Of a stretch of 64,000 nt of DNA, positions 1 to 64,000 are shown in pieces. The translations under genes and the position numbers were made by a program. Source of the stretch: an uncultured Lachnospiraceae bacterium (GTDB taxonomy: Bacteria; Bacillota; Clostridia; Lachnospirales; Lachnospiraceae); the NCBI GenBank assembly GCA_951801955.1, contig CATOOV010000001.1:1-64000 (forward strand). The letters are read 5' to 3'. Each line of letters opens with the position of its first letter. Positions within the stretch are counted from its first letter, which is position 1. The notes under the pieces were generated by a model that was not told where the DNA came from, searched no databases, and worked only from the letters and a program-made list of their open reading frames with translations.

Positions 1-77
1 TACGAGGTAGGTAGGGCAGGGGTGGAAGTACAGCAATGTATGGAGCTGACTGTTACTAATCGGTCGAGGGCTTGACC
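1..77 (+). rRNA. 23S rRNA, 3' end (partial)
   Basis: The first bases match the conserved end of bacterial 23S rRNA, including the sarcin-distal tail ACTAATCGGTCGAGGGCTTG, which precedes the mature 3' end. The gene body lies upstream of the window. No 5S rRNA-like sequence follows before the tRNA, so 5S must sit elsewhere in this operon or be absent from it. The exact 3' end is uncertain by a few bases. Confidence 0.9.
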
Positions 78-101
78 CAGAGTGGTTGTGGTGTTTGCTG
101 T

Positions 102-177
102 GTGGATTTTTCAGGGCATAATAAAAATTTGTTCATAAAATGACTGAAATCCACGTATAGTAAAAGTAGATACGTGG
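102..177 (+). other. Two mutually exclusive hairpins in the rRNA-tRNA spacer
   Basis: GTGGATTTTTCAG (102-114) can pair with CTGAAATCCAC (144-154), while CCACGTAT (151-158) pairs perfectly with ATACGTGG (170-177). The arms overlap at CCAC, so only one hairpin can form at a time. No U-tract follows, so a processing signal for the 23S-tRNA transcript is more likely than a terminator. Confidence 0.4.
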
Positions 178-198
178 AATAAGTTATATAAATGATAT

Positions 199-269
199 AG
201 GGGAATCATACAGCGGCAGTATTGCGGTCTCCAAAACCGTTCACGGGGGTTCGAATCCCTCTTCCCCTG
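199..269 (+). tRNA. tRNA-Trp (CCA)
   Basis: Cloverleaf with acceptor AGGGGAA pairing TTCCCCT, a D-arm with AGCGGCAG, anticodon stem GCGGT/ACCGT around the loop CTCCAAA (anticodon CCA), and a T-arm with GGTTCGAATCC. Discriminator base G at 269; CCA is not encoded. It follows the 23S gene by about 120 bases and is probably cotranscribed with it. Confidence 0.95.
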
Positions 270-311
270 TTTTAAATGATTGTAAAGTATATTAGTGGTG
301 TATTGATAGGT

Positions 312-345
312 CGATAACTAGCTTGTAGTTAGTTGTCGGCTTATT
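312..345 (+). terminator. Probable terminator of the rRNA-tRNA unit
   Basis: CGATAACTA (312-320) pairs with TAGTTGTCG (330-338) with one G-U pair and a nine-base loop, followed by a T-rich run. It is the first hairpin after tRNA-Trp. Confidence 0.45.
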
Positions 346-464
346 TTGGTTAATATCCGATGGAGAATAATTGCCATTTTTATCTGCATCTCACGCCAAG
401 ACTTGCGAGAATAAAGAAATATAATAGTCATGAAGAATTAATTTGTCACAGACTTAATATTAAA

Positions 465-566
465 TCAATTATCAAGTACTAAAATGCGACAGGGGATTCT
501 CCGCATACTAATCGGGGAGCAGTTCAGTTGCGGTTGAATCATTGTTATAACTGTTTTCTTTTTCAT
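465..566 (-). CDS. Possible 33-aa peptide or N-terminal remnant
   Basis: Reading on the minus strand, AAGGAAAG precedes an ATG by about eight bases and opens a 33-codon frame beginning MKKKTVITMIQPQLN and ending TGA. The basic start followed by a short stretch and an Arg-Arg pair loosely resembles the leader of large serine recombinases of clostridial integrative elements, but the catalytic domain is absent. It may be a relic or chance. It lies 40 bases downstream of the stop of the membrane protein gene on the same strand. Confidence 0.25.
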   Translation of the reverse strand: MKKKTVITMIQPQLNCSPISMRRIPCRILVLDN

Positions 567-605
567 AATATTAATCTTTCCTTTCTTTATGTAATCTCAG
601 TGCGA

Positions 606-1427
606 TTATGGTTTTAAAATAGCATAAATTTCTCCGATAGCATTTTCTGTAGATGGTGAATCGTCTAATACTAAAGAAACTTTAGGATAATCAATAAAAT
701 CAGTGAAAATATCCAAATGCCACTCATAATAATCCGTTGTATTTGAATATCCAGAGGTATTTGTATTTGAACTGGCACGAACACCACTACCTATATTATC
801 ATCATAAGTATAAGTTGAAGTAGAACTACTTATTTGACTGTTTGTGGAAGCACCCAAGTGTATCCTTTCCCGTACCACATCTTTAATATTAGATTTGTTA
901 TATGCAACAAGAGTGCTGTCATGTGTATTAAAATAAATAAGTCCATCATTGCCATAAATAATACATTGCGTTCCTGTTCGGAAACTTCGCCAGTAACCAC
1001 TCATCAGCTTATTTACAAGAGGTTCAATAAAAATATCTGTATATTTATATGTAGCTTCCTGCCTATTAGAAATAGCTCTGTCAAAGCTATTCCGGGCTGC
1101 TTTCTCTTTCTTCTCATGTTGATGCCCTATGATAAGAAATATAGCAGGAAGAATTGCAATGCAAAAAGTAAATTTATACGACCCTAATCGCGTCATCCAA
1201 TCGTAAAACAGTAGTTTTCCTGCACAAAATATTAACACAAAGTAAGAAACAAGCCAGCATATGGTTCCGACACATCCATTCAATTTCTTATTTTTAATTT
1301 CATCATATTCTTTTTTCATTTCCTCATAAAATTTATTTGCTTTTGCACCTTCCGGCCAATAATTAAAATATGGCAACCCAGTAAACTTATAAAGATTCCA
1401 TTTTTGTGGTAAATTATCTGCTTTCAT
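606..1427 (-). CDS. Hypothetical two-TM membrane protein
   Basis: A 273-residue protein of unrecognised family. Residues about 50-72 and 85-103 are hydrophobic and likely form a membrane hairpin (CVGTICWLVSYFVLIF and FTFCIAILPAIFLIIG). They are followed by a basic stretch and a soluble C-terminal half containing a Ser/Thr/Asn-rich segment (ISSSTSTYTYDDN). The start ATG lies within a short upstream ORF that has a strong ribosome binding site, suggesting translational coupling. Its lone setting between rRNA/tRNA and a broken regulator fits accessory DNA. Function unknown. Confidence 0.65.
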   Translation of the reverse strand: MKADNLPQKWNLYKFTGLPYFNYWPEGAKANKFYEEMKKEYDEIKNKKLNGCVGTICWLVSYFVLIFCAGKLLFYDWMTRLGSYKFTFCIAILPAIFLIIGHQHEKKEKAARNSFDRAISNRQEATYKYTDIFIEPLVNKLMSGYWRSFRTGTQCIIYGNDGLIYFNTHDSTLVAYNKSNIKDVVRERIHLGASTNSQISSSTSTYTYDDNIGSGVRASSNTNTSGYSNTTDYYEWHLDIFTDFIDYPKVSLVLDDSPSTENAIGEIYAILKP

Positions 1428-1461
1428 TTTTAATTATTTCCTCATCTTTCCTTACAATCAT
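1414..1461 (-). CDS. 15-aa leader ORF overlapping the membrane protein start
   Basis: On the minus strand an AAAGGAGG ribosome binding site (around 1472-1479) precedes ATG at 1461 by about ten bases. The frame encodes MIVRKDEEIIKNESR and stops at 1414, thirteen bases inside the 273-aa gene in another frame. This is the arrangement expected of a coupling peptide. Too short for homology; the support is the strong ribosome site and the overlap. Confidence 0.4.
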   Translation of the reverse strand: MIVRKDEEIIKNESR

Positions 1462-1481
1462 AATTTTTTGTCCTCCTTTAA

Positions 1482-1509
1482 TTATAGACAAATATTTTTT
1501 AATATGCAA
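1482..1509 (-). promoter_or_regulatory. Sigma-A-type promoter for the membrane protein gene
   Basis: Minus strand: TTGCAT (1509-1504), 16-base spacer, TATAAT (1487-1482). It sits just upstream of the leader ORF and its AGGAGG. Confidence 0.6.
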
Positions 1510-1562
1510 GATTTTTATTTTACCTGTAATACAAGCAATATAAGGGTCAAAGGGATAACATT

Positions 1563-1766
1563 ATGATTTCATATGAACCATTGTAGCAAACGATGAAAGA
1601 GCGAAAAGCTACAACATATGCACTTATTTACAAACATAATTTTAGCCCATACACTATAACAAATTTAAAACGCAATAAGTCTATTACCATAAATACCTTA
1701 GAAAAGTTGTGCAAAATTTTGAATTGCACAGCAGATAGCGTTGTTCAATTCATTGATGGTAAATAG
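1563..1766 (+). pseudogene. XRE-family regulator interrupted by TAG
   Basis: A 67-codon frame starting MISYEPL reads through an in-frame TAG at codon 8 (1584-1586) and continues as a good small Cro/CI-like helix-turn-helix: TYALIYKHNFSPYTITNLKR followed by ITINTLEKLCKILNCT. Relatives of this family usually have Trp (TGG) after that Leu, so a single G-to-A change explains the stop. An internal ATG at 1593 could still give a 57-residue product. Such regulators often accompany integrative elements, so this may be a remnant of one near the tRNA. Confidence 0.6.
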
Positions 1767-1930
1767 GATACTATATTGTTGACGACGTTCACCCAGACGG
1801 GCATCCGTCCTGTTAGGAACCATCGCACTGGGAGTTCTGCATTTGCAGAAACACTGTGCATTGATAAAAACAAACAAGAAAATAGGCAGAGTTGAATACG
1901 CAAGGTTACCAAGGATTAAACGAAAAATAA

Positions 1931-1978
1931 AAAGGGGATTCCAGTTATTTGTGTTGGAATCTCCTTTGTTGTATTTTA
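1931..1978. terminator. Bidirectional terminator hairpin; rest of 1767-2113 holds no gene
   Basis: AAAGGGGATTCCA (1931-1943) pairs with TGGAATCTCCTTT (1955-1967) with one wobble pair, flanked by A-rich sequence on one side and T-rich on the other. It lies between the broken XRE gene and the end of aroC and could serve both. I see no convincing ORF in 1767-2113. Confidence 0.6.
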
Positions 1979-2113
1979 TGTAGTATTCTAAAGTGTTTTC
2001 CGTATTCAATTTTAATGAAATATCAAGACTCTTTCAAAAGTAGTAAATTGGTGTTTTTTCTTACTCTAAATCTCTTGAAATCCGCTATTTTAGTGGCGTT
2101 TGAAGATGAACAC

Positions 2114-3265
2114 CTAGTTTTTTATATAAAATTGTTCTAAAGACTCTATTCTTGCCCCCATATTTTCTAATAACAGATCAAAAAGTGTCAGTGCTGCCAT
2201 AGATTCCACAACCACTACAGCTCTTGGTACGATAATTGGGTCATGTCTGCCGTGAATTGAAATGGAAATGTTTTCACCATTTTTATTGATCGTTTGCTGT
2301 ACAGAAGCGATGGAAGGGGTAGGTTTTACAGCGGCACGAAAAATAATAGGTGCTCCGCTGCTGATGCCGCCCAGGATGCCGCCAGCGTGGTTGGTGGCTG
2401 TAGAGACGGTTCCATTTGTTATTGTAAAGTTGTCATTGTTCTCAGAACCTAATGCAAAAGCAGACTGGAAACCGTCGCCAATCTCAAAACCTTTGACAGC
2501 CCCAATGGAAAAAATGGCTTTTGCCAGATTTGCGTCAAGTTTATCAAATACTGGCTCACCTAGACCAGTGGGAACTCCTGTTATAATTCCTTCAATAATT
2601 CCACCAGCAGAATCTGTACGTTTCATGCATTCTTCCAAAAATGCCTGAGCTTTGCTTGAGGATTCAGAATCTGGCATATACAGTGGGTTGGATAAGATTG
2701 TTTCCTGAAGTTTTTCAAGGCAAATGGAGCTTGATGGATTTGAAGCGGCAAGGAATTCTTCTGCCGTCTGGGGAATTGTAATGGGACCGATAGAACGGGT
2801 ATATGTGAAAAATGAGATTCCAAGCTGTTTTAATATTTTTGCCGCGATGGCGCCGCCGGCTACTCTGCCGATGGTTTCCCTGCCGGAAGAGCGTCCCCCA
2901 CCCCGATAATCCCGGAAACCGTATTTTTGATCAAACGTATAGTCTGCATGTCCTGGGCGATAGTATGTTGCAATATCACCATAATCACGAGAACGCTGGT
3001 TTTCATTAAAGACTACCAGGCTAATGGGTGTTCCAGTGGTTAGCCCTTCAAAAACTCCAGAAAGAATTTCTGCCTTGTCATCTTCTTTGCGGGGAGTGGA
3101 ATATCGTGACTGTCCCGGTTTTCTTCTATTTAAATAAGTTTGGATATCAGATTCACACAAGGGCACTCCTGCGGGACAACCGTCCACAACAACGCCGATT
3201 CCCTTTCCATGGGACTCTCCCCAAGTGGTAATAGTGAAATGTTTTCCAAATGTTGAGCCTGCCAT
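2114..3265 (-). CDS. aroC: Chorismate synthase
   Basis: Converts 5-enolpyruvylshikimate-3-phosphate to chorismate, the last common step of aromatic amino acid synthesis, using reduced FMN. The 383-residue length is normal. Family signatures are visible: GESHGKG near residues 16-22 with the active-site His19, RPGHAD at 103-108 with His106, the Gly/Arg-rich stretch ending RSSGRET (125-131), and GGISSGAPI further on. AGGAGG sits five bases upstream of the ATG. It is transcribed alone on the minus strand, convergent to the remnants on its left. Confidence 0.95.
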   Translation of the reverse strand: MAGSTFGKHFTITTWGESHGKGIGVVVDGCPAGVPLCESDIQTYLNRRKPGQSRYSTPRKEDDKAEILSGVFEGLTTGTPISLVVFNENQRSRDYGDIATYYRPGHADYTFDQKYGFRDYRGGGRSSGRETIGRVAGGAIAAKILKQLGISFFTYTRSIGPITIPQTAEEFLAASNPSSSICLEKLQETILSNPLYMPDSESSSKAQAFLEECMKRTDSAGGIIEGIITGVPTGLGEPVFDKLDANLAKAIFSIGAVKGFEIGDGFQSAFALGSENNDNFTITNGTVSTATNHAGGILGGISSGAPIIFRAAVKPTPSIASVQQTINKNGENISISIHGRHDPIIVPRAVVVVESMAALTLFDLLLENMGARIESLEQFYIKN

Positions 3266-3317
3266 AGTTACCTCCTATAATGAAATATAATTTTATTTTA
3301 TATCATAAACAATAATC

Positions 3318-3531
3318 ATGACGTTACAGTTCACTCCCTTGCCATTTGCAAAAGCACGCAGAGTTGTTGTCATCAAAGCTCCTGCGCGCCTCCGCAAGAA
3401 CGCTGAAGCTTTCTTGAATGCAGCTAACTTTGCTCATAAACTAGCGTTCCCTTCGTCAGCACAAATGAAGAAATCATCATACAAGCATGTGATTTTCTCC
3501 ATATTGGCTGACAAGTGAACTGTAACATCAT
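3318..3531. mobile_element. ~214-bp element with 18-bp terminal inverted repeats
   Basis: ATGACGTTACAGTTCACT (3318-3335) is repeated inverted as AGTGAACTGTAACATCAT (3514-3531), 17 of 18 bases matching. The interior holds one 66-codon ORF (3318-3518) that begins in the left repeat, has no ribosome binding site and is very Ala/Lys/Arg-rich; I treat it as non-coding. Size, TIRs and lack of a transposase fit a MITE-like element between aroC and tgt. No clear target duplication was seen. Confidence 0.5.
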
Positions 3532-3637
3532 TATAATCAAAATCGCCGAAAAAGAAAAGCCTTTCTATTGAGAAAACCAATGAGTTCTGCTATACTAATA
3601 TATAAATGATTGCAGGTGTGAGAGAAAGGGAAACTTT

Positions 3638-4768
3638 ATGTATAAATTGTTAAAGCAGGAAGGCAGGGCAAAGAGGGGAGAGTTCCATACGGTGCATGGC
3701 ATAATCCAGACGCCAGTATTTATGAATGTGGGAACGGTGGCAGCAATCAAAGGCGCGGTGTCCACCCAGGATTTGCAGCAAATTGGGACGCAGGTGCAGC
3801 TTTCTAACACATATCATCTCCATGTGCGTCCAGGGGATGAAATTGTAAAAAAACTGGGAGGGCTGCATCAGTTTATGGTGTGGGACAAACCCATTTTGAC
3901 AGACTCTGGCGGATTCCAGGTGTTTTCTCTTGCCGGGCTTCGAAAAATCAAAGAGGAAGGCGTATATTTTCATTCGCATATTGATGGAAGAAAAATTTTT
4001 ATGGGACCAGAGGAAAGTATGCAGATTCAATCTAATCTTGCGTCCACGATTGCCATGGCTTTTGACGAATGTCCATCCAGTGTGGCAGATCGTTCCTATG
4101 TAGAGGATTCTGTGGCACGGACGACCCGCTGGTTAAAGCGGTGCAAAAAGGAATTACATCGGCTGAATCAATTGGAAACTACCATCAATAGGAACCAGAT
4201 GCTGTTTGGCATCAACCAGGGAGCAATTTTTGATGATATTCGAATAGACCATGCCAAGGCAGTCTCAGAATTGGATTTAGACGGCTACGCAGTAGGGGGG
4301 CTTGCGGTAGGAGAAAGCCATGAGGAGATGTACCATATCCTCGATCTTACAGTGCCGCATCTGCCAAGAAACAAACCGACATATCTGATGGGGGTAGGTA
4401 CGCCGGCAAATATTTTGGAAGCTGTAGCGCGTGGGGTGGACTTCTTTGACTGTGTGTATCCCAGCAGAAATGGGCGCCATGGTCATGTCTACACGAATCA
4501 GGGGAAATTAAACCTGTTTAACCAAAAATATGAATTGGATGCCAAACCGATTGAGGAAGGATGCCAATGTCCGGCATGTCAGCACTACAGCAGGGCTTAT
4601 ATCCGCCATCTTCTGAAAGCAAAAGAGATGCTGGGGATGCGTCTGTGTGTACTCCACAACTTGTATTTTTATAATACTATGATGGAAGAAATCAGAGAGG
4701 CGCTGGATGCAGGCAGATTTCATTCTTATAAGGAAGAAAAGTTGTATGGGATGGGACAGGGAAATTGA
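3638..4768 (+). CDS. tgt: tRNA-guanine transglycosylase
   Basis: Exchanges guanine for preQ1 at the wobble position of GUN-anticodon tRNAs in queuosine synthesis. The 376-residue protein shows the (beta/alpha)8 signatures: DSGGFQVFSL near residue 88, FGINQGAIFDD, the YAVGGLAVGE substrate segment, the nucleophile region DFFDCVYPSRNGRHG, and a zinc site of CxCxxC (CQCPAC) with a downstream His in VLHNLYF. GAGAAAGGG lies upstream of the ATG. A dispersed repeat starts exactly at its stop codon. Confidence 0.95.
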   Translation: MYKLLKQEGRAKRGEFHTVHGIIQTPVFMNVGTVAAIKGAVSTQDLQQIGTQVQLSNTYHLHVRPGDEIVKKLGGLHQFMVWDKPILTDSGGFQVFSLAGLRKIKEEGVYFHSHIDGRKIFMGPEESMQIQSNLASTIAMAFDECPSSVADRSYVEDSVARTTRWLKRCKKELHRLNQLETTINRNQMLFGINQGAIFDDIRIDHAKAVSELDLDGYAVGGLAVGESHEEMYHILDLTVPHLPRNKPTYLMGVGTPANILEAVARGVDFFDCVYPSRNGRHGHVYTNQGKLNLFNQKYELDAKPIEEGCQCPACQHYSRAYIRHLLKAKEMLGMRLCVLHNLYFYNTMMEEIREALDAGRFHSYKEEKLYGMGQGN

Positions 4769-4850
4769 AGAACGCCGTCGGCGTTCTTGCTGCGGGGGGA
4801 GGATCAGTGCTGCTGACAAAAACAAATCCGCACCCCATGATGCCATCTGG
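4766..4850 (+). repeat. Dispersed repeat A, copy 1
   Basis: Starts with the palindrome GAACGCCGTCGGCGTTC and continues TTGCTGCGGGG...CTGCTGACAAAAACAAAT. Copy 2 (5734-5805) and an inverted diverged copy 3 (55383-55445) share the GGCGTTCTTGCTG core and the TGCTGRCAAAAACAAAT end. The hairpin might end tgt transcription. The 62-codon ORF across it (4765-4953) has no support. Confidence 0.5.
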
Positions 4851-4979
4851 CATATTACAAGGTATAGAAGTGGGAGCCTTCTCTGACGAGATAAATTTAT
4901 GTCCCATTAGCCCCCTTTTCCTGTTGGAAGGAAAAGAAATTTTTGAATATTAAATTCCTATAAAATATTGGAAAACCTC

Positions 4980-5008
4980 TTGCCCTTGGACTGCAAATTG
5001 TGTAGAAT
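4980..5008 (+). promoter_or_regulatory. Candidate promoter for yajC
   Basis: TTGCCC (4980-4985), 17-base spacer, TAGAAT (5003-5008), about 75 bases before the yajC start. Confidence 0.4.
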
Positions 5009-5084
5009 GGAATAAGCGCGTAAAATTACGTGGGAGAGAAAATGAGAGCCCTGAAGAGAAACAGGAGGAGCAGGAGGAAACAAA

Positions 5085-5408
5085 ATGTCTATTTTAGCCC
5101 AAACAGAAGCAGCAGGTATGACCGGATTTTCCTTAATCTGGATTATAATTATGCTGGTAGCTCTTTATTTTATGATGATTCGTCCGCAACAGAAGGAAAC
5201 AAAGCGAAAAAATGCGATGATGTCTGAACTTGCTGTGGGTGATACGATTCTGACCACCAGTGGATTTTATGGAATGGTAATTGATATTACGGAAGATACC
5301 ATTATTGTAGAATTTGGTAATAATAAGAACTGTCGTATTCCGATGCAGAAATCAGCCATTGCATTGGTGGAAAAACCAGAGGACGCAGTAGAAAAAGAGA
5401 ATAAGTAA
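5085..5408 (+). CDS. yajC: Preprotein translocase subunit YajC
   Basis: Small single-pass membrane protein associated with the SecDF part of the Sec translocase. The 107 residues show the family pattern: an N-terminal segment, one transmembrane helix (about residues 14-32, FSLIWIIIMLVALYFMMI), the invariant RPQQKE motif directly after it, then a small beta domain (VGDTILTTSGFYGMV). GGAGGAAACAAA precedes the ATG. tgt lies upstream, the conserved tgt-yajC neighbourhood seen in many bacteria, here separated by a repeat and probably an own promoter. Confidence 0.92.
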   Translation: MSILAQTEAAGMTGFSLIWIIIMLVALYFMMIRPQQKETKRKNAMMSELAVGDTILTTSGFYGMVIDITEDTIIVEFGNNKNCRIPMQKSAIALVEKPEDAVEKENK

Positions 5409-5443
5409 GATTTGGTGATGTGGTCAGCAAAATAAGGATTTTA

Positions 5444-5480
5444 AAAACACTCTCAGCTTTTGCTGGGGGTGTTTTCCTCT
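5444..5480 (+). terminator. Terminator after yajC
   Basis: AAAACACTCTCAGC pairs with GCTGGGGGTGTTTT across a four-T loop (wobble pairs included), followed by a T/C-rich run. Confidence 0.75.
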
Positions 5481-5733
5481 TCCAGCCTCATGGGAGTGGG
5501 TCTGAAAATGGGATTCGGGTCAGTTCTTACAAGCATCCTATAGGGGTGGAGCCATCTTACATCTGAGATCACTTATAATTTTAACTAAAGCATAACTAAA
5601 GATTATAGCTGCTATGAAAAAGAAAAATATCTCTTTTAGTTGAAATTCATGGGTAAATATAATATAGTATGTTAAGATAAAATAGTTGTTCCATCTTGTC
5701 AAAATTTGGAATACCAGTACAAATAAGAGGTCT

Positions 5734-5805
5734 AGAATGCCCTCGGCGTTCTTGCTGCAGGGTGGGGTCAGCGTTGCTGGCAAAAACAAATTCCGCACAG
5801 GATAC
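5734..5805 (+). repeat. Dispersed repeat A, copy 2
   Basis: GAATGCCCTCGGCGTTCTTG followed by CTGCAGGGTGGGGTCAGCGT and TTGCTGGCAAAAACAAATTC parallels the copy after tgt. The open frame from 5686 that runs through it into leuB is an artefact; leuB has its own ribosome site and start. The remainder of 5481-5838 shows no gene. Confidence 0.5.
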
Positions 5806-5838
5806 ATTGTACTGGCAGCGAATGGAGGAAAAAGAATT

Positions 5839-6942
5839 ATGAATTACCAGGTTGGAGTGATTTCCGGCGATGGCATTGGACCGGAAATAGTGACAGAAGC
5901 AAAGAAAGTTTTAGATAAAGTAGGAAAGGTATTTGGACATACTTTTTCTTATCATGAGATATTGATGGGAGGCGTTTCCATTGATGCCACCGGGGTACCG
6001 CTGACAGAGGAAGCCATTGCACAGGCGAAGGCTGCAGATGCGGTGCTGATGGGTTCCATTGGAGGAAATACCAATACTTCCCCTTGGTATAAGCTTTCCC
6101 CAGATTTAAGACCGGAGGCAGGGCTGTTAAAGCTGCGCAAATCTTTGAATTTATTTGCAAATTTAAGACCAGCATATTTATATGAAGAATTAAAAGAGGC
6201 ATGTCCTTTGAGAGATGATATCATTGGGGACGGCTTTGATATGATGATTATGCGGGAACTGACGGGGGGGCTGTATTTTGGAAAACGGGTCACCGAAGAG
6301 CGTGAGGGGGTTGTGACGGCAGAGGATACGCTTACGTACAATGAAAGTGAGATCCGAAGAATTGCAAAGCGGGGCTTTGACATCGCCAGGAAGCGCAGAA
6401 AGAAAGTGACCAGCGTCGATAAGGCGAATGTATTGGATTCTTCCAGGCTGTGGCGCAAGGTTGTGGAAGAAGTGTCAAAAGATTACCCTGAGGTTGTCTT
6501 GGAGCATATGCTGGTGGATAACTGCGCGATGCAGTTGGTAAAGGATCCAGGACAGTTTGATGTTATTTTGACAGAGAATATGTTTGGTGATATATTATCA
6601 GATGAGGCGAGTATGGTGACTGGTTCCATTGGGATGCTGTCATCCGCCAGCCTGAATGACACAAAGTTTGGTTTGTATGAACCAAGCGGCGGTTCTGCGC
6701 CGGACATTGCAGGCAAAGGCATCGCCAATCCCATTGCCACAATTTTGAGCGCGGCTATGATGCTGCGGTATTCCTTCGATCTGGATCAAGAGGCAGATGC
6801 AGTGGAAGAAGCGGTAAGACAGGTATTAAAGGAAAATTACCGTACCATTGATATCATGCCGCAAGAGGAAGCGAAAAAGTCTTCCGTGGTCCAGGTAGGA
6901 ACTGTAGAGATGGGAAATTTAATTGCAGAGCGGATAAAATAG
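5839..6942 (+). CDS. leuB: 3-isopropylmalate dehydrogenase
   Basis: NAD-dependent oxidative decarboxylation of 3-isopropylmalate in leucine synthesis. I start at ATG 5839 (MNYQVGVISGDGIGPE), preceded by GGAGGAAA, rather than the ORF-track start 51 codons upstream, whose extension lies in a repeat. The 367-residue protein contains the substrate-Arg region, TSVDKANVLDSSRLWR, the metal-binding VILTENMFGDILSDEAS, and the NAD loop GSAPDIAGKGIANP. Three bases separate it from the next possible start, so it is an operon with ilvB. leuA and leuCD are not in the window. Confidence 0.95.
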   Translation: MNYQVGVISGDGIGPEIVTEAKKVLDKVGKVFGHTFSYHEILMGGVSIDATGVPLTEEAIAQAKAADAVLMGSIGGNTNTSPWYKLSPDLRPEAGLLKLRKSLNLFANLRPAYLYEELKEACPLRDDIIGDGFDMMIMRELTGGLYFGKRVTEEREGVVTAEDTLTYNESEIRRIAKRGFDIARKRRKKVTSVDKANVLDSSRLWRKVVEEVSKDYPEVVLEHMLVDNCAMQLVKDPGQFDVILTENMFGDILSDEASMVTGSIGMLSSASLNDTKFGLYEPSGGSAPDIAGKGIANPIATILSAAMMLRYSFDLDQEADAVEEAVRQVLKENYRTIDIMPQEEAKKSSVVQVGTVEMGNLIAERIK

Positions 6943-6960
6943 AAAGTGAGGAACATAACG

Positions 6961-8634
6961 ATGCAGTTGACAGGAGCACAGATTGTTATTGAATGTTTAA
7001 AAGAGCAAGGTGTGGACACTGTCTTTGGTTATCCTGGAGGATCCATTTTAAATGTATATGATGAATTATATAAGCATAGGCATGAGATCAGGCATGTGCT
7101 GACTTCCCATGAACAAGGCGCCAGCCATGCGGCAGACGGTTATGCACGTTCTACAGGAAAGACAGGTGTCTGCCTTGCTACGTCAGGACCGGGAGCCACC
7201 AATCTTGTGACAGGAATCGCCACAGCATATATGGATTCTGTTCCTATGGTGGCAATTACCTGTAATGTAGGAGTTGCCTTACTTGGAAAGGATAGTTTTC
7301 AGGAAATTGATATCGCAGGAATCACCACGCCTATTACAAAGCATAATTTTATTGTAAAGGATATCACAAAACTGGCAGAAACCATTCGGCGTGCATTCCA
7401 TATCGCCCAAAAGGGCAGACCAGGTCCGGTACTGGTAGATATCCCAAAGGATGTAACGGCAAACAAGACAGAATTTCAGCCGATTGTCGCAGGGCAAAAA
7501 GAGCGGGATTGTGAGAAGATTACAGACCAGGCTTTAGATCAGGCGGTTAAGATGATCTGCCAGTCAAAAAAACCGTATCTGTTTGTGGGAGGCGGGGCTG
7601 TGATTTCAGAGGCAAGCAGGGAACTTTTGGAATTTGTGGAAAAAGTACAGGCGCCTGTATCGGATTCCCTGATGGGGAAAGGCGCCTTTGACGGAAACCA
7701 CAAGCTGTATACTGGGATGCTTGGAATGCATGGAACCAAGACTTCCAATTATGGTGTCAGTGAATGTGACCTTTTGATTGCAGTGGGCGTTCGATTCAGT
7801 GACCGGGTAACTGGAAACGCCAAAAAATTTGCAAAAAATGCAAAAATTCTCCAATTTGATATCGACCCGGCAGAAATCAATAAGAATATAGTAACAGACG
7901 CCCATATTATCGGTGACATCAAAGAAATTTTGTCACGCCTGAATCAGAGGCTGGAAAAGCAGGAGCATAAAGAATGGATTGAAAAGATTATGGAGTACAA
8001 GAAAAAATATCCATTGAAGTATTCTGAAACAGGTTTGAGCGGTCCATTTATAATAGAAGAAATGTATAAACAGACCAAGGGAGATGCGATTATTGTGACA
8101 GAAGTAGGGCAGCATCAGATGTGGGCGGCGCAATTTTATAAATACAGCAAACCCCGTACTTTGATTTCATCAGGAGGATTGGGGACCATGGGGTATGGTC
8201 TTGGCGCCGCGATTGGTGCGCAGATTGCAAATCCAGGAAAACAGGTAATCAATATTGCTGGGGATGGCTGTTTCCGTATGAATATGAATGAGATTGCCAC
8301 TGCAGTCCGCCAGGAGCTTCCATTGGTCCAGGTGGTGATCAATAACCATGTGCTTGGAATGGTGCGTCAATGGCAGACGTTGTTTTATGAACAGCATTAT
8401 TCGGCAACCATATTGAATGATGGCGTGGATTTTGTAAAAGTTGCAGAGGCTATGGGAGCCGTTGCTTTCCATGTTAGCACCAGGGAAGAATTTCAGGAAG
8501 CTTTTGCAAAGGCGATTACCAGTTCTAAGCCAGTGCTGATCGACTGCATCATTGACAGCGATGATAAGGTATGGCCTATGGTAGCGCCAGGGGCGGCGAT
8601 TGATGAAGCTTTCGATGAGAAAGATATAGAGTAA
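6961..8634 (+). CDS. ilvB: Acetolactate synthase large subunit
   Basis: Thiamine-diphosphate enzyme condensing pyruvate units to acetolactate (or acetohydroxybutyrate) for branched-chain amino acids. I choose ATG 6961 (MQLTGAQIV); the track's GTG at 6946 is part of the GTGAGG ribosome site. The 557 residues show the catalytic Glu in TSHEQGASHAADGYAR, the FAD-binding middle domain and the ThDP motif GDGCFRMNMNEIATA. The biosynthetic length and leuB linkage favour the anabolic enzyme. No regulatory small subunit ilvN follows; it may lie elsewhere. Confidence 0.93.
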   Translation: MQLTGAQIVIECLKEQGVDTVFGYPGGSILNVYDELYKHRHEIRHVLTSHEQGASHAADGYARSTGKTGVCLATSGPGATNLVTGIATAYMDSVPMVAITCNVGVALLGKDSFQEIDIAGITTPITKHNFIVKDITKLAETIRRAFHIAQKGRPGPVLVDIPKDVTANKTEFQPIVAGQKERDCEKITDQALDQAVKMICQSKKPYLFVGGGAVISEASRELLEFVEKVQAPVSDSLMGKGAFDGNHKLYTGMLGMHGTKTSNYGVSECDLLIAVGVRFSDRVTGNAKKFAKNAKILQFDIDPAEINKNIVTDAHIIGDIKEILSRLNQRLEKQEHKEWIEKIMEYKKKYPLKYSETGLSGPFIIEEMYKQTKGDAIIVTEVGQHQMWAAQFYKYSKPRTLISSGGLGTMGYGLGAAIGAQIANPGKQVINIAGDGCFRMNMNEIATAVRQELPLVQVVINNHVLGMVRQWQTLFYEQHYSATILNDGVDFVKVAEAMGAVAFHVSTREEFQEAFAKAITSSKPVLIDCIIDSDDKVWPMVAPGAAIDEAFDEKDIE

Positions 8635-8654
8635 GATAGACCAGATGTAAGAGA

Positions 8655-8682
8655 ACTCCCGCCTCTGTAGGCGGTGGGGGAC
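8655..8682. repeat. CCCGCCT-type hairpin
   Basis: CTCCCGCCTCTGTAGGCGGTGGGGG forms a GC-rich hairpin with a four-base loop. Related short sequences (CTCCCGCCTTTAGGTGGTGAG at 55005, CATAGGCGGTGAGTAC at 25156) occur elsewhere, so it may be a REP-like or insertion-sequence end remnant. It could weaken readthrough between ilvB and serC. Confidence 0.4.
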
Positions 8683-8729
8683 AAAAGCGGGATTTAAAGC
8701 AGTATTTCGCAATCATTAGGAGGAAAGAT

Positions 8730-9809
8730 ATGAGTAGAGTTTATAATTTTTCAGCAGGACCTGCTGTGTTGCCAGAAGAGGTGCTGCGTGAAGCAGCAGA
8801 GGAAATGATGGATTACAAGGGAAGCGGCATGTCCGTTATGGAGATGAGCCACCGTTCCAAAGTGTATGACAATATTATTAAGGAAGCGGAATCGGACTTA
8901 AGAGGACTGATGAACATTCCTGATAACTATAAAGTATTATTTTTGCAGGGAGGCGCTTCACAGCAATTTGCCATGATTCCTATGAATTTGATGAAGAATA
9001 AGAAAGCAGCTTATATTGTAACTGGACAATGGGCAAAGAAAGCCTTTCAGGAAGCAAAACTTTTTGGCGAAGCTGTAAAGGTTGCATCGTCAGAAGACGA
9101 GACATTTTCCTATATCCCAGACTGTTCCAACTTGGAGATACCAGAAGATGCAGATTATGTTTATATCTGTGAGAATAATACCATTTATGGGACGAAATAT
9201 AAGACATTGCCGAATACGAAAGGGCATACGCTGGTGGCAGACGTCTCCTCCTGTTTTCTGTCTGAGCCGGTAGACGTGTCAAAATATGGTATAATTTATG
9301 GTGGAGTACAAAAGAATATTGGGCCAGCAGGCGTGGTAATTGTAATTATAAGAGAAGATTTGATTACAGAAGATACGTTGCCAGGAACGCCTACCATGTT
9401 AAAATATAAAACCCATGCAGACGCAGATTCCCTTTATAATACGCCGCCTGCTTATGGTATTTATATCTGCGGCAAGGTATTTCAGTGGATTAAGAAAATG
9501 GGCGGTCTTGAGGTTATGAAACAGCGCAATGAAGAAAAGGCGAAGATTTTATATGATTTCTTAGATCAAAGTAAGATGTTCCATGGAACTGTGAGAAAAG
9601 AGGACCGTTCCCTGATGAATGTGCCATTTGTGACTGGAGATAAGGAGTTGGATGCGAAATTTGTAAAAGAGGCAGAGGCAGCAGGATTTGTAAACCTCAA
9701 AGGGCACAGGACGGTAGGCGGTATGCGTGCCAGCATCTACAATGCAATGCCCAAAGAAGGTGTTGAGAAATTAGTTGCATTTATGAAAAAATTTGAAGAG
9801 GAGAATTAA
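8730..9809 (+). CDS. serC: Phosphoserine aminotransferase
   Basis: PLP enzyme transferring the amino group of glutamate to 3-phosphohydroxypyruvate, the second step of serine synthesis. The 359-residue length is typical. It opens with the family signature YNFSAGPAVLPEEVL, contains the PLP-lysine segment YGGVQKNIGPAG, and ends with the substrate-binding GHRTVGGMRASIYNAMP. AGGAGGAAAGAT precedes the ATG. serA starts one base after its stop, so the two are translationally linked. Confidence 0.96.
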   Translation: MSRVYNFSAGPAVLPEEVLREAAEEMMDYKGSGMSVMEMSHRSKVYDNIIKEAESDLRGLMNIPDNYKVLFLQGGASQQFAMIPMNLMKNKKAAYIVTGQWAKKAFQEAKLFGEAVKVASSEDETFSYIPDCSNLEIPEDADYVYICENNTIYGTKYKTLPNTKGHTLVADVSSCFLSEPVDVSKYGIIYGGVQKNIGPAGVVIVIIREDLITEDTLPGTPTMLKYKTHADADSLYNTPPAYGIYICGKVFQWIKKMGGLEVMKQRNEEKAKILYDFLDQSKMFHGTVRKEDRSLMNVPFVTGDKELDAKFVKEAEAAGFVNLKGHRTVGGMRASIYNAMPKEGVEKLVAFMKKFEEEN

Positions 9810-9810
9810 G

Positions 9811-10974
9811 ATGTTTCAGTATCATTGTTTAAATCCCATTGCCAATGTGGGTTTGGAATTGTTTGGCGAAGGTTATACGAAAACAGAGGAAATGGAGGGG
9901 GCGCAAGCCATTCTTGTGAGAAGTGCGGCAATGCATGACCTTGAACTTCCAGATGGGCTTTATGCAGTTGCAAGGGCTGGCGCTGGCGTCAACAATATCC
10001 CTTTGGATAAATGTGCAGACCAGGGGATTGTAGTGTTTAATACCCCAGGGGCAAATGCTAATGGGGTGAAGGAACTGGTCTTTGCGGGAATGCTCCTTGC
10101 CTCTAGGGATATCACTGGTGGGATCCAGTGGGTATTGGACCACCAGGACAGTGAAACCGTGGGGAAAGATGCTGAGAAGGCAAAAAAGGCATTTGCAGGC
10201 TGTGAGATTTCCGGGAAGAAATTAGGCGTAATTGGTCTTGGAGCAATTGGCGTCAGGGTTGCAAATGCAGCAAACCGTCTGGGTATGGAGGTGTATGGTT
10301 ACGATCCTTATATCTCTGTGAACGCAGCGTGGAACTTGTCTAGAAGTATCAAACATATCAGCAATATAGAGGATATTTATCGGGAATGTGATTACATTAC
10401 AGTCCATGTACCCCTTATGGACAGTACGAAGAAAATGCTGAACAAGGAAGCCTTTGATATGATGAAGGAAGGGGTTGTGGTCCTGAATTTTGCCAGGGAT
10501 CTTCTGGTTGATGAGGAAGCCATTGTGGAAGCGCTCAAAGAGGGCAAGGTTAAAAAATATGTTTCTGATTTTCCCAACAGTACTACGGCTGGAAAAGAAG
10601 GCTGTATTGTAATTCCTCATTTGGGAGCTTCTACCTCGGAGTCTGAGGATAACTGTGCAGTGATGGCAGTCCAAGAGGTGATGGATTATTTGGAGAATGG
10701 AAATATCCATAATTCTGTGAATTTTCCAAATTGTGATATGGGTGTCTGCACAGCGGCAGGGCGTGTGGCAATCCTGCATAAAAATGTTAAAGGTTTGATT
10801 GGAAAATACACGGCAGTTATGGGCAATAATAATATCAATATTTCTGATATGACAAATAAGAGCCGGGGAGATTACGCATATTCCCTGCTGGATATTGATT
10901 CTTCTGTTACAGGGACAGCAGTAGAACAGTTGAAAGAAATTGAAGGCGTGTTAAAGGTAAGGATTATAAAATAG
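9811..10974 (+). CDS. serA: D-3-phosphoglycerate dehydrogenase
   Basis: First committed step of serine synthesis: oxidation of 3-phosphoglycerate with NAD. I start at ATG 9811 (MFQYHCLNPIANVG), preceded by GAGGAG inside the end of serC; the upstream track start overlaps serC. The 387-residue protein has the substrate domain (ARAGAGVNNIP), the NAD Rossmann motif GLGAIGVRVANAANRLG, catalytic IPHLGASTSESEDN and a C-terminal ACT domain (NNNINISDMTNKSRGDYAY), suggesting serine feedback. It lacks the large intervening domain of long-form enzymes. A strong terminator follows. Confidence 0.95.
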   Translation: MFQYHCLNPIANVGLELFGEGYTKTEEMEGAQAILVRSAAMHDLELPDGLYAVARAGAGVNNIPLDKCADQGIVVFNTPGANANGVKELVFAGMLLASRDITGGIQWVLDHQDSETVGKDAEKAKKAFAGCEISGKKLGVIGLGAIGVRVANAANRLGMEVYGYDPYISVNAAWNLSRSIKHISNIEDIYRECDYITVHVPLMDSTKKMLNKEAFDMMKEGVVVLNFARDLLVDEEAIVEALKEGKVKKYVSDFPNSTTAGKEGCIVIPHLGASTSESEDNCAVMAVQEVMDYLENGNIHNSVNFPNCDMGVCTAAGRVAILHKNVKGLIGKYTAVMGNNNINISDMTNKSRGDYAYSLLDIDSSVTGTAVEQLKEIEGVLKVRIIK

Positions 10975-11003
10975 CGCATATTTTTTCTTGTCATATATGA
11001 CAA

Positions 11004-11047
11004 AAAAGGCTGCTGCATAATGTAAAAAATGCGGCAGCCTTTTATAC
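11004..11047 (+). terminator. Terminator after serCA
   Basis: AAAAGGCTGCTGCAT (11004-11018) pairs with ATGCGGCAGCCTTTT (11029-11043), A-tract before and T-run after, one wobble. Confidence 0.85.
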
Positions 11048-11058
11048 CCTGCAAGGAT

Positions 11059-11138
11059 GCGCAGGAAATCGGATATGTGGCATGTTAGTAAGGTAACACG
11101 AATCCTGCGCTAAGACTAGCAGTACGTTTTGACCGTAC
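11059..11138. other. Hairpin-forming spacer
   Basis: GCGCAGGA (11059-11066) pairs with TCCTGCGC (11103-11110) across a 36-base loop, followed by GTACG/CGTAC (11122-11138). It lies at the convergent ends of serA and the HD gene. Could be a structured RNA or a repeat; no second copy was seen in the window. Confidence 0.25.
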
Positions 11139-11163
11139 AGAGAATTCCCCCAATGGTGGAACA

Positions 11164-12435
11164 TCAATACTTATTGTTGTAGTGAAGAAGAATCATATTG
11201 AGAGAATGATCCTCATCCATCATCTGCTGGTAAGTATTGTAAACAGAGGAACAGGAGGATTGTGTTTTCTCAATAATCTTATCGAAATATTTTTCCAATG
11301 TCATCAGGATTCGATTGTTCATCTGGCAGATATTATATTTGTGCTGCAAAAACGAAAGAAGCCTGGGATGTTGGTGGAGTGATACATTCCGCTTCGGTGT
11401 CAATGTATTACTCATCAAGTATGAAAGAGCAACGATCTCCGTAGCTGGGGCAGGAGTGAAGGGGATCGGCTGATTGTTTGTCCAGCATTCCAACATAAGA
11501 AAAGATTCGTCAATCATTTTAATGACCTGGGAATCTACGGTTCCATCCAAAATTTCTTTTGTAATATTTAATGTAGAGTTGCGGTATACTTCCAGCAGAT
11601 ATTGGTCATAATCCTCTGCATTGGACATACAGGCAGGCAGGGAAATCTTTCCGATATTGTGCAGCAGCGCCGCGAGCTGTATGGTTTTACGGGCGCTTGT
11701 GTTAAGTTGCATGGTATTTGCAATATTCTCACTTAATTGGACAGCATAGTTGGTGTGCAGTGCCGTATACTCATTGCGGAAATCCACAGAGAAAATAAAG
11801 GTCATAAGGTAATTATGTATCTGTGCCTCTGTAAGAGTAAAATGGCTCTGTGTGTAATCACTTAATTCTTTCTGGTATTCCAATGTTTGGATATGTTCCA
11901 TCATATGGTATTTTTTTTCCGTATCCTGAAACCAACGGATATCCGAGGGCAGGAATACAGTTCCGCTGCATTTTTCCAAGAAGGAATCCAGATGATCTGC
12001 ATGGTTCAATATACAGAAAATATCAATCCGGTCGGCAAGATAAATGAGCTTTGCAATGTCACGGTGGTAGTTATTGATTGGAACGGGATAGTACTGTGCA
12101 TTACAGTGATGATGATATAAAATAATATCAGCATATTCCGGCAGCGGCGAAAAGGTTTTAAAAAGAAGGTAGCCGAAAACCGAATGTTCCATGGAATCAT
12201 TGAGGTCAAAACTCAACATGGAATCAATTTCCTTTTCCTTATAGGCGCCGATATCGTGAAGCAGCCCCAGCATGAAAATACTCTGCTTCTCCTCTTCGGT
12301 ATAGCGCCTAGTCTCTTCCAGCATTTTCATTAAAATATAGGCAACACGTTCTCCATGGTTAATCAGCCTTGGATCTAGATGCCGGAAAGAATGGCAAATG
12401 ACGTCTACAATGTTGATAAGCGGTGCTCCATTCAT
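11164..12435 (-). CDS. HD-domain protein (HD-GYP-like)
   Basis: A 423-residue soluble protein with two HD-type regions. The first has HDIGAYK near residues 60-66 with later H and HHH residues (MEHSVFGY, ILYHHH), spaced as in HD-GYP cyclic-di-GMP phosphodiesterases. The second has LLHNIGKISLP, where the Asp of the HD pair is Asn, so it is probably inactive. I start at ATG 12435, seven bases from GGAGG; the ATG six bases further up is too close to that site. Role in nucleotide signalling is inferred. It is divergent from the MscS gene. Confidence 0.7.
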   Translation of the reverse strand: MNGAPLINIVDVICHSFRHLDPRLINHGERVAYILMKMLEETRRYTEEEKQSIFMLGLLHDIGAYKEKEIDSMLSFDLNDSMEHSVFGYLLFKTFSPLPEYADIILYHHHCNAQYYPVPINNYHRDIAKLIYLADRIDIFCILNHADHLDSFLEKCSGTVFLPSDIRWFQDTEKKYHMMEHIQTLEYQKELSDYTQSHFTLTEAQIHNYLMTFIFSVDFRNEYTALHTNYAVQLSENIANTMQLNTSARKTIQLAALLHNIGKISLPACMSNAEDYDQYLLEVYRNSTLNITKEILDGTVDSQVIKMIDESFLMLECWTNNQPIPFTPAPATEIVALSYLMSNTLTPKRNVSLHQHPRLLSFLQHKYNICQMNNRILMTLEKYFDKIIEKTQSSCSSVYNTYQQMMDEDHSLNMILLHYNNKY

Positions 12436-12530
12436 ACACATACCTCCAATCTGGAATATTTTACAGGAACAGCCAACAGCCAGCGAGTCCTGCTGTGTAT
12501 AGTTGAAAATGATGCCGCCCTGTAATCCGC

Positions 12531-12560
12531 TTGATTTTGATGTATAAACTATACTATAAT
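12531..12560 (+). promoter_or_regulatory. Promoter for the MscS-type channel gene
   Basis: TTGATT (12531-12536), 18-base spacer, TATAAT (12555-12560), about 60 bases before the ATG. Confidence 0.6.
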
Positions 12561-12617
12561 TATAGTAAATTTGAAATCAAGTGTCAATAAAAGCAAAGGC
12601 CATAAAGGAGAAAACAA

Positions 12618-13580
12618 ATGTGGAAAGTAACAGCAGATATGTTTTTGCAGGGGGATGTCCTTGCGAAAAAAAATACGGAAATGGTGTCAGATAATTTGGC
12701 GGAGCTGGAGGAGCTGCAGAAAGTGGCAAAGCCCGAAGTATTAAAAGGATATTTAGAAGATCTGATTCCTGTCCTTGTAAATTTTGCATTGAAGGCAGGG
12801 TTTGCTTTTTTGATTTATATTATCGGCGCAAGGATGATTAAATGGCTTAGAAAGATCCTAAAGAGGACATTGGAGCGTTCTGGTGTGGATGAGGGTGTCA
12901 AGCAGTTTATGGATTCTTTTGCTAAAATTGTCCTGTATTTTATTTTGGCAGTTGCCGTGGTGAACCAGCTTGGAGTTGAAACCACTTCCGTAGTTGCCGT
13001 GCTTGGTTCCGCGGGGCTTACGTTAGGGCTTGCACTGCAGGGCAGCCTTGCAAATTTTGCGGGCGGTGTGTTAATTTTATTGTTTAAACCGTTTAAAGTT
13101 GGGGATTATATTATTGAAGACACTCACAATAATGAAGGTGTCGTGTCAGAAATCATGATTTTTTATACGAAGCTTGCCACCACAGATAACCGGACGGTGG
13201 TAATCCCGAACGGAATCCTTGCAAATTCTAGTCTTACCAATGTGACTCAGCAGGATAAAAGGCGGGTAGACTTGTATGTAGGAATCTCTTATGAGTCTGA
13301 TATGAAAAAGGCAAAGGCACTCCTGACAGAAATGATTACAAAAGAGCCTGCACGGCTTACTGAAGAAGAGACCGTGGTATTTGTGGATGCCTTAGAAGAC
13401 AGCAGCGTCCGTTTAGGCTGCAGGCTGTGGGTCTTATCGTCGGATTATTGGATGGTAAAATGGAAACTTACAGAGCAGATAAAGATTATGTTTGATGAAA
13501 ACCAGATTGAGATACCCTACAATCAATTAACTGTTTCCTTGAAAAAAGAAGAAATTGACAAGTTTGGTAAAATATGCTAA
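12618..13580 (+). CDS. Small-conductance mechanosensitive channel, MscS family
   Basis: Likely opens under membrane tension to release solutes during osmotic downshift. The 320-residue protein has hydrophobic helices near residues 51-75 and 93-116 and the Gly/Ala-rich pore helix (GSAGLTLGLALQGSLANFAGG) leading into the MscS beta domain (FKPFKVGDYI, TKLATTDNRTVVIPNG). The N-terminal region before the first helix is short and polar, a common layout for Firmicute MscS homologues. GGAGAAAACAA precedes the ATG. Monocistronic by its own promoter, with csp 60 bases downstream. Confidence 0.9.
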   Translation: MWKVTADMFLQGDVLAKKNTEMVSDNLAELEELQKVAKPEVLKGYLEDLIPVLVNFALKAGFAFLIYIIGARMIKWLRKILKRTLERSGVDEGVKQFMDSFAKIVLYFILAVAVVNQLGVETTSVVAVLGSAGLTLGLALQGSLANFAGGVLILLFKPFKVGDYIIEDTHNNEGVVSEIMIFYTKLATTDNRTVVIPNGILANSSLTNVTQQDKRRVDLYVGISYESDMKKAKALLTEMITKEPARLTEEETVVFVDALEDSSVRLGCRLWVLSSDYWMVKWKLTEQIKIMFDENQIEIPYNQLTVSLKKEEIDKFGKIC

Positions 13581-13642
13581 TCTGTTAAGCATGGCAGATT
13601 ACACTGCACAAGAGAGAAAAAGATTTATAGGAGGAAGTATTT

Positions 13643-13846
13643 ATGCAGCAGGGAACAGTAAAGTGGTTTAATGCAAAAAAGGGTTATGGATTTATTTCAG
13701 ATGAGAATGGAAAAGATATATTTGTTCATTTTTCGGCGTTGAATATGGAAGGGTTCAAGGAATTAAAAGATGGCGAAGCAGTAGAGTTTGAAGTAGTGGA
13801 AGGGGAAAAGGGTCCGCAGGCTTCAAATGTTGTACGTCTGGCTTAA
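13643..13846 (+). CDS. csp: Cold shock protein
   Basis: A 67-residue single-stranded nucleic acid binding protein acting as RNA chaperone. Both RNP motifs are intact: KGYGFI (RNP1) and DIFVHF (RNP2), with the usual start [11 protein letters not shown] and end GPQASNV. AGGAGG lies eight bases before the ATG. A textbook terminator follows, so it is its own unit. Confidence 0.96.
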
Positions 13847-13873
13847 GGATTTTGATATAATGGATGAACCAGG

Positions 13874-13900
13874 AGACTGCCTTCAGGCAGTCTTTTTGTT
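13874..13900 (+). terminator. Terminator after csp
   Basis: AGACTGCC/GGCAGTCT with a TTCA loop, then TTTTGTT. Confidence 0.9.
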
Positions 13901-14065
13901 CTCATATAGGAAATTCCTCCGAATTTCCTATATGAGAAAATAAATATGCGCACTCATGCGAATGGAAGATGTGACTGCGTGACCGCACTCGGCGCGGCAA
14001 AGCACCCAAGTCCCTCATGAATGAGGGATTTAGGGAGATGATGCGGACTTGCCCACTTTGTTTTC
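13899..14065. repeat. Dispersed repeat B, copy 1 (long palindrome plus GC-rich unit)
   Basis: TTCTCATATAGGAAATTC is a perfect 18-bp palindrome arm around CTCC (13899-13938). It is followed by AATAAATATGCGCAC...CGGCGCGGCAAAG, a TCCCTCAT/ATGAGGGA hairpin, and TTGCCCACTTTGTTTTC. The same parts recur inverted at 50235-50450 and partially at 31612-31690. Confidence 0.65.
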
Positions 14066-14117
14066 TGGTGCCTTGACGGTCTGACAGATATTATAAATTT
14101 TGAAAGGATAGAAAACT

Positions 14118-17033
14118 ATGGATTTAAGTAATTGCACAGCATATGAAGTGCTGGAGGAAAAAAAATTAGGGGATATAAAGTCTGCAGGTTTTCTGCTCCA
14201 GCATAAAAAGAGCGGGGCAAAGATCAGCCTGATTTCGAATCAGGATGAAAATAAGGTATTTTATATTGGATTTCGGACACCGTCTTTGGATAGTACCGGA
14301 GCGGCGCATATTTTGGAACATTCTGTACTGTGCGGCTCTGAGAAATTTCCGGCAAAGGATCCTTTTGTAGAGCTTGTGAAAAGTTCACTGAATACATTTT
14401 TAAATGCCATGACCTACCCAGACAAGACGATTTATCCTGTGGCGAGTTGTAACAGCAAAGATTTTCAGAACTTGATGGAAGTTTACCTAGATGCTGTGTT
14501 CCATCCGAATATCTATCAGCATAGGGAAATTTTTTGCCAGGAAGGGTGGCATTATGAGATGGAAGATTTGGAATCACCCCTGACAATCAATGGAGTGGTT
14601 TACAATGAGATGAAAGGCGCATTTTCCTCTCCAGACGAGGTATTAAGCCGGGAAATCTTTAAAGCGCTGTATCCAGATACTTCCTATGCCTATGAATCTG
14701 GCGGGGATCCGGAAGCGATACCAGACCTTAGTTACGAGCAGTTTCTTGCGTTTCATCAGAAATATTATCATCCCTGCAATTCTTATATCTATCTCTATGG
14801 CGACATGGATATGGAAGAAAAATTAAACTGGATGGACCAAGAATATCTCAGTAAGTTCGAAAAAATTCAGATAGATTCAAAGATAAAATTGCAGAAACCA
14901 TTTGGAAAAACCCGCGAGGTGGAAATTCCTTATCCCATTGCAAGCGGGGAACCTTTGGAAGATAACACATATTTATCTTACAACGTCAGTACAGGGACGA
15001 TTTTAGACAAAACGTTGTATGTGGCATTTGACATCCTGGATTATGCATTGCTCAGCGCTCCAGGCGCGCCTTTAAAACAGGCATTGCTGGATGCAAAGAT
15101 CGGAAAAGATATTATGGCGTCTTTTGATAATTACAGCCTTCAGCCGATGTTGTCCATTGTGGCAAAGAATAGTAATCCAGAACGGAAAGAAGAGTTTTTA
15201 TCTATTATCCAAAGAGTTTTGAAGGAACAGGTGGCGCATGGAATTAATAAAAAATCATTGCTTGCAGGAATCAACAGCTTTGAGTTCCGATATCGGGAGG
15301 CAGACTTTGGTTCCTATCCAAAAGGGCTTTTGTTTGGCATTAAATGTCTGGACAGTTGGCTGTATGATGATTCCAACCCTTTCCTGCACCTGGAGGAATT
15401 GGAAGTAATTGAATTCTTAAAACAACAGGTGGAACAGGGGTATTTTGAAGAACTGGTACAAAAATACCTTCTGGATAATACACATGCGGCGGTGGTGGTT
15501 GCTAAGCCGGAATACGGATTGAATGCCAAAAAGGAAGGGGCATTGGCAAAGAAGCTTCAGGAATACAAAGAGTCCCTGAGTGAAAAAGAGCAGCAGGAGA
15601 TCGTTGATTTTACCCATCATTTGAGACAGTATCAAGAAGAACCTTCTGCGCCAGAAGATTTGGATAAGATTCCAACCCTCACAAGGCAAGATATAAAAAA
15701 AGAGGGCGAAAAGCTTTACATCCGCGAAAAGTATGTGGATGATACGTTGGTGTTGTGCCATGACATTGATACAAATGGCATTGCATATTTCAGCCTGATG
15801 TTTGATGTGACAGATATGCCCCCGCAGCAGATCCCTTACCTTGGTATTTTGAAAGCTGTTTTGGGTTATGTGGATACGGTGTCTTACGGCTTTCCAGAAC
15901 TTGCCAATGAAATTAATCTCCATACGGGGGGGATTTTCAGCAACATAGGGATTTATCCCCATGTGGAACAAGACACGATTTCCCTGAAATATGAGGTGAA
16001 GGTGAAGGCACTGTACCAAGAAATCCCAAAGGCTATGGAAATCGTCCGTGAGATTTTGTCGAGCAGTAATTTCAGGAAACAAGAGCGTATGTATGAGATT
16101 TTAGCACAGTTGAAATCTAGGCTGCAGATGAGCATGAGTTCTGCAGGAAATGCGGTTTCCTCTATGCGTGCAATGTCTTATTTTTCAGAAAGTGCAAAGT
16201 ACACAGATATGGTCCAAGGTATTGAATTTTATCAGCTTGTAAAGGAATTGGAGGAACATTTTGAGGAAAAGAAGGATGCTTTAAGCCAGACATTGGAACA
16301 TCTGATGGAAGTTATATTCTGCAGGGAAAACCTGATATTCAGCATAGGGGCAGAACCCCAGGGGATTGCACAGTTGGAGCAGGAGATTGTGCCGTTAAAG
16401 GAAATTTTGTATCACAAAAAGGGTGGCGCCAAGAAGGAACCCTTGCTGCTGGAAAAGAAGAACGAAGGGTTTTTGGATGCGTCCCAAGTACAATATGTTT
16501 CCCGTGCCGGAAATTTCCGAAAGGAAGGTTATCAATATACTGGGACACTGCGTATTTTAAAAGTGCTTCTCAGTTATGATTATCTTTGGCTTAACATTCG
16601 TGTCAAGGGCGGGGCTTATGGATGTATGAGTGGATTTACCAGAAAAGGCGATGCTTATTTTGCTTCCTATCGAGATCCCAACCTGAGCCAGACAAACGAA
16701 ATTTATGAGGGAATTCCAGAGTATTTGGAGCAGTTTACCGTGGAAGAAAAGGAAATGACGAAATATATCATTGGCACTTTCAGCAGCGTGGATGCCCCCC
16801 TGACTCCTGGAGCAAAGACGGGACGAAGCGCAACCGCATACCTCACTGGTGTGACAGAGGAAATGCTCCAAAAGGAACGAGAGGAAATTCTGAATGCAAA
16901 TCAGGAAGATATACGAAAGCTCTCTGGGATTGTCCGTGCCGTATTAAAAGAAGATGCGCTCTGTGTGATTGGAAATGAAGAAAAGCTCACGAAAGAGAAA
17001 GAACTGTTTTTGGAACTGAAAAACTTGTATTAA
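14118..17033 (+). CDS. M16C zinc peptidase (presequence protease-like)
   Basis: A 971-residue member of the pitrilysin/insulinase superfamily, probably degrading peptides in the cytosol since no signal peptide is present. The inverted zinc motif HxxEH is HILEH at residues 64-68, with the distal Glu in VVYNEMKGAFSSPDEV. The C-terminal half has the Arg/Tyr substrate-binding segment (VKGGAYGCMSGF). Length matches the M16C subfamily of eukaryotic PreP and clostridial homologues rather than ~420-aa M16B. era starts 18 bases after its stop, so the two may be cotranscribed. Confidence 0.93.
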   Translation: MDLSNCTAYEVLEEKKLGDIKSAGFLLQHKKSGAKISLISNQDENKVFYIGFRTPSLDSTGAAHILEHSVLCGSEKFPAKDPFVELVKSSLNTFLNAMTYPDKTIYPVASCNSKDFQNLMEVYLDAVFHPNIYQHREIFCQEGWHYEMEDLESPLTINGVVYNEMKGAFSSPDEVLSREIFKALYPDTSYAYESGGDPEAIPDLSYEQFLAFHQKYYHPCNSYIYLYGDMDMEEKLNWMDQEYLSKFEKIQIDSKIKLQKPFGKTREVEIPYPIASGEPLEDNTYLSYNVSTGTILDKTLYVAFDILDYALLSAPGAPLKQALLDAKIGKDIMASFDNYSLQPMLSIVAKNSNPERKEEFLSIIQRVLKEQVAHGINKKSLLAGINSFEFRYREADFGSYPKGLLFGIKCLDSWLYDDSNPFLHLEELEVIEFLKQQVEQGYFEELVQKYLLDNTHAAVVVAKPEYGLNAKKEGALAKKLQEYKESLSEKEQQEIVDFTHHLRQYQEEPSAPEDLDKIPTLTRQDIKKEGEKLYIREKYVDDTLVLCHDIDTNGIAYFSLMFDVTDMPPQQIPYLGILKAVLGYVDTVSYGFPELANEINLHTGGIFSNIGIYPHVEQDTISLKYEVKVKALYQEIPKAMEIVREILSSSNFRKQERMYEILAQLKSRLQMSMSSAGNAVSSMRAMSYFSESAKYTDMVQGIEFYQLVKELEEHFEEKKDALSQTLEHLMEVIFCRENLIFSIGAEPQGIAQLEQEIVPLKEILYHKKGGAKKEPLLLEKKNEGFLDASQVQYVSRAGNFRKEGYQYTGTLRILKVLLSYDYLWLNIRVKGGAYGCMSGFTRKGDAYFASYRDPNLSQTNEIYEGIPEYLEQFTVEEKEMTKYIIGTFSSVDAPLTPGAKTGRSATAYLTGVTEEMLQKEREEILNANQEDIRKLSGIVRAVLKEDALCVIGNEEKLTKEKELFLELKNLY

Positions 17034-17051
17034 ATTTCCAAAGGAGAATAT

Positions 17052-17960
17052 ATGGAAGCAAATTTAAAATCTGGTTTTGTGACACTGGTCGGCAGGCCGA
17101 ATGTGGGAAAATCCACATTGATGAATCGCCTGATTGGTCAGAAAATTGCAATTACCTCTAAAAAACCCCAGACTACCAGGAATCGGATTCAGACCGTGTA
17201 TACAGAGGAAGGCAAAGGGCAGATTGTATTTTTAGATACTCCTGGCATCCACAAAGCAAAAAACAAATTGGGGGAGTATATGGTAAATGTTGCCGAGCGC
17301 ACATTGAACGAGGTGGATGTGATACTTTGGCTGGTGGAACCCTCGAATTTTATCGGGGCAGGAGAGCGGCATATTTTAGAAAAACTCAAAAAGACATCCA
17401 CACCGGTAATTTTGATTATCAATAAGACCGATACGGTAAAAAAAGAAGAAATCCTTGAATTTATTGATACCTACCGGAAACAATATGATTTTGCAGAGGT
17501 GGTGCCTTTGTCTGCGCTGAGGGGGGAGAATACGGAAATCCTTCCAGAATTAATTTTTAAGTATCTTCCCTATGGTCCCATGTTTTATGATGGGAATACC
17601 ATCACAGACCAGCCGGAACGCCAGATCGTCGCAGAGATTATCAGGGAGAAATCCCTTCATGCTTTGGACCAGGAAATTCCCCATGGAATTGCAGTCACCA
17701 TTGAGCGGATGAAAGATCGGAAGAATCAAGACATTATGGATATTGACGCCACGATTATCTGTGAGAGGGATTCCCACAAAGGGATTATTATTGGAAAAGG
17801 CGGAAGTATGCTGAAAAAGATAGGCACAAACGCCAGGTTTGAAATCGAGCGTCTTTTGGACTGCAAGGTAAATTTAAAGTTATGGGTAAAAGTGAAAAAG
17901 GATTGGCGGGACAGTGATTTTCTTCTTAAGAACTTTGGATATCGGGAAAATGAGAAGTAA
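17052..17960 (+). CDS. era: GTPase Era
   Basis: Essential GTPase that binds the 3' end of 16S rRNA and assists 30S assembly. The 302-residue protein shows G1 GRPNVGKST (14-22), G3 DTPGIH, G4 NKTD and the C-terminal KH domain with the GXXG-type loop (IIIGKGGSMLKKIG). AAGGAGAATAT precedes the ATG. Its position before yqzL and recO is the usual Firmicute cluster. Confidence 0.97.
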   Translation: MEANLKSGFVTLVGRPNVGKSTLMNRLIGQKIAITSKKPQTTRNRIQTVYTEEGKGQIVFLDTPGIHKAKNKLGEYMVNVAERTLNEVDVILWLVEPSNFIGAGERHILEKLKKTSTPVILIINKTDTVKKEEILEFIDTYRKQYDFAEVVPLSALRGENTEILPELIFKYLPYGPMFYDGNTITDQPERQIVAEIIREKSLHALDQEIPHGIAVTIERMKDRKNQDIMDIDATIICERDSHKGIIIGKGGSMLKKIGTNARFEIERLLDCKVNLKLWVKVKKDWRDSDFLLKNFGYRENEK

Positions 17961-18039
17961 AGATAAGAGGAATCATGCTATTTCTGCCAGATTTTTGTTA
18001 GTATAACGACATGTGGAAGGGACACCCTAATAGAGTAAG

Positions 18040-18120
18040 ATGAGGTCGACGCATTAAGAAAATATGATATAAAATATAGAAAACACCATATCTTGTATCA
18101 TTCGTTCTTAGTGCTGAAGC
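18040..18120. repeat. Dispersed repeat C, copy 1
   Basis: On the minus strand GGGGCTTCAG...GATACAAGATATGG parallels the left half of the palindrome at 30296-30391, sharing the exact 12-mer TACAAGATATGG. It occupies most of the era-yqzL gap (17961-18223), which holds no other gene. Confidence 0.4.
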
Positions 18121-18223
18121 CCCAGATAAATGCTGTAGAGCCGTTTTATGATTTGAAATACTGCGCGTAGGCGCGCTCTTGCGGTGAACAGTAGAAGAAA
18201 ACAGAAGAACAGGGGGATTCCAT

Positions 18224-18439
18224 ATGATCGAGCAGGAATGGATGAAATTTGCAAGTACAGGAAGTGTAAGAGATTATTTAGATTATAAGAGCCATCAGGG
18301 GGTGGAAAGGATCTGTAAAGATGCCACAAACTCCATGCTGGCTGGAAGAAATAGTACAGGCAGGAGCGTGAATGGGTATGGGGCAAGCCATAGTGCTGAC
18401 AGGCATGGTGTTGTCGGCAGTCCCGGTGGGGGAATATGA
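18224..18439 (+). CDS. yqzL: YqzL-family small protein
   Basis: A 71-residue ORF starting MIEQEWMKFASTGSVRDYL. This resembles Bacillus subtilis YqzL (pattern W..F..TG....YL.), which also lies between era and recO. The conserved part is only the first ~25 residues; the Ser/Gly-rich tail overlaps the recO start in another frame, implying translational coupling. A GGGGG run precedes the ATG. Function of the family is unknown to me. Confidence 0.75.
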   Translation: MIEQEWMKFASTGSVRDYLDYKSHQGVERICKDATNSMLAGRNSTGRSVNGYGASHSADRHGVVGSPGGGI

Positions 18440-19169
18440 TAAAAGAATTACAATTTTGACGAAGGAAAGAGGAAAAATATCTGCTTTTGCCAGAGGCGCC
18501 AGACGCCCAAACAGCCAGCTTCTTGCAGCGGGCAATCCTTTTTCCTTCGGCAATTTTGAGACCTATGAGGGACGAAGTTCCTATACAGTGGTAAAGGCAG
18601 ATATTTCAAATTATTTCACAAGGCTTGCCCAAGATTTGGAGGGTGCCTACTATGGATTTTATTTTATGGAAATGGCAGAGTATTATGCCAGAGAAAATTC
18701 AGATGCAGTACATATGTTAAAGCTATTATACCAGTCCTTGCGTGCCTTGGAGAGCAAAAGGCTGGATAATCGGCTGGTGCGTCGGATTTTTGAATTGAAA
18801 ATGATGGTGGCTAACGGAGAATATCCCAATGTTTTTTCCTGCCTGAAATGTGGAAAAGGGGATAATCTCCGATATTTTCATATAAAAACGGGAGGAACGC
18901 TCTGTGAAAGCTGTGGGAGCCCTCTGGATTCCAGGTATTTGGATGAATCCACACTGTATACCCTTCAGTTTATTATTACCACAAAGGTAGAAAAACTGTA
19001 TACCTTTACCGTTTCTACACAGGTGTTAAAAGCGTTGGAAGAGCTGATGGATGAGTATATGGCATTTTATATTGACCGGGAATTCCATGCGCTAAAGGTA
19101 TTGGAAGAGAATAAGGATTTTGCCTCACAAGCAGTTGCAATAAATTGCCGAAAAGAGTATAATATTTGA
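18372..19169 (+). CDS. recO: DNA repair protein RecO
   Basis: Loads RecA onto SSB-coated single-stranded DNA with RecR and anneals complementary strands. The 265-residue protein has the N-terminal OB fold (VLTGMVLSAVPVGEYDKRITI), helical middle, and a zinc site CLKCGK...CESCG. AGGAG lies five bases before the ATG at 18372; a second ATG at 18378 is possible. The start lies inside yqzL, 68 bases of overlap. Confidence 0.95.
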   Translation: MGMGQAIVLTGMVLSAVPVGEYDKRITILTKERGKISAFARGARRPNSQLLAAGNPFSFGNFETYEGRSSYTVVKADISNYFTRLAQDLEGAYYGFYFMEMAEYYARENSDAVHMLKLLYQSLRALESKRLDNRLVRRIFELKMMVANGEYPNVFSCLKCGKGDNLRYFHIKTGGTLCESCGSPLDSRYLDESTLYTLQFIITTKVEKLYTFTVSTQVLKALEELMDEYMAFYIDREFHALKVLEENKDFASQAVAINCRKEYNI

Positions 19170-19200
19170 GATTCACGTTAAGACTTTGAGGAGGTTGATT

Positions 19201-19821
19201 ATGAAAAAAATAATTTCCATCAGTCTGGTTTGTCTGTTGATAACCGGATTATTCAGCGCATGCGGAAAATCTTTGGAAGCGGACCGTGATACTGTATACA
19301 TTCAGAAAAAGGGTACCGTGGTTGGTGCAGCTATTGCGGATTTTGACAAAGATTATTATGAAGAAGGAGAGCTGAAATCCTTTGTGGAAGAAAAGGTGCA
19401 GGAATATCAGGGAGGACATGGAAAAAATAGTGTTGCAATTGATAATTTTTCTGTTGAAAAGGGTGTGGCAAAGCTGTATATGAAGTATGCAGACTGTGAA
19501 AATTATCAGGAATTTAATGATGTGACCTTATTTTCCGGGACAGTTCCACAGGCGTTGGCGGCAGGGTTCGATTTTAACACCAAATTTACAGAGATCAAGG
19601 ATGGGAAAGCTGCGGGCAGTGTAGAAAATAAGACGATTGTAGATACCGATTACAAGGTAGTTGTTCTCAGTGAGAAAGTAGATGTAAAAGTGGACGGTAC
19701 CATTTTATACATGTCATCCAATTACACTACTGTTAAGGCAAAAGATACTGTATCGATCCAACTTCCAGAGGAAGCTGGGGACGGAGAAGAAATGTCTTTG
19801 TCATATATTGTATATAAATAA
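19201..19821 (+). CDS. Lipoprotein of unknown function
   Basis: ATG 19201 follows AGGAGG; the earlier track start (TTG) overlaps that site. The 206-residue product has a type II signal peptide with lipobox LFSAC (Cys21), then a soluble domain without a motif I recognise ([21 protein letters not shown]). It sits between recO and glyS, 28 bases before the latter, so is probably in the same transcript. Small lipoproteins at this spot are plausible in clostridia, but the role is not evident. Confidence 0.75.
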
Positions 19822-19849
19822 GTGGGAAAGAAGAGAAAGAGGTAATGTT

Positions 19850-21253
19850 ATGGAAAAAACAATGGAAAAAATCGTAGCTCTGGCGAAAGCAAGAGGTTTT
19901 GTATATCCAGGTTCTGAAATTTACGGAGGTCTTGCCAATACTTGGGACTATGGCAATCTGGGAGTAGAATTGAAAAACAATGTAAAGAAGGCATGGTGGC
20001 AGAAATTTGTGATGGAAAATCCCTACAATGTGGGCGTGGACTGCGCAATTTTGATGAATCCACAAACCTGGGTGGCTTCCGGGCATCTGGGAGGTTTTTC
20101 TGACCCGTTGATGGACTGTAAAGAGTGCCATGAACGTTTCCGCGCAGACAAGATGATCGAGGATTTTGCAGAGGAAAAGGGGATGGAACTGGAATCTTCC
20201 GTGGATGGCTGGAGCCAGGAGGAAATGCATAAATTTATTGAGGACAACCAGATTTGCTGTCCCACCTGCGGAAAACATAATTTTACGGATATCCGCCAGT
20301 TTAACTTGATGTTTAAAACCTTCCAAGGCGTAACAGAAGATGCAAAAAATACGGTTTATTTAAGACCGGAGACGGCACAGGGAATTTTTGTAAATTTTAA
20401 AAATGTGCAGCGTACGTCCCGCAAGAAAATCCCTTTTGGTATTGCCCAGATCGGCAAATCTTTCCGAAATGAGATCACGCCAGGCAACTTTACATTCCGA
20501 ACCAGGGAATTTGAGCAGATGGAGCTGGAATTTTTCTGTGAGCCAGGTACAGATCTGGAGTGGTTCCAATATTGGAGAGGATTCTGCCGCGACTGGCTGC
20601 TTTCCCTTGGAATGAAAGAAGAAGAGCTTCGTCTTCGGGACCATGACCCGGCAGAGCTTGCCTTCTACAGCAAAGCAACGACTGATTTTGAATTTTTATT
20701 CCCCTTTGGATGGGGTGAACTGTGGGGAATTGCAGACCGTACCGATTATGACCTGACCCAGCATCAGAATACATCGGGGCAGGATATGAGCTATTTTGAC
20801 GATGAGAAGAAAGAAAAATATATTCCTTATGTAATTGAGCCATCCCTGGGCGCGGACCGTGTGGTTTTGGCTTTCCTGTGCGCAGCCTATGATGAGGAAA
20901 ATCTTGGTACAGAGGAAAAACCGGATATGAGGACTGTGCTCCATTTCCATCCGGCGCTGGCTCCTGTAAAAATCGGCGTACTGCCTCTTTCCAAGAAATT
21001 GAACGAAGGCGCAGAAAAGATTTTTGCCCAATTGTCCAAGAAATATAACTGTGAGTTTGATGACAGGGGAAATATTGGAAAACGTTATCGCAGACAAGAT
21101 GAAATTGGGACGCCGTTTTGCGTTACATACGATTTTGAGTCGGAAAACGATGGTGCAGTGACCGTCCGTGACCGTGACAGTATGGAACAGGAACGTGTAA
21201 AAATCGAAGGGCTGGATGCATATTTTGCAGATAAATTTAATTTTGGCGAATAA
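19850..21253 (+). CDS. glyS: Glycyl-tRNA synthetase (dimeric, GlyS/GRS1 type)
   Basis: Class II synthetase charging tRNA-Gly. ATG 19850 ([20 protein letters not shown]) follows AAAGAGGTAA; the track start 14 codons upstream overlaps the lipoprotein gene. The 467-residue protein has [17 protein letters not shown], a CxxC...CxxC insert (CKEC and CPTC), the motif 2 segment [12 protein letters not shown], and the anticodon-binding C-terminus ([21 protein letters not shown]). No T-box leader: the spacer is only 28 bases. Confidence 0.96.
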
Positions 21254-21352
21254 TGGCAGAGGCAGGCATTGAAGCAATGATTGCGGGACAATAAAACGAT
21301 GGGGTTTCGCAATGGCAAAACAGTTGTATAGCAAAAAGGAGGAAAAGCAGAT

Positions 21353-23122
21353 ATGGAACAGATCTTGAACCTTATCAGCAGCCAGGTAGTCAAAGCTTTT
21401 CAAGAGAACGGCTATGATGAAAAGTATGGCAAAGTAACACTGTCCAACCGCCCAGATTTGTGTGAGTACCAATGCAATGGGGCAATGGCAGCGGCAAAAG
21501 AATATAAGTGCGCTCCTTTTATGATTTCAGATAAGGTGGCTGAGTATTTAAAAGGAAACGAGATGTTTGAATCTGTGGATTCTGTAAAGCCAGGCTTTTT
21601 AAACTTAAAATTAAATCCAGAGTATCTGGCAGAATATTTACGGCAAATGGATGCAGATCCCCAAAGGCTGGGCTGCAACCCATGTGAACATCCAAAGACC
21701 ATTATGATTGATTACGGCGGTCCCAATGTTGCCAAACCTCTTCATGTGGGGCATTTGCGCTCTGCCATTATCGGAGAAAGTGTCAAACGGATTGGAAAGT
21801 TTATGGGGCACCGCATGATCGGCGACGTCCATCTGGGAGACTGGGGGCTTCAGATGGGACTGATTATCACAGAGTTAAAGGAACGCAATCCAAAGCTGGT
21901 TTATTTTGATGAGTCTTATACAGGGGAATATCCCAAGGAAGCTCCTTTTACCATAGGGGAACTGGAGGAAATTTATCCCACAGCAAGCGGTAAATCCAAA
22001 GAGGATGAAGCATATAAGGAAGCTGCAATGCAGGCAACTTACGAGCTGCAGCACGGCAGGAAGGGATATGAAGCATTGCTGGAACACATTTTAAATGTCT
22101 CCGTCAATGATTTAAAGCGCAATTATAAAGACCTGAATGTCTCCTTTGAATTGTGGAAGGGGGAATCGGACGCACAGCCCTTTATCCCAGATATGGTACA
22201 GAAGATGAAAGACGATGGTTTTGCTTATCTCAGTGAGGGTGCGTTGGTGGTGGATGTAAAGGAAGATACAGATACCAAGGAAGTACCTCCCTGTATGATT
22301 TTAAAATCAGACGGCGCTTCTCTCTATAATACTACAGATCTTGCCACCATTGTCTGGCGAATGAAAGATTATGATCCAGATAAGATTATTTATGTAGTGG
22401 ACAAGCGGCAGGAGCTGTATTTTACCCAGGTTTTCCGTTGTGCCAGGAAGACAGGGCTGGTAAAGCCGCAAACAGAACTGGAATTTTTAGGATTCGGCAC
22501 GATGAACGGCAAAGACGGCAAGCCTTTTAAAACCCGTGAGGGCGGTGTGATGCGGCTGGAATACCTAGTGTCAAATATCAACGAGGAGATGTATCAGAAG
22601 ATTGCAGACAACCATACGGTAGAGGAGGCAGAGGGGCGTCAGACTGCAAAGATTGTGGCGCTTTCCGCTATCAAATATGGAGACCTTTCCAACCAGGCAT
22701 CCAAAGATTATGTGTTTGATGTGGAACGGTTTACCTCTTTTGAAGGGAATACGGGACCTTATATTTTGTATACTATCGTCAGGATAAAGTCCATCCTGAA
22801 GAAATACCAAGCTGAGAAAACTTTGCCCAAAGGCGCAAAGATTTTAGCGGCGCACTCTGACAGTGAAAAGGCATTGATGCTGGAATTAAGCAAATTTAAC
22901 GGTATGATGCAGGCGGCATTCGAGGAGACGGCGCCTCATAAGGTTTGCGCTTATATATATGACCTTGCCAATGCCTTTAACCATTTCTATCATCAGACAA
23001 AGATTATGGCGGAACAGGATGAGATGGTGCAGGCAGGTTATATCCGCCTGTTGGAGCTGACAAAAAGGGCTTTGGAAATTTGTATTGATGTCCTTGGATT
23101 TGAGGCGCCGGAACGGATGTAG
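21353..23122 (+). CDS. argS: Arginyl-tRNA synthetase
   Basis: Class I synthetase charging tRNA-Arg. The 589-residue protein begins with the ArgRS additive domain (LSNRPDLCEYQCNGAMAAAK), has the HIGH-equivalent PNVAKPLHVGHLRS near residue 124, and ends with the DALR anticodon domain finishing in APERM. AAGGAGGAAAAGCAGAT precedes the ATG. A strong terminator follows 10 bases after the stop. Confidence 0.96.
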   Translation: MEQILNLISSQVVKAFQENGYDEKYGKVTLSNRPDLCEYQCNGAMAAAKEYKCAPFMISDKVAEYLKGNEMFESVDSVKPGFLNLKLNPEYLAEYLRQMDADPQRLGCNPCEHPKTIMIDYGGPNVAKPLHVGHLRSAIIGESVKRIGKFMGHRMIGDVHLGDWGLQMGLIITELKERNPKLVYFDESYTGEYPKEAPFTIGELEEIYPTASGKSKEDEAYKEAAMQATYELQHGRKGYEALLEHILNVSVNDLKRNYKDLNVSFELWKGESDAQPFIPDMVQKMKDDGFAYLSEGALVVDVKEDTDTKEVPPCMILKSDGASLYNTTDLATIVWRMKDYDPDKIIYVVDKRQELYFTQVFRCARKTGLVKPQTELEFLGFGTMNGKDGKPFKTREGGVMRLEYLVSNINEEMYQKIADNHTVEEAEGRQTAKIVALSAIKYGDLSNQASKDYVFDVERFTSFEGNTGPYILYTIVRIKSILKKYQAEKTLPKGAKILAAHSDSEKALMLELSKFNGMMQAAFEETAPHKVCAYIYDLANAFNHFYHQTKIMAEQDEMVQAGYIRLLELTKRALEICIDVLGFEAPERM

Positions 23123-23129
23123 GGCAGAA

Positions 23130-23190
23130 AAAACATGGATCTGCTGCAATGGGAAAATTTCCTTGTTGCGGCAGATCCATGTTTTACAAT
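23130..23190. terminator. Bidirectional terminator after argS
   Basis: AAAACATGGATCTGCTGCAA (23130-23149) pairs with TTGCGGCAGATCCATGTTTT (23166-23185) with one wobble; A-tract before and T-run after. It also serves the convergent tautomerase gene. Confidence 0.85.
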
Positions 23191-23220
23191 TGTGTATCCT
23201 GATTCATGTATCAAGACATA

Positions 23221-23565
23221 TTACAAATTGTTCCCATTCCATCCCCAATTGGATACAGCTTCATATTTGATATAAATATGGTCTGTGGGAATGTCTAAGA
23301 CTTCCTGGAAAATATTGCAGATTTCCGCGGTCAGGGCAGAAAAAGCAGTTCTGTTCTCACTGCCAAATACTTTTACCTCCACAAAAGCAGTGGGGGTATC
23401 GTTTTTTCCTCGGAAATACAGATGATATTCTGGCTCAAAGCCAGTCATCAGCCAACTTTCACTTTTCCCAGGAATTAACGCGATTGCCTGTCCCAGACGG
23501 GAAACCAGTGTTTTTTCCTGTTCTTCTGATAATGGAATACTGAGTTTAGAATTGATAAACGGCAT
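23221..23565 (-). CDS. MIF-like tautomerase
   Basis: A 114-residue homologue of macrophage migration inhibitory factor / phenylpyruvate tautomerase. After Met removal the catalytic Pro1 is exposed (MPFINSKLSI), the track start ten codons upstream being wrong since GGAGG lies eight bases before ATG 23565. Shared landmarks are the Lys of IPGKSESWLM, FVEVKVFG, and the C-terminal IYIKYEAVSNWGWNG, which parallels the human YINYYDMNAANVGWN end. Bacterial MIFs are cytosolic here (no signal peptide); physiological substrate unknown. Confidence 0.88.
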   Translation of the reverse strand: MPFINSKLSIPLSEEQEKTLVSRLGQAIALIPGKSESWLMTGFEPEYHLYFRGKNDTPTAFVEVKVFGSENRTAFSALTAEICNIFQEVLDIPTDHIYIKYEAVSNWGWNGNNL

Positions 23566-23595
23566 AAAAGTACCTCCTGTTAAATTGTAGTGCAT

Positions 23596-23996
23596 CTGAT
23601 ATAAGGAAGTATATCACAGTCATAGGAGAGATGCCAGAGAAATAGATGCAATATGGATGGGAGGTACAAAATAGAAATAGAAGTTGTAAGAAAGAATTAT
23701 AAAGAAGCTATTATAAATGATTTTTTTGTTTTAAGCACCTGTTTGGAAGGAGAAAAAGTGACTCGCGTTATAAGCGCAGGCACTTACCGCCACTGCCTGC
23801 GGGGATTACGCCAGCATTGGAAAAACCTTGAATTTCCTTGGGTGCAATAGATTGTTGCTGGTTATTTTCTGTAAAAAATGATACTCTGGTAACGATGATA
23901 GGAAATCGCGAAACTCAATCATTTTGATATTTTGGTAGTTTCCTAATTACCTAGTGCAGTGACCCTAGTAATAGGACAGAGGAAGGAGCAGGCGTT
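23596..23996. other. Intergenic region with hairpins, no supported gene
   Basis: The 65-codon ORF at 23653 has no ribosome site of note and its second half is a GC-rich inverted repeat (GCAGGCA...TGCCTGC). A further hairpin TAGGAAA...TTTCCTA spans about 23900-23945 just upstream of the HTH gene. I see nothing else. Confidence 0.4.
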
Positions 23997-25082
23997 ATGG
24001 AAAAGAGTATTGGAGAAAAACTGAAGGATTGCCGCAGGCAATCTCATTGGACCCAAGAGGAATTGGCAGAACAATTAAATGTGACCAGGCAAGCTGTGTC
24101 TAATTGGGAAAGGGATAAAACGCTGCCAGATGTGTATATGTTGAAAAGGATCGCAGAAATATTTGATATGACATTAGATGAGTATATGGAAAATACCACA
24201 AAGGCGGAAGTAAAAATGCCAAAAATGCCGGGAATTTTTGCGTGCGCCTCTGTTGCAGCTATTTTGTTGTATCTGGTTCTTGGAGGAACGGCAGGGCGCT
24301 TGATGGTGGAAGTTTTGGTAGAAATGGTGATTATCTGTGTATTTTGCCAGTGTTTTGTCCACCTGTATTTATCCTATGCAGTGAAAAGTGGGAATTTTTC
24401 CATGTTGGCAGGATATGACAGCAAAGTAGAATACAATGTGGAAGAAGTGAAGAAAGTGTTTGTACAAATGGACTGTCACGTTGCCGTTTCTTCTTTTGGT
24501 TCTGTGCTGCTTTTGGGAATGTGTGCTTTTATTGAAGCAAAGCAGGCAGAAATTGTCAGTATCTGTGTGGTGTTATCTTATTGCCTGGATTTCACCTTGG
24601 CGTTGTGTTTTTATAATTATCGGAGTTTAGATAAAATAATGGTAAGAGAGATAGACAGGAAGATTGCAAAAGCAAGTTATCTGTCAGTTGGGTGGTTTGT
24701 TGGATATATATTTGTTTTCATAGGCGCCATATTTGTAAAGTTTGAATTGAGGTCGATTCGAAATAATTCGCCGCAAGCGGTTGGACATCTTGGCTGGATA
24801 TTTTTGTTTTTGGTTATTATTACAGCAGAATTGTTTTATGAACAGTACCAGGTAAAGAAAAAAATAAAAACGGGAAATGAATATAAACCTGGAACAGCCT
24901 TTTGGATCAGTACCATGCTCGCCGCAGCTGTTATATTTTGTATGTTATTTTGTAACTATTCAGACCCCCCTGAAAATAGCAATTCAGAACGTTCAAATTT
25001 ATTTGAAAAGGGATCAATTGCTATTTCCAGGGAGGTGATAATCCCCTCAGCCACAGACAGAAGCCTCGTAAGAGGCGAATGA
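23997..25082 (+). CDS. XRE regulator fused to a membrane domain, 3' end replaced by a repeat
   Basis: Residues 5-60 form a canonical XRE helix-turn-helix (WTQEELAEQLNVTRQAVSNWERDKTLPD). Residues ~75-320 contain about six or seven hydrophobic segments, so it is a membrane-tethered DNA-binding protein of the kind common in clostridia. From about residue 319 onward the frame runs into an element bounded by 18-bp inverted repeats, which supplies the last ~43 codons; the original C-terminus is therefore lost or was close to this point. AAGGAGCAGGCGTT precedes the ATG. Target genes unknown. Confidence 0.75.
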   Translation: MEKSIGEKLKDCRRQSHWTQEELAEQLNVTRQAVSNWERDKTLPDVYMLKRIAEIFDMTLDEYMENTTKAEVKMPKMPGIFACASVAAILLYLVLGGTAGRLMVEVLVEMVIICVFCQCFVHLYLSYAVKSGNFSMLAGYDSKVEYNVEEVKKVFVQMDCHVAVSSFGSVLLLGMCAFIEAKQAEIVSICVVLSYCLDFTLALCFYNYRSLDKIMVREIDRKIAKASYLSVGWFVGYIFVFIGAIFVKFELRSIRNNSPQAVGHLGWIFLFLVIITAELFYEQYQVKKKIKTGNEYKPGTAFWISTMLAAAVIFCMLFCNYSDPPENSNSERSNLFEKGSIAISREVIIPSATDRSLVRGE

Positions 25083-25125
25083 CAGCTTTGCTGGCTGTCT
25101 GTGGCTTGGGGTTCTGAATAGTTAC
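24952..25125. mobile_element. ~174-bp element with 18-bp TIRs (repeat family D, copy 1)
   Basis: GTAACTATTCAGACCCCC (24952-24969) and GGGGTTCTGAATAGTTAC (25108-25125) match inverted at 17 of 18 bases. Inside is a second hairpin AGCCACAGACAG/CTGTCTGTGGCT. A decayed relative at 57106-57212 shares the TCTGTGGCTTG core and a GTTAC end. No transposase, so MITE-like. Its left end lies inside the preceding gene. Confidence 0.6.
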
Positions 25126-25318
25126 GTTATTTTTTAATAGGATGCCACACTTCCATAGGCGGTGAGTACTTTGCGTATCAATGGCGGGAAGGTCCCCATA
25201 GGATAGTAAAGTAATCCTATTGGAATTTTTGGCAATTGGATGTTGCGGCAAATCATACATATTTTTTTGGGAGCAGAGAATACTATCAGGGAAATCACAA
25301 CAATGAAAGGAGATTCCC

Positions 25319-25504
25319 ATGAACCAAATATCAGAAAAAGAATTATCTGCTTTAAATGACCTTCTTACCGGTGAGGAACTTCTGATTAAGAAATTCCAGG
25401 TACTTGCGGACAACTGTAATGATACAGAAATCAAAGCAAAATTTACTGAAATTTCCAATGAGCACAAGGAACATTTCCGTTCCCTGTATTCTCAGTTAAG
25501 CTAA
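25319..25504 (+). CDS. Small ferritin-like / spore coat-type protein
   Basis: A 61-residue, mostly helical protein (SALNDLLTGEELLIKKFQVLADNC) resembling one half of the CotF-like or ferritin-like helical hairpins found in clostridial coat proteins. GAAAGGAGATTCCC precedes the ATG. The next gene encodes a clearer CotF-type protein, supporting a coat role. Too short for a firm family call. Confidence 0.6.
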   Translation: MNQISEKELSALNDLLTGEELLIKKFQVLADNCNDTEIKAKFTEISNEHKEHFRSLYSQLS

Positions 25505-25589
25505 AAGGAAAAAAGCCATAAAGTTTCGGCACTTTCGTGCGCCTTAAAAGGAAAATTTATAAACGGCAGGTGAAGATCAGGAGGAAAAG

Positions 25590-25655
25590 AGTGAAAGAAT
25601 TTGTTCATTCTTTTTGCGAACCGCCTGTTTGTGCTGAAATATGCACAGAATGGAG
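25590..25655 (+). ncRNA. Conserved two-hairpin leader, copy 1
   Basis: The ~65 bases upstream of the CotF-like gene closely match 28519-28587. Hairpin 1 is AAAGAAT/ATTCTTT; hairpin 2 is TGTGC/GCACA with a loop TGAAATAT; AATGGAGG follows. The two copies differ by an indel that breaks any shared reading frame, so it is conserved as nucleic acid, probably a 5' UTR element. Confidence 0.5.
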
Positions 25656-25661
25656 GAGAAC

Positions 25662-25937
25662 ATGCAGCAGTCATTTTATTCAGAAAAAGAAGTATTTGCA
25701 GATGCACTTACTGCAGAAAAAACAGCGACAACCCTTTACAACACATTTTCCAATGAATGTGTCCATGATAATGTGAGAAATGCCATTTTGGACTGTCTGG
25801 AAAAGGAACACAATATCCAGAATGAAGTATTTAATATGATGCATCAGAGAGGTTACTATCCCACACCTTCTGCTGAGACCCAGAAGGTAGAAGAGGCAAA
25901 ACAGAAATTTGGCCAGTGTATGGAGAACTTTCAGTAA
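25662..25937 (+). CDS. CotF-like spore coat protein
   Basis: A 91-residue protein starting MQQSFYSEKEVFADALTAEK; I choose ATG 25662, four bases after AGGAG in ATGGAGGAGAAC, over the in-frame ATG seven codons upstream. It shows the CotF-domain layout: two helices with a conserved Glu/His pattern (LEKEHNIQNEVFNMMHQRGYYP). CotF proteins belong to the spore coat and share a ferritin-like helical fold. Preceded by the structured leader shared with the gene at 28594. Confidence 0.8.
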   Translation: MQQSFYSEKEVFADALTAEKTATTLYNTFSNECVHDNVRNAILDCLEKEHNIQNEVFNMMHQRGYYPTPSAETQKVEEAKQKFGQCMENFQ

Positions 25938-25988
25938 AGTTCTGGCATTATAACTTAGAATTGGCTAGTGTGTGCCTTGCCACTGTAA

Positions 25989-26048
25989 AAAGAAAGGAAG
26001 AATCCTCCAACTGTATTGCCGACGGTTGGGGGATTTGCTTTCTTTGTC
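25989..26048 (+). terminator. Terminator after the CotF-like gene
   Basis: AAAGAAAG...AATCCTCCAAC pairs with GTTGGGGGATT..CTTTCTTT in one long interrupted stem. Between here and 26320 I see no gene; 26050-26095 (CCTATAGGAGAAAACGAAAA then TGCGCACG) loosely resembles repeat B. Confidence 0.6.
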
Positions 26049-26325
26049 ATCCTATAGGAGAAAACGAAAATGCGCACGTTTGTCCTCATAGGCTTGCGAT
26101 TTGCTACATATTGTCAGCAAACGGCGCCCCGCATCCCCGGCAAAGGCTCCCAGGAGGGAGTTCTCTATCTAAACCTATTGTTTCCAGTAACTTCCAAATC
26201 GTGGAAAATAAATTTTTCCATATCTTATGAGACCATTTCCAAGTTTGAAACATCTAATTTATGTAAAAACAAATAAGCTGGCCAGCAGAAAGGAAAGGGT
26301 GAAAGAAAAAAGAAGGAAGGATAAA

Positions 26326-26405
26326 GTGCAAACATACATCTTTCCCCCTTTATGTTTGCGCCTCAAATGAAAATACAAGCATTTTCGCTTGAGGCTTGGT
26401 GCAAA
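26326..26405 (+). promoter_or_regulatory. Overlapping hairpins directly before the sigma factor start
   Basis: GTGCAAACATA (26326-26336) pairs with TATGTTTGCGC (26351-26361). GCCTCAAATGAAAAT (26360-26374) pairs with ATTTTCGCTTGAGGC (26381-26395). TTTGCGCC can alternatively join with GGTGCAAA (26398-26405) next to the ATG. The stems overlap and would mask the weak ribosome site, suggesting translational control of the sigma gene. Confidence 0.45.
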
Positions 26406-26407
26406 TT

Positions 26408-26881
26408 ATGAAGAAAGAACAGTTAGGAAAACTTATTATAGCATCGGAAGATACCATGTATCATGTAGCAAAAACACTGCTTTATAATGATGCAGATTGC
26501 GCAGACGCCATACAGGAAGCAATCGTAAAAGCATTTACAAATTTGCACAATCTGCGAAAAGATTCCTATGCAAAAACCTGGCTTATCAGAATACTGATCA
26601 ATGAATGCTATGCGATTATGCGCAGGGAAAAACGCATTGTGTCATTGGAAGGCTATCAGCGTGAGGACACAGGCAAGGAGACGGAAGATTACTCTGATTT
26701 GTACGAGGCGATCAGACAGTTGCCGCAGGAGATCAGAATCTGTGTCACACTTTATTATTTGGAAGGCTATAGCGTAAAAGAGACGGCAAAACTTCTTGAA
26801 ATTACAGAAAGTGCAGTGAAAAACCGTCTGGCGCGGGCAAGAGCAAAGATGCGCAGTGAATTACAGGAAGCAGTGACATAG
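26408..26881 (+). CDS. ECF-type RNA polymerase sigma factor
   Basis: 157 residues from ATG 26408; the track's TTG start four codons earlier lies against a hairpin. Region 2 (YHVAKTLLYNDADCADAIQEAIVKAF, then TWLIRILINECY) and region 4 (LPQEIRICVTLYYLEGYSVK followed by ETAKLLEITESAVKNRLARAR) are clear, with no extra domains. It directs core polymerase to a specific regulon, probably autoregulated. The next gene is a single-pass membrane protein with a cytoplasmic N-terminus, the expected anti-sigma partner. Confidence 0.92.
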   Translation: MKKEQLGKLIIASEDTMYHVAKTLLYNDADCADAIQEAIVKAFTNLHNLRKDSYAKTWLIRILINECYAIMRREKRIVSLEGYQREDTGKETEDYSDLYEAIRQLPQEIRICVTLYYLEGYSVKETAKLLEITESAVKNRLARARAKMRSELQEAVT

Positions 26882-26916
26882 GAAACGGAAAGAGATAATG
26901 AAATGGAGGCTGGAAT

Positions 26917-28356
26917 ATGAGATTAGAGGATATAAAATATGATTTTCCAAAAATGCCGGAGGATATGAGGATAATGATTCAAAAAGAAGTTGAGAAACAG
27001 GTTAAGACAGAGCGACCAAAGTTTGGAAAAGGAAAATTTGCTATGGGCAGAACAGCCGTTGCATCGGTAGCTGCAGTGATGCTTTTGGGAACTACCGTGT
27101 TTGCAAGCGTAGGATTTTATCAAATGCAGCAGAAGAAAATAGGGGCGCACGGCGTCAATATCAATATTTCAAGAACCCAGGCGCTGAACGAGATTAAGGA
27201 AAAACAGACGCTTAAGATTCCTGATGTAAAGATGGAAGTGGGTTATCTGCCAGAAGGCATGGTAAAGACACAGCGGGGGAAATACAGTTTTGAGAATGCA
27301 TTGAACCAGGGGGGTGTTTCCATCGCTTTTTACCGCATGGATGGCGGAGACGACCAGTTTGAGATTCAACATGGGGATGTCCTTACAAGTGAAGATTTTA
27401 CGGCAAATGGTTTACAGGGCGTCTATCTGGAATATCCCGATCTGTATGGGGAAGATATTACCTTTAACCAACGGATTTATCTGGCGTTTACAGATGTCCA
27501 TTATGTTATGGAGATGTTCGTTGCATCTGATGTGACAAAAGAGGAAGCGCTTAAAATTGCTGAAAATATTAAATTGATTCCAACAGAAGATAAAGAGGAT
27601 GACGAATTTGTCACGGCATGGAATTGGAGCGAGTATCAAAAAAGCCTGAAAGAAAGCGCGCAGCAGGAAGGGACAGGCGAAACAATAAAGACCATTGCCA
27701 CAAAGGAAGAGATGAAGAATACCCATGCCATCGGTGAAGAATTTGCCACAGGGACAAAAGGGCTTAAGGTGAAAGTTGCCGATGTGCAGGTCAGCGATGA
27801 CATCAGTCTGTTAGACGCCGCTTTGGTGGACGATGACCTTAAGAAAGAGACAGATGGGCAAGGAAAGCTTCATCCGGCAACCATCCAATATATCAAAGAA
27901 GGGAATACAGACGCATTGAGCGAGGTGGTAAAATCCAAAGAAGTTCCCCAGAAGTTCTTATATGCGACGGTGGAATATAGCAATACTGGCAAAGAAGAAC
28001 TGTCAGACGTGCTGTTTATGGGAGCATTGGCGCGTATCAGGGAAGAGGAAGATAAGATGAGCATGATGTCTGGCTGGACCTATGAAGAACCAGCAGATGG
28101 GGAGGAATGGGACAGCGCAGTCAACCAAGGATTATCCAGCAATTTTGATATGCAGTATTACGACGTCCATGGCGGAGAGCGGGGAAATAACTATATTCCA
28201 AGCATCCAGCCAGGTGAGACAGTGACGGTGCATATGGGATGGATTGTAACACAAGAGGAGCTTTCGAACTTGTTCTTAAACCTTGATACATTCGGCGGAG
28301 CCTATGAATTCACGGATTCTTCCCTTGAGATGGGATATGTGGATATTCGGAAATAA
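26917..28356 (+). CDS. Membrane-anchored anti-sigma factor-like protein
   Basis: 479 residues, one transmembrane helix at about 47-68 (AVASVAAVMLLGTTVFASV). The short cytoplasmic N-terminus (MRLEDIKYDFPKMPED) would bind the sigma factor; the large extracellular part contains a DUF4367-like stretch (YLPEGMVKTQRGKYSF) and a second beta-rich domain near the C-terminus (TVHMGWIVTQEELSNLFL). It follows the sigma gene by 35 bases. The sensing signal cannot be read from sequence. GGAGGCTGGAAT precedes the ATG. Confidence 0.8.
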   Translation: MRLEDIKYDFPKMPEDMRIMIQKEVEKQVKTERPKFGKGKFAMGRTAVASVAAVMLLGTTVFASVGFYQMQQKKIGAHGVNINISRTQALNEIKEKQTLKIPDVKMEVGYLPEGMVKTQRGKYSFENALNQGGVSIAFYRMDGGDDQFEIQHGDVLTSEDFTANGLQGVYLEYPDLYGEDITFNQRIYLAFTDVHYVMEMFVASDVTKEEALKIAENIKLIPTEDKEDDEFVTAWNWSEYQKSLKESAQQEGTGETIKTIATKEEMKNTHAIGEEFATGTKGLKVKVADVQVSDDISLLDAALVDDDLKKETDGQGKLHPATIQYIKEGNTDALSEVVKSKEVPQKFLYATVEYSNTGKEELSDVLFMGALARIREEEDKMSMMSGWTYEEPADGEEWDSAVNQGLSSNFDMQYYDVHGGERGNNYIPSIQPGETVTVHMGWIVTQEELSNLFLNLDTFGGAYEFTDSSLEMGYVDIRK

Positions 28357-28450
28357 AAAGGAAATAAAATCGTGCGATATAACGGATAAAAACAGGATCA
28401 CTTAAGGAAAAGCCATTTTTACAAAAAATCGCCGTTTTTTTCAATATATA

Positions 28451-28479
28451 TTGTATTTTAATTTTATTTTGCTTATAAT
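28451..28479 (+). promoter_or_regulatory. Sigma-A promoter before the secreted protein operon
   Basis: TTGTAT (28451-28456), 17-base spacer, TATAAT (28474-28479). Transcription would begin near 28486, giving a ~105-base leader that contains the conserved two-hairpin element. Confidence 0.7.
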
Positions 28480-28514
28480 AATTTTGTAGCTGAGGTGTAA
28501 GTAATTTTTAAGAG

Positions 28515-28590
28515 GTATGAAGAGTGGAAGAATTCGTTCCTTCTTTCATGAACTACCTGTTTGTGCTGAAAAACGCACAGAATGGAGGTA
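28515..28590 (+). ncRNA. Conserved two-hairpin leader, copy 2
   Basis: Matches 25590-25655: GAAGAATTCGTTCCTTCTTT, then CCTGTTTGTGCTGAAAAACG with CACAGAATGGAGG. Hairpin 2 (TGTGC/GCACA) is kept with a different loop sequence; hairpin 1 is GAAGAA/TTCTTT. The ribosome site GGAGG follows immediately. Confidence 0.5.
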
Positions 28591-28593
28591 ATA

Positions 28594-29442
28594 ATGAACA
28601 AGAAAAAGGTAACAAAAATTTTGACAACATGTCTGATGTCCTTATTTGTAATAGGGATGGCGCACATCACAGTACATGCAGAAACTGTTTACGAAACAGA
28701 ACCAAATGACAGCAGGGAAACGGCGGAATTGATTGAGGCAAATAAGGAAACGCCAAGTGGGACCATTGATGGCAGCCGTACAGGGCAATTTGTTGTAAAG
28801 GGTTATAGCAGTACAGATGATGCAGACTGGTTTAAAGTGTATTTAGATGCAGGAACCAATTATTTTACATGTAATGACAATCCTTTTAATTACACAATAG
28901 AGGATGAAAGTGGAAATATAATCCTCAAGGACAGATATGAAAAAGGCGGGTTTGGCCCTACCGCTTTTGAGTTTTATACACCATCGTCAGGATATTATTA
29001 TATACAGATCAGAGGAATTATCTCAACGCAAAAGAGTTATATATTTTTAGTTGGCAGTCCAAATTATGCTGTCACAAAATGTGAAATCCCTTGCAGGGAA
29101 GGAAAAATAAATATGACTTCAAGCGGCGGAACCCAAACAGCACATTTTGATGCGGATGTTTTGTCCAATTTGCCAGAAGATGCAATTGCATTTTCGGTTG
29201 CTTTGGATGGGCTAAGATCATCGTCTGTGGGTACGGCACGTTTGACAAATGAAAATAGTGGAACTAGTTTTTCCTTAAATTATTATACTTGGAGTAAAGA
29301 TAAATTGCTTTCCATGAATCTGCCAGTAAAGTCGACTTGGACAGCAAAATTAGGGTTTAAAACAGTTACATCGTTTACACCCGTATTAAGGGTGAATTTT
29401 GTATATCCAATTTACAACACTATGGTGGAAGAGGTATATTAA
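28594..29442 (+). CDS. Secreted protein with PPC-like domain
   Basis: 282 residues from ATG 28594, four bases after GGAGGTAATA-type site; signal peptide about residues 1-30 (ILTTCLMSLFVIGMAHITVHA). The mature N-terminus has the bacterial pre-peptidase C-terminal (PPC) pattern: ETEPNDSRETAELI, ...DDADWFKVYLDAGTNYF, ...FYTPSSGYYYIQIRG. No catalytic domain follows. PPC domains occur on secreted enzymes and adhesins, so a cell-surface or extracellular binding role is inferred. Its stop overlaps the next start (TAATG). Confidence 0.75.
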   Translation: MNKKKVTKILTTCLMSLFVIGMAHITVHAETVYETEPNDSRETAELIEANKETPSGTIDGSRTGQFVVKGYSSTDDADWFKVYLDAGTNYFTCNDNPFNYTIEDESGNIILKDRYEKGGFGPTAFEFYTPSSGYYYIQIRGIISTQKSYIFLVGSPNYAVTKCEIPCREGKINMTSSGGTQTAHFDADVLSNLPEDAIAFSVALDGLRSSSVGTARLTNENSGTSFSLNYYTWSKDKLLSMNLPVKSTWTAKLGFKTVTSFTPVLRVNFVYPIYNTMVEEVY

Positions 29443-30278
29443 TGATAATCCATGTAAATAAAAATAATAGAATTATGAGCCAGTTTATGCAGCAACAGAG
29501 AAACCATTTGGCGTTAAGCATATTGGGCAATGGTAAAAATTTAAAGCGGGATAGTTTTATTCCCGACACCCAACTTGAGAGTGGGGTTTATACAAAGAGT
29601 ACGGTGAAGCGTGTGAAATTTTCAACAGCGGTTTTGGACGCCATTAATTTTGAATATACAAATACAAACGAGACAGAAGACAGTTTTCTTTATGGCGGAA
29701 TAAAATATTTTAAGAGTGATATTCCAAGCATTGATCTGGATCGATGTTTGGATATCAAAGCAGAGAACAATAAGATTGTGTTTCAAACAGGAGCATATTA
29801 TAAATTCACAGATCAGCAGGGAAACACCCACGCTTTATCTTGTGCGTACAATGGTGTATCACAGCCCTATTCAGAGCTTGTAACGGGAAACCAAAATGAT
29901 ATAAGTTATGAAATGGGTAAATTTTGGAGTATGCTCTCTTCAGATGGAACTTATATGGGCTTGTATTATTCTCACGATACACAAAGACAGTTCTTAAATA
30001 ACGCTGGCATTACCAACGGTTTTTTTAGCGTACAGGCTGGAGCGAAACAGAAAGAATATTTTTATTCCAATGGGGTAGCAGGGGTAGCTGTTCCCAAATC
30101 ACGTTATGATACAACTTATAACATGTTTATGCATGACAAAAGTGTATTGGAGGAATTTGAAGTAGGATCTGTTTTTTTAATTGGAGGAAAAGAATACACC
30201 CTTAATGCAGAGAGACAACTTGATATACCGTATGGGGCAGATATCTATGATATAAAGTATCCTAAGAAATCAGCCTAG
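29442..30278 (+). CDS. Hypothetical protein coupled to the PPC protein
   Basis: 278 residues, no signal peptide or membrane segment. ATG overlaps the upstream stop by one base, so translation is coupled and the two products are likely functionally linked. The start MIIHVNKNNRIMSQFMQQQRN is helical and polar; the rest is mixed alpha/beta with many Tyr residues. I do not recognise the family. A palindromic repeat after the stop may end the transcript. Confidence 0.7.
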   Translation: MIIHVNKNNRIMSQFMQQQRNHLALSILGNGKNLKRDSFIPDTQLESGVYTKSTVKRVKFSTAVLDAINFEYTNTNETEDSFLYGGIKYFKSDIPSIDLDRCLDIKAENNKIVFQTGAYYKFTDQQGNTHALSCAYNGVSQPYSELVTGNQNDISYEMGKFWSMLSSDGTYMGLYYSHDTQRQFLNNAGITNGFFSVQAGAKQKEYFYSNGVAGVAVPKSRYDTTYNMFMHDKSVLEEFEVGSVFLIGGKEYTLNAERQLDIPYGADIYDIKYPKKSA

Positions 30279-30295
30279 TACACTAGTATACGGGT

Positions 30296-30391
30296 GAGGC
30301 TGCCATATTGAGGAAATATACTACAAGATATGGAAAATATTTTTTGAAAAATACCATATCTAGTACGTAACATCCTTAATGTGGCAGCTTC
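30296..30391. repeat. Dispersed repeat C, copy 2 (96-bp palindrome)
   Basis: GAGGCTGCCATATTGAGGA (30296-30314) pairs with TCCTTAATGTGGCAGCTTC (30373-30391), and inside AGATATGG pairs with CCATATCT. A half-copy sharing TACAAGATATGG is at 18040-18120. Might serve as terminator. Confidence 0.55.
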
Positions 30392-30421
30392 ATTGAGTTT
30401 ATACAACTAAATTTCCATCCC

Positions 30422-30450
30422 TTGACAGGAAAATAGGGTTATATTATAGT
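30422..30450 (+). promoter_or_regulatory. Promoter for trpS
   Basis: TTGACA (30422-30427), 17-base spacer, TATAGT (30445-30450). The short leader leaves no room for a T-box. Confidence 0.65.
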
Positions 30451-30492
30451 GTAAGGAGTAGAAGAACTGAGAAAAACAGGTGAGGAAATATT

Positions 30493-31578
30493 ATGAGCAA
30501 AATTATTTTAACTGGTGACAGGCCCACCGGAAAACTCCATGTAGGGCATTATGTAGGATCCTTGAGACGGAGGGTGGAACTGCAAAATTCCGGCGGGTAT
30601 GACAAAATATTTATTATGATTGCTGATGCGCAGGCATTGACCGACAATGCGGACAATCCAGAAAAAGTGCGTCAGAATGTGGTGGAGGTTGCCTTGGATT
30701 ATATGGCATGCGGGCTGGATCCGGAAAAATCTACGTTGTTTATCCAATCCCAAATTCCACAGTTGTGTGAACTGTCCTTTTATTATATGAATTTGGTGAC
30801 TGTCTCCCGTCTGCAGCGGAATCCTACCGTAAAGGCAGAAATTCAGATGCGCAATTTTGAGGCAAGTATCCCGGTGGGATTTTTTACTTATCCCATCAGC
30901 CAGGCGGCAGATATTACGGCATTCCAGGCAACTACGGTTCCAGTAGGGGAAGATCAGATGCCCATGATCGAGCAGACAAGGGAGATTGTGCACAAATTTA
31001 ATTCTGTCTATGGGGAAACTTTGACAGAACCGCAGATTTTACTGCCAGATAACCAGGCATGCCAGCGCCTGCCGGGGATTGATGGAAAGGCAAAAATGAG
31101 CAAGTCTTTAGGGAATTGTATTTATCTGTCTGAGGAAGCGGATGAGATTAAGAAAAAAGTAATGAGTATGTTTACCGATCCCAATCATCTTAGGATTGAT
31201 GATCCTGGTTCTCTGGAAGGAAATACGGTGTTTACATACCTGGATGCCTTCTGTACAGAGGAACATTTTGAGCGGTATCTGCCAGATTATGCGAATCTGG
31301 ATGAGCTGAAAGCCCATTACCAGCGTGGCGGGCTAGGAGATGTGAAAGTGAAAAAATTCCTGAACAATGTATTGCAGGAGGAACTGGAGCCAATCCGTAA
31401 CCGCCGGAAAGAGTTGCAGAAGGATATTCCTTATATTTATGAGGTATTAAAGAAAGGCAGCGAATCTGCCGAGTGTGCGGCGGCGCAGACCCTTGAGAAA
31501 GTCCGTGATGCGATGAAGATCAATTATTTTTCGGATGAAGAATTAATCCAAGGCCAGTCAGAGAGGTTTCAAGGATAA
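30493..31578 (+). CDS. trpS: Tryptophanyl-tRNA synthetase
   Basis: Class I synthetase charging tRNA-Trp (one such tRNA lies at 199-269). The 361-residue protein has the HIGH-equivalent [17 protein letters not shown] at residues 5-21 and an intact KMSKS ([10 protein letters not shown] near 196). GTGAGGAAATATT precedes the ATG. It is slightly longer than the ~330-residue norm because of the C-terminal helical extension, a variant seen in some clostridia. Confidence 0.95.
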
Positions 31579-31580
31579 GT

Positions 31581-31625
31581 GGAATCCCCAGGTGAGAAAA
31601 AATGTATCTGGGGATTTCCTATAGA
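31581..31625 (+). terminator. Terminator after trpS
   Basis: GGAATCCCCAG pairs with CTGGGGATTTCC (one bulge) at the end of trpS; the following TATAGAATAAAAA is only weakly T-rich. Confidence 0.55.
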
Positions 31626-31690
31626 ATAAAAACTAGAATGCGCACTCGCACAAAGGGAAGATATTGCTACGCAACTGTGCTCGTGGATTC
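31612..31690 (+). repeat. Dispersed repeat B, partial copy 2
   Basis: TTTCCTATAGAATAAAAACT followed by AGAATGCGCACTCGCACAAAG and ATTGCTACGCAACTGTGCTC matches the GC-rich half of the repeat at 13899 and, inverted, at 50245-50290; the long palindrome is reduced to TTTCCTATAG. Confidence 0.5.
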
Positions 31691-31709
31691 AGGAATGAAA
31701 AGGTAGTTT

Positions 31710-32348
31710 TTAATACCCCAATTCCTCTCCAATTAAAATTACTTTGATTCGGTTGGGTACACTGCTGCGGCGTGTAATCACCGTCTGGGCGCAGATACAG
31801 TCAGGGCTTAAGCAGTCAGAACAGACTCCGGAAACCGTGCAGGGAGTGTTTTTCCCCAGGCGGATGGCGTTCATGGGGGATGCCGTATGTTTCACACGGG
31901 AAAGGGCTGCCTCTACCGTGGGCGTTACCTTGTTCATGCCTGCAAGGATAATTACATTGGCGGGACCATAGAGCAGTGCGGCAAGCCGATTGCCAGTACC
32001 GTCAATATTCACCAGTTCTCCGCTGACAGAGATCGCATTGGTGCTCATTAGATAGTAATCAGCGCTGAGCGCCTTGTGGTAAATCTCAGCCACTTCTTCT
32101 GGGGAGCCTGCTTTGCTTCGGTCCAAAAGGGTGATGCCACTGCGTTCTTGTAATAAATCCATAAGGCCGGATTCCACCAACGTCATAGAACCGCCGAAAG
32201 AAACGGTGCTGTCTGGCTGTATCAGTTCTGAGGCGAGCGCTGCGGCATCTTTCGCAGTGTGGCAGTAGTGGGCTTGCATCTGTCGCTTTTCCAGATTTTT
32301 TATTGTGGTTTTGGCAAGCTGTTCATAATAGTTTTCTGTTGGAGTCAT
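31710..32348 (-). CDS. LUD-domain protein (lactate utilisation LutC/YkgG-like)
   Basis: 212 residues covering a LUD domain (FGGSMTLVESGLMDLL, ...DYYLMSTNAISVSGELVN, ...GPANVIILAGMNKV). In LutABC systems such proteins accompany Fe-S lactate oxidases, but no lutA or lutB lies nearby and stand-alone LUD proteins are common in clostridia. A Cys cluster near the C-terminus (CSDCLSPDCIC) might bind a metal or Fe-S cluster. AAAGGGGG precedes the ATG. Substrate unknown. Confidence 0.85.
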   Translation of the reverse strand: MTPTENYYEQLAKTTIKNLEKRQMQAHYCHTAKDAAALASELIQPDSTVSFGGSMTLVESGLMDLLQERSGITLLDRSKAGSPEEVAEIYHKALSADYYLMSTNAISVSGELVNIDGTGNRLAALLYGPANVIILAGMNKVTPTVEAALSRVKHTASPMNAIRLGKNTPCTVSGVCSDCLSPDCICAQTVITRRSSVPNRIKVILIGEELGY

Positions 32349-32378
32349 AAAAGATCCCCCTTTCTTATACTTTGTGAC

Positions 32379-32392
32379 ATGCCGAATGGCAT
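32379..32392. repeat. Mini-palindrome ATGCCGAATGGCAT (repeat family E)
   Basis: ATGCC/GGCAT hairpin with GAAT centre. Variants: ATGCCAAATGGTAT (50468), ACGCCGAATGGCAT (50512), ATGCGCTGAATGGTAT (54821 and 54898). Often followed by ATWATRGG and CCCTTGG. Dispersed, function unknown. Confidence 0.45.
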
Positions 32393-32545
32393 CATTGGGT
32401 GCCCTTGGGTATGTTTTTCGGTAATCGTGAAATTACGAAGCAATCAATACCATGATAGAACTTCGTAATTGTCAATGTTTTTTTCTAAACTTAGAGTAGC
32501 ATAAATCAGAAAAAGATTCCATAAGTTTTCAAAAGTTCAATTATT

Positions 32546-32576
32546 TGTTAAATTATCTATTAAAATATGGTATAAT
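32546..32576 (+). promoter_or_regulatory. Extended -10 promoter for the PocR gene
   Basis: TGGTATAAT with TATAAT at 32571-32576 and a weak TTGTTA or TTAAAT -35. The predicted start (~32583) rules out the ORF-track ATG at 32582 as the initiation codon. Confidence 0.5.
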
Positions 32577-32617
32577 GGACAATGAGGAGCACACAGAACA
32601 TGCAAAGAGGGTGTAGG

Positions 32618-33886
32618 ATGGAGAAGATACATTTAACAGAATTGATTGATAAAAATATCCTGCGGCAGATCCAAGAGGGATTTTCAGATTATACGGGGAT
32701 GGCAGTGATGGTGGTAGATTCCGATGGGATTCCGGTAATGGAAGGAAGCAGGTTTACTAATTTTTGTGTAAATGCAGCAGAAGGTTCTAAGAGTGCGTGC
32801 AGGACATGTGAATCATGTAACTGGAAAGCGGTGTCTCCTTCTCTGTGTGATGGGAAGTCTTCCGTGTATTCTTGTCGTGCAGGGTTTTTGAATTATGCAG
32901 TACCGATTGTCATACAAGGGAATTTATTGGGAAGTTTTCTCGGCGGGCAAGTGCGCACGTTGGATATGGAGGAAGAATGTATGCGCCAGAAAGCAGCGGA
33001 GATGGGGTTTGCCCCGGAACGCTTTCTAGATACTGCAAGACAACTTCTTGTGCTCTCACAAAATGAGGTGATTCGTGGGGTTGATTTTCTGAAACGAATT
33101 GCCGGGGCACTGTCTGAAATGGCATATCACAATGACCAGAATCTGCAGGAAAGCAGAAAAATTGGACGTGCCGCACATTCCCAGACAGATTTTATTTTAA
33201 ATCTCAGCAGGAATATGAAGAAAAATATGAAGGAATGGATGAACTGTGTCCAGCAGATGGAAGACCAGGCAGACAGCCAGGCGCAGCATAAGATGAAGAA
33301 TTTACTATTGCAGGGAACAGAAGTATATTCTATGGTGGAAGATGTGATAGAATATATCAAAATGTCGGAAGGGAAGATAGAACTCAGTGAAAACAATTAT
33401 TGCATTCGCAAGTTGTTGAACCAAACGGTAGCTGGGATAAAAGGTTGTGTTCCAGATATTGGTACACGAATTGAAATTCAAATAGATGAAAATGTACCAG
33501 AAAATATGCTTGGGGATTCTGGGCGTATCGGACAGATTGTCAATAAATTGCTGATAAACAGTGTCACTCATTTCCCCCAAGGAGATATTGTAATCAAGGC
33601 GGCTTGTCAGAAAGTATCTTATGCGGCTATGCTGATACTTTCCATCGAGATTTCCAGTATGGAACTTTCAGAGCAACAGTTAAAATATATCCAGGAATAT
33701 ATGAGAAACGGCAGTTTACATACATTGGAGCGGGAAGAAGGTACAGAGTTAGGGCTTTCCCTGGTCAGCCTTTTGATTCGGCAGATGTCAGGAAAAATCG
33801 AAGTGATGTGTAAAGAAGAGGGAACCGTATTTACAATTATTTTGCCCCAGCTTGAGGTCAAGGGAGGAACGGCATATGGCATTTGA
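32618..33886 (+). CDS. PocR sensor with degenerate histidine kinase domain
   Basis: 422 residues from ATG 32618, six bases after AGAGGG. Residues ~5-165 are a PocR domain with its Cys-rich ligand loop (CRTCESCNWKA). A helical region follows that aligns with a histidine kinase dimerisation domain, but the phospho-accepting His is replaced: the SHEIRTP equivalent reads LSRNMKKN. The ATPase-like part keeps remnants (IVNKLLINSVTHF for the N box, GTELGLSLV for GTGLGL). It is therefore probably a pseudo-kinase sensor. It overlaps the EAL gene by 11 bases, implying a shared signalling path. Confidence 0.8.
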   Translation: MEKIHLTELIDKNILRQIQEGFSDYTGMAVMVVDSDGIPVMEGSRFTNFCVNAAEGSKSACRTCESCNWKAVSPSLCDGKSSVYSCRAGFLNYAVPIVIQGNLLGSFLGGQVRTLDMEEECMRQKAAEMGFAPERFLDTARQLLVLSQNEVIRGVDFLKRIAGALSEMAYHNDQNLQESRKIGRAAHSQTDFILNLSRNMKKNMKEWMNCVQQMEDQADSQAQHKMKNLLLQGTEVYSMVEDVIEYIKMSEGKIELSENNYCIRKLLNQTVAGIKGCVPDIGTRIEIQIDENVPENMLGDSGRIGQIVNKLLINSVTHFPQGDIVIKAACQKVSYAAMLILSIEISSMELSEQQLKYIQEYMRNGSLHTLEREEGTELGLSLVSLLIRQMSGKIEVMCKEEGTVFTIILPQLEVKGGTAYGI

Positions 33887-35546
33887 TACAAAAGAGTATG
33901 CGTTGGCGATGGAGCAATTTATCTTGAAAATGGAAAAGATCTCAGATTTCATCCACCCTGGTACCCAGGAAGCCATGGACCCTCTGTGCAAGGCGCTGAG
34001 GATTGCCCAGGTGGAAGCCGTATTTTATGAAGTTTTGGAATACGATGAATTAAAGTGGGGCGGGCGTGCCGTCTTTTATCGGGAAGGCGCTTTCGATGAG
34101 GGACGGTGTATAAAATATCGTGAACAGACCGAAGAGGGGAACCTGATTGAGTACTTTATTTATCAGGTCAAAGGGGAAGCGGACTGGGAGCCCCAAGAGC
34201 TGGAAAAAATTCAGATTTTTATAAAGCTGCTGTTTACCTTTCAGGGGCGCATCCTTATTATGCAAGTGGTGGATAATCTTACTTTCCGGGACCAGGAATT
34301 TGGCGTTTATAATTTAAACTGGTTTATGAAGAATGCAAATCTTAAAATTTCAGAAGGGGAGATTGGAAAATATGCCGCATGTTATTTTAACCTGAAGCAT
34401 TTTTCTGTAATCAACCAGCAGATTGGACGCGGACGGGGAACCATGGTAATGGGGAAATTTATTCGCAAACTGAAGGATCGGCTTGGCAGCAAAGAGATGG
34501 TCTGCCGGGTAGGCGGGGACAATTTTGTGGCATTGTTTTTTAAAAGCAATCTGAAACTGGTGATGGATTATTTAAAAGGCGTTGGCATTGTTTACGACGA
34601 AAAAGAGCAAAAAAGAGTTTGGATCACAACGTATGCCGGCTATTATATGATACCAGGCAATTGCAAAAGCGCTGCTAATATTATGGATTGCCTTGGAACT
34701 GCAATTAATATGGCAAAAAATGTCCGCAAGACGGAGTATGTTTTTTTCGATGAGGAATTGATGCAGGGAATCCGGGTAGGGAAGATGATTGAAGCTTCGC
34801 TTCCAGAGGCAATCCAGAGGGAAGAATTCCAGGTATATTACCAGCCTAAAATTTTGTTAAAAGATTATCGCTTAATTGGGGCGGAAGCCTTGTGCCGCTG
34901 GTTCCAGAATGGAAAAGTGGTGGCGCCTGGAGAATTTGTGCCTATTTTAGAACAAAGTAAGCTGATTTGTATGCTGGATTTTTATATGCTTGAGCATGTC
35001 TGCAGGGATATACGCAGGTGGCTGGATGAGGGAAAGCAAGTAGTGACTGTTTCTGTAAATTTATCCCGTATCCATATGGGGGATATGGATTTGCTGGAGA
35101 ATATACTTGCCATTGTGGACAAATACCAGGTTCCCCATGAATATATTGAAATTGAGCTGACAGAGACTGGGATAGAGGTAGATTTTGACAACCTTAAGAC
35201 CTTGGTTTCTGGGCTGCGGGGACAGGGAATCAGCACTTCTGTGGATGATTTTGGAACAGGGTATTCCTCGATCAATTTGATTCGTGAGCTGCCTTGGAGC
35301 GTATTAAAAATTGATAAGAGTTTTCTTCCCGGAAAAGGAGAAACAGACGATCACAAGCTGATTATGATTAAACATTTGATTGCACTGGCACAGGATATGG
35401 ATATAGAATGTATTGTGGAGGGTGTGGAAACCGTAGATCAAGTGAAGCTGCTGAAAGAGAATAATTGTTATCTGGCACAGGGATACTATTTTGATAAGCC
35501 GCTGCCCGTTCAGAAGTTTGAAGAAAAACTGTTGGAAATCTGTTAA
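33876..35546 (+). CDS. EAL-domain c-di-GMP phosphodiesterase with degenerate GGDEF
   Basis: 556 residues from ATG 33876, preceded by GGGAGGAACGGC within the PocR gene. N-terminal ~130 residues unassigned. The GGDEF domain carries GGDNF in place of GG(D/E)EF and is likely inactive as a cyclase. The EAL domain looks active: AEALCRW, VNLSRIHM, IELTETGIE, DDFGTGYSS, LKIDKSF, VEGVET are all present. It should hydrolyse cyclic di-GMP, with input from the coupled PocR protein. A terminator follows. Confidence 0.9.
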   Translation: MAFDTKEYALAMEQFILKMEKISDFIHPGTQEAMDPLCKALRIAQVEAVFYEVLEYDELKWGGRAVFYREGAFDEGRCIKYREQTEEGNLIEYFIYQVKGEADWEPQELEKIQIFIKLLFTFQGRILIMQVVDNLTFRDQEFGVYNLNWFMKNANLKISEGEIGKYAACYFNLKHFSVINQQIGRGRGTMVMGKFIRKLKDRLGSKEMVCRVGGDNFVALFFKSNLKLVMDYLKGVGIVYDEKEQKRVWITTYAGYYMIPGNCKSAANIMDCLGTAINMAKNVRKTEYVFFDEELMQGIRVGKMIEASLPEAIQREEFQVYYQPKILLKDYRLIGAEALCRWFQNGKVVAPGEFVPILEQSKLICMLDFYMLEHVCRDIRRWLDEGKQVVTVSVNLSRIHMGDMDLLENILAIVDKYQVPHEYIEIELTETGIEVDFDNLKTLVSGLRGQGISTSVDDFGTGYSSINLIRELPWSVLKIDKSFLPGKGETDDHKLIMIKHLIALAQDMDIECIVEGVETVDQVKLLKENNCYLAQGYYFDKPLPVQKFEEKLLEIC

Positions 35547-35591
35547 TTCCTGCGGGCATTGGCGTGAAATGCCCTGTGGATTCAAATTGGT

Positions 35592-35619
35592 CCTGCTGCG
35601 GTAGCAGCAGGTTCTTTTC
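35592..35619 (+). terminator. Terminator after the PocR-EAL operon
   Basis: CCTGCTGC-GGTA-GCAGCAGG followed by TTCTTTT. It lies just before the ribosome site of the ABC exporter gene. Confidence 0.8.
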
Positions 35620-35650
35620 GCATTTTAAATTTCAGAAAGGAAACAAAATT

Positions 35651-37387
35651 ATGGGACAGAAATTGAAAAAGCTTGCCTCCTACTACAGACCATACCTGCC
35701 ATTATTTCTTGCAGATATGTTTTTTGCAATTTTGGGAGCAGGAGTGACGTTGGTGATTCCTTTGATTGTGCGTTATATTACCGATCGCGTGATTACCCTG
35801 GAATCACAGGCGGCGCTTGATAAAATCACGGTTCTTGGGGTGGTTATGCTTGCCTTGGTTGCCATAGAGTGTTTTTGCAATTACTTTATTTCTAATTATG
35901 GGCATGTGATGGGCGCGAAGATTGAGTATGATATGCGTGCTGAAATTTTTGAGCATTATCAAAAGCTGTCTTTTTCTTTTTTTAACAATCAGAAAGTTGG
36001 ACAGTTGATGTCAAGGATTACCAGTGATTTATTTGACATCAGTGAGTTATTGCATCATGGTCCAGAGGATCTTGTGATTTCGTTGATAAAAATTGTCGGT
36101 TCTTTTGTGATTTTAATTAATATTGACCGAAAATTAACCTTGGTGGCATTTGCCTTTGTACCTGTTATGCTCGTATATGCCGCCTATTTTAATACCAGGA
36201 TGAAACGTGCTTTTAAGCGCAACCGGGTTAAGATTGCTGAAATTAACAGCCAAATTGAAGATAACCTCTCAGGAATCCGCGTAGTGAAATCTTTTGCTAA
36301 CGAAGATGTGGAGATGGAGAAATTTGAGCAGGGTAACCAAGGGTTTTTGGCAGCGAAGAAAAACAGTTATATTTATATGGCAGGGTACCATTCTGGATTG
36401 GGAGCCTTGACGACCATGATTACGATTGCTGTCCTTGTAGCGGGCGCCGTGCTGATTACCCACGGGCAGGTAAGCGTGACGGATTTGATTACGTTTCTTT
36501 TGTATATCAATACTTTTACGGAGCCAGTGAAAAAACTGATCAATTTTACAGAACAGTTCCAAAACGGTTATACTGGTTATGAGCGTTTTATGGAAATGAT
36601 GGCGATTGAGCCAGATATTGTAGATCGGTCGGGAGCAGTGGAGATTCCACAAATCAAAGGGGACATTTCTTTTGAGGATGTGTCCTTTCACTATGAGGAA
36701 AATACAGAGACGGTGCTGCATCATATAAATCTTGAGGTACATGCTGGCTCCTACATGGCACTGGTAGGTTCTTCCGGCGCTGGAAAGAGCACATTGTGCA
36801 GTTTAATTCCACGGTTTTACGATGTGACAGAAGGCGCTGTCAAGATTGATGGCATTGATATCCGCGATATCAAATTAAAGAGCCTTCGTAGCAAGATTGG
36901 GATTGTACAGCAGGATGTCTATCTGTTTGTGGGGACTGTGATGGACAATATCCGTTATGGCAAACCAAAGGCTTCCAGGGAGGAAGTGATAGAGGCAGCA
37001 AAAAATGCCAATGCCCATGAATTTATTATGGCATTGCCCAATGGATATGATACAGATATTGGACAGAGGGGCGTAAAGCTTTCCGGGGGACAAAAGCAGA
37101 GATTGTCCATTGCGCGGGTATTTTTGAAAAATCCGCCCATACTTATATTTGACGAGGCGACATCAGCGCTGGATAATGAAAGTGAAAAGGTGGTGCAGGA
37201 GTCTTTGGAGAAACTTGCCAAAAACCGTACTACGTTTGTGATTGCGCACAGGCTGTCCACTATACGCAATGCCCAGAAGATTTTAGTCCTTACAGATACC
37301 GGGATTGAGGAAGAAGGAAGCCACAAGGAGTTACTGGAAAAAGATGGCATTTATGCAAAGTTATATCAGATGCAGTTTGCCGGATAA
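35651..37387 (+). CDS. ABC exporter (fused permease-ATPase)
   Basis: 578 residues from ATG 35651 (MGQKLKKLASYYRPY), after AAAGGAAAC; the longer track frame passes through the terminator. Six transmembrane helices in residues ~15-300, then a nucleotide-binding domain with Walker A GSSGAGKST, Q loop, signature LSGGQ, Walker B ILIFDEATSALD and H-loop AHRLST. A half-transporter of the MsbA/LmrA type; homodimer likely because no partner is adjacent. Substrate unknown. Confidence 0.9.
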   Translation: MGQKLKKLASYYRPYLPLFLADMFFAILGAGVTLVIPLIVRYITDRVITLESQAALDKITVLGVVMLALVAIECFCNYFISNYGHVMGAKIEYDMRAEIFEHYQKLSFSFFNNQKVGQLMSRITSDLFDISELLHHGPEDLVISLIKIVGSFVILINIDRKLTLVAFAFVPVMLVYAAYFNTRMKRAFKRNRVKIAEINSQIEDNLSGIRVVKSFANEDVEMEKFEQGNQGFLAAKKNSYIYMAGYHSGLGALTTMITIAVLVAGAVLITHGQVSVTDLITFLLYINTFTEPVKKLINFTEQFQNGYTGYERFMEMMAIEPDIVDRSGAVEIPQIKGDISFEDVSFHYEENTETVLHHINLEVHAGSYMALVGSSGAGKSTLCSLIPRFYDVTEGAVKIDGIDIRDIKLKSLRSKIGIVQQDVYLFVGTVMDNIRYGKPKASREEVIEAAKNANAHEFIMALPNGYDTDIGQRGVKLSGGQKQRLSIARVFLKNPPILIFDEATSALDNESEKVVQESLEKLAKNRTTFVIAHRLSTIRNAQKILVLTDTGIEEEGSHKELLEKDGIYAKLYQMQFAG

Positions 37388-37405
37388 GGAGATTATAAGA
37401 GTTTT

Positions 37406-38323
37406 ATGGATATATTATTTAAGAAGATTGAACTGGAAGACCAGAACGTAATTGAAGGTTATTTAAAGCACAAAACATATCGGAGCTGTGAATTATCATT
37501 TTCCAATATTTATCTCTGGAGCCGAAAATATAAAACAGACTTTGCAATCGTGGAGGATGCGTTGTTATTTCGGGGATATACAGAAAACGGGGAAGTCAGC
37601 ATTACATTTCCGGCAGGTGGGCAGCAGCAGGTTCATAAGGCAATGGATGCAATGCTTTTATGGTTTGAAGAACAGTCGGTTCCATTTCATATGCATCTGG
37701 TTTTAGAACAGGATTTTGAATTGTTGGAATCCTGGTATCCAGCAAAGTTTCAGATTGAATATAACAGGGATCTTGCCGATTATGTGTATGAGACAGAGAA
37801 ATTGACTACCCTTGCCGGAAAAAAACTTCATGGCAAGCGCAATCACATCAATAAATTTAAGGAAAATAATCCCGACTGGGTATACGAGCCAATTAATACG
37901 GAAAATGCAGAAGAATGTTTTCAGATGGCGTTGAAATGGCGGGAAGAAATGCAGTGTGAGATTGATGTGGAAAAACGGGATGAGATGTGTGTTACCTTAA
38001 ATTCCCTGCGGCTTTTGGAGGAGTTAAAATTAAAGGGCGGGCTTTTGCGTGCCAAGCCGCAAGGAGAGGTGATTGCTTTTACCATTGGAGAGCCGTTAAA
38101 TCCAGATACTTTTGTGGTGCATATTGAAAAGGCTTATGCCTGGATACAGGGGGCATATCCTATGATTAACCAGCAGTTTGTCACCCACACGGCACAAGGA
38201 TACCAGTTTGTGAACCGGGAAGAAGATACGGGTTCCGAGGGGCTTCGTAAAGCAAAGCTGTCTTACCGTCCCGCATTTCTGGTGCAAAAAGGCGTGGTAA
38301 CTCTGCGAAAAGCAGATATTTAG
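37406..38323 (+). CDS. DUF2156 (GNAT-like) protein
   Basis: 305 residues matching the family related to the catalytic part of phosphatidylglycerol lysyltransferase: CELSFSNIYLWSRKYKTDF near the start, GKKLHGKRNHINKFK in the middle, and YPMINQQFV..YQFVNREEDTGSEGLRKAKLSYRP near the end. It lacks membrane helices, so is probably a soluble aminoacyl- or acyl-transferase; the true substrate is not evident. It follows the ABC exporter by 18 bases. Confidence 0.82.
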   Translation: MDILFKKIELEDQNVIEGYLKHKTYRSCELSFSNIYLWSRKYKTDFAIVEDALLFRGYTENGEVSITFPAGGQQQVHKAMDAMLLWFEEQSVPFHMHLVLEQDFELLESWYPAKFQIEYNRDLADYVYETEKLTTLAGKKLHGKRNHINKFKENNPDWVYEPINTENAEECFQMALKWREEMQCEIDVEKRDEMCVTLNSLRLLEELKLKGGLLRAKPQGEVIAFTIGEPLNPDTFVVHIEKAYAWIQGAYPMINQQFVTHTAQGYQFVNREEDTGSEGLRKAKLSYRPAFLVQKGVVTLRKADI

Positions 38324-38368
38324 AAAGAAAAGATTAGAAATAGAATCAAAAATCAGGAGGAAAGCGAC

Positions 38369-39502
38369 ATGACAAAGATTGATATTATTTCAGGTTTTTT
38401 AGGTGCAGGAAAGACAACCTTTATTAAAAAAATGTTGGAAGATGTCTTTCAGGGAGAAAAGATTGTGCTGATTGAAAATGAATTTGGAGAGATTGGCATT
38501 GATGGAGGTTTTTTAAAAGATTCTGGGATTGAGATTAGTGAATTAAACTCTGGCTGTATCTGTTGTTCCCTGGTGGGAGATTTTGGAAAAAACCTTAGGG
38601 AGGTGATGGAACGTTTCCATCCTGACCGCATTTTGATTGAGCCGTCCGGCGTAGGAAAATTGTCTGATGTTATGAAATCTGTGCAGGAAGTAGAAAAAGA
38701 AAATCAAGTAAAATTGAATGGACGGATTACCGTGGTTAATGCGGCAAAGGCAATGAAACAGATGAAAGCATTTGGTGAATTTTTTAATAACCAGATTGAA
38801 TATGCAACAGTGGTAGTATTGAGCCGCACCCAGAATGTGAAGCCAGAACAGACAGAAACAGTGGCAAAGGCGATTCAGGAGAAGAATCCCAAAGCAGCAA
38901 TTATCACAACTGCGTGGGAAAAGATTGATGGAAAGCAAATTTATAAGGTAATTGGGCAGCAAAAATCCTTGGAAGAACAACTTTTAGAAGAGCACAAACA
39001 TCATCACGAGCACGGGCATGAATGCCATGAGCACCAACATGACCATGAGCATGAGTGCCATGAGCACCATCACGAGCACGGGCATGAATGCCATGAGCAC
39101 CAACATGACCATGAGCATGAGTGCCATGAGCACCATCACGAGCATGGGCATGAGTGTCATGAGCACCATCACGACCACGGAGAGGACTGTACTTGCGGAT
39201 GCCATGAGCACCATCACCATCATGCAGATGAAGTATTTACTAGCTGGGGAAAAGAGACCCCCCATGTATTTACAAGGGAAACCATTGAACATGCCATGAA
39301 GGTATTCTGTGACACGGAGGATTATGGAACTATCCTGCGTGCCAAAGGTATGGTGCCCTGTGAGGACAGTACCTGGATTTATTTTGATATGGTGGATGGG
39401 GAATATGAACTCCGAAACGGGGAAGCTGACTATACTGGAAGGCTTTGTGTGATTGGTACAGAGTTGAAAGAAGAAAAATTAGCGGAACTTTTTGGAATCT
39501 AG
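38369..39502 (+). CDS. CobW/COG0523 GTPase with His-rich metal loop
   Basis: 377 residues of the G3E metallochaperone family. Walker A GFLGAGKTT (9-17), the metal-binding CxCC motif CICC (near 64-67), and EPSGVGK are present. A ~75-residue insertion, built from 22-residue repeats rich in HEHGHECHE and HQHDHEHECHE, should bind zinc or nickel. A C-terminal CobW_C-like domain follows. AGGAGGAAAGCGAC precedes the ATG. Role in delivering a metal to a client protein is inferred; the gene downstream is a second, altered CobW-family member. Confidence 0.9.
   Translation: MTKIDIISGFLGAGKTTFIKKMLEDVFQGEKIVLIENEFGEIGIDGGFLKDSGIEISELNSGCICCSLVGDFGKNLREVMERFHPDRILIEPSGVGKLSDVMKSVQEVEKENQVKLNGRITVVNAAKAMKQMKAFGEFFNNQIEYATVVVLSRTQNVKPEQTETVAKAIQEKNPKAAIITTAWEKIDGKQIYKVIGQQKSLEEQLLEEHKHHHEHGHECHEHQHDHEHECHEHHHEHGHECHEHQHDHEHECHEHHHEHGHECHEHHHDHGEDCTCGCHEHHHHHADEVFTSWGKETPHVFTRETIEHAMKVFCDTEDYGTILRAKGMVPCEDSTWIYFDMVDGEYELRNGEADYTGRLCVIGTELKEEKLAELFGI
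39002..39199 (+). repeat. Three 66-bp tandem repeats coding the His-rich loop
   Basis: CATCACGAGCACGGGCATGA begins units at 39002, 39068 and 39134 (third diverged). The unit is an exact multiple of codons, so copy-number change would lengthen or shorten the loop without a frameshift. Confidence 0.85.
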
Positions 39503-39651
39503 TTCTACCTACCAGGGAAATATGGAACCCCACTTGGAAATATTTTCAGCCCATCATATAGGAATTGTTCTATCCATTAGGGTCAATAATGTTCTAAGGC
39601 TGGGGATCATCAAAGAGTGTAAGAAGAATTGAGAAGAAAGGGTGTGAAAGA

Positions 39652-40593
39652 ATGGAGATTCCAGTATATCTTTTTTCCGGGTTTATGGACAGTGGGAAAA
39701 GTTCTCTCATCAGAGAAACCCTGATTGATGGGGAGTTTGGCGAGGGGGGGGAGACACTGCTGATTCTCTGTGAGGATGGAGAGGTAGAATTTGAGGAAGC
39801 TCAATTGGCGAAAGTCCATACCAGTTTGGTTATGATTGAGGAGGAAACAGCATTTACCTCGGCGAAGTTAAAGGAATTACAGCTTGCGTACCAGCCAGAT
39901 CAGGTATTTATCGAATACAATGGAACTTGGCAGATGTCTACCTTCTTGGAAATAGATCTGCCAAAGGACTGGGTGCTGGTGCAGTCCCTTGCCACAGTGG
40001 ATGCAACTACTTTTGAAATGTATCTCAACAATATGCGTGCCATGATTATGGAACAGTTATTTGCAGCAGATGTGGTGATTTTCAACCGTTGTGACGACGA
40101 TACCCCAAAGGGCAAATTCCGCCGTGCGATTAAAGTACTTAATCGGAAAGCACAGATCGCCTATGAACGTGCAGATGGTACAATAGATGAAAATGACATG
40201 GAAGAACTGCCCTATGATCTGGGTCAGGAAGTTGTAGAGATTACAGATATGGATTATGGGATCTGGTACATGGATGCTATGGATGACCCGAAAAAGTATG
40301 AAGGCAAGAAAGTCCGCTTTCTTGCGTTGGTCTATCGCCCGCAAAAGTTAAAAAAGGGAGTATTTGTGCCAGGGCGTTTTGCCATGACTTGCTGTGAAGA
40401 TGATATTACCTTTGTAGGATTTAAATGTAAGTGCGACAGGGCATCAGAGATTGCCCACAAGTCCTGGATTACCATTACAGCAGAGATACATTATGAGTTT
40501 GCCCTGGAATACAAGGGAAAGGGTCCCGTCTTGTATGCCCTGAACATCCAGCCGGCAGAGAAACCAGAAGACGAACTGATTTATTTTAGCTGA
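39652..40593 (+). CDS. CobW-like GTPase fused to a DUF1980 (YcgQ-type) domain
   Basis: 313 residues. N-terminal G3E-like domain with Walker A GFMDSGKSS (9-17) and a NRCDD segment in place of NK(T)D, but no CxCC motif. The C-terminal ~110 residues resemble the conserved end of YcgQ/TIGR03943 proteins: YEGKKVRFLALVYRP, ..VPGRFAMTCCEDDITFVGF, ..SWITITAEI. YcgQ-YcgR genes of Bacillus belong to the zinc-starvation regulon, so this fusion with an upstream His-rich CobW protein points to zinc trafficking. GTG-AAAG spacer with GAAAGGGTG precedes the ATG. Confidence 0.8.
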   Translation: MEIPVYLFSGFMDSGKSSLIRETLIDGEFGEGGETLLILCEDGEVEFEEAQLAKVHTSLVMIEEETAFTSAKLKELQLAYQPDQVFIEYNGTWQMSTFLEIDLPKDWVLVQSLATVDATTFEMYLNNMRAMIMEQLFAADVVIFNRCDDDTPKGKFRRAIKVLNRKAQIAYERADGTIDENDMEELPYDLGQEVVEITDMDYGIWYMDAMDDPKKYEGKKVRFLALVYRPQKLKKGVFVPGRFAMTCCEDDITFVGFKCKCDRASEIAHKSWITITAEIHYEFALEYKGKGPVLYALNIQPAEKPEDELIYFS

Positions 40594-40647
40594 TAAGATT
40601 CGCAGCAAGAAGGCTGGTACAAAAGATTTCGAGGATTATGAAGCAGG

Positions 40648-40682
40648 AAGCCCATTGGCTTTAGACAATGGGTAATTCACTA
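40648..40682 (+). other. IS200/IS605-type right-end hairpin relic
   Basis: AGCCCATTGGCTTTAGACAATGGGTAATTCAC reads like the conserved 3' end of IS605-group elements (AAGCCCA-stem-GCTTTAG-stem-TGGGTAGTTCAC). Stem CCCATTG/CAATGGG. No tnpA or tnpB survives in 40594-40949, which otherwise holds no gene. Confidence 0.5.
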
Positions 40683-40949
40683 CAAGTACTCCAATGATAC
40701 GATTTCAAAATCATTGAAACAATGAAATATATGTAGATAAGAGTTTGATGGTCGAGCAGGTTTCTTAGAATATCCGAATTATGATAGAATTAGCGCAATG
40801 TTGGCTGAGGAGAGATTGCAGGTTTTATGGAACGTAATATGGTTGAGGTGGGAAAAATATTGAAAAACTCGTGTCTCATAGATGCAAAATTATAGAAAAA
40901 GAAAGGGAAAGGCGTGGACCTAACAGGCTCGTCACGTCAAGGTGAAAGC

Positions 40950-42080
40950 ATGGTTTACAAAGAATTTCAAGATTTAAAATTATCTGCTCTTGGTATGGGG
41001 GCAATGCGTCTTCCGGTTTTGGATGGGGACGATGCAAAAATTGATGAGGAAAAAGCGACTGAGATGGTTGCCTATGCCATGGAACAGGGAATCAACTATT
41101 ATGATACTGCATGGGGATACCACAATGGCAATTCGGAGCTTGTGATGGGCAGGCTCCTTGGCATTTATCCAAGGGAGGACTATTATCTTGCCAGCAAGTT
41201 TCCTGGATATGACCTGTCCAATATGGACAAAGTGGAAGAGATTTTTGAGCGCCAGCTAGAAAAGTGCGGGGTGGAATACTTTGATTTTTATCTGTTCCAC
41301 AATGTTTGCGAGATGAATATTGATGCGTATCTGGATGAGAAATATCATATTTTTACATATTTGATGGAACAAAAAAGAAATGGGCGCATCCGCCATCTCG
41401 GATTTTCTGCCCATGGAAGCTGTGAAGTGATGAGACGGTTTTTAGAAGCCTACGGGGAGCATATGGAATTTTGCCAAATCCAGTTAAACTGGCTGGACTG
41501 GACGTTCCAAGATGCAAAGGCAAAAGTGGAACTGCTTTCAGAGTATCACATTCCTGTGTGGGTGATGGAGCCTTTGCGAGGCGGGAAGCTCTGCAGTTTA
41601 TCCGAGGAAGCGGAACATAAATTAAAAGCGCTGCGTCCCAATGAGACAATTCCCAGCATTGCTTTTCGATTTTTGCAGGCGCTTGGAGAGGTGACAATGG
41701 TACTTTCGGGGATGTCGGATTTTACTCAGCTTAAGGAAAATATCCAAACCTTTGAGACAGAGCAGCCCTTAAATCAGGCGGAATTTGATGCTGTTTTGCA
41801 GGTTGCAGAAGAAATGTTAAACAAAAAAATCCTTCCCTGTACGGCATGCCGCTATTGTGTCAGCCATTGTCCCAAGGGGCTGGATATTCCTTCTTTGCTG
41901 GAATTGTATAATGAACACAGTTTTTCTGAGGGTGGTTTCCTCGCGCCAATGGCGCTGATGGCAGTACCAGAAGAAAAGAGACCCAGCGCTTGTGTTGGCT
42001 GCAGGAGCTGTGAGGCTGTCTGTCCCCAGCAGATTAAAATATCGGAGGCAATGGCAGATTTCTGCAAAAGAATGCGGTAA
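40950..42080 (+). CDS. Aldo/keto reductase with C-terminal 4Fe-4S domain
   Basis: 376 residues from ATG 40950, after AAGGTGAAAGC. The N-terminal (beta/alpha)8 barrel has the AKR pattern (LGMGAMRLP, INYYDTAWGYHNGNSE, LASKFPG, FDFYLFHNV, HLGFSAHG). The last ~80 residues hold two ferredoxin-like Cys clusters: CTACRYCVSHCPKGLDIP and CVGCRSCEAVCPQ. This fusion is common in strict anaerobes and may couple NAD(P)H to Fe-S redox chemistry; the substrate is unknown. Confidence 0.92.
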   Translation: MVYKEFQDLKLSALGMGAMRLPVLDGDDAKIDEEKATEMVAYAMEQGINYYDTAWGYHNGNSELVMGRLLGIYPREDYYLASKFPGYDLSNMDKVEEIFERQLEKCGVEYFDFYLFHNVCEMNIDAYLDEKYHIFTYLMEQKRNGRIRHLGFSAHGSCEVMRRFLEAYGEHMEFCQIQLNWLDWTFQDAKAKVELLSEYHIPVWVMEPLRGGKLCSLSEEAEHKLKALRPNETIPSIAFRFLQALGEVTMVLSGMSDFTQLKENIQTFETEQPLNQAEFDAVLQVAEEMLNKKILPCTACRYCVSHCPKGLDIPSLLELYNEHSFSEGGFLAPMALMAVPEEKRPSACVGCRSCEAVCPQQIKISEAMADFCKRMR

Positions 42081-42140
42081 TTGCTAAAAACAACTGTTTG
42101 TCAGTAGAAGTTGACGCAAATCCACAATGTCATTAACTTA

Positions 42141-42181
42141 AGGAATCTTTTACATTTTAGCTTGTAAAAGGTTCCTTTTTT
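42141..42181 (+). terminator. Terminator inside the IS left end
   Basis: AGGAATCTTTTACA pairs with TGTAAAAGGTTCCT, followed by seven T. It would block transcription from outside into the transposase gene, a known self-limiting design of insertion sequences, and also ends the AKR transcript. Confidence 0.75.
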
Positions 42182-42245
42182 CTGTATCTTATACTGTATA
42201 ATAAAAGCAGCTGACTGATGTTTTTCTCTAAAGGCAGGTGGTTTT

Positions 42246-43240
42246 ATGAAAAATTCTCAAAAACGTACCTGTTGTGATATCAGTTTAATCCATCAGGATG
42301 AATTCCATGATTTCTGCAGAAATGGGAATATGTCCTCTTTTATAAGAAATAGAAAAATGCCGCTGAAGGATCTTCTGTTTACCATGACCAACCGGAGGGG
42401 GATTACTTTGAGCCTGGAACTACGAAATTATATGAAGACTGCACATCCAGGAATGGGAATATCAAAACCTGGCTATCTGAAACAGCGTATGAAGCTGAAC
42501 CCGCTGGTTTTTTATGAGCCCTGCCGCCATCATAACAGGAACTTTTATGCGGAACCCGGATTTTCTACCTTCCACGGATATCTAGCCCTTGCCGCGGACG
42601 GCTCAGGGATCAATATCCCTACTACAAAAGAAACCCTGGAAGAATTCGGGACATCCAGCAGAAAAGGGACAAAGCCCCAGGCATCCATAGGGCTTGGATG
42701 TCTGTATGATGTCATGGACCGGATGATTTTGGAGAGTGACTGCCGTAAATGTAAATTTGATGGAATGCGGCTTGTAGAAGAACAGATTGACCGTGTACCT
42801 GAAACGGTCGGCATATCACAGCCGTTTCTGGTCGTCATGGACAGGGGATACCCGTCTACCCCGGTCTTTATCCGGATGATGGAAAAGAACATCCCATTCC
42901 TTGTGCGCCTCAAATCCAGTGATTATAAAAAAGAGCAGGCTGCCCTGCCGGCATCGGACACATGGGTGGACATCTGTCTGGACAAGGGCCGCATCCGGCA
43001 TTATCAGGGAACAGACAGATATTGACCGGCGCATGGAAGACTGAAAAATGACCTGATCTATATTCTGTTGGAAAGGGATGCGCAGAAACAGGATAAACTG
43101 TTCCAGCAGATTTATGAGGACATCAGCAAAAATCTGGTTCCAATAAGACCAGACCGCCATTACCACCGGACAAAGGGGCAGCTTGCGGGAAAATATTCAA
43201 ATACGCATAAAAGAGCTTATTGATCAGAAAAGATATAAGG
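42246..43240 (+). pseudogene. IS4-family transposase, disrupted
   Basis: An intact frame of 259 codons (42246-43025) covers the N-terminus and first catalytic part: LALAADGSGINIP (first Asp) and FLVVMDRGYPS (second Asp). After GRIRHYQGTDRY the frame stops. Beyond it, other frames encode the end of the same family (LKNDLIYILLERDAQKQDKL, ..NLVPIRPDRHYHRTKG). The part carrying the catalytic Glu between these is missing, so the copy should be inactive on its own. Confidence 0.8.
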
Positions 43241-43486
43241 CATGAGTATGTCCCGTATGATAAATACAGTAGAATGGCATCAAATATTAGAATTGATTTT
43301 CCAAAACAATACCAGATGTCTTTTCCCCCATGGATGGGCGTAAAGCTATCCGGCATTGTTTTTTCTTAAGTTAATGACATTGTGATATTTCACACATTTT
43401 TCAAATAATATTTAAGCTTCATTTTAAGTTCCAAGATTATACTGAGCAGGAAAGAAGAATTGTGTATGAGAGGAAAGGTGAAGTTT

Positions 43487-45514
43487 ATGAAAAGAAAATA
43501 TATTGCTTTTTTGCTTGGTACAGCCCTTTGTTTTTCTATGTTTCAGGGGTGCGGAAAAATGGAGAAAGGGATAAAAGAAAAATATGCCGTTTCTGAACAA
43601 GAAGAAAATAAAGATATTGTTTATGGTCAAGTTAGTCAATTAACGGAAAATACAATAACCATACAAGTGGGGACTAGAAAAAATAGAAAAGCCCCGGAAA
43701 AAGAAGTATCAGGACAAATGGACGGAGGAGAAAACTCAGAAGGACAGCGAGAGAAAGGAAAAATAGAAAATCCAAAAGAAAATGGTACTGCAGGACAGCC
43801 CCAAGAAATACCATCTATATTGGAATTGACAGGGGAGGAACAGCAAATCCAGGTAACACAGAATACAACCTATAAACGTCAGACTATGGGGCACGGTGAA
43901 AATATGGCGGATGGCAGGGATATTTCCAAACAGCCGGATGGAGAAGCGCCAGGAAATGGGGGGATGCCCAACCGACAAGATGGAGAAATGCCAGGAGATG
44001 GGGAGATGCCCAAACAGCCGGATGGAGAAATGCCAGGGGATGGGGAGATGCCCAAACAGCCGGATGGAGAAGGACAAAGTGAAAATATTTCCATTTCTGA
44101 TATTTCGAAAGGAGATACCATTATGGTGACGCTTGCAGAAGATGGAAGTGCAAATGAAGTAACTGTAATGTCAAAAATGGGAGGAGACCAACAAAATCTG
44201 GATTCCCAGCCTGAAAATTATGCTGCAGTAAAGGAATATCATAGTGATGTTTCTTTGGAAGGAGACACAATAACTTCAAAAGGGACAGATGAAAATGCTA
44301 TCCTTGTTTCTGAAAAAGCCACTGCAGAATTTAAAAATATTTCTGTTTTTAGGGAGTCAGAAGATAGTACAGGGGGGGACAACTCCAGCTTTTATGGAGT
44401 TGGGGCAGCTGTACTTGCAAAAGATGGAAATATATACATTTCAGATAGTACTATTGAGACAAACGCAGCAGGAGGGGCAGGAATTTTTGCCTATGAAAAA
44501 GGAACTGTTTATACAGCAAGTACCTCTGTTACCACACAACAGAATACCTCTGGAGGAATTCATGTGGCAGGAGGAGGCAAATTGTATGCATGGGATATGG
44601 AAGTGGAGACAAATGGAGAATCAGCAGCGGCAATTCGCAGCGACCGGGGTGGTGGAACCATGGTTGTAGACGGGGGTAATTATACTTCTAACGGGGTGGG
44701 TTCTCCGGCAATCTATAGTACGGCAGATATTGCTATAAATAATGCAAAACTTACAGCCAATGGCTCCGAGGCAGTTTGTATAGAAGGCTTGAATTCCATT
44801 CACCTTTATAACAGCCAATTAACTGGAACTATGGGGATGGATGAGAGGAATGACTGCACTTGGAATGTGATCCTTTATCAGAGTATGTCAGAGGATTCTA
44901 AGATCGGCAACAGTACATTTGAAATGCAAGGTGGAAGCTTAAAAGCAAATCATGGCGGTATGTTTTATACTACCAATACAGAATCTACAATTATGTTGTC
45001 AAATGTAACAATTGACAATGCAAAAGACAGCAACTTTTTCTTGAAATGCACAGGAAATCAAAATCAGCGTGGCTGGGGAACGGCTGGAAGTAATGGTGCG
45101 GATTGTTTGTTTACTGCTGACAATCAAATTATGGAAGGAAATGTGATCTGGGATAGTATCAGCCAATTGGATTTTTATATCAAAGAAAACAGCCAATTGA
45201 CAGGAGCCGTGGTGCAGGATGAAAGTGCCGCTGGAAGCGGCGGAGAGGGCTGGTGCAATCTATATTTAGGAGAAGGGTGTACCTGGACAGTAACAGCAGA
45301 CAGCACGTTAAGCGCCCTTGCCAGTGAGGGCAGTATTGTGGATGAGAAAGGAAATACGGTTACGGTTCAAAATACGGATGGGACAATTTATGTGAAAGGT
45401 ACCAGTAATTACACAATTACAGTAGAAAATTATGATGACACAGCAAATTTTTCGGAAGCCGCTAAAACTACCGAATGGGGTAATTATCAAATTGAAAAGC
45501 CCAAAAGTATTTAA
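43487..45514 (+). CDS. Lipoprotein with beta-helix carbohydrate-binding-like domain
   Basis: 675 residues from ATG 43487 (track start nine codons earlier lacks a site; AGGAAAGGTGAAGTTT precedes this one). Lipobox FQGC, Cys22. Residues ~70-220 are low-complexity with Met/Pro/Gly/Asp repeats (GEMPGDGEMPKQPD). The rest is a right-handed parallel beta-helix: repeated turns such as GVGAAVLAKDGNIYISDSTI, GGGKLYAWDMEVETNG, GSPAIYSTADIAINNAKL. Similar to the Cthe_2159-type carbohydrate-binding family found next to MacB-type transporters. Anchored outside the cell; ligand likely a polysaccharide, by inference. Confidence 0.8.
   Translation: MKRKYIAFLLGTALCFSMFQGCGKMEKGIKEKYAVSEQEENKDIVYGQVSQLTENTITIQVGTRKNRKAPEKEVSGQMDGGENSEGQREKGKIENPKENGTAGQPQEIPSILELTGEEQQIQVTQNTTYKRQTMGHGENMADGRDISKQPDGEAPGNGGMPNRQDGEMPGDGEMPKQPDGEMPGDGEMPKQPDGEGQSENISISDISKGDTIMVTLAEDGSANEVTVMSKMGGDQQNLDSQPENYAAVKEYHSDVSLEGDTITSKGTDENAILVSEKATAEFKNISVFRESEDSTGGDNSSFYGVGAAVLAKDGNIYISDSTIETNAAGGAGIFAYEKGTVYTASTSVTTQQNTSGGIHVAGGGKLYAWDMEVETNGESAAAIRSDRGGGTMVVDGGNYTSNGVGSPAIYSTADIAINNAKLTANGSEAVCIEGLNSIHLYNSQLTGTMGMDERNDCTWNVILYQSMSEDSKIGNSTFEMQGGSLKANHGGMFYTTNTESTIMLSNVTIDNAKDSNFFLKCTGNQNQRGWGTAGSNGADCLFTADNQIMEGNVIWDSISQLDFYIKENSQLTGAVVQDESAAGSGGEGWCNLYLGEGCTWTVTADSTLSALASEGSIVDEKGNTVTVQNTDGTIYVKGTSNYTITVENYDDTANFSEAAKTTEWGNYQIEKPKSI
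43940..44065 (+). repeat. Three 42-bp tandem repeats (GEMPGDGEMPKQPD)
   Basis: Units begin at 43940, 43982 and 44024 with GGAGAARYGCCAGG. The last two are nearly identical, the first diverged. In-frame with the lipoprotein gene. A GEMPQGEFPGG stretch in the next gene's end is similar in composition. Confidence 0.8.
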
Positions 45515-45566
45515 GAAGGAACTCTGGAAAACAGATTTAAATATAGGATGATAGGAGGAAGCAGGA

Positions 45567-48275
45567 TTGAATAAGAAAATAATGAAAAAGAAAAAAATCT
45601 GGATCTGTGTTGCTCTTGCTGTGGGAATTGGAGTTGTTTCTGTTGGAATTTATTTCGTTCAGGGTAAGCCAGCGGCACAGGCGTCTGCACAGGAAATGTC
45701 TATCCAGGAAACACAGGCAAAAACAGGGACAATAGCCAATACCATTGTAGGAACGGGTAATCTGCAGCACAAAGAAGGGGAGGCGATAACGATTCCATCT
45801 GGAATTGTTGTGCAGGAAGTGAATGTGGAAGCTGGTGATTATGTCTCCAAGGGAGATGTATTGGCAACCGTAAACCAAACATCCGTACTTCGTGCCATAG
45901 AAAGTGTCCAAGAAGAGATGGAGGCTTTGGATGAAGAAATTGATGAGAGTATGGATGATTCTGATATTCAATCCATTACATCCAAAGTGGATGGCAGAGT
46001 AAAAAAGATATATGTGAAAGAGGAGCAGGAAGTATCAGAGTGTATGGTGGAACAGGGAGCGCTGTTGCTGCTTTCTATGGATGGATATTTAGCCGTGGAA
46101 GTTGAGACAGACGCCGAACTTATACAGGGAGATACCGTTATTGTGACACGTTCTGATGATTCGCAGCGGGAAGGGATTGTGGAGAGCATTATGGAAGGGA
46201 CTTGCATAATTCTTTGCTCTGACAGTGGTATCGGAATTGAGGAACATGTAGCAATTACAGATTCTGAGGGTAATTCTATTGGAAATGGAGTTACCTATAT
46301 TCATCAGCAGCTTGCCATTACCGCATCATCTGGAATTGTTGAGGAACTCTGTGTAGTAGAAGATGAGATGGTATATACAGGAACTACACTTTTGAAGGTT
46401 GACCATAATGGACAAAGTTTGGAATATCAGGAAAAGATGGCAGAAAGACAAGAATTGGCAGAAGAGCTGCAGGAATTAATGGCATTGTCACAAAATGGAA
46501 TAATAACAGCAAAATCAGATGGGATGATCCAGACAGTAAATATTTCCTCAGAGAACAGCCAGACTGCTGAGAAAGCAGCAGAGACCATACAGTTATCAAA
46601 ACATACGGCAATAATGGTTGGAAGTACGCAGAATACTTCTTCCCCCAAAGAAGAGGAGCAGCCATTGAGTTTGGAAATTACAGATTCCGGCACGGCAGAC
46701 AGCAGTACCCTTGTGGTAGAGACACCGAAAACAGGAGCAAAACCACAGATAAAGCTTACAGCAGGGGATGGTAGTTATGAAGGAATGATCTCTTGGAAAC
46801 CGAATCATCAGATATTTGCTTCAGAGACGTCTTATCAGGCAGACATTACGTTGATGGCGAAGGAAGGATATTGTTTTTCATCCGACAGTATCGGTAAAGT
46901 AAAGATTGGGGTTTTGTCAGGCTTGATTGTATCAAAAGATGGAAAAACCATAAGTTTTCAAATTACTTATCCATTAACAGAAAAGGAAGATAATGATCAT
47001 GATTCTGGAAATGGAGATAACTCTGGGAATGGAAATGACTCTGGAAACGGTTCAGGAGATAAAGACGGAAAAGATGGAGAAGACGGAAACACCCCAGGAG
47101 ATAAAGACGGAAAAGATGGAGAAGACGGAAACGACCCAGGAGATAAAGACGGAAATGGTTCAGGAGATAAAGACGGAAAAGATGGAGAAGATGGAGACGA
47201 CCCAGGAGATAAAGACGGAAAAGATGGAGAAGATGGAGACGGCCCAGGAGATAAAGACGGAAAAGATGGAGAAGATGGAGACGGAGAAGGAGATAAAGAC
47301 GGAGAAGACGGAAATGGTTCAGGAGATAAAGATGGAGAAGGAGGAAGTGGAAACGATTCAGAAGATGGAAATGGGGACGGAAGCGGAAAGGAAAATGGAG
47401 AAGATGAAAATCCTTCCCAGAATGACAATGAAATGCCACAGCAAAATGATCTTGGGAATCATACGCAAACAGGAGAAGATACTGGAAACGGGACGCAGGA
47501 TAACAGCGTTAAAATGGCAAATGCTTCCGACAGTGGGATAAGCGCAGCAGGAACAGGAAATACCTCTGTTTCAACCAATGAAAGTCAAAGCAGCACGACA
47601 AAAACCGACGACCAAGACGGCAGTACGCAAGAAAATTCCAATACAAGTGACAGCGAAGTTGCTGCTTTTACAATGGCAGTGGCAGATACAATGGTATTGT
47701 CTGTAAATGTAGATGAATTGGACATCAATTCTGTTTCCAAAGACCAACAGGCAGAGGTAACATTGGATGCCATTGAGGATGAAACATATACCGGGACAGT
47801 CACAAAAGTAGGAAGTTCAGCAAGCAGTTCCAGCGGAGGCGTGGCGAAATATACCGTAGAACTTACCATTGCAAAAGATGAACGTATGAAAGAGGGGATG
47901 AATGCTTCTGCTGTCATTACTATTGAAGAGCGGGAAAACGTGGTGACTATTCCGGTAAATGCCCTTCAGGAGCGTGGAAATCGAGTATTTGTTTTTACTG
48001 AGAAAGACGGTGATGGAAACCTTTCTGGGGAGCAGGAAGTAACCACAGGGTTGTCTGATGGGAATACAGTGGAAATTGCAGAAGGGTTGTCAGAAGGCGA
48101 TATTATTTATTATCAGAAGACTGGAAATACATCACGACAAGACATGAAGCAAAATTTTGAAAAAATGGAAGGCGGTCCTGACAGGAATATGGGGGAAATG
48201 CCACAGGGAGAGTTCCCAGGAGGTAGTTCTGAGAGAGGAATGCCAGGAGGCGGAAGATCTGGCAGGGAAGAATAG
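45567..48275 (+). CDS. Membrane fusion protein with collagen-like GDKDGKDGED repeats
   Basis: 902 residues starting at TTG 45567, eight bases after AGGAGG; the first ATG (45582) is too far. One N-terminal membrane anchor (ICVALAVGIGVVSVGIYFV). Biotinyl/lipoyl-like segments (VVQEVNVEAGDYVSKGDVLA; GIVEELCVVEDEMVYTG) and a C-terminal MacA/HlyD beta-barrel region (LDAIEDETYTGTVTKVG, ..VVTIPVNALQERGNRVFVF) mark it as the adaptor of the following MacB pair. Unusual are a ~90-residue Big/FIVAR-like insert and ~130 residues of Gly/Asp/Lys repeats between them; normal MacA is under 400 residues. Confidence 0.85.
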   Translation: MNKKIMKKKKIWICVALAVGIGVVSVGIYFVQGKPAAQASAQEMSIQETQAKTGTIANTIVGTGNLQHKEGEAITIPSGIVVQEVNVEAGDYVSKGDVLATVNQTSVLRAIESVQEEMEALDEEIDESMDDSDIQSITSKVDGRVKKIYVKEEQEVSECMVEQGALLLLSMDGYLAVEVETDAELIQGDTVIVTRSDDSQREGIVESIMEGTCIILCSDSGIGIEEHVAITDSEGNSIGNGVTYIHQQLAITASSGIVEELCVVEDEMVYTGTTLLKVDHNGQSLEYQEKMAERQELAEELQELMALSQNGIITAKSDGMIQTVNISSENSQTAEKAAETIQLSKHTAIMVGSTQNTSSPKEEEQPLSLEITDSGTADSSTLVVETPKTGAKPQIKLTAGDGSYEGMISWKPNHQIFASETSYQADITLMAKEGYCFSSDSIGKVKIGVLSGLIVSKDGKTISFQITYPLTEKEDNDHDSGNGDNSGNGNDSGNGSGDKDGKDGEDGNTPGDKDGKDGEDGNDPGDKDGNGSGDKDGKDGEDGDDPGDKDGKDGEDGDGPGDKDGKDGEDGDGEGDKDGEDGNGSGDKDGEGGSGNDSEDGNGDGSGKENGEDENPSQNDNEMPQQNDLGNHTQTGEDTGNGTQDNSVKMANASDSGISAAGTGNTSVSTNESQSSTTKTDDQDGSTQENSNTSDSEVAAFTMAVADTMVLSVNVDELDINSVSKDQQAEVTLDAIEDETYTGTVTKVGSSASSSSGGVAKYTVELTIAKDERMKEGMNASAVITIEERENVVTIPVNALQERGNRVFVFTEKDGDGNLSGEQEVTTGLSDGNTVEIAEGLSEGDIIYYQKTGNTSRQDMKQNFEKMEGGPDRNMGEMPQGEFPGGSSERGMPGGGRSGREE
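47055..47341 (+). repeat. Tandem 42-bp (and 24/33-bp) repeats coding GDKDGKDGED
   Basis: Eight units starting GGAGATAAAGA, four or five of 42 bases plus shorter variants. All are multiples of three, with Gly every third or so residue as in collagen-like tracts. High identity suggests recent expansion. Confidence 0.85.
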
Positions 48276-48286
48276 GAGTACAGAAT

Positions 48287-48961
48287 ATGATTCAGTTACA
48301 GGAAGTATCAAAAATATATGAAATGGGCAATGACAAAGTATATGCTTTAGATCATGCAAGCCTAGAAATCGGTAAGGGTGAGTTTGTCAGCATTGTGGGA
48401 CCTTCTGGAAGCGGAAAATCGACAATGATGAATATTATTGGCTGCCTGGATACTGCAGACGAGGGGTCCTATATTTTGGATGGGGTTTCCATAGAACGTT
48501 ATTCAGAAAAAGAATTGGCAAAGATCAGAAATCAGAAGATTGGATTTATTTTTCAAAATTTTAATTTGCTGCCGCGGCTTACTGCCGAAGAAAATGTAGA
48601 ACTTCCTTTGATTTATCAAAAACTTTCTGCACAGGAACGCAAGCACAGGGTGCAAAAAGCTTTGGAACAAGTGGAACTGTCCCATCGCATGGGGCACCGT
48701 CCCACAGAGTTGTCAGGCGGGCAGCAGCAAAGAGTGGCAATCGCCCGTGCCTTAGTGACAAAACCATGTCTTTTTCTTGCGGATGAGCCTACTGGAAATT
48801 TGGATTCCAAAACAGGGCAGGAAATCATGACACTGTTCCATACGCTTCATGAAACAGGAAATACCATTGTATTGATCACCCACGACAGCCAGGTAGCAGA
48901 GGAGGCAGGGCGCAAAATCCATATTCGGGATGGAAGGGTGAAGGAGGTGGCAGAATGTTGA
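48287..48961 (+). CDS. MacB-type ABC transporter ATPase
   Basis: 224 residues of the LolD/MacB ATPase family: Walker [10 protein letters not shown] (36-44), Q loop [16 protein letters not shown], signature LSGGQQQR, Walker [13 protein letters not shown], and H-loop ITHD. It drives the permease encoded downstream, whose start overlaps its end by seven bases. AGGAGTACAGAAT precedes the ATG. Confidence 0.95.
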
Positions 48962-50169
48962 TTCAGACAGGGAAAATGGCATGGAATGCAGTGTGTGCCA
49001 ATAAGCTTAGGACATTTCTCACAATGCTGGGAATTATTATTGGAGTGGCGGCATTGATTATATTGGTATCTATTGCAGATGGCGCCGGAAATTCTGTATC
49101 CAGCCAAATTTCCCAAATGGGAAGCAATTACTTAAGTGTCCAGATTTCGGACAATAAAGAAAACCCGTTAAAGCTATCGGAGTTTTTCAAGTTGCTGGAC
49201 CAGGAGGAATTTCTAGAAGAGGCTCCTATAGGAAGAACCAGTGTCACTGGAAAGAGCGGTTACACCAGCAACTCTGTAAATTTATATGGAACCAGCGGCG
49301 GATATTTTTCCATTATGGGAATGGAATTGTATTCTGGCAGATTCCTAAAACAGACAGATCTAGACAATCATTCTTATGTAATGGTGATATCTTATGATAC
49401 GGCAGTAGAATTTTTTGGAAGGGCAGACGCTGAGGGCGAATATTTAATGCTGGATGGAAAAAATTTCCAAGTAGTGGGTGTTCTTTCCAGAGATTGTATC
49501 TCTCCTTCCTCGGCAATGATGGTCAAAAGCAGTGATGACAGTTCTGAAACGGTTGTGATGGAGGGGTATATCCCATATTCCACTTTGAGCAAACTAGCTG
49601 ATAATGTGTTGGAAATCACGCAGTTTTATCTTTCTTCTGCAAAAGAGGATTCCATGGAGGCTGCCGAGTGGAAATTAAATGAGGTTTTGATGCAGCGTTT
49701 CCAAAATGATGAGGAAGCATTTTCAATTCAGAATCAGTCTGAAGTGTTGGAAGCTATGGAAAATGTAGACCATACCATGTCTTTGATGCTGGGAGGCATC
49801 GCTGCAATTTCCCTCCTGGTGGGCGGAATTGGAATTATGAACATTATGCTTGTATCCGTAACAGAACGCACTAGGGAAATTGGTATTCGCAAGGCAATTG
49901 GAGCGGGACAAGGCAGTATTATGCTGCAGTTTCTCTTAGAAGCGCTGATGGTCAGTATGGCAGGATGTATCGCAGGAATTGGATGTTCCTGGGGTGCCTT
50001 GCAAGTAATAGGGGGAGTGATGGGATCTTCGATAGACGTTTCTATGGATAAAACAGTGGTATTACTTTCTGTGGCATTTTCTGGTTTAATTGGAATTGTG
50101 TTTGGATTATATCCAGCAAATAAAGCAGCAAAAAAGAAACCGATTGATGCACTTAGGTATTCAGGTTAA
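48955..50169 (+). CDS. MacB-type ABC transporter permease
   Basis: 404 residues with the MacB/FtsX topology: an N-terminal helix (TMLGIIIGVAALIILVSI), an extracellular domain of ~230 residues, then three helices (ISLLVGGIGIMNIMLVSV, ..LEALMVSMAGCIAGIG, ..VVLLSVAFSGLIGIVFG) with the conserved TERTREIGIRKAIGA loop. Together with the MFP and beta-helix lipoprotein it forms a four-gene export or mechanotransmission system; cargo unknown. Confidence 0.93.
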   Translation: MLIQTGKMAWNAVCANKLRTFLTMLGIIIGVAALIILVSIADGAGNSVSSQISQMGSNYLSVQISDNKENPLKLSEFFKLLDQEEFLEEAPIGRTSVTGKSGYTSNSVNLYGTSGGYFSIMGMELYSGRFLKQTDLDNHSYVMVISYDTAVEFFGRADAEGEYLMLDGKNFQVVGVLSRDCISPSSAMMVKSSDDSSETVVMEGYIPYSTLSKLADNVLEITQFYLSSAKEDSMEAAEWKLNEVLMQRFQNDEEAFSIQNQSEVLEAMENVDHTMSLMLGGIAAISLLVGGIGIMNIMLVSVTERTREIGIRKAIGAGQGSIMLQFLLEALMVSMAGCIAGIGCSWGALQVIGGVMGSSIDVSMDKTVVLLSVAFSGLIGIVFGLYPANKAAKKKPIDALRYSG

Positions 50170-50199
50170 ATAATTGAACAAAAGTGCGTTTCATGCACT

Positions 50200-50450
50200 C
50201 CAGCGAACAATTCCTTTTGCTCACGCATCTTTTGTTCCGCGCCGCGCACAATTGCGTAGCAATCATTTCCTCTTGTGCGCGTGCGCATGGTAGTGTTCTC
50301 ATATAGGAATTTCGAAGGAATTTCCTATATGAGAACAAAGTGGGTAAGCCTCCTACATCCCCATTATTCCCATTCTTGGTGGAATTGGTTTGCACACTTT
50401 GCCGCGCACAATTGCGCAGCGATAGTTTCCCCTTGTGCAAGTGTGCATAT
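50200..50450. repeat. Dispersed repeat B, inverted double copy
   Basis: GCCGCGCACAATTGCG occurs at 50256 and again at 50401, each followed by a TTGTGC...GTGYGCAT unit. Between them lies the palindrome GTTCTCATATAGGAA...CATATGAGAAC (50295-50335), nearly identical to 13899-13938. Then AACAAAGTGGGTAAGCC matches the outer end of copy 1. Two copies of the GC-rich unit share one palindrome. No gene in 50170-50551. Confidence 0.65.
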
Positions 50451-50463
50451 TTATTTTGTCATA

Positions 50464-50545
50464 TAATATGCCAAATGGTATAATAGGATGCCCTTGGATA
50501 TACCATATGATACGCCGAATGGCATAATGGGGAGCTCTTTGGATA
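50464..50545. repeat. Two family-E mini-palindromes
   Basis: ATGCCAAATGGTAT (50468-50481) and ACGCCGAATGGCAT (50512-50525), each followed by AATRGGR and CCCTTGGATAT/CTCTTTGGATAT, so a ~45-bp tandem pair. They lie at the 3' end of the permease gene. Confidence 0.5.
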
Positions 50546-50551
50546 TCGTTA

Positions 50552-51358
50552 TTAAGACATATGTTTTTGATAATGTTTTTCCAATTGGCTTAATAAGCTG
50601 TATAAGCCCCAGGCGAGGATGCACAAAATTACAATCGACATAATGACCCAGTCAAGTTTGAAAACTTGGCTGCCATAAATAATCAAATATCCCAGTCCCT
50701 GCCTGGAAGAAATAAATTCTCCAATAATAACGCCTACTAGGCAAAGTCCAATGTTTACCTTCATAATGGAAAACAAAGAAGGGATATTAGCGGGAAGTAT
50801 CACTTTGGTTAAAATATGGTATTTCTTTCCGCCAAGAGTCTGAATCAATTTAATCTTTTCTGGATCAACGGATTGAAAACTGGTATATAAACTTAAAATA
50901 GAGCCAAAAATGGCAACGGACATACCAGTGATAATAATTGTTTTGTAATTTGCGCCCAACCATACAATCAGCAAAGGGGCAAGTGCCGATTTTGGCAGGC
51001 TGTTTAAAATGACCAGGTAAGGTTCCAGGGTTTCTGAAACCTGTTTGTTCAGCCATAAAATAATCGTAATAATAAGTGCAAGGAGGGTTACGAGCCCAAA
51101 ACTTGCAATTGTCTCAAATAGGGTAATGCCAATATGCCCGAACAGTGAATGGTCTAAAGCCATCTGATAGGCACACAAACATACGCGGGAAGGGCTGCTG
51201 AAAAAGAAAGAATCGATCAGTTCCAGCCTTGCTGCACCTTCCCAAATCCCAAGAAAGAACACAAAGATGCATAGCCGGCTGACTGTAACAGTACGCCTGT
51301 GCTTTTTTTGTGTCAGCAGGTATTTCTGCTGGGCAAGGGAAATCTCACTCATCGTCAT
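50552..51358 (-). CDS. ABC transporter permease, NitT/TauT family
   Basis: 268 residues with about six transmembrane helices and the EAA-type cytoplasmic loop (TLGGKKYHILTKVILPANIP). This is an importer permease class used for nitrate, taurine, aliphatic sulfonates, or thiamine-precursor-like molecules. Its start overlaps the end of the ATPase gene by 14 bases. No substrate-binding protein gene is present, and the ATPase is truncated, so the system may be dead. Confidence 0.88.
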   Translation of the reverse strand: MTMSEISLAQQKYLLTQKKHRRTVTVSRLCIFVFFLGIWEGAARLELIDSFFFSSPSRVCLCAYQMALDHSLFGHIGITLFETIASFGLVTLLALIITIILWLNKQVSETLEPYLVILNSLPKSALAPLLIVWLGANYKTIIITGMSVAIFGSILSLYTSFQSVDPEKIKLIQTLGGKKYHILTKVILPANIPSLFSIMKVNIGLCLVGVIIGEFISSRQGLGYLIIYGSQVFKLDWVIMSIVILCILAWGLYSLLSQLEKHYQKHMS

Positions 51359-51987
51359 TCAACTCCTTCCATATTTGATTGAAATAATCTTTAAATTCTG
51401 GCGAGTTTCTCCGTTCCAATGCGCTTATGTTATCTGGAAAGGAAATCGGGATAATGCTTTTGATAGTCGCAGGACGTTTGCTTAAAACCAGTACTTGACT
51501 GCCTAAACTCACAGCTTCTGACAAATCATGTGTAACTAATATCGCCGTTTTTTGTTCTTTCTTTATAATAGAGCCGATATCATCTCCAACCGTAAGCCTC
51601 GTCTGGTAATCTAAAGCAGAAAAGGGTTCATCCAAAAGTAAAATTTCTGGATCCAGTGCCAGGGTGCGAATTAACGCTGCACGCTGCCTCATTCCGCCTG
51701 AAAGCTGGGAAGGTCTGGAGTTCTTAAATTTATATAATCCATAGGTTTTGAGCATATCATATACTTTTTCCCGTGTAGCAGGGGTAAGTTTTTTTTGGAT
51801 TTCCAGACCAAGCAGCATATTCTTCTCTATGGTTCGCCACTCAAATAAATGGTCGTGCTGAAGCATATAACCAATAGTTCCGCCATTTTTTTGGAACAAT
51901 TTTTGCCCATAAAGCAAAATAGAACCATGTTCCGGTTCTATCAAGCCTGCTAAAAGAGAAAGAAGGGTGGATTTGCCGATGGTAGAG
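51345..51987 (-). pseudogene. NitT/TauT-type ATPase, 5'-truncated
   Basis: The ORF-track start (TTG 51944) is internal. In frame above it the sequence encodes STIGKSTLLSLLAGL, the second half of Walker A, then a TGA two further codons into unrelated sequence. About 35 N-terminal residues including the first Walker A glycines are missing. Downstream parts are intact: signature LSGGMRQRAA, Walker B ILLLDEPFSALD, and H-loop VTHD. The break near 51987 joins a direct-repeat region and an XRE gene, so a rearrangement removed the promoter and start. Confidence 0.8.
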
Positions 51988-51991
51988 CAGC

Positions 51992-52092
51992 GGAAACACT
52001 TTCAAAGTATACTATGCACAGAAAGCAGCGCAAGAGTGAGGAAACACTCTGCGAGTATACCTCTATGCGCAGAAAGCAGCGCAAGAATAAGG
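51992..52092 (+). repeat. Two direct ~50-bp repeats at the transporter breakpoint
   Basis: GGAAACACTYTSNRAGTATAC...CAGAAAGCAGCGCAAGARTR occurs at 51992-52039 and 52040-52092 (three-base size difference). The repeats abut the broken ATPase and encode the first ~27 codons of the next ORF. Confidence 0.6.
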
Positions 52093-52556
52093 AAAAGAAT
52101 ACAGGAGCTGTTTTAACGAAATCCAGCGAGGTGTTCCAGGGAATGTTTGAGGAAGTGCCAGGGATAGAGGCAGATATTCCCGACAAGATAAAATATCATC
52201 TGCACAGGACAAAAACTTCTTATCGGAAATTGGCAAATGCCTTGGGTTGTTCCAGAGATACGATTTTCAGTTATGCCAACGGGAAAATTCCAGAAGACCA
52301 TATGGATATTGCAGTGCTGAAAAAGATGGCAGTATACTTTGAGGAGGACATGTATTACTTTTGCAATGAGTACCATAGGTTTGTGGACACTGCTGACGTG
52401 CCGCAATACCTGAAAGGCATTCGCAGGGGAAAGGGAATGTCACAGAGGGAGTTCTGTGAAAAGTTCCAGATACCGCTGTCTGCCTATAAGAAATATGAGA
52501 CAGGAAAGGTACAGATTCCAGGGAAGTATTATAGAATAATTGCAGGTTTGGAGTAA
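52014..52556 (+). CDS. Helix-turn-helix protein with two DNA-binding-like domains
   Basis: Up to 180 residues; the first ~27 (MHRKQRKSEETL..MRRKQRKNKE) derive from the direct repeat, so the true start may be later. Residues ~58-110 resemble an HTH (TSYRKLANALGCSRDTIFSYANGKIP) and ~130-180 a second XRE domain (KGMSQREFCEKFQIPLSAYKKYETGK). Probably a regulator of the accessory region. A good terminator follows. Confidence 0.65.
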   Translation: MHRKQRKSEETLCEYTSMRRKQRKNKEKNTGAVLTKSSEVFQGMFEEVPGIEADIPDKIKYHLHRTKTSYRKLANALGCSRDTIFSYANGKIPEDHMDIAVLKKMAVYFEEDMYYFCNEYHRFVDTADVPQYLKGIRRGKGMSQREFCEKFQIPLSAYKKYETGKVQIPGKYYRIIAGLE

Positions 52557-52562
52557 TGATGG

Positions 52563-52603
52563 AAAAATGGAACTGTAAAATGCTATGGTTCCATTTTTTT
52601 ACA
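52563..52603 (+). terminator. Terminator after the double-HTH gene
   Basis: AAAAATGGAAC pairs with GTTCCATTTTT, then further T residues. Confidence 0.7.
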
Positions 52604-52773
52604 AATGAAGATTGGAAATTGGAATAATTTTTATTATTCGATATAAAATGACATATTTTTTAAACAATATATTGTATATTGGAAACGCAACAAGGCGATT
52701 AAGAAAAATGGAAATTGGAAAAGTGTAATATTAATAAATCCTAATTCCAAAAATGTGTAGAGGAGGAAAAATT

Positions 52774-54495
52774 ATGGAGCAATATATATCAGAGATTATT
52801 GCAGAAGAATACAAAGAATGGAAACCAGGGCAGATGATTTTTTTGTCAGCCCATACAGGAGCGGGAAAAACGTTTTTTATTTTAAATGAATTATTGGAAT
52901 TTGCAGCTATAAGTGGTAAGAGGATTCTTTATCTCGTCAATAGAAGTATATTGAAGGAACAGATTGAAGAAAAAATTAATACAGAGATAAAATGCAGATT
53001 GAGAAGTGACAGGAATATAACGAGTGAAAATCTGGCAAATGTAATTAATGTAAAATTATATCAAACACTTGAAAACGAGTGTAAAACAAATTCCGATTTT
53101 GGGTCAATAAGGCAAGAAAAATATGATTTTATTATTGCGGATGAATGCCACTATTTTTTGGAAGATTCTACATTTAATACATGTACGCAATTATCTTATG
53201 ACTGGATCATGAGTTGGAAGGAAAATACAACTTTAATTTTTATTTCTGCAACTATTGATAGGATGAAAGATTATATTTTACAAGACAATAATATACATGA
53301 AGCAACAGAGGAAGAAAAAAACAGAAGTGGCGCATATGCTATGCGTGGGGATTTGGATATAAGAGATGTTGTTAAAAGTTATCAGACGGAAGCGGACTAT
53401 TCTTATGTAAAAGTCTCTCTATTGAAAAAAGTGGATGAGATATCAGAGCTTGTGGAAAAGGATAAGGCAAAATGGCTTATATTTGTGGACAGCATTGAAA
53501 ATGGAAAGAAGATAGAAAAAGCATTGCGGGAAAAAGAGATAGATTCAGCTTTTATTACGGCAGAATCTAAGAAAGATAGAGAATTATCGGGAACATTACA
53601 GATAATCAGTATAAGAGAGAAATATGACAAAAAAGTTTTGATTGCAACTAGTGTGATGGATAATGGTATATCAATTAAAGATTTAGACTTGAGAAAGTTA
53701 ATTATTATGGCTATGACACGAGAGCAGTTCATACAAATGCTGGGACGGAAAAGAGTGACATCAGATATGGAAAAACTGGAGGTCTATATTCTGTTGAGGG
53801 AGAAAGAATGTTTCCGTAAATGTCTTGTAGAATGCGAAAAACGGCAAAGGTTTATCAGTGAAGCAGAGAAATATAATTTTCAAATGGATATCAGCGTGGT
53901 ATTAGAGCAAATTTTGGAATCAAATGTATTTTTACAATGTGTAAAAAACATTTGCTATGTAGATCAAAGAAAGGTGGTTTTTAGTAAACTTGCAATTGCG
54001 CAATATGATTACCTATATAGATATTATAAAGGCATGGTTGAAAGATTTGAAAAAGAAGGAGGAACAGCTTTTCTTAGAGAGCAGTTGGAGTGGTTGGGAC
54101 GTAAGGAAGCAGAACAGGAAATTAAAGAATTGACAAAAACTTTGTTTGATCAAATAAGCAAGATTATTGAGGAATATAAAAATCGAGAGTTGAATGCAGA
54201 AGAAAATAAAGAGATGCGCGAAAGAATCAAAAGCTATATTTCTCAGGTGATTGGATGTTGTGCAGATCATGAAGGTTATCCTGACGAAGAAATAAAAAGT
54301 ATAATGAAAGAATTGGGTAAGCCAAGTAATGAAAGAACTCTTTCAAATAAGAACTTTAATAAAATTATGGAAATATTAAATTTGAATTATCAGATGACAA
54401 AACCAAACAGAAGTTCATTTTTGATTTCAGATAAAAATATAAAGGAGGAAATCGACAAGGATATAAAAATTGATAAAAAATCATTAGAAGAATAG
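52774..54495 (+). CDS. SF2 DEAD/DEAH-like helicase
   Basis: 573 residues from ATG 52774, after AGAGGAGGAAAAATT. Motif I SAHTGAGKTFF, motif II DECH (IIADECHYF), motif III FISATI, and motif VI QMLGRKRV are present, so it is an ATP-dependent helicase or translocase of superfamily 2. The C-terminal ~200 residues are helical and Lys/Glu-rich with no domain I recognise. A+T content is higher than in housekeeping neighbours, suggesting transfer. Could be a defence or mobile-element helicase; no nuclease partner is adjacent. Confidence 0.75.
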   Translation: MEQYISEIIAEEYKEWKPGQMIFLSAHTGAGKTFFILNELLEFAAISGKRILYLVNRSILKEQIEEKINTEIKCRLRSDRNITSENLANVINVKLYQTLENECKTNSDFGSIRQEKYDFIIADECHYFLEDSTFNTCTQLSYDWIMSWKENTTLIFISATIDRMKDYILQDNNIHEATEEEKNRSGAYAMRGDLDIRDVVKSYQTEADYSYVKVSLLKKVDEISELVEKDKAKWLIFVDSIENGKKIEKALREKEIDSAFITAESKKDRELSGTLQIISIREKYDKKVLIATSVMDNGISIKDLDLRKLIIMAMTREQFIQMLGRKRVTSDMEKLEVYILLREKECFRKCLVECEKRQRFISEAEKYNFQMDISVVLEQILESNVFLQCVKNICYVDQRKVVFSKLAIAQYDYLYRYYKGMVERFEKEGGTAFLREQLEWLGRKEAEQEIKELTKTLFDQISKIIEEYKNRELNAEENKEMRERIKSYISQVIGCCADHEGYPDEEIKSIMKELGKPSNERTLSNKNFNKIMEILNLNYQMTKPNRSSFLISDKNIKEEIDKDIKIDKKSLEE

Positions 54496-54631
54496 TTTTT
54501 AGCACGATCGAAGGATAGAAAAATATAGCAGAATATAAATTTTTATCCTATGCCTAACAACCCAGAAAGAATAAAATGCCAGCAGTTTCATAAAATAATA
54601 TGAAACCTTGCTGACAGGAAAGCGGGTTGTT

Positions 54632-54823
54632 ATGGCTAGGAGAAATCAGAATATCAAGATTGTTGTACATACACCACAGAATTTTTCTATGACATTTCGT
54701 GCAGAAGATGTCCAAGATTTTTGGATGGAAAAAATATCTGGAAAGATAAAAGAGAGCGGTATTAAAAATCAAGAATTGCAGCGCCTATTAAAAAATATAG
54801 GCGCAAAAGAATATACCATATGA
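54632..54823 (+). CDS. Small hypothetical protein running into a repeat
   Basis: 63 residues from ATG 54632 (MARRNQNIKIVVHTPQNF); the upstream track ATG has no better site. The basic start resembles small proteins seen on clostridial mobile elements, but this is memory of a pattern, not a search. The last ~14 codons (QRLLKNIGAKEYTI) are encoded by the first unit of a tandem repeat, so the natural end may have been altered. It follows the helicase gene by 136 bases. Confidence 0.4.
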   Translation: MARRNQNIKIVVHTPQNFSMTFRAEDVQDFWMEKISGKIKESGIKNQELQRLLKNIGAKEYTI

Positions 54824-54934
54824 TGCGCTGAATGGTATGATAGAAGCAAGAATTGTAGCGCCTATTAAAAAATACAGACGCAAAAGAATATATCCTATGA
54901 TGCGCTGAATGGTATGATAGAAGAATGATTGTGA
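54781..54934. repeat. 77-bp tandem duplication of a two-hairpin unit
   Basis: Unit 1 (54781-54857) holds GCGCCTAT/ATAGGCGC, a perfect 8-bp stem, and ATACCAT..ATGGTAT. Unit 2 (54858-54934) keeps the order but its first stem is decayed (ACAGACGC). Each ends with the family-E motif TGAATGGTATGATAGAAG. Confidence 0.65.
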
Positions 54935-55031
54935 TAAAATGGATATTTGATTAATAAGCGGATATGTTAAAGATTTTTTAAAATTGTATATCGGATAGAG
55001 ATACTCCCGCCTTTAGGTGGTGAGTTACTTG

Positions 55032-55196
55032 CTAGTATAATCCACACTAATTATCGATACCTTTCGCGCAGGATAAATTTTCAGTCTGCAAGACGGAGGA
55101 ATGAGGCGTAGCGGTGGCTACATCGATTGACGACAACGCAGCAGATGGAAATTTAAACCAGTGAAAAGTACGGTTAATTAGTGTGGGTTGTACTAG
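55032..55196. mobile_element. 165-bp MITE-like element with ~22-bp TIRs
   Basis: CTAGTATAATCCACACTAATTA (55032-55053) and its imperfect reverse complement TAATTAGTGTGGGTTGTACTAG (55175-55196), 19 of 22 matching. A second inner pairing AAATTTTCAGTCTGC / GCAGATGGAAATTT exists. The 72-codon minus-strand ORF across it has no ribosome site. No transposase. Confidence 0.5.
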
Positions 55197-55278
55197 TATC
55201 ATTGGCAAGAATCCATCTCCCATCTGATATAAGCCTCCGGCGGATGCTTGATGTACGGTGGACATATATCTGGCAGAA

Positions 55279-55345
55279 AATGTGACGATGCAGCCATTTT
55301 GAAGAAATTGCAGGATAAGGCAGGGCTGTCCCCAAAGTAGGCAGC
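55279..55345 (+). pseudogene. Relic of the Rpn C-terminal tail
   Basis: GACGATGCAGCCATTTTGAAGAAATTGCAGGATAAGGCAGGGCTGTC closely parallels the GACGCAACCATCTTGAAAA..TTGCAGGATAAGGTGGGTCT segment of the three Rpn tails at 57.5, 58.7 and 59.1 kb, but no frame is kept around it. It is a fourth, decayed copy. Confidence 0.55.
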
Positions 55346-55382
55346 ATTTTATCTTATCAGAGAAGACTCCTTCGAGGGGTAA

Positions 55383-55445
55383 AAATTTGTGTATTTCAGC
55401 AAAGCTGGCTCATATCCCACAGCAAGAACGCCATCAGTGTTTTTG
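55383..55445 (-). repeat. Dispersed repeat A, copy 3 (inverted, diverged)
   Basis: Minus strand: CTGATGGCGTTCTTGCTGTGGG...CTTTGCTGAAATACACAAAT. Shares the GGCGTTCTTGCTG core and order with the copies at 4766 and 5734. The remaining ORF at 55469-55675 is unsupported. Confidence 0.45.
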
Positions 55446-55787
55446 GACTGGCGAAATATGGAAAATACTTGCATAGTCGCTTAAATTATATCTTATACAC
55501 AATACAGGGGATTCTGGAAATTCCAGAATCCCTATTAATCGCAAATCAAATACCCCACAGCAAGCTGACAGGGTATGTCTTAGCTTACTACTTAGCAAGT
55601 AAGGATATGTTAATTAGCTATATAAAAAGAAACATTGATTTTATCGTAGGGATAGGTATAAATTACATCCCCTAAGTCATGCCAATTCCGAGAAGTTTTG
55701 TGGTTTCTTCTTTTGTGGTCTGTCTTAATCCATCCTCTAAAGTGGATGGGTTAAGACCACATTATTTCAAACATTTTATTACATCTT

Positions 55788-56258
55788 TCACTTATACAGC
55801 AAAGTTATTGTCATATCAGGATATTGCTCAGATAACAGATTTTGTATTTGTTTTAGGTAATTATCCATAATTTTTTCTGAGAGAATTGGAGTGTTTGGAT
55901 GATAACTGAAAGCATTTACACCAAAATGCAGATGCGGTTCTGCCCCTTCCAAATCTAATGCAAACAAAACTTGATAGTCTGAGGAAAACAGTTTAGCAGC
56001 TTGTACGCCAATTCCCAGCAGATAGGTATGATCCCATGATTTTTGGAAAGTAATGATAAAGTGCCATATTTTTCTAAAACCCGAATGATTAGAAAGGCTT
56101 TCACTTATTTCAAATTGGTCAATGATAGATAATTCTGGAGTGCATCGAAATCCATAACCGCCCAAGTAAGCTTTTTGGGCAATATATCCCAATACACAAT
56201 TATAGGCTTCACTATTATTATAATTTCCTTCCATAACAATAATTTGGATATCAGACAT
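55788..56258 (-). CDS. Minimal relaxase-like (HUH) protein
   Basis: 156 residues. The segment ALDLEGAEPHLHFGVN matches relaxase motif III (HxD...PHxHxxxN), with the HUH pair HLH kept and the first His replaced by Ala. A candidate nucleophile Tyr lies near the N-terminus in NCVLGYIAQKAYLGGYG, the usual relaxase motif I position, and the KIWHFIITFQKSWD stretch resembles the conserved middle strand. It is roughly the nuclease core only; typical MobA/MobP proteins exceed 300 residues. Its start overlaps the RHH gene by eight bases. Role in nicking an origin of transfer is inferred. Confidence 0.7.
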   Translation of the reverse strand: MSDIQIIVMEGNYNNSEAYNCVLGYIAQKAYLGGYGFRCTPELSIIDQFEISESLSNHSGFRKIWHFIITFQKSWDHTYLLGIGVQAAKLFSSDYQVLFALDLEGAEPHLHFGVNAFSYHPNTPILSEKIMDNYLKQIQNLLSEQYPDMTITLLYK

Positions 56259-56511
56259 ATTTTCTCATTTCCTTTCCGATTATTTGTTTTGCTTTGTTGC
56301 TTAAACTAGGATTAAGCAACAGAGAATTGAAAAGACCATTTTCAATTAGAGAGTTTTTTATCTGAAGTTCATGTGAATTTTGTCGGGAATCTTTTTTTAC
56401 AAGACTGAAAATATATTCAGATCTATTCATACCATTCTCTTTTGCCTGTTGATCTAACAATATTATTTCTTCTGGTGTCGCTCTGAGGTCTATGCGCTTT
56501 GATTTTTTCAT
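56251..56511 (-). CDS. Ribbon-helix-helix protein (MobC-like)
   Basis: 86 residues beginning KKSKRIDLRATPEEIILLDQ with the RHH pattern: a basic beta strand followed by two helices (NGMNRSEYIFSLVKKD). MobC-type relaxosome accessory proteins have this layout and are encoded next to relaxases, as here. AAAGGAGATAAAGCTAT precedes the ATG on the minus strand. It would bind the inverted repeats upstream (56752-56850) if those form an oriT or operator. Confidence 0.75.
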   Translation of the reverse strand: MKKSKRIDLRATPEEIILLDQQAKENGMNRSEYIFSLVKKDSRQNSHELQIKNSLIENGLFNSLLLNPSLSNKAKQIIGKEMRKYV

Positions 56512-56751
56512 ATAGCTTTATCTCCTTTTTTCATTTCTTATTTTCATGTAAAAAGGAATATATTTTATTAAATTTTAACAAGCAATGGTAACATTAGAAT
56601 AAAGAATAGAAAGATAAAATAAAGAAAGAGAATACTATGTAATATATAATATAGTAGGTATAAGATGTAAGTAAAGGAAACAAATATAAGGTAATAGAAA
56701 GTATGGTGTGTATGTTTATTCCATAACTGGATGGGAGACGGCATAGCAACA

Positions 56752-56850
56752 GGTAATCAGCCTCTTGTGTGTATACTTAGATTCCTCAAATATGTGGAAT
56801 CTAAATTTTTTTCTTTTTAAAATGTACACACAAAAGATTTTTTGATTACC
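56752..56850. other. Nested inverted repeat with terminator-like core; oriT or small-RNA candidate
   Basis: Outer arms GGTAATCA (56752-56759) and TGATTACC (56843-56850), then CTTGTGTGTA and TACACACAAAAG, enclose TTAGATTCC/GGAATCTAA (56777-56804) followed by ATTTTTTTCTTTTT. The inner part is a good terminator, the outer arms a long imperfect palindrome, upstream of the mobC-like gene. Confidence 0.45.
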
Positions 56851-56876
56851 ATCGGCAATTATAACAATGTTTCCTA

Positions 56877-56950
56877 TTTCTGTTAAAAAATATTATTTTA
56901 CATTGCTGATAACTAGCTTTTGTTAAAGAATATATTTTACATTATCTGAT
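56877..56950 (+). repeat. Two ~41-bp direct repeats, A+T-rich
   Basis: TTTCTGTTAAAAAATATTATTTTACATTGCTGAT (56877-56910) and TTTTGTTAAAGAATATATTTTACATTATCTGAT (56918-56950) share ~80% of bases and the TTTTACATT core. The rest of 56951-57105 shows no gene. Confidence 0.5.
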
Positions 56951-57105
56951 GGCTGACAAAAGTTTATTTGTAGCAGAATGATGGGCATGAATAATTAAGG
57001 GATATGTCAAAAATAATTTTTTTAATTGTATATTATTTTAATGTAATAGTTCAGCCATCATCAGTATGATAGACGATTCATGCGAGCATGAATGAGGATA
57101 GCATA

Positions 57106-57212
57106 CTGTTAATGAGCGGAGCGCCCTTTAAGCCTCGGACAGAAGCTGCTTTAGCAAAAGATAGCCTGCTTTACAGGCGGTCTGTGGCTTGTTTAAAGGG
57201 GGCGCCTGAACT
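57106..57212. repeat. Repeat family D, copy 2 (decayed)
   Basis: Palindromic: GCGCCCTTTAAGCC..GGACAG against CGGTCTGTGGCTTG..AAAGGGGGCGCC, with a CTGAACTGTTAC end like the right end of 24952-25125 (CTGAATAGTTAC). The 81-codon ORF 57088-57333 is made of this repeat plus Rpn 5' flank and is not a gene. Confidence 0.45.
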
Positions 57213-57305
57213 GTTACATTTTAATGATGATGTCCATTTTCTATTGCCAGGATTTGATTTTACCAATATAATAAGAATACAAATGGCAATAAAGATAAAG
57301 AAAGG

Positions 57306-57338
57306 GCGCAAGAAGTTCAGTGAACCTCTGTAATGCGC
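57306..57338 (+). repeat. Palindromic insert within Rpn tail copy 1
   Basis: GCGC..AGAAGTTC-AGT-GAACCTCT..GCGC: nested stems in a ~53-base segment absent from the full-length gene. An almost identical insert lies at 58885-58917. Confidence 0.7.
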
Positions 57339-57369
57339 GAACCGAAACGGAGTGAAGAAAGTGAATATC

Positions 57370-57609
57370 ATGGGTGGCACAGTGATTGAGACAGAATCCG
57401 AGAAATTAATAAAAAAAGGAATGCAACAGGGGATGCAGCAGGGAATACAACAAGGAATCTATCAAGGCAAGGCACAGATTATCATTGAGATGGGTCAGGA
57501 AGAGGGAATGGATGACGCAACCATCTTGAAAAAATTGCAGGATAAGGTGGGTCTGTCTGTGGAACAAGCAACGGCTTATCTGGAGAAGTATGGAAAGCAC
57601 CTTGTGTAA
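57370..57609 (+). CDS. Stand-alone Rpn C-terminal tail, copy 1
   Basis: 79 residues from ATG 57370 (MGGTVIETESEKLIKKG), nearly identical to residues 246-320 of the full-length Rpn protein at 57850. It contains a Gln/Gly repeat (MQQGMQQGIQQGIYQG), a helical stretch and DDATILKKLQDKVGLSVEQA. GTG codons at 57352 or 57361 after GGAG could extend it slightly. It lies in a block that joins the 5' flank of the Rpn gene directly to this tail, an internal deletion derivative. By analogy with RpnS it might inhibit the full-length nuclease; it may also be an inert remnant. Confidence 0.6.
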   Translation: MGGTVIETESEKLIKKGMQQGMQQGIQQGIYQGKAQIIIEMGQEEGMDDATILKKLQDKVGLSVEQATAYLEKYGKHLV

Positions 57610-57849
57610 AGATGCTGTTACATATTTCTTTCGTCATCTATATCGTCATTATATCTTTCCTAAGAGATATAGATGAAAAATGGGAAAACAGATTTTGTGT
57701 AGAGTTTTAAAAATAAATTTCCATTGAAGAATATTATTTTAATGATGCCAACATCCATTTTCTATTGCCAGGATTTGATTTTACCAATATAATGAAAGTA
57801 GGACATTTCACTTCACAGATGAAGAAAATATTTTCAGAAGGGAGAAAGT

Positions 57850-58812
57850 ATGCAAAAGAAGACACCAGATTACGACAATGTGTTTAAGACTATGAAAAGC
57901 AAACACAAAAGATTGTTTATCTCTGTCATTAATGATATTTTTGGAAAATGTTATCCAATGGATGCAGAGGTTGAGGCTTTGCCATCAGAAGGGTATTTGA
58001 CTGAAAGTGAAACTGCAGATGGAAGCAGGGAAATCGAAGAGCAGATTTCAGATTTTCTAATGAAAATTGGCAATGAAGTGTACTTGTTAGAATGCCAAAC
58101 TTATGATGATGGCTCTATGGCAATCAGGATTGCTGAATATGCTTTCATAGTTGCCAGGCAGTTTGCAAGATGGGATATTGGTCATGCAGTTATCCCAATG
58201 CCAAGATTTTCTGTAATTTATGTTAAAAAGACAGCTAAAACGCCCAAAAGCACCACAATTACCTTTACATTTCCAGATGGACAAAGTGTGGATTATAGGT
58301 CTGGGAATGTAATTTTAGAGGAGATTACAAAAGAATATATTATGGAAAAGAGGCTGTTCCCTTATATCCCTTTTTATATTGCAAGATATGAGAAAAAGAT
58401 AGCATATGGAGATAGTATAGGAGAGGCTGAAAAGGATTTGGCGTATTTTAGGGATGAGATGCTCCGTCTGCACAGGGAAGGGGAGCTTTTGGATGATGAA
58501 ATTGTAGACTTGATGGGATTTGTGAATACTATTATTACACATATTACAAATGGTAATAAAAATGAAGAAAGGCTGGTGAATATTATGGGTGGCACAGTAA
58601 TTGAGACAGAATCCGAGAAATTAATAAAAAAAGGAATGCAGCAGGGAATACAACAAGGAATCTATCAAGGCAAGGCACAGATCATCATTGAGATAGGTCA
58701 GGAAGAGGGGATGGATGACGCAACCGTCTTGAAAAGATTGCAGGATAAGGTGGGTCTGTCTGTGGAACAAGCAACGGCTTATCTAGAGAAATATGGAAAG
58801 CAGCTTGTGTAA
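57850..58812 (+). CDS. Rpn-family PD-(D/E)XK nuclease / transposase-like protein
   Basis: 320 residues. The start (MQKKTPDYDNVFKTMKSK) and the core D68...LLECQ (81-83) fit the PD-(D/E)XK nuclease of the Rpn / transposase_31 group, followed by the conserved QFARWDIGHAVIPMPRFSVIYV and DLMGFVNTIITHI. The C-terminus has the Gln/Gly repeat and helical tail typical of the family. Rpn proteins are DNA endonucleases linked to recombination and, in E. coli, to phage defence. AGAAGGGAGAAAGT precedes the ATG. An internal ATG at 58585 (MGGTVIETES) could give a 75-residue tail protein. Tail-only copies flank it on both sides. Confidence 0.85.
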   Translation: MQKKTPDYDNVFKTMKSKHKRLFISVINDIFGKCYPMDAEVEALPSEGYLTESETADGSREIEEQISDFLMKIGNEVYLLECQTYDDGSMAIRIAEYAFIVARQFARWDIGHAVIPMPRFSVIYVKKTAKTPKSTTITFTFPDGQSVDYRSGNVILEEITKEYIMEKRLFPYIPFYIARYEKKIAYGDSIGEAEKDLAYFRDEMLRLHREGELLDDEIVDLMGFVNTIITHITNGNKNEERLVNIMGGTVIETESEKLIKKGMQQGIQQGIYQGKAQIIIEIGQEEGMDDATVLKRLQDKVGLSVEQATAYLEKYGKQLV

Positions 58813-58884
58813 AGTTGCTGTTACATATTTCTTTCGTCATTTATAATTACACATATTACAAATGGCAATAAAAATGAAGAAAGG

Positions 58885-58917
58885 GCGCAAGAGGTTCAGT
58901 GAACCTCTGTAATGCGC
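58885..58917 (+). repeat. Palindromic insert within Rpn tail copy 3
   Basis: GCGCA-AGAGGTTC-AGT-GAACCTCT-GTAATGCGC, a perfect inner 8-bp stem inside GCGC arms. It separates a copy of the Rpn hinge coding sequence (ITHITNGNKNEER) from the tail ORF and introduces a stop. Confidence 0.75.
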
Positions 58918-58948
58918 GGACCGAAACGGAGTGTAGAAGGTGAACATT

Positions 58949-59188
58949 ATGGGTGGCACAGTGATTGAAACAGAATCCGAGAAATTAATAAAAAAAGGAA
59001 TGCAACAGGGGATGCAGCAGGGAATACAACAAGGAATCTATCAAGGCAAGGCACAGATCATCATTGAGATGGGTCAGGAAGAGGGAATGGATGACGCAAC
59101 CATCTTGAAAAGATTGCAGGATAAGGTGGGTCTGTCTGTGGAACAAGCAACGGCTTATCTGGAGAAGTATGGAAAGCAGCTTGTGTAA
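58949..59188 (+). CDS. Stand-alone Rpn C-terminal tail, copy 3
   Basis: 79 residues from ATG 58949, eight bases after AGAAGG, so it has its own plausible ribosome site. Sequence differs from copy 1 at only a few positions (DATILKRLQ, YGKQLV) and, like it, has one more MQQG unit than the full-length protein. It lies 137 bases after the full-length gene, separated by a duplicated hinge region and the palindromic insert. Intact frame and near-identity suggest recent duplication or selection. Possible antitoxin-like partner of the Rpn nuclease, by inference. Confidence 0.65.
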   Translation: MGGTVIETESEKLIKKGMQQGMQQGIQQGIYQGKAQIIIEMGQEEGMDDATILKRLQDKVGLSVEQATAYLEKYGKQLV

Positions 59189-59309
59189 AGCGGCTATTAC
59201 AAATACCTTTTCCAAGAGATATAGATGAGAAGTGGAAAAGTAAATTTTGTTTAGGTTTTTGAATATAAGTTTCCATATTAAATTAAAGTGTATATAGGTT
59301 TAAGACAGG

Positions 59310-59347
59310 AAAATCCTCAGAAGAAAAACATCTTCTGGGGATTTTTT
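59310..59347 (+). terminator. Terminator after the Rpn array
   Basis: AAAATCCTCAGAAGA pairs with TCTTCTGGGGATTTT, followed by further T. Between here and 59600 no gene is evident. Confidence 0.8.
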
Positions 59348-59638
59348 AATAACCATCTGGGAAGTCTTTTGAGATGTAATCTGGCAGGTTTAGGAAGATA
59401 AAGTGTTAGTATTATATTAATGGGTAGTTTGGAATTATTATATCAACAAATACCGAAAGAGGGGCGTAGAATAGCCATATTTAGAAAATAGAAGTCATGG
59501 CACAAATTTAAAATAATAGTTTGTTTAGAAGCAGGTGTTTGAAAAACTGATAAGTTGTAGAAATTTCATGTACAATTGTTAAGTTTCGCAATTACATAAT
59601 TTATGAAGAAGAGAAAGGAGAGAAGGGACAGATACTTT

Positions 59639-59947
59639 ATGGAACACGGAAGAAGAAAGAGACATCCCAAAGAAGGTATGTGTCCGAAAAGAAACATGGA
59701 AAAAATGATAAGAGAGATGTACAACAACATGCTTAAGGAAACAGGGGATATGGAGAAAATCAGCAGAGAAACAAAGGAAGAAATCATGGTTTTGTTAAAC
59801 TCTGAAATGGAAGGGCTGGAACCGGAGGAATATGAGAAATACAAAGATTTTGCTTTTTATGTTGGCTGTGCAGCAGAAGAAAATGGATTTGTCAAAGGAT
59901 TTCGGTATGCATTCCGGTTATTCGCAGAGTGTATGCAGCAGGAGTGA
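59639..59947 (+). CDS. Hypothetical small acidic/basic protein
   Basis: 102 residues from ATG 59639 (MEHGRRKRHPKEGM), following GGAGAGAAGGG; the track start at 59603 would place that purine run inside the gene. A basic N-terminus is followed by an acidic helical part (EEIMVLLNSEMEGLEPEEYEKY) and FYVGCAAEENGFVKGFRYAFRL. This resembles the small helical DUF proteins common in clostridia; I cannot name the family. Confidence 0.6.
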   Translation: MEHGRRKRHPKEGMCPKRNMEKMIREMYNNMLKETGDMEKISRETKEEIMVLLNSEMEGLEPEEYEKYKDFAFYVGCAAEENGFVKGFRYAFRLFAECMQQE

Positions 59948-60041
59948 TAAATCATAGGGATTTGGCGTTTTGTTGGAATACATAAAAATAAGTTTGAAGG
60001 GATGTTTTAGGAAGCTATGGTTTCCTGGCATCCCTTTTCGC

Positions 60042-60257
60042 TTATTCCTCATTAGAATTACAGGTCTTTTCAAACAATTCCCCGACGGGGCATCCCAAAA
60101 GGTCACTGAGTTTGTCGAGGTTCTCAAAACGTATGGATTTGGTCTGGTTTAAAACCATGCGGTTGAAATTTTGGTAGCTTAAATCCATCTGTTTGAATAG
60201 CCAGTATTTGGTATGGTTTTGTTCTTCTAAAATTTCCAATATCCGTAAACGTACCAT
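60042..60257 (-). CDS. XRE-family regulator (short)
   Basis: 71 residues from ATG 60257, six bases after AGGAGG. A small Cro/CI-type HTH: KYWLFKQMDLSYQNFNRMVLNQ followed by RFENLDKLSDLLGCPVGELF. Same size class as the broken XRE gene at 1563-1766 but a different sequence. A hairpin AAACCCA/TGGGTTT (60279-60302) lies in its leader. Target unknown. Confidence 0.8.
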   Translation of the reverse strand: MVRLRILEILEEQNHTKYWLFKQMDLSYQNFNRMVLNQTKSIRFENLDKLSDLLGCPVGELFEKTCNSNEE

Positions 60258-60336
60258 GTTATGCCTCCTTAGTACTTGAAACCCAGCATAAAAAATGGGT
60301 TTAGAGTTTTCGGTCATTATACTGGAAAATTTATTC

Positions 60337-60365
60337 TTGAATAACTGATGTATTAATTATATAAT
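60337..60365 (+). promoter_or_regulatory. Candidate promoter upstream of the surface protein
   Basis: TTGAAT (60337-60342), 17-base spacer, TATAAT (60360-60365). It would give a ~215-base leader before the ATG at 60588; no further structure or gene is evident in 60366-60587. Confidence 0.4.
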
Positions 60366-60587
60366 GTATACATTAGATAACAAAAAACGACAAACTACAT
60401 AAAACAGGCGAAAAAATTACTGGATGACAGGAAATGTCTAAGCTGCCTGCTACAATGATTGGAGAAATCAGAAGTAAATTGATGCAGATGTGTGAAGGAG
60501 GTGGACATTTTAGTAAGATATAGTTTTAGCAAGATATAGAAAGAAGTTCAACAATTTCACTTATGTAAAAAGAATGGAGGAATACAT

Positions 60588-62915
60588 ATGAAAAAGAAAG
60601 TAGCAATATTCATGGCAATATGCCTGTGGGCAGGGACATTTCATGGAATTATCGGAATGCCAGAAGTAAAAGCGGCAGAAGTACAACAAGAAACAAATAG
60701 CAATAGTGATGATATAGATAATTATCAGTTGGAAAGTGGCTCTATGGTATCTCTAGCTGGAAAAACCGTTCAAACAATCATGGCAGAGGATATTGTCAAA
60801 ACAATGGGAGACGCGCCGTTTTATCTGGATGCGGAAACAGATGGAGATGGGACACTGACATATGAATCCAAGAACCCAGACATTGTAAAGGTGGACGAAA
60901 CTGGAAAAGCCACGATTGTATCATCAGGAACATCGAAGATAACCGTTACTGCGTCTGCAACGGATAATTATAGTTCTGCGAAAAAGACGGTAACTGTTAC
61001 TGTGATACCGGAAGGGTATACGCCTGTTTCTGATATTTCTGATTTGTATGCCATTCGCAATGATCCTGATGGTAATTATATCTTGGTGAATGACATTGAT
61101 ATGTCTGCTACCCAAAAAGGCGGTGATTTCGACTGTGGTACAGGTTGGGATTCGATTGAAGAATTTTCTGGTACTTTAGATGGAAATGGACACCGGATTG
61201 TGGGGATGCATATATTTGGGGAATTTGGGAATGGAGATGATATTGGACTGTTTGAATACTGTTCTGGCTCAGTAATAAATCTCGGAATGGCGGACTGTAA
61301 TATTAACATAGCTATGGTAGGAGAGCAAAAATATGTGAATGTAGGAGCAATCTCAGGAGAATTAGGTAACATTAAAAACTGTTATTCTAATGGGAAAATA
61401 ATAATACAGGGTGATTTAACATACAATTCGACTTGTGTAGGTGGTTTGGTTGGAGAACTGGGAAATTTTAAAAATTGTTACAATATGTGTGAGATTGATT
61501 GTACGGACCTAAATTGTACGGATTCTACAGGCGGCTATATGTTTACTGGTTATATCGGGGGACTGGGTGGTAGATGTTTTGGTCCAGGGTGGGGTCATGT
61601 TGATGCTGAGCAATGCTATAATGTAGTAAATATAAAAGGAAATAATACATTGCAAATGGGAGCAATAGTTGGTGATGGGTGTATATGTAACAGCGTTAAG
61701 TATTTAAAAGGTACAGCACTTCAGGGAGTAGGGGATAAAGAGGACGATCCCAATTGCGTGTCCCTTACTGAAACCCAGATGAAAAACCCAAAATTATTCA
61801 CTGGTTTTGATTTTACAAACATATGGGAAGTTGACCCATACTGCAGTTACCCCTACCCGCAGTTGAAAAACAACCGCATGGTTCGGATAAACGGCATCCG
61901 GTTAGACACAGCTCCCACAAAGCTTACATATAACCAGGGGGAATCCTTGAAACTGAGCGGAGCAGCCCTTGAACTTTCCTATGAAGATGGAATAAATACG
62001 ACCATTCCGCTGGAAAAGGACATGCTCAGCGGCTATGACATGAATAAGATTGGACAGCAGACTGTCACGATAAGTTACGGCGGTGAGGAGACATCTTTTG
62101 ATATTGAAGTGAGGGAAATCCCTGTGTCTGGCATATCCATTCCGAAGACGCTATTCCTCGAACGCTCCAAACAGAAACAATTAAGTGCCTCTATTACCCC
62201 TGCAAATGCTTCCGATAAGTCAGTCACATGGGAATCCGATAATCCCAGCGTGGCAAGCGTAAGCAGCGGCGGTCTTGTAAAGGCAAAAGCGAGGGGAACG
62301 GCAGTCATAACTGCAACTACTTCAAACGGGCTGCAGGCACAGTGTACAGTTACTGTGTTGATTCCGGCAGTCTCTATAAAATTAAGCAAGACGTCTCTAA
62401 ATTTAAAAAAGGGCGATCAGCGCTCTATAACTGCATCGATGTCTCCTTTAGAAAGCACAGATAGCATTCAGTGGAAGTCAAATAATAACGCAGTTGCAGA
62501 AGTAGATGATGGCGATATATTTGCAAAAAAGGCAGGAACGGCAAAAATCACGGCGTACACGAAAAGTGGCGTAAAAGCATCCTGTACTGTCACTGTAAAA
62601 GATGAGGTAGCTGAGGCTATTAAAAAAATCACTTCAACAAAGGCAAAGATTAAGAGTGCCAAGAATGTAAAGGGAAAAAGTGTTCAACTCAAACTGAGCG
62701 GTTCTGTAAATGGCAGCGGTTATAAAATACAGTATGGGACAAGCCGGAAATTCAAAGGGGCAAAGACTGTAACCGCTAAAGGGAGCACCACAACCATCAA
62801 GAAATTAAAAGCAAAGAAAACCTATTATATCAGGGTAAGAATTTACAAAAAGATTTCAGGAAAGACATATTATGGCAAATGGAGCAGCATAAAAATTGTT
62901 AAAGTAAAAAAATAG
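60588..62915 (+). CDS. Secreted Big_2-domain surface protein
   Basis: 775 residues with a signal peptide (about 1-31, cleavage after VKAA). First an Ig-like Big_2-type domain (LTYESKNPDIVKVDETGKAT). Then a GLUG-like beta-rich part (YAIRNDPDGNYILVNDIDM, GTLDGNGHRIVGMHIFG, repeated NCYSNGKI/NCYNMCEI). Then a Big_3-like linker (LTYNQGESLKLSGAALELSY), two more Big_2 domains (VTWESDNPSVASVSSGGLVK; IQWKSNNNAVAEVDDG) and a C-terminal fibronectin III-like repeat (GYKIQYGTSRKFKGAKT). No LPXTG anchor. Probably an adhesin or surface-associated protein. GGAGGAATACAT precedes the ATG. Confidence 0.85.
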   Translation: MKKKVAIFMAICLWAGTFHGIIGMPEVKAAEVQQETNSNSDDIDNYQLESGSMVSLAGKTVQTIMAEDIVKTMGDAPFYLDAETDGDGTLTYESKNPDIVKVDETGKATIVSSGTSKITVTASATDNYSSAKKTVTVTVIPEGYTPVSDISDLYAIRNDPDGNYILVNDIDMSATQKGGDFDCGTGWDSIEEFSGTLDGNGHRIVGMHIFGEFGNGDDIGLFEYCSGSVINLGMADCNINIAMVGEQKYVNVGAISGELGNIKNCYSNGKIIIQGDLTYNSTCVGGLVGELGNFKNCYNMCEIDCTDLNCTDSTGGYMFTGYIGGLGGRCFGPGWGHVDAEQCYNVVNIKGNNTLQMGAIVGDGCICNSVKYLKGTALQGVGDKEDDPNCVSLTETQMKNPKLFTGFDFTNIWEVDPYCSYPYPQLKNNRMVRINGIRLDTAPTKLTYNQGESLKLSGAALELSYEDGINTTIPLEKDMLSGYDMNKIGQQTVTISYGGEETSFDIEVREIPVSGISIPKTLFLERSKQKQLSASITPANASDKSVTWESDNPSVASVSSGGLVKAKARGTAVITATTSNGLQAQCTVTVLIPAVSIKLSKTSLNLKKGDQRSITASMSPLESTDSIQWKSNNNAVAEVDDGDIFAKKAGTAKITAYTKSGVKASCTVTVKDEVAEAIKKITSTKAKIKSAKNVKGKSVQLKLSGSVNGSGYKIQYGTSRKFKGAKTVTAKGSTTTIKKLKAKKTYYIRVRIYKKISGKTYYGKWSSIKIVKVKK

Positions 62916-62917
62916 AT

Positions 62918-62977
62918 CATATCTCTGGGACTGTGCAGAACCCTGCACAGCCTTATGACAATATGAAAGAGATATGG
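62918..62977 (+). terminator. Hairpin after the surface protein gene
   Basis: CATATCTCT pairs with AGAGATATG, enclosing CTGTGCAG-AACC-CTGCACAG. No T-run follows, so termination is uncertain and the next gene may be cotranscribed. Confidence 0.5.
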
Positions 62978-63008
62978 TATAGAGGATGAAAGGAGACAAG
63001 AAATAAAT

Positions 63009-64000
63009 ATGGATAAAGGTGAAGTAAATGAAAGTACAGCAAATCCTGTAAAAGTACCTTGGTATTTATCAACATGGTTTATTGTGTTGGTATTTATCAT
63101 AACATTTATGTTTTCTTTGGGGATTCCAGCGATCATTCTTGCAATTGTAAGATTTGTGAAATATAAGGAAAATAGAGTTGGCAGCGGAATATTAATGAGT
63201 ATTACAGTCAGCACACCAGTATTATTTATTATTCTTGTATGCGTAATGGTTAATCAGGAGGGGAAAGCGGACAGGCTTATAAAAGAAGGGCGTTATGCAG
63301 AGGCGCAAGCATATTTGGATGACAGAATTTCAAGCAGTAATGATTATTTATATTATCGGCAGTATGCTGATCTTTACATTGCCCAGGGGATGTTCGATGA
63401 AGCAGTTCAGAAACTTGTAGAGTATTCAGACCAAAAAGACATCTGCGATTGGGAAAATTCCTTTATTGAAAAATTAGAAGAATGCAGTGGACAGGCGTCC
63501 GAGCAATATAAGATTTTGGCTTCTAATATATTGAATACTTATAACACTTATCTAGCTGAAAAGAATACTGAGGAGAAAGAAGTGGCAGAAACTAAGACAG
63601 CACAGAAAACATCAGAATCAAAGAAAACAAAGAAAAAATCAGAGCCAAAGGAGACAGAGGCACAGAAAGAAGAAAACGTAGCATTTATACCAGACTTGTC
63701 AGCAAAGGAAGTGGTGGAGGCATATCTAAAGGCTTACACAACGGCAGATTATGATACAGCAATTCAGTTTTGCGCGAAAGAATGTAACTATTATGATAAA
63801 CTTAATTTTCTTAGGTCACCGGAACTATATGAGTATGCTGCACTGGATTTTGTAGATGGAGATGAAGAGTATGCAAAAAAATTAGCTGATAATAAGCAAT
63901 TTAAAGAGCAGGTTGATATTATATTCAGATATATGTTTAGTGGAAGGTATCTGATTAAAGATGAAGTGTTTGCGGAGGATGACACTGCAGAGTATAAGGG
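63009..64000 (+). CDS. Two-TM membrane protein with extracellular repeats (partial, runs off the window)
   Basis: An open frame of 330 codons from ATG 63009, not in the ORF track because it has no stop before the window end. AAAGGAGACAAG precedes the start. Two hydrophobic helices near residues 18-47 and 57-80 (WFIVLVFIITFMFSLGIPAI; TPVLFIILVCVMV) are followed by a TPR-like helical region (GRYAEAQAYLDDRI, YADLYIAQGMFDEAVQKL), a Lys/Glu-rich linker (KKTKKKSEPKETEAQKEE), and the start of another domain (SAKEVVEAYLKAYTTADYDTAIQF) like DUF4878-type lipoprotein folds. Function unknown. Confidence 0.75.
   Translation, partial: MDKGEVNESTANPVKVPWYLSTWFIVLVFIITFMFSLGIPAIILAIVRFVKYKENRVGSGILMSITVSTPVLFIILVCVMVNQEGKADRLIKEGRYAEAQAYLDDRISSSNDYLYYRQYADLYIAQGMFDEAVQKLVEYSDQKDICDWENSFIEKLEECSGQASEQYKILASNILNTYNTYLAEKNTEEKEVAETKTAQKTSESKKTKKKSEPKETEAQKEENVAFIPDLSAKEVVEAYLKAYTTADYDTAIQFCAKECNYYDKLNFLRSPELYEYAALDFVDGDEEYAKKLADNKQFKEQVDIIFRYMFSGRYLIKDEVFAEDDTAEYK

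Follow-up and report, generated by a model that had tools for sequence, protein, structure and literature searches.

The leader shared by two unrelated genes in a 64,000-nucleotide stretch of DNA from an uncultured Lachnospiraceae bacterium (hereafter, the window) is probably a member of a family of interspersed non-coding elements that form two RNA hairpins, are mobile on an evolutionary time scale and enter genes between the Shine-Dalgarno (SD) sequence and the start codon. Each new copy would come to lie between the native SD and the start codon, pushing the native SD upstream, where it could decay, and would bring along a replacement SD (AGAAUGGAGG) at a distance of 5 nt from the AUG. We propose, as the most economical account, that the insertions are tolerated because the replacement SD keeps the host gene translated. 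This interpretation builds on direct observations of the copy number and position of the element, of empty sites, displaced SDs and a fixed 5-nt spacing, and of covariation between paired bases. The position is unusual among small interspersed elements, and our search of the open-access literature turned up no description of an interspersed element that occupies this one position alone.

The two window copies (Table 1) are identical in 58 of 68 aligned columns and differ, in addition, by one 1-nt gap, the frame-shifting indel that had been pointed out in a sequence-only reading of this DNA. As that reading also held, both fold into two hairpins, with z-scores against dinucleotide shuffles of -4.4 (copy 1) and -2.8 (copy 2). 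Both end in GCACAGAATGGAGG followed by a 5-nt spacer and an ATG; in copy 1, GGAGG lies 5 nt ahead of this ATG. Neither copy is matched by any Rfam 15 family, even at E<=5. The naming of the first downstream gene as CotF-like is borne out by its Coat_F match; the name ‘PPC-domain’ for the second finds no confirmation, with no Pfam match at E<=0.001. A promoter had been proposed before copy 2: there is a perfect -10 box, TATAAT, at 28474-28479, but a promoter scan detected no sigma-70 site there. In six relatives we found no orthologue of the gene behind copy 2, and the SD-like sequence just upstream of this copy is a presumed displaced native SD. Between the two copies (26411-28353), a gene for an ECF sigma factor is followed by one with a DUF4367 domain, and the two may form a sigma/anti-sigma pair.

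Table 1. Features of the window around the two element copies
Feature	Position	Strand	Evidence
Displaced native SD of the CotF-like gene, ATCAGGAGG	25576..25584	+	upstream of copy 1
Hairpin 1 of copy 1	25585..25614	+	MFE fold; pairs covary genus- and family-wide
Element copy 1: hairpin 1, linker, hairpin 2, GAATGGAGG	25588..25656	+	own-genome CM match, 87.6 bits
Hairpin 2 of copy 1 with replacement SD (CCGCCTGTTTGTGC ... GCACAGAATGGAGG)	25621..25656	+	MFE fold
CotF-like gene, downstream of copy 1	25662..25937	+	Pfam Coat_F PF07875, E 3.2e-22
AAGAGGT, SD-like, presumed displaced native SD, just upstream of copy 2	28510..28520	+	sequence
Element copy 2: two hairpins and GAATGGAGG	28521..28588	+	own-genome CM match, 91.5 bits
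Secreted-protein-like gene (earlier ‘PPC-domain’ gene), downstream of copy 2	28594..29442	+	ORF

When the same genome (3.62 Mb in 164 contigs, 89% complete) was searched with the DNA of copy 2, 42 matches were obtained at E<=10. A covariance model (CM) built from 24 copies recovered 41 matches at E<=1, of which 38 terminate at a start codon. In the remaining three (loci L298, L011 and L028) the SD is mutated and no long ORF starts behind the copy, so that they look like relics. The 13-mer CACAGAATGGAGG occurs 27 times in this genome and about 110 times genus-wide, compared with 0 and 1 occurrences, respectively, of the reversed control. The claim of a homologous leader before two unrelated genes thus holds far beyond chance, with about 40 recurrences in the genome, and the family is larger than first noted. 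A full copy, about 65-95 nt in length, consists of hairpin 1, an ACCUG linker, hairpin 2 and GAAUGGAGG, followed by 5 nt and AUG. In an extended form, an additional hairpin of the type GUACCC-AUA-GGGCAC is located between the linker and hairpin 2. Tandem copies, the second directly behind the SD of the first, are found at murG (L005), hprA (L030) and trmD (L036). No long, autonomous form and no copies reduced to the left half were seen.

The distribution of the family is patchy. In a sample of 61 genomes, matches were detected in 20 of 28 sister species, with copy numbers across the genus of 38, 14, 12, 12, 8, 7 and so on down to 0, and in none of 32 genomes outside the genus. A wider Lachnospiraceae sample contained matches in 10 of 397 genomes, eight of these outside the genus with 1-5 copies each. 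The eight extra-genus copies that we inspected all end in GGAGG-N5(or 6)-ATG before unrelated genes, which include adk (L309), infB (L311) and a response regulator gene (L308), and several have a GGAGG just 5' of hairpin 1. Among named records, exact core matches come from Lachnospiraceae isolates and metagenome-assembled genomes (MAGs), including Eubacterium sp. 14-2, a ‘Hespellia’ MAG and Diplocloster modestus; most of these are mouse-gut strains. Viral contigs contain no exact match of the element.

The interspersed-insertion nature of the leader, which the sequence-only reading missed and which is the main point, emerges from a comparison of orthologous starts in sister species for about 14 genes. 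At the CotF-like gene, five sister species lack the element and have (ATC)AGGAGG 5-6 nt before the same ATGCAGCAG start: AAATCAGGAGGTAAATC-ATGCAGCAG in G003 and G013, ATCAGGAGGTAAAAT-ATG in G021, ATCAGGAGGACATT-ATG in G010 and ACAGGAGGACATG-ATG in G001. The filled site in the window reads AGATCAGGAGGAAA-[element]-AGAAC-ATGCAGCAG, with ATCAGGAGG kept and the element between it and the ATG. At secD, the empty AAGAGAGGATAAAATC-ATG of G021 corresponds to the filled AAGAGAGGATAAA-[element]-AAATC-ATG, and the site is empty in all relatives examined but G004; at the OTC gene, AGGAGAGGAAAATATG (G012) corresponds to AGGAGAGGAAA-[element]-AAAATATG. The sites at hisG, ribH, fabK, rsmD, glgP, hprA and the L002 gene are likewise empty in the relatives examined. 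The native SD is retained just 5' of the element at the CotF-like gene, secD and OTC. Genus-wide, 35 of 48 full copies are preceded within 16 nt by an SD-like core, compared with 25 of 144 control windows taken further upstream (10, 7 and 8 of 48; P 4e-12). From the empty orthologous sites and the native SD kept upstream, we infer that the element is an insertion, with a replacement SD, between the native SD and the start codon; the copies would have spread as a unit that inserts, and not through repeated evolution in place.

Like classical MITEs, the element occurs in multiple copies and is absent from orthologous sites of relatives. Its ends, AGAGTGAAAG and GAATGGAGG, are not inverted repeats of each other, and the site comparisons revealed no clear target-site duplication, although a duplication of 2-3 nt of A could escape them. 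Part of the copy set is old, given that orthologous genes share copies: secD is filled in G000, G004 and G027, hsdM in G000 and G004, and trpB in G003, G013, G021 and, truncated, in G000, and an MNREKI gene has a two-hairpin leader common to four species (L034, L050, L052, L056).

The spacing on the start-codon side is nearly invariant. Of 37 copies in the genome, 33 have 5 nt between GGAGG and ATG, as against 15 of 103 native genes with GGAGG (P 3e-16); among the latter, sampled from 463 kb of the same genome, the spacing ranges from 4 to 12 nt with a mode of 7. The SD of the element, AGAAUGGAGG, matches in 9 of 10 positions the complement of the usual 16S 3' end, and this replacement SD is presumably the one in use. 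On the other side, the displaced native SD lies a variable 2 to 7 nt from the element, with a GGAGG-like target present. A constant right flank together with a variable distance to the native SD would not be predicted for a simple SD-targeting transposon and counts against the insertion account. Also weighing against it are the failure to find an autonomous parent, a transposase, a clear target duplication or any long or left-half-only form, the older copies shared at orthologous genes, the box kept across species without hairpins, and a predicted SD accessibility like that of native genes. The insertion point appears to be set from the start-codon side, be it by the mechanism or by selection on the new SD. 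We put forward tentatively a more specific version, in which the translation initiation region itself would guide the insertion of a mobile, RNA-structured element at a fixed distance from the start codon, possibly at the RNA level, and the element would replace the ribosome-binding site of the host so that essential genes tolerate it.

We found no autonomous parent or transposase for the element. One candidate agent is a transposase of the IS200/IS605 type (Y1, HUH), which would move the element as a REPIN-like miniature unit. Such a unit would have subterminal hairpins, cause no target duplication and insert 3' of a short target (GGAGG) that recurs at its own 3' end. This would fit the two hairpins close to the ends of the element, its strand-specific placement behind a GGAGG-like target, the return of this motif at its 3' end and tandem insertion behind an earlier copy. 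Nevertheless, this reading is improbable. Two genomes with 13 (G021) and 6 (G024) exact boxes, both 99% complete, have no match to PF01797, whereas G028 has seven such matches and no box; the two Y1 loci of the bacterium's own genome show no element-like ends by inspection; and the distance from target to element is not constant. We therefore reject Y1 transposases as the mobiliser, since their genes do not track the copy numbers. Of the two Y1 loci in the own genome (L040, L041), one holds a full transposase of the IS605 type beside a TnpB-like frame and the other a fragment; the ends of both are unlike those of the element. Slightly less probable still is a SINE-like retrotransposed RNA, the 3' end of which would anneal at or near an SD and be copied by a reverse transcriptase, producing copies truncated at the 5' end and intact at the 3' end. 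Such copies exist, some directly behind a native SD (L157, L172, L176, L231), and no 5'-only copies were found; yet most truncated copies lack an adjacent native SD, and selection on the SD would account just as well for the intact 3' ends.

That the conserved feature is an RNA rather than a protein, as originally claimed, is supported by frameshifting indels, stops and compensatory changes in the stems. Within the bacterium's own genome, pair changes do not exceed those in shuffles. Across the genus (69 copies), however, double changes affect 13 of 21 pairs, with 52 double-changed cells compared with 16.7 in shuffles, and none of 500 shuffles reaches the observed value of any covariation measure; for structures slid along the alignment, 33-59% of cells are paired, against 90% for the actual structure. 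A family set of 31 matches, picked to include distant genera, yields 30 double-changed cells against 7.2 in shuffles. Both alignments were fitted to the model, and the shuffles leave relatedness in. In hairpin 1, the sequence is almost wholly replaced while the stem is kept, as in GGGUGAAA/UUUCACCC (L306) and GUGAAGG/CUUUCAC (L309). An alignment-free shuffle test of hairpin 1 alone in 15 distant copies gave a mean z of -1.7, the signal being strong in L306, L309, L052 and L050 and absent in L308, L247 and L312. Uncompensated breakage of both stems did not occur. Because compensatory changes keep the hairpins paired across genus and family, the RNA structure appears to be under selection, which might act through the setting of host-gene translation, through aid to the spread of the element, or both; in the proposed mechanism, what maintains the hairpins would be the spread of the element itself, an effect on how the host gene is translated or how stable its message is, or both.

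These changes bear equally on the notion of a translated leader peptide (GTG AAA GAA TTT GTT ..., reading VKEFVNSFTNYLFVLKNAQNGG), which is hardly credible. Many copies do have an open frame, which the 18-nt extended form preserves, and the native SD lies at a plausible distance from the GTG. Against this stand frameshifting indels, stops (L002, L010), loss of the GTG (L005), family homologues of other lengths, one of them without the GTG, and changes that follow base pairs; on these grounds, we discard a coding leader.

The host genes are unrelated, including secD, hisG, murG, trpB, trmD and the CotF-like gene among others, and many copies are probably inside operons, as 21 of 37 have an upstream ORF on the same strand no more than 150 nt away. 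The suggestion of a regulon of sporulation or surface genes is not upheld: the downstream genes are a random-looking mix with many housekeeping genes. Some regulatory role of the element remains conceivable. It is unlikely, in our estimate, that the leader is a translational regulon tag, bound at its hairpins and SD box by a trans-acting protein or small RNA that controls all tagged genes, and spread by selection instead of mobility. The compensatory changes, the two-hairpin leader retained at the MNREKI gene in four species and the fixed 5-nt spacing speak for such a tag; the tagged genes, however, share no evident pathway and mostly differ between species, and besides the start-site copies no exact antisense of the box was seen in the 89%-complete genome. 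Predicted accessibility of the SD does not help this reading either: the mean unpaired probability is 0.48 for the copies and 0.51 for native genes (p 0.5), and 0.45 for full-length copies (p 0.24). With the predicted accessibility not different from that of native genes, simple SD sequestration is unsupported and was rejected on these folding predictions. CsrA, the obvious GGA-binding candidate, is missing from two genomes with 5 and 2 copies; with no PF02599 match in these carriers (G245, G391), it was dismissed as the partner. The bacterium's own genome encodes three CsrA homologues. In G021, the gene behind one copy (L045, C12:105585-105659) is fliW-like (MQLNTRLFGEIE), and csrA follows at a distance of about 0.5 kb.

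At many sites, CACAGAATGGAGG stands alone, without hairpins, yet is kept across species. It then forms an extended SD at orthologous genes with diverged upstream sequences (L168/L201/L207/L235, which also favor a regulon tag, and L221/L241/L249). This conservation indicates a constraint beyond GGAGG that is not fully explained, suggesting, at the sequence level, a function beyond mobility. Further orthologous sets with the hairpin-less box and diverged upstream sequences are L190/L199 and L192/L206. An MKEKL (pheS-like) gene has the full element in one species and only the 13-nt box in two others (L069 in G013, L222 in G003, L234 in G021). In two species (L208, L246), the 3' end of the upstream gene runs into the box, which there codes for a C-terminal (S/T)QNGG.

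If the mobile-element interpretation is correct, these insertions would represent a harmless way to take over translation initiation of many genes at once, with placement between SD and start codon even at the typically essential genes secD, murG and trmD. The paired empty and filled natural alleles offer a means to measure the effect of a leader structure and a second SD on expression, and the findings raise the question of how a start codon can set an insertion.

The nearest systems in the literature examined are REPINs/REP elements and the TAACTGA repeats, neither of which is described there as SD-carrying or as limited to sites between an SD and its start codon. REPINs and REP elements with their RAYT transposases are, like the present element, short, palindromic, multi-copy, non-autonomous, hairpin-forming interspersed DNA. 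REP doublets, however, are reported to be randomly distributed in extragenic space (PMC3116915, PMC8266576, PMC3733652), whereas our element occupies the SD-start interval in one orientation and carries an SD, and, unlike REPINs, it is not tracked by Y1/RAYT genes. The TAACTGA repeats of marine Beggiatoaceae lie just upstream of start codons of functionally unrelated genes, and a translational role has been suggested and a mobile origin considered (PMC4679880); these are repeated heptamers of little SD character, usually without an SD, whereas the present element is a unit of two hairpins that has an SD at a fixed spacing. MITEs are 70-300 bp long and transcribed, and their RNA folds can affect neighbours; they and BOX/RUP, NEMIS, ERIC and EFAR are, similarly, short, multi-copy and located beside genes (PMC3733652; PMC3049150). 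The element described here differs from these small repeats in that no terminal inverted repeats or target duplication are seen and in its precise placement at the ribosome-binding site, where it provides a replacement SD. Finally, Rickettsia palindromic elements insert in frame inside coding sequences, with the gene apparently staying functional (PMC3733652); they, too, are palindromic insertions in gene space, but the element analyzed here is non-coding and resides in the leader.
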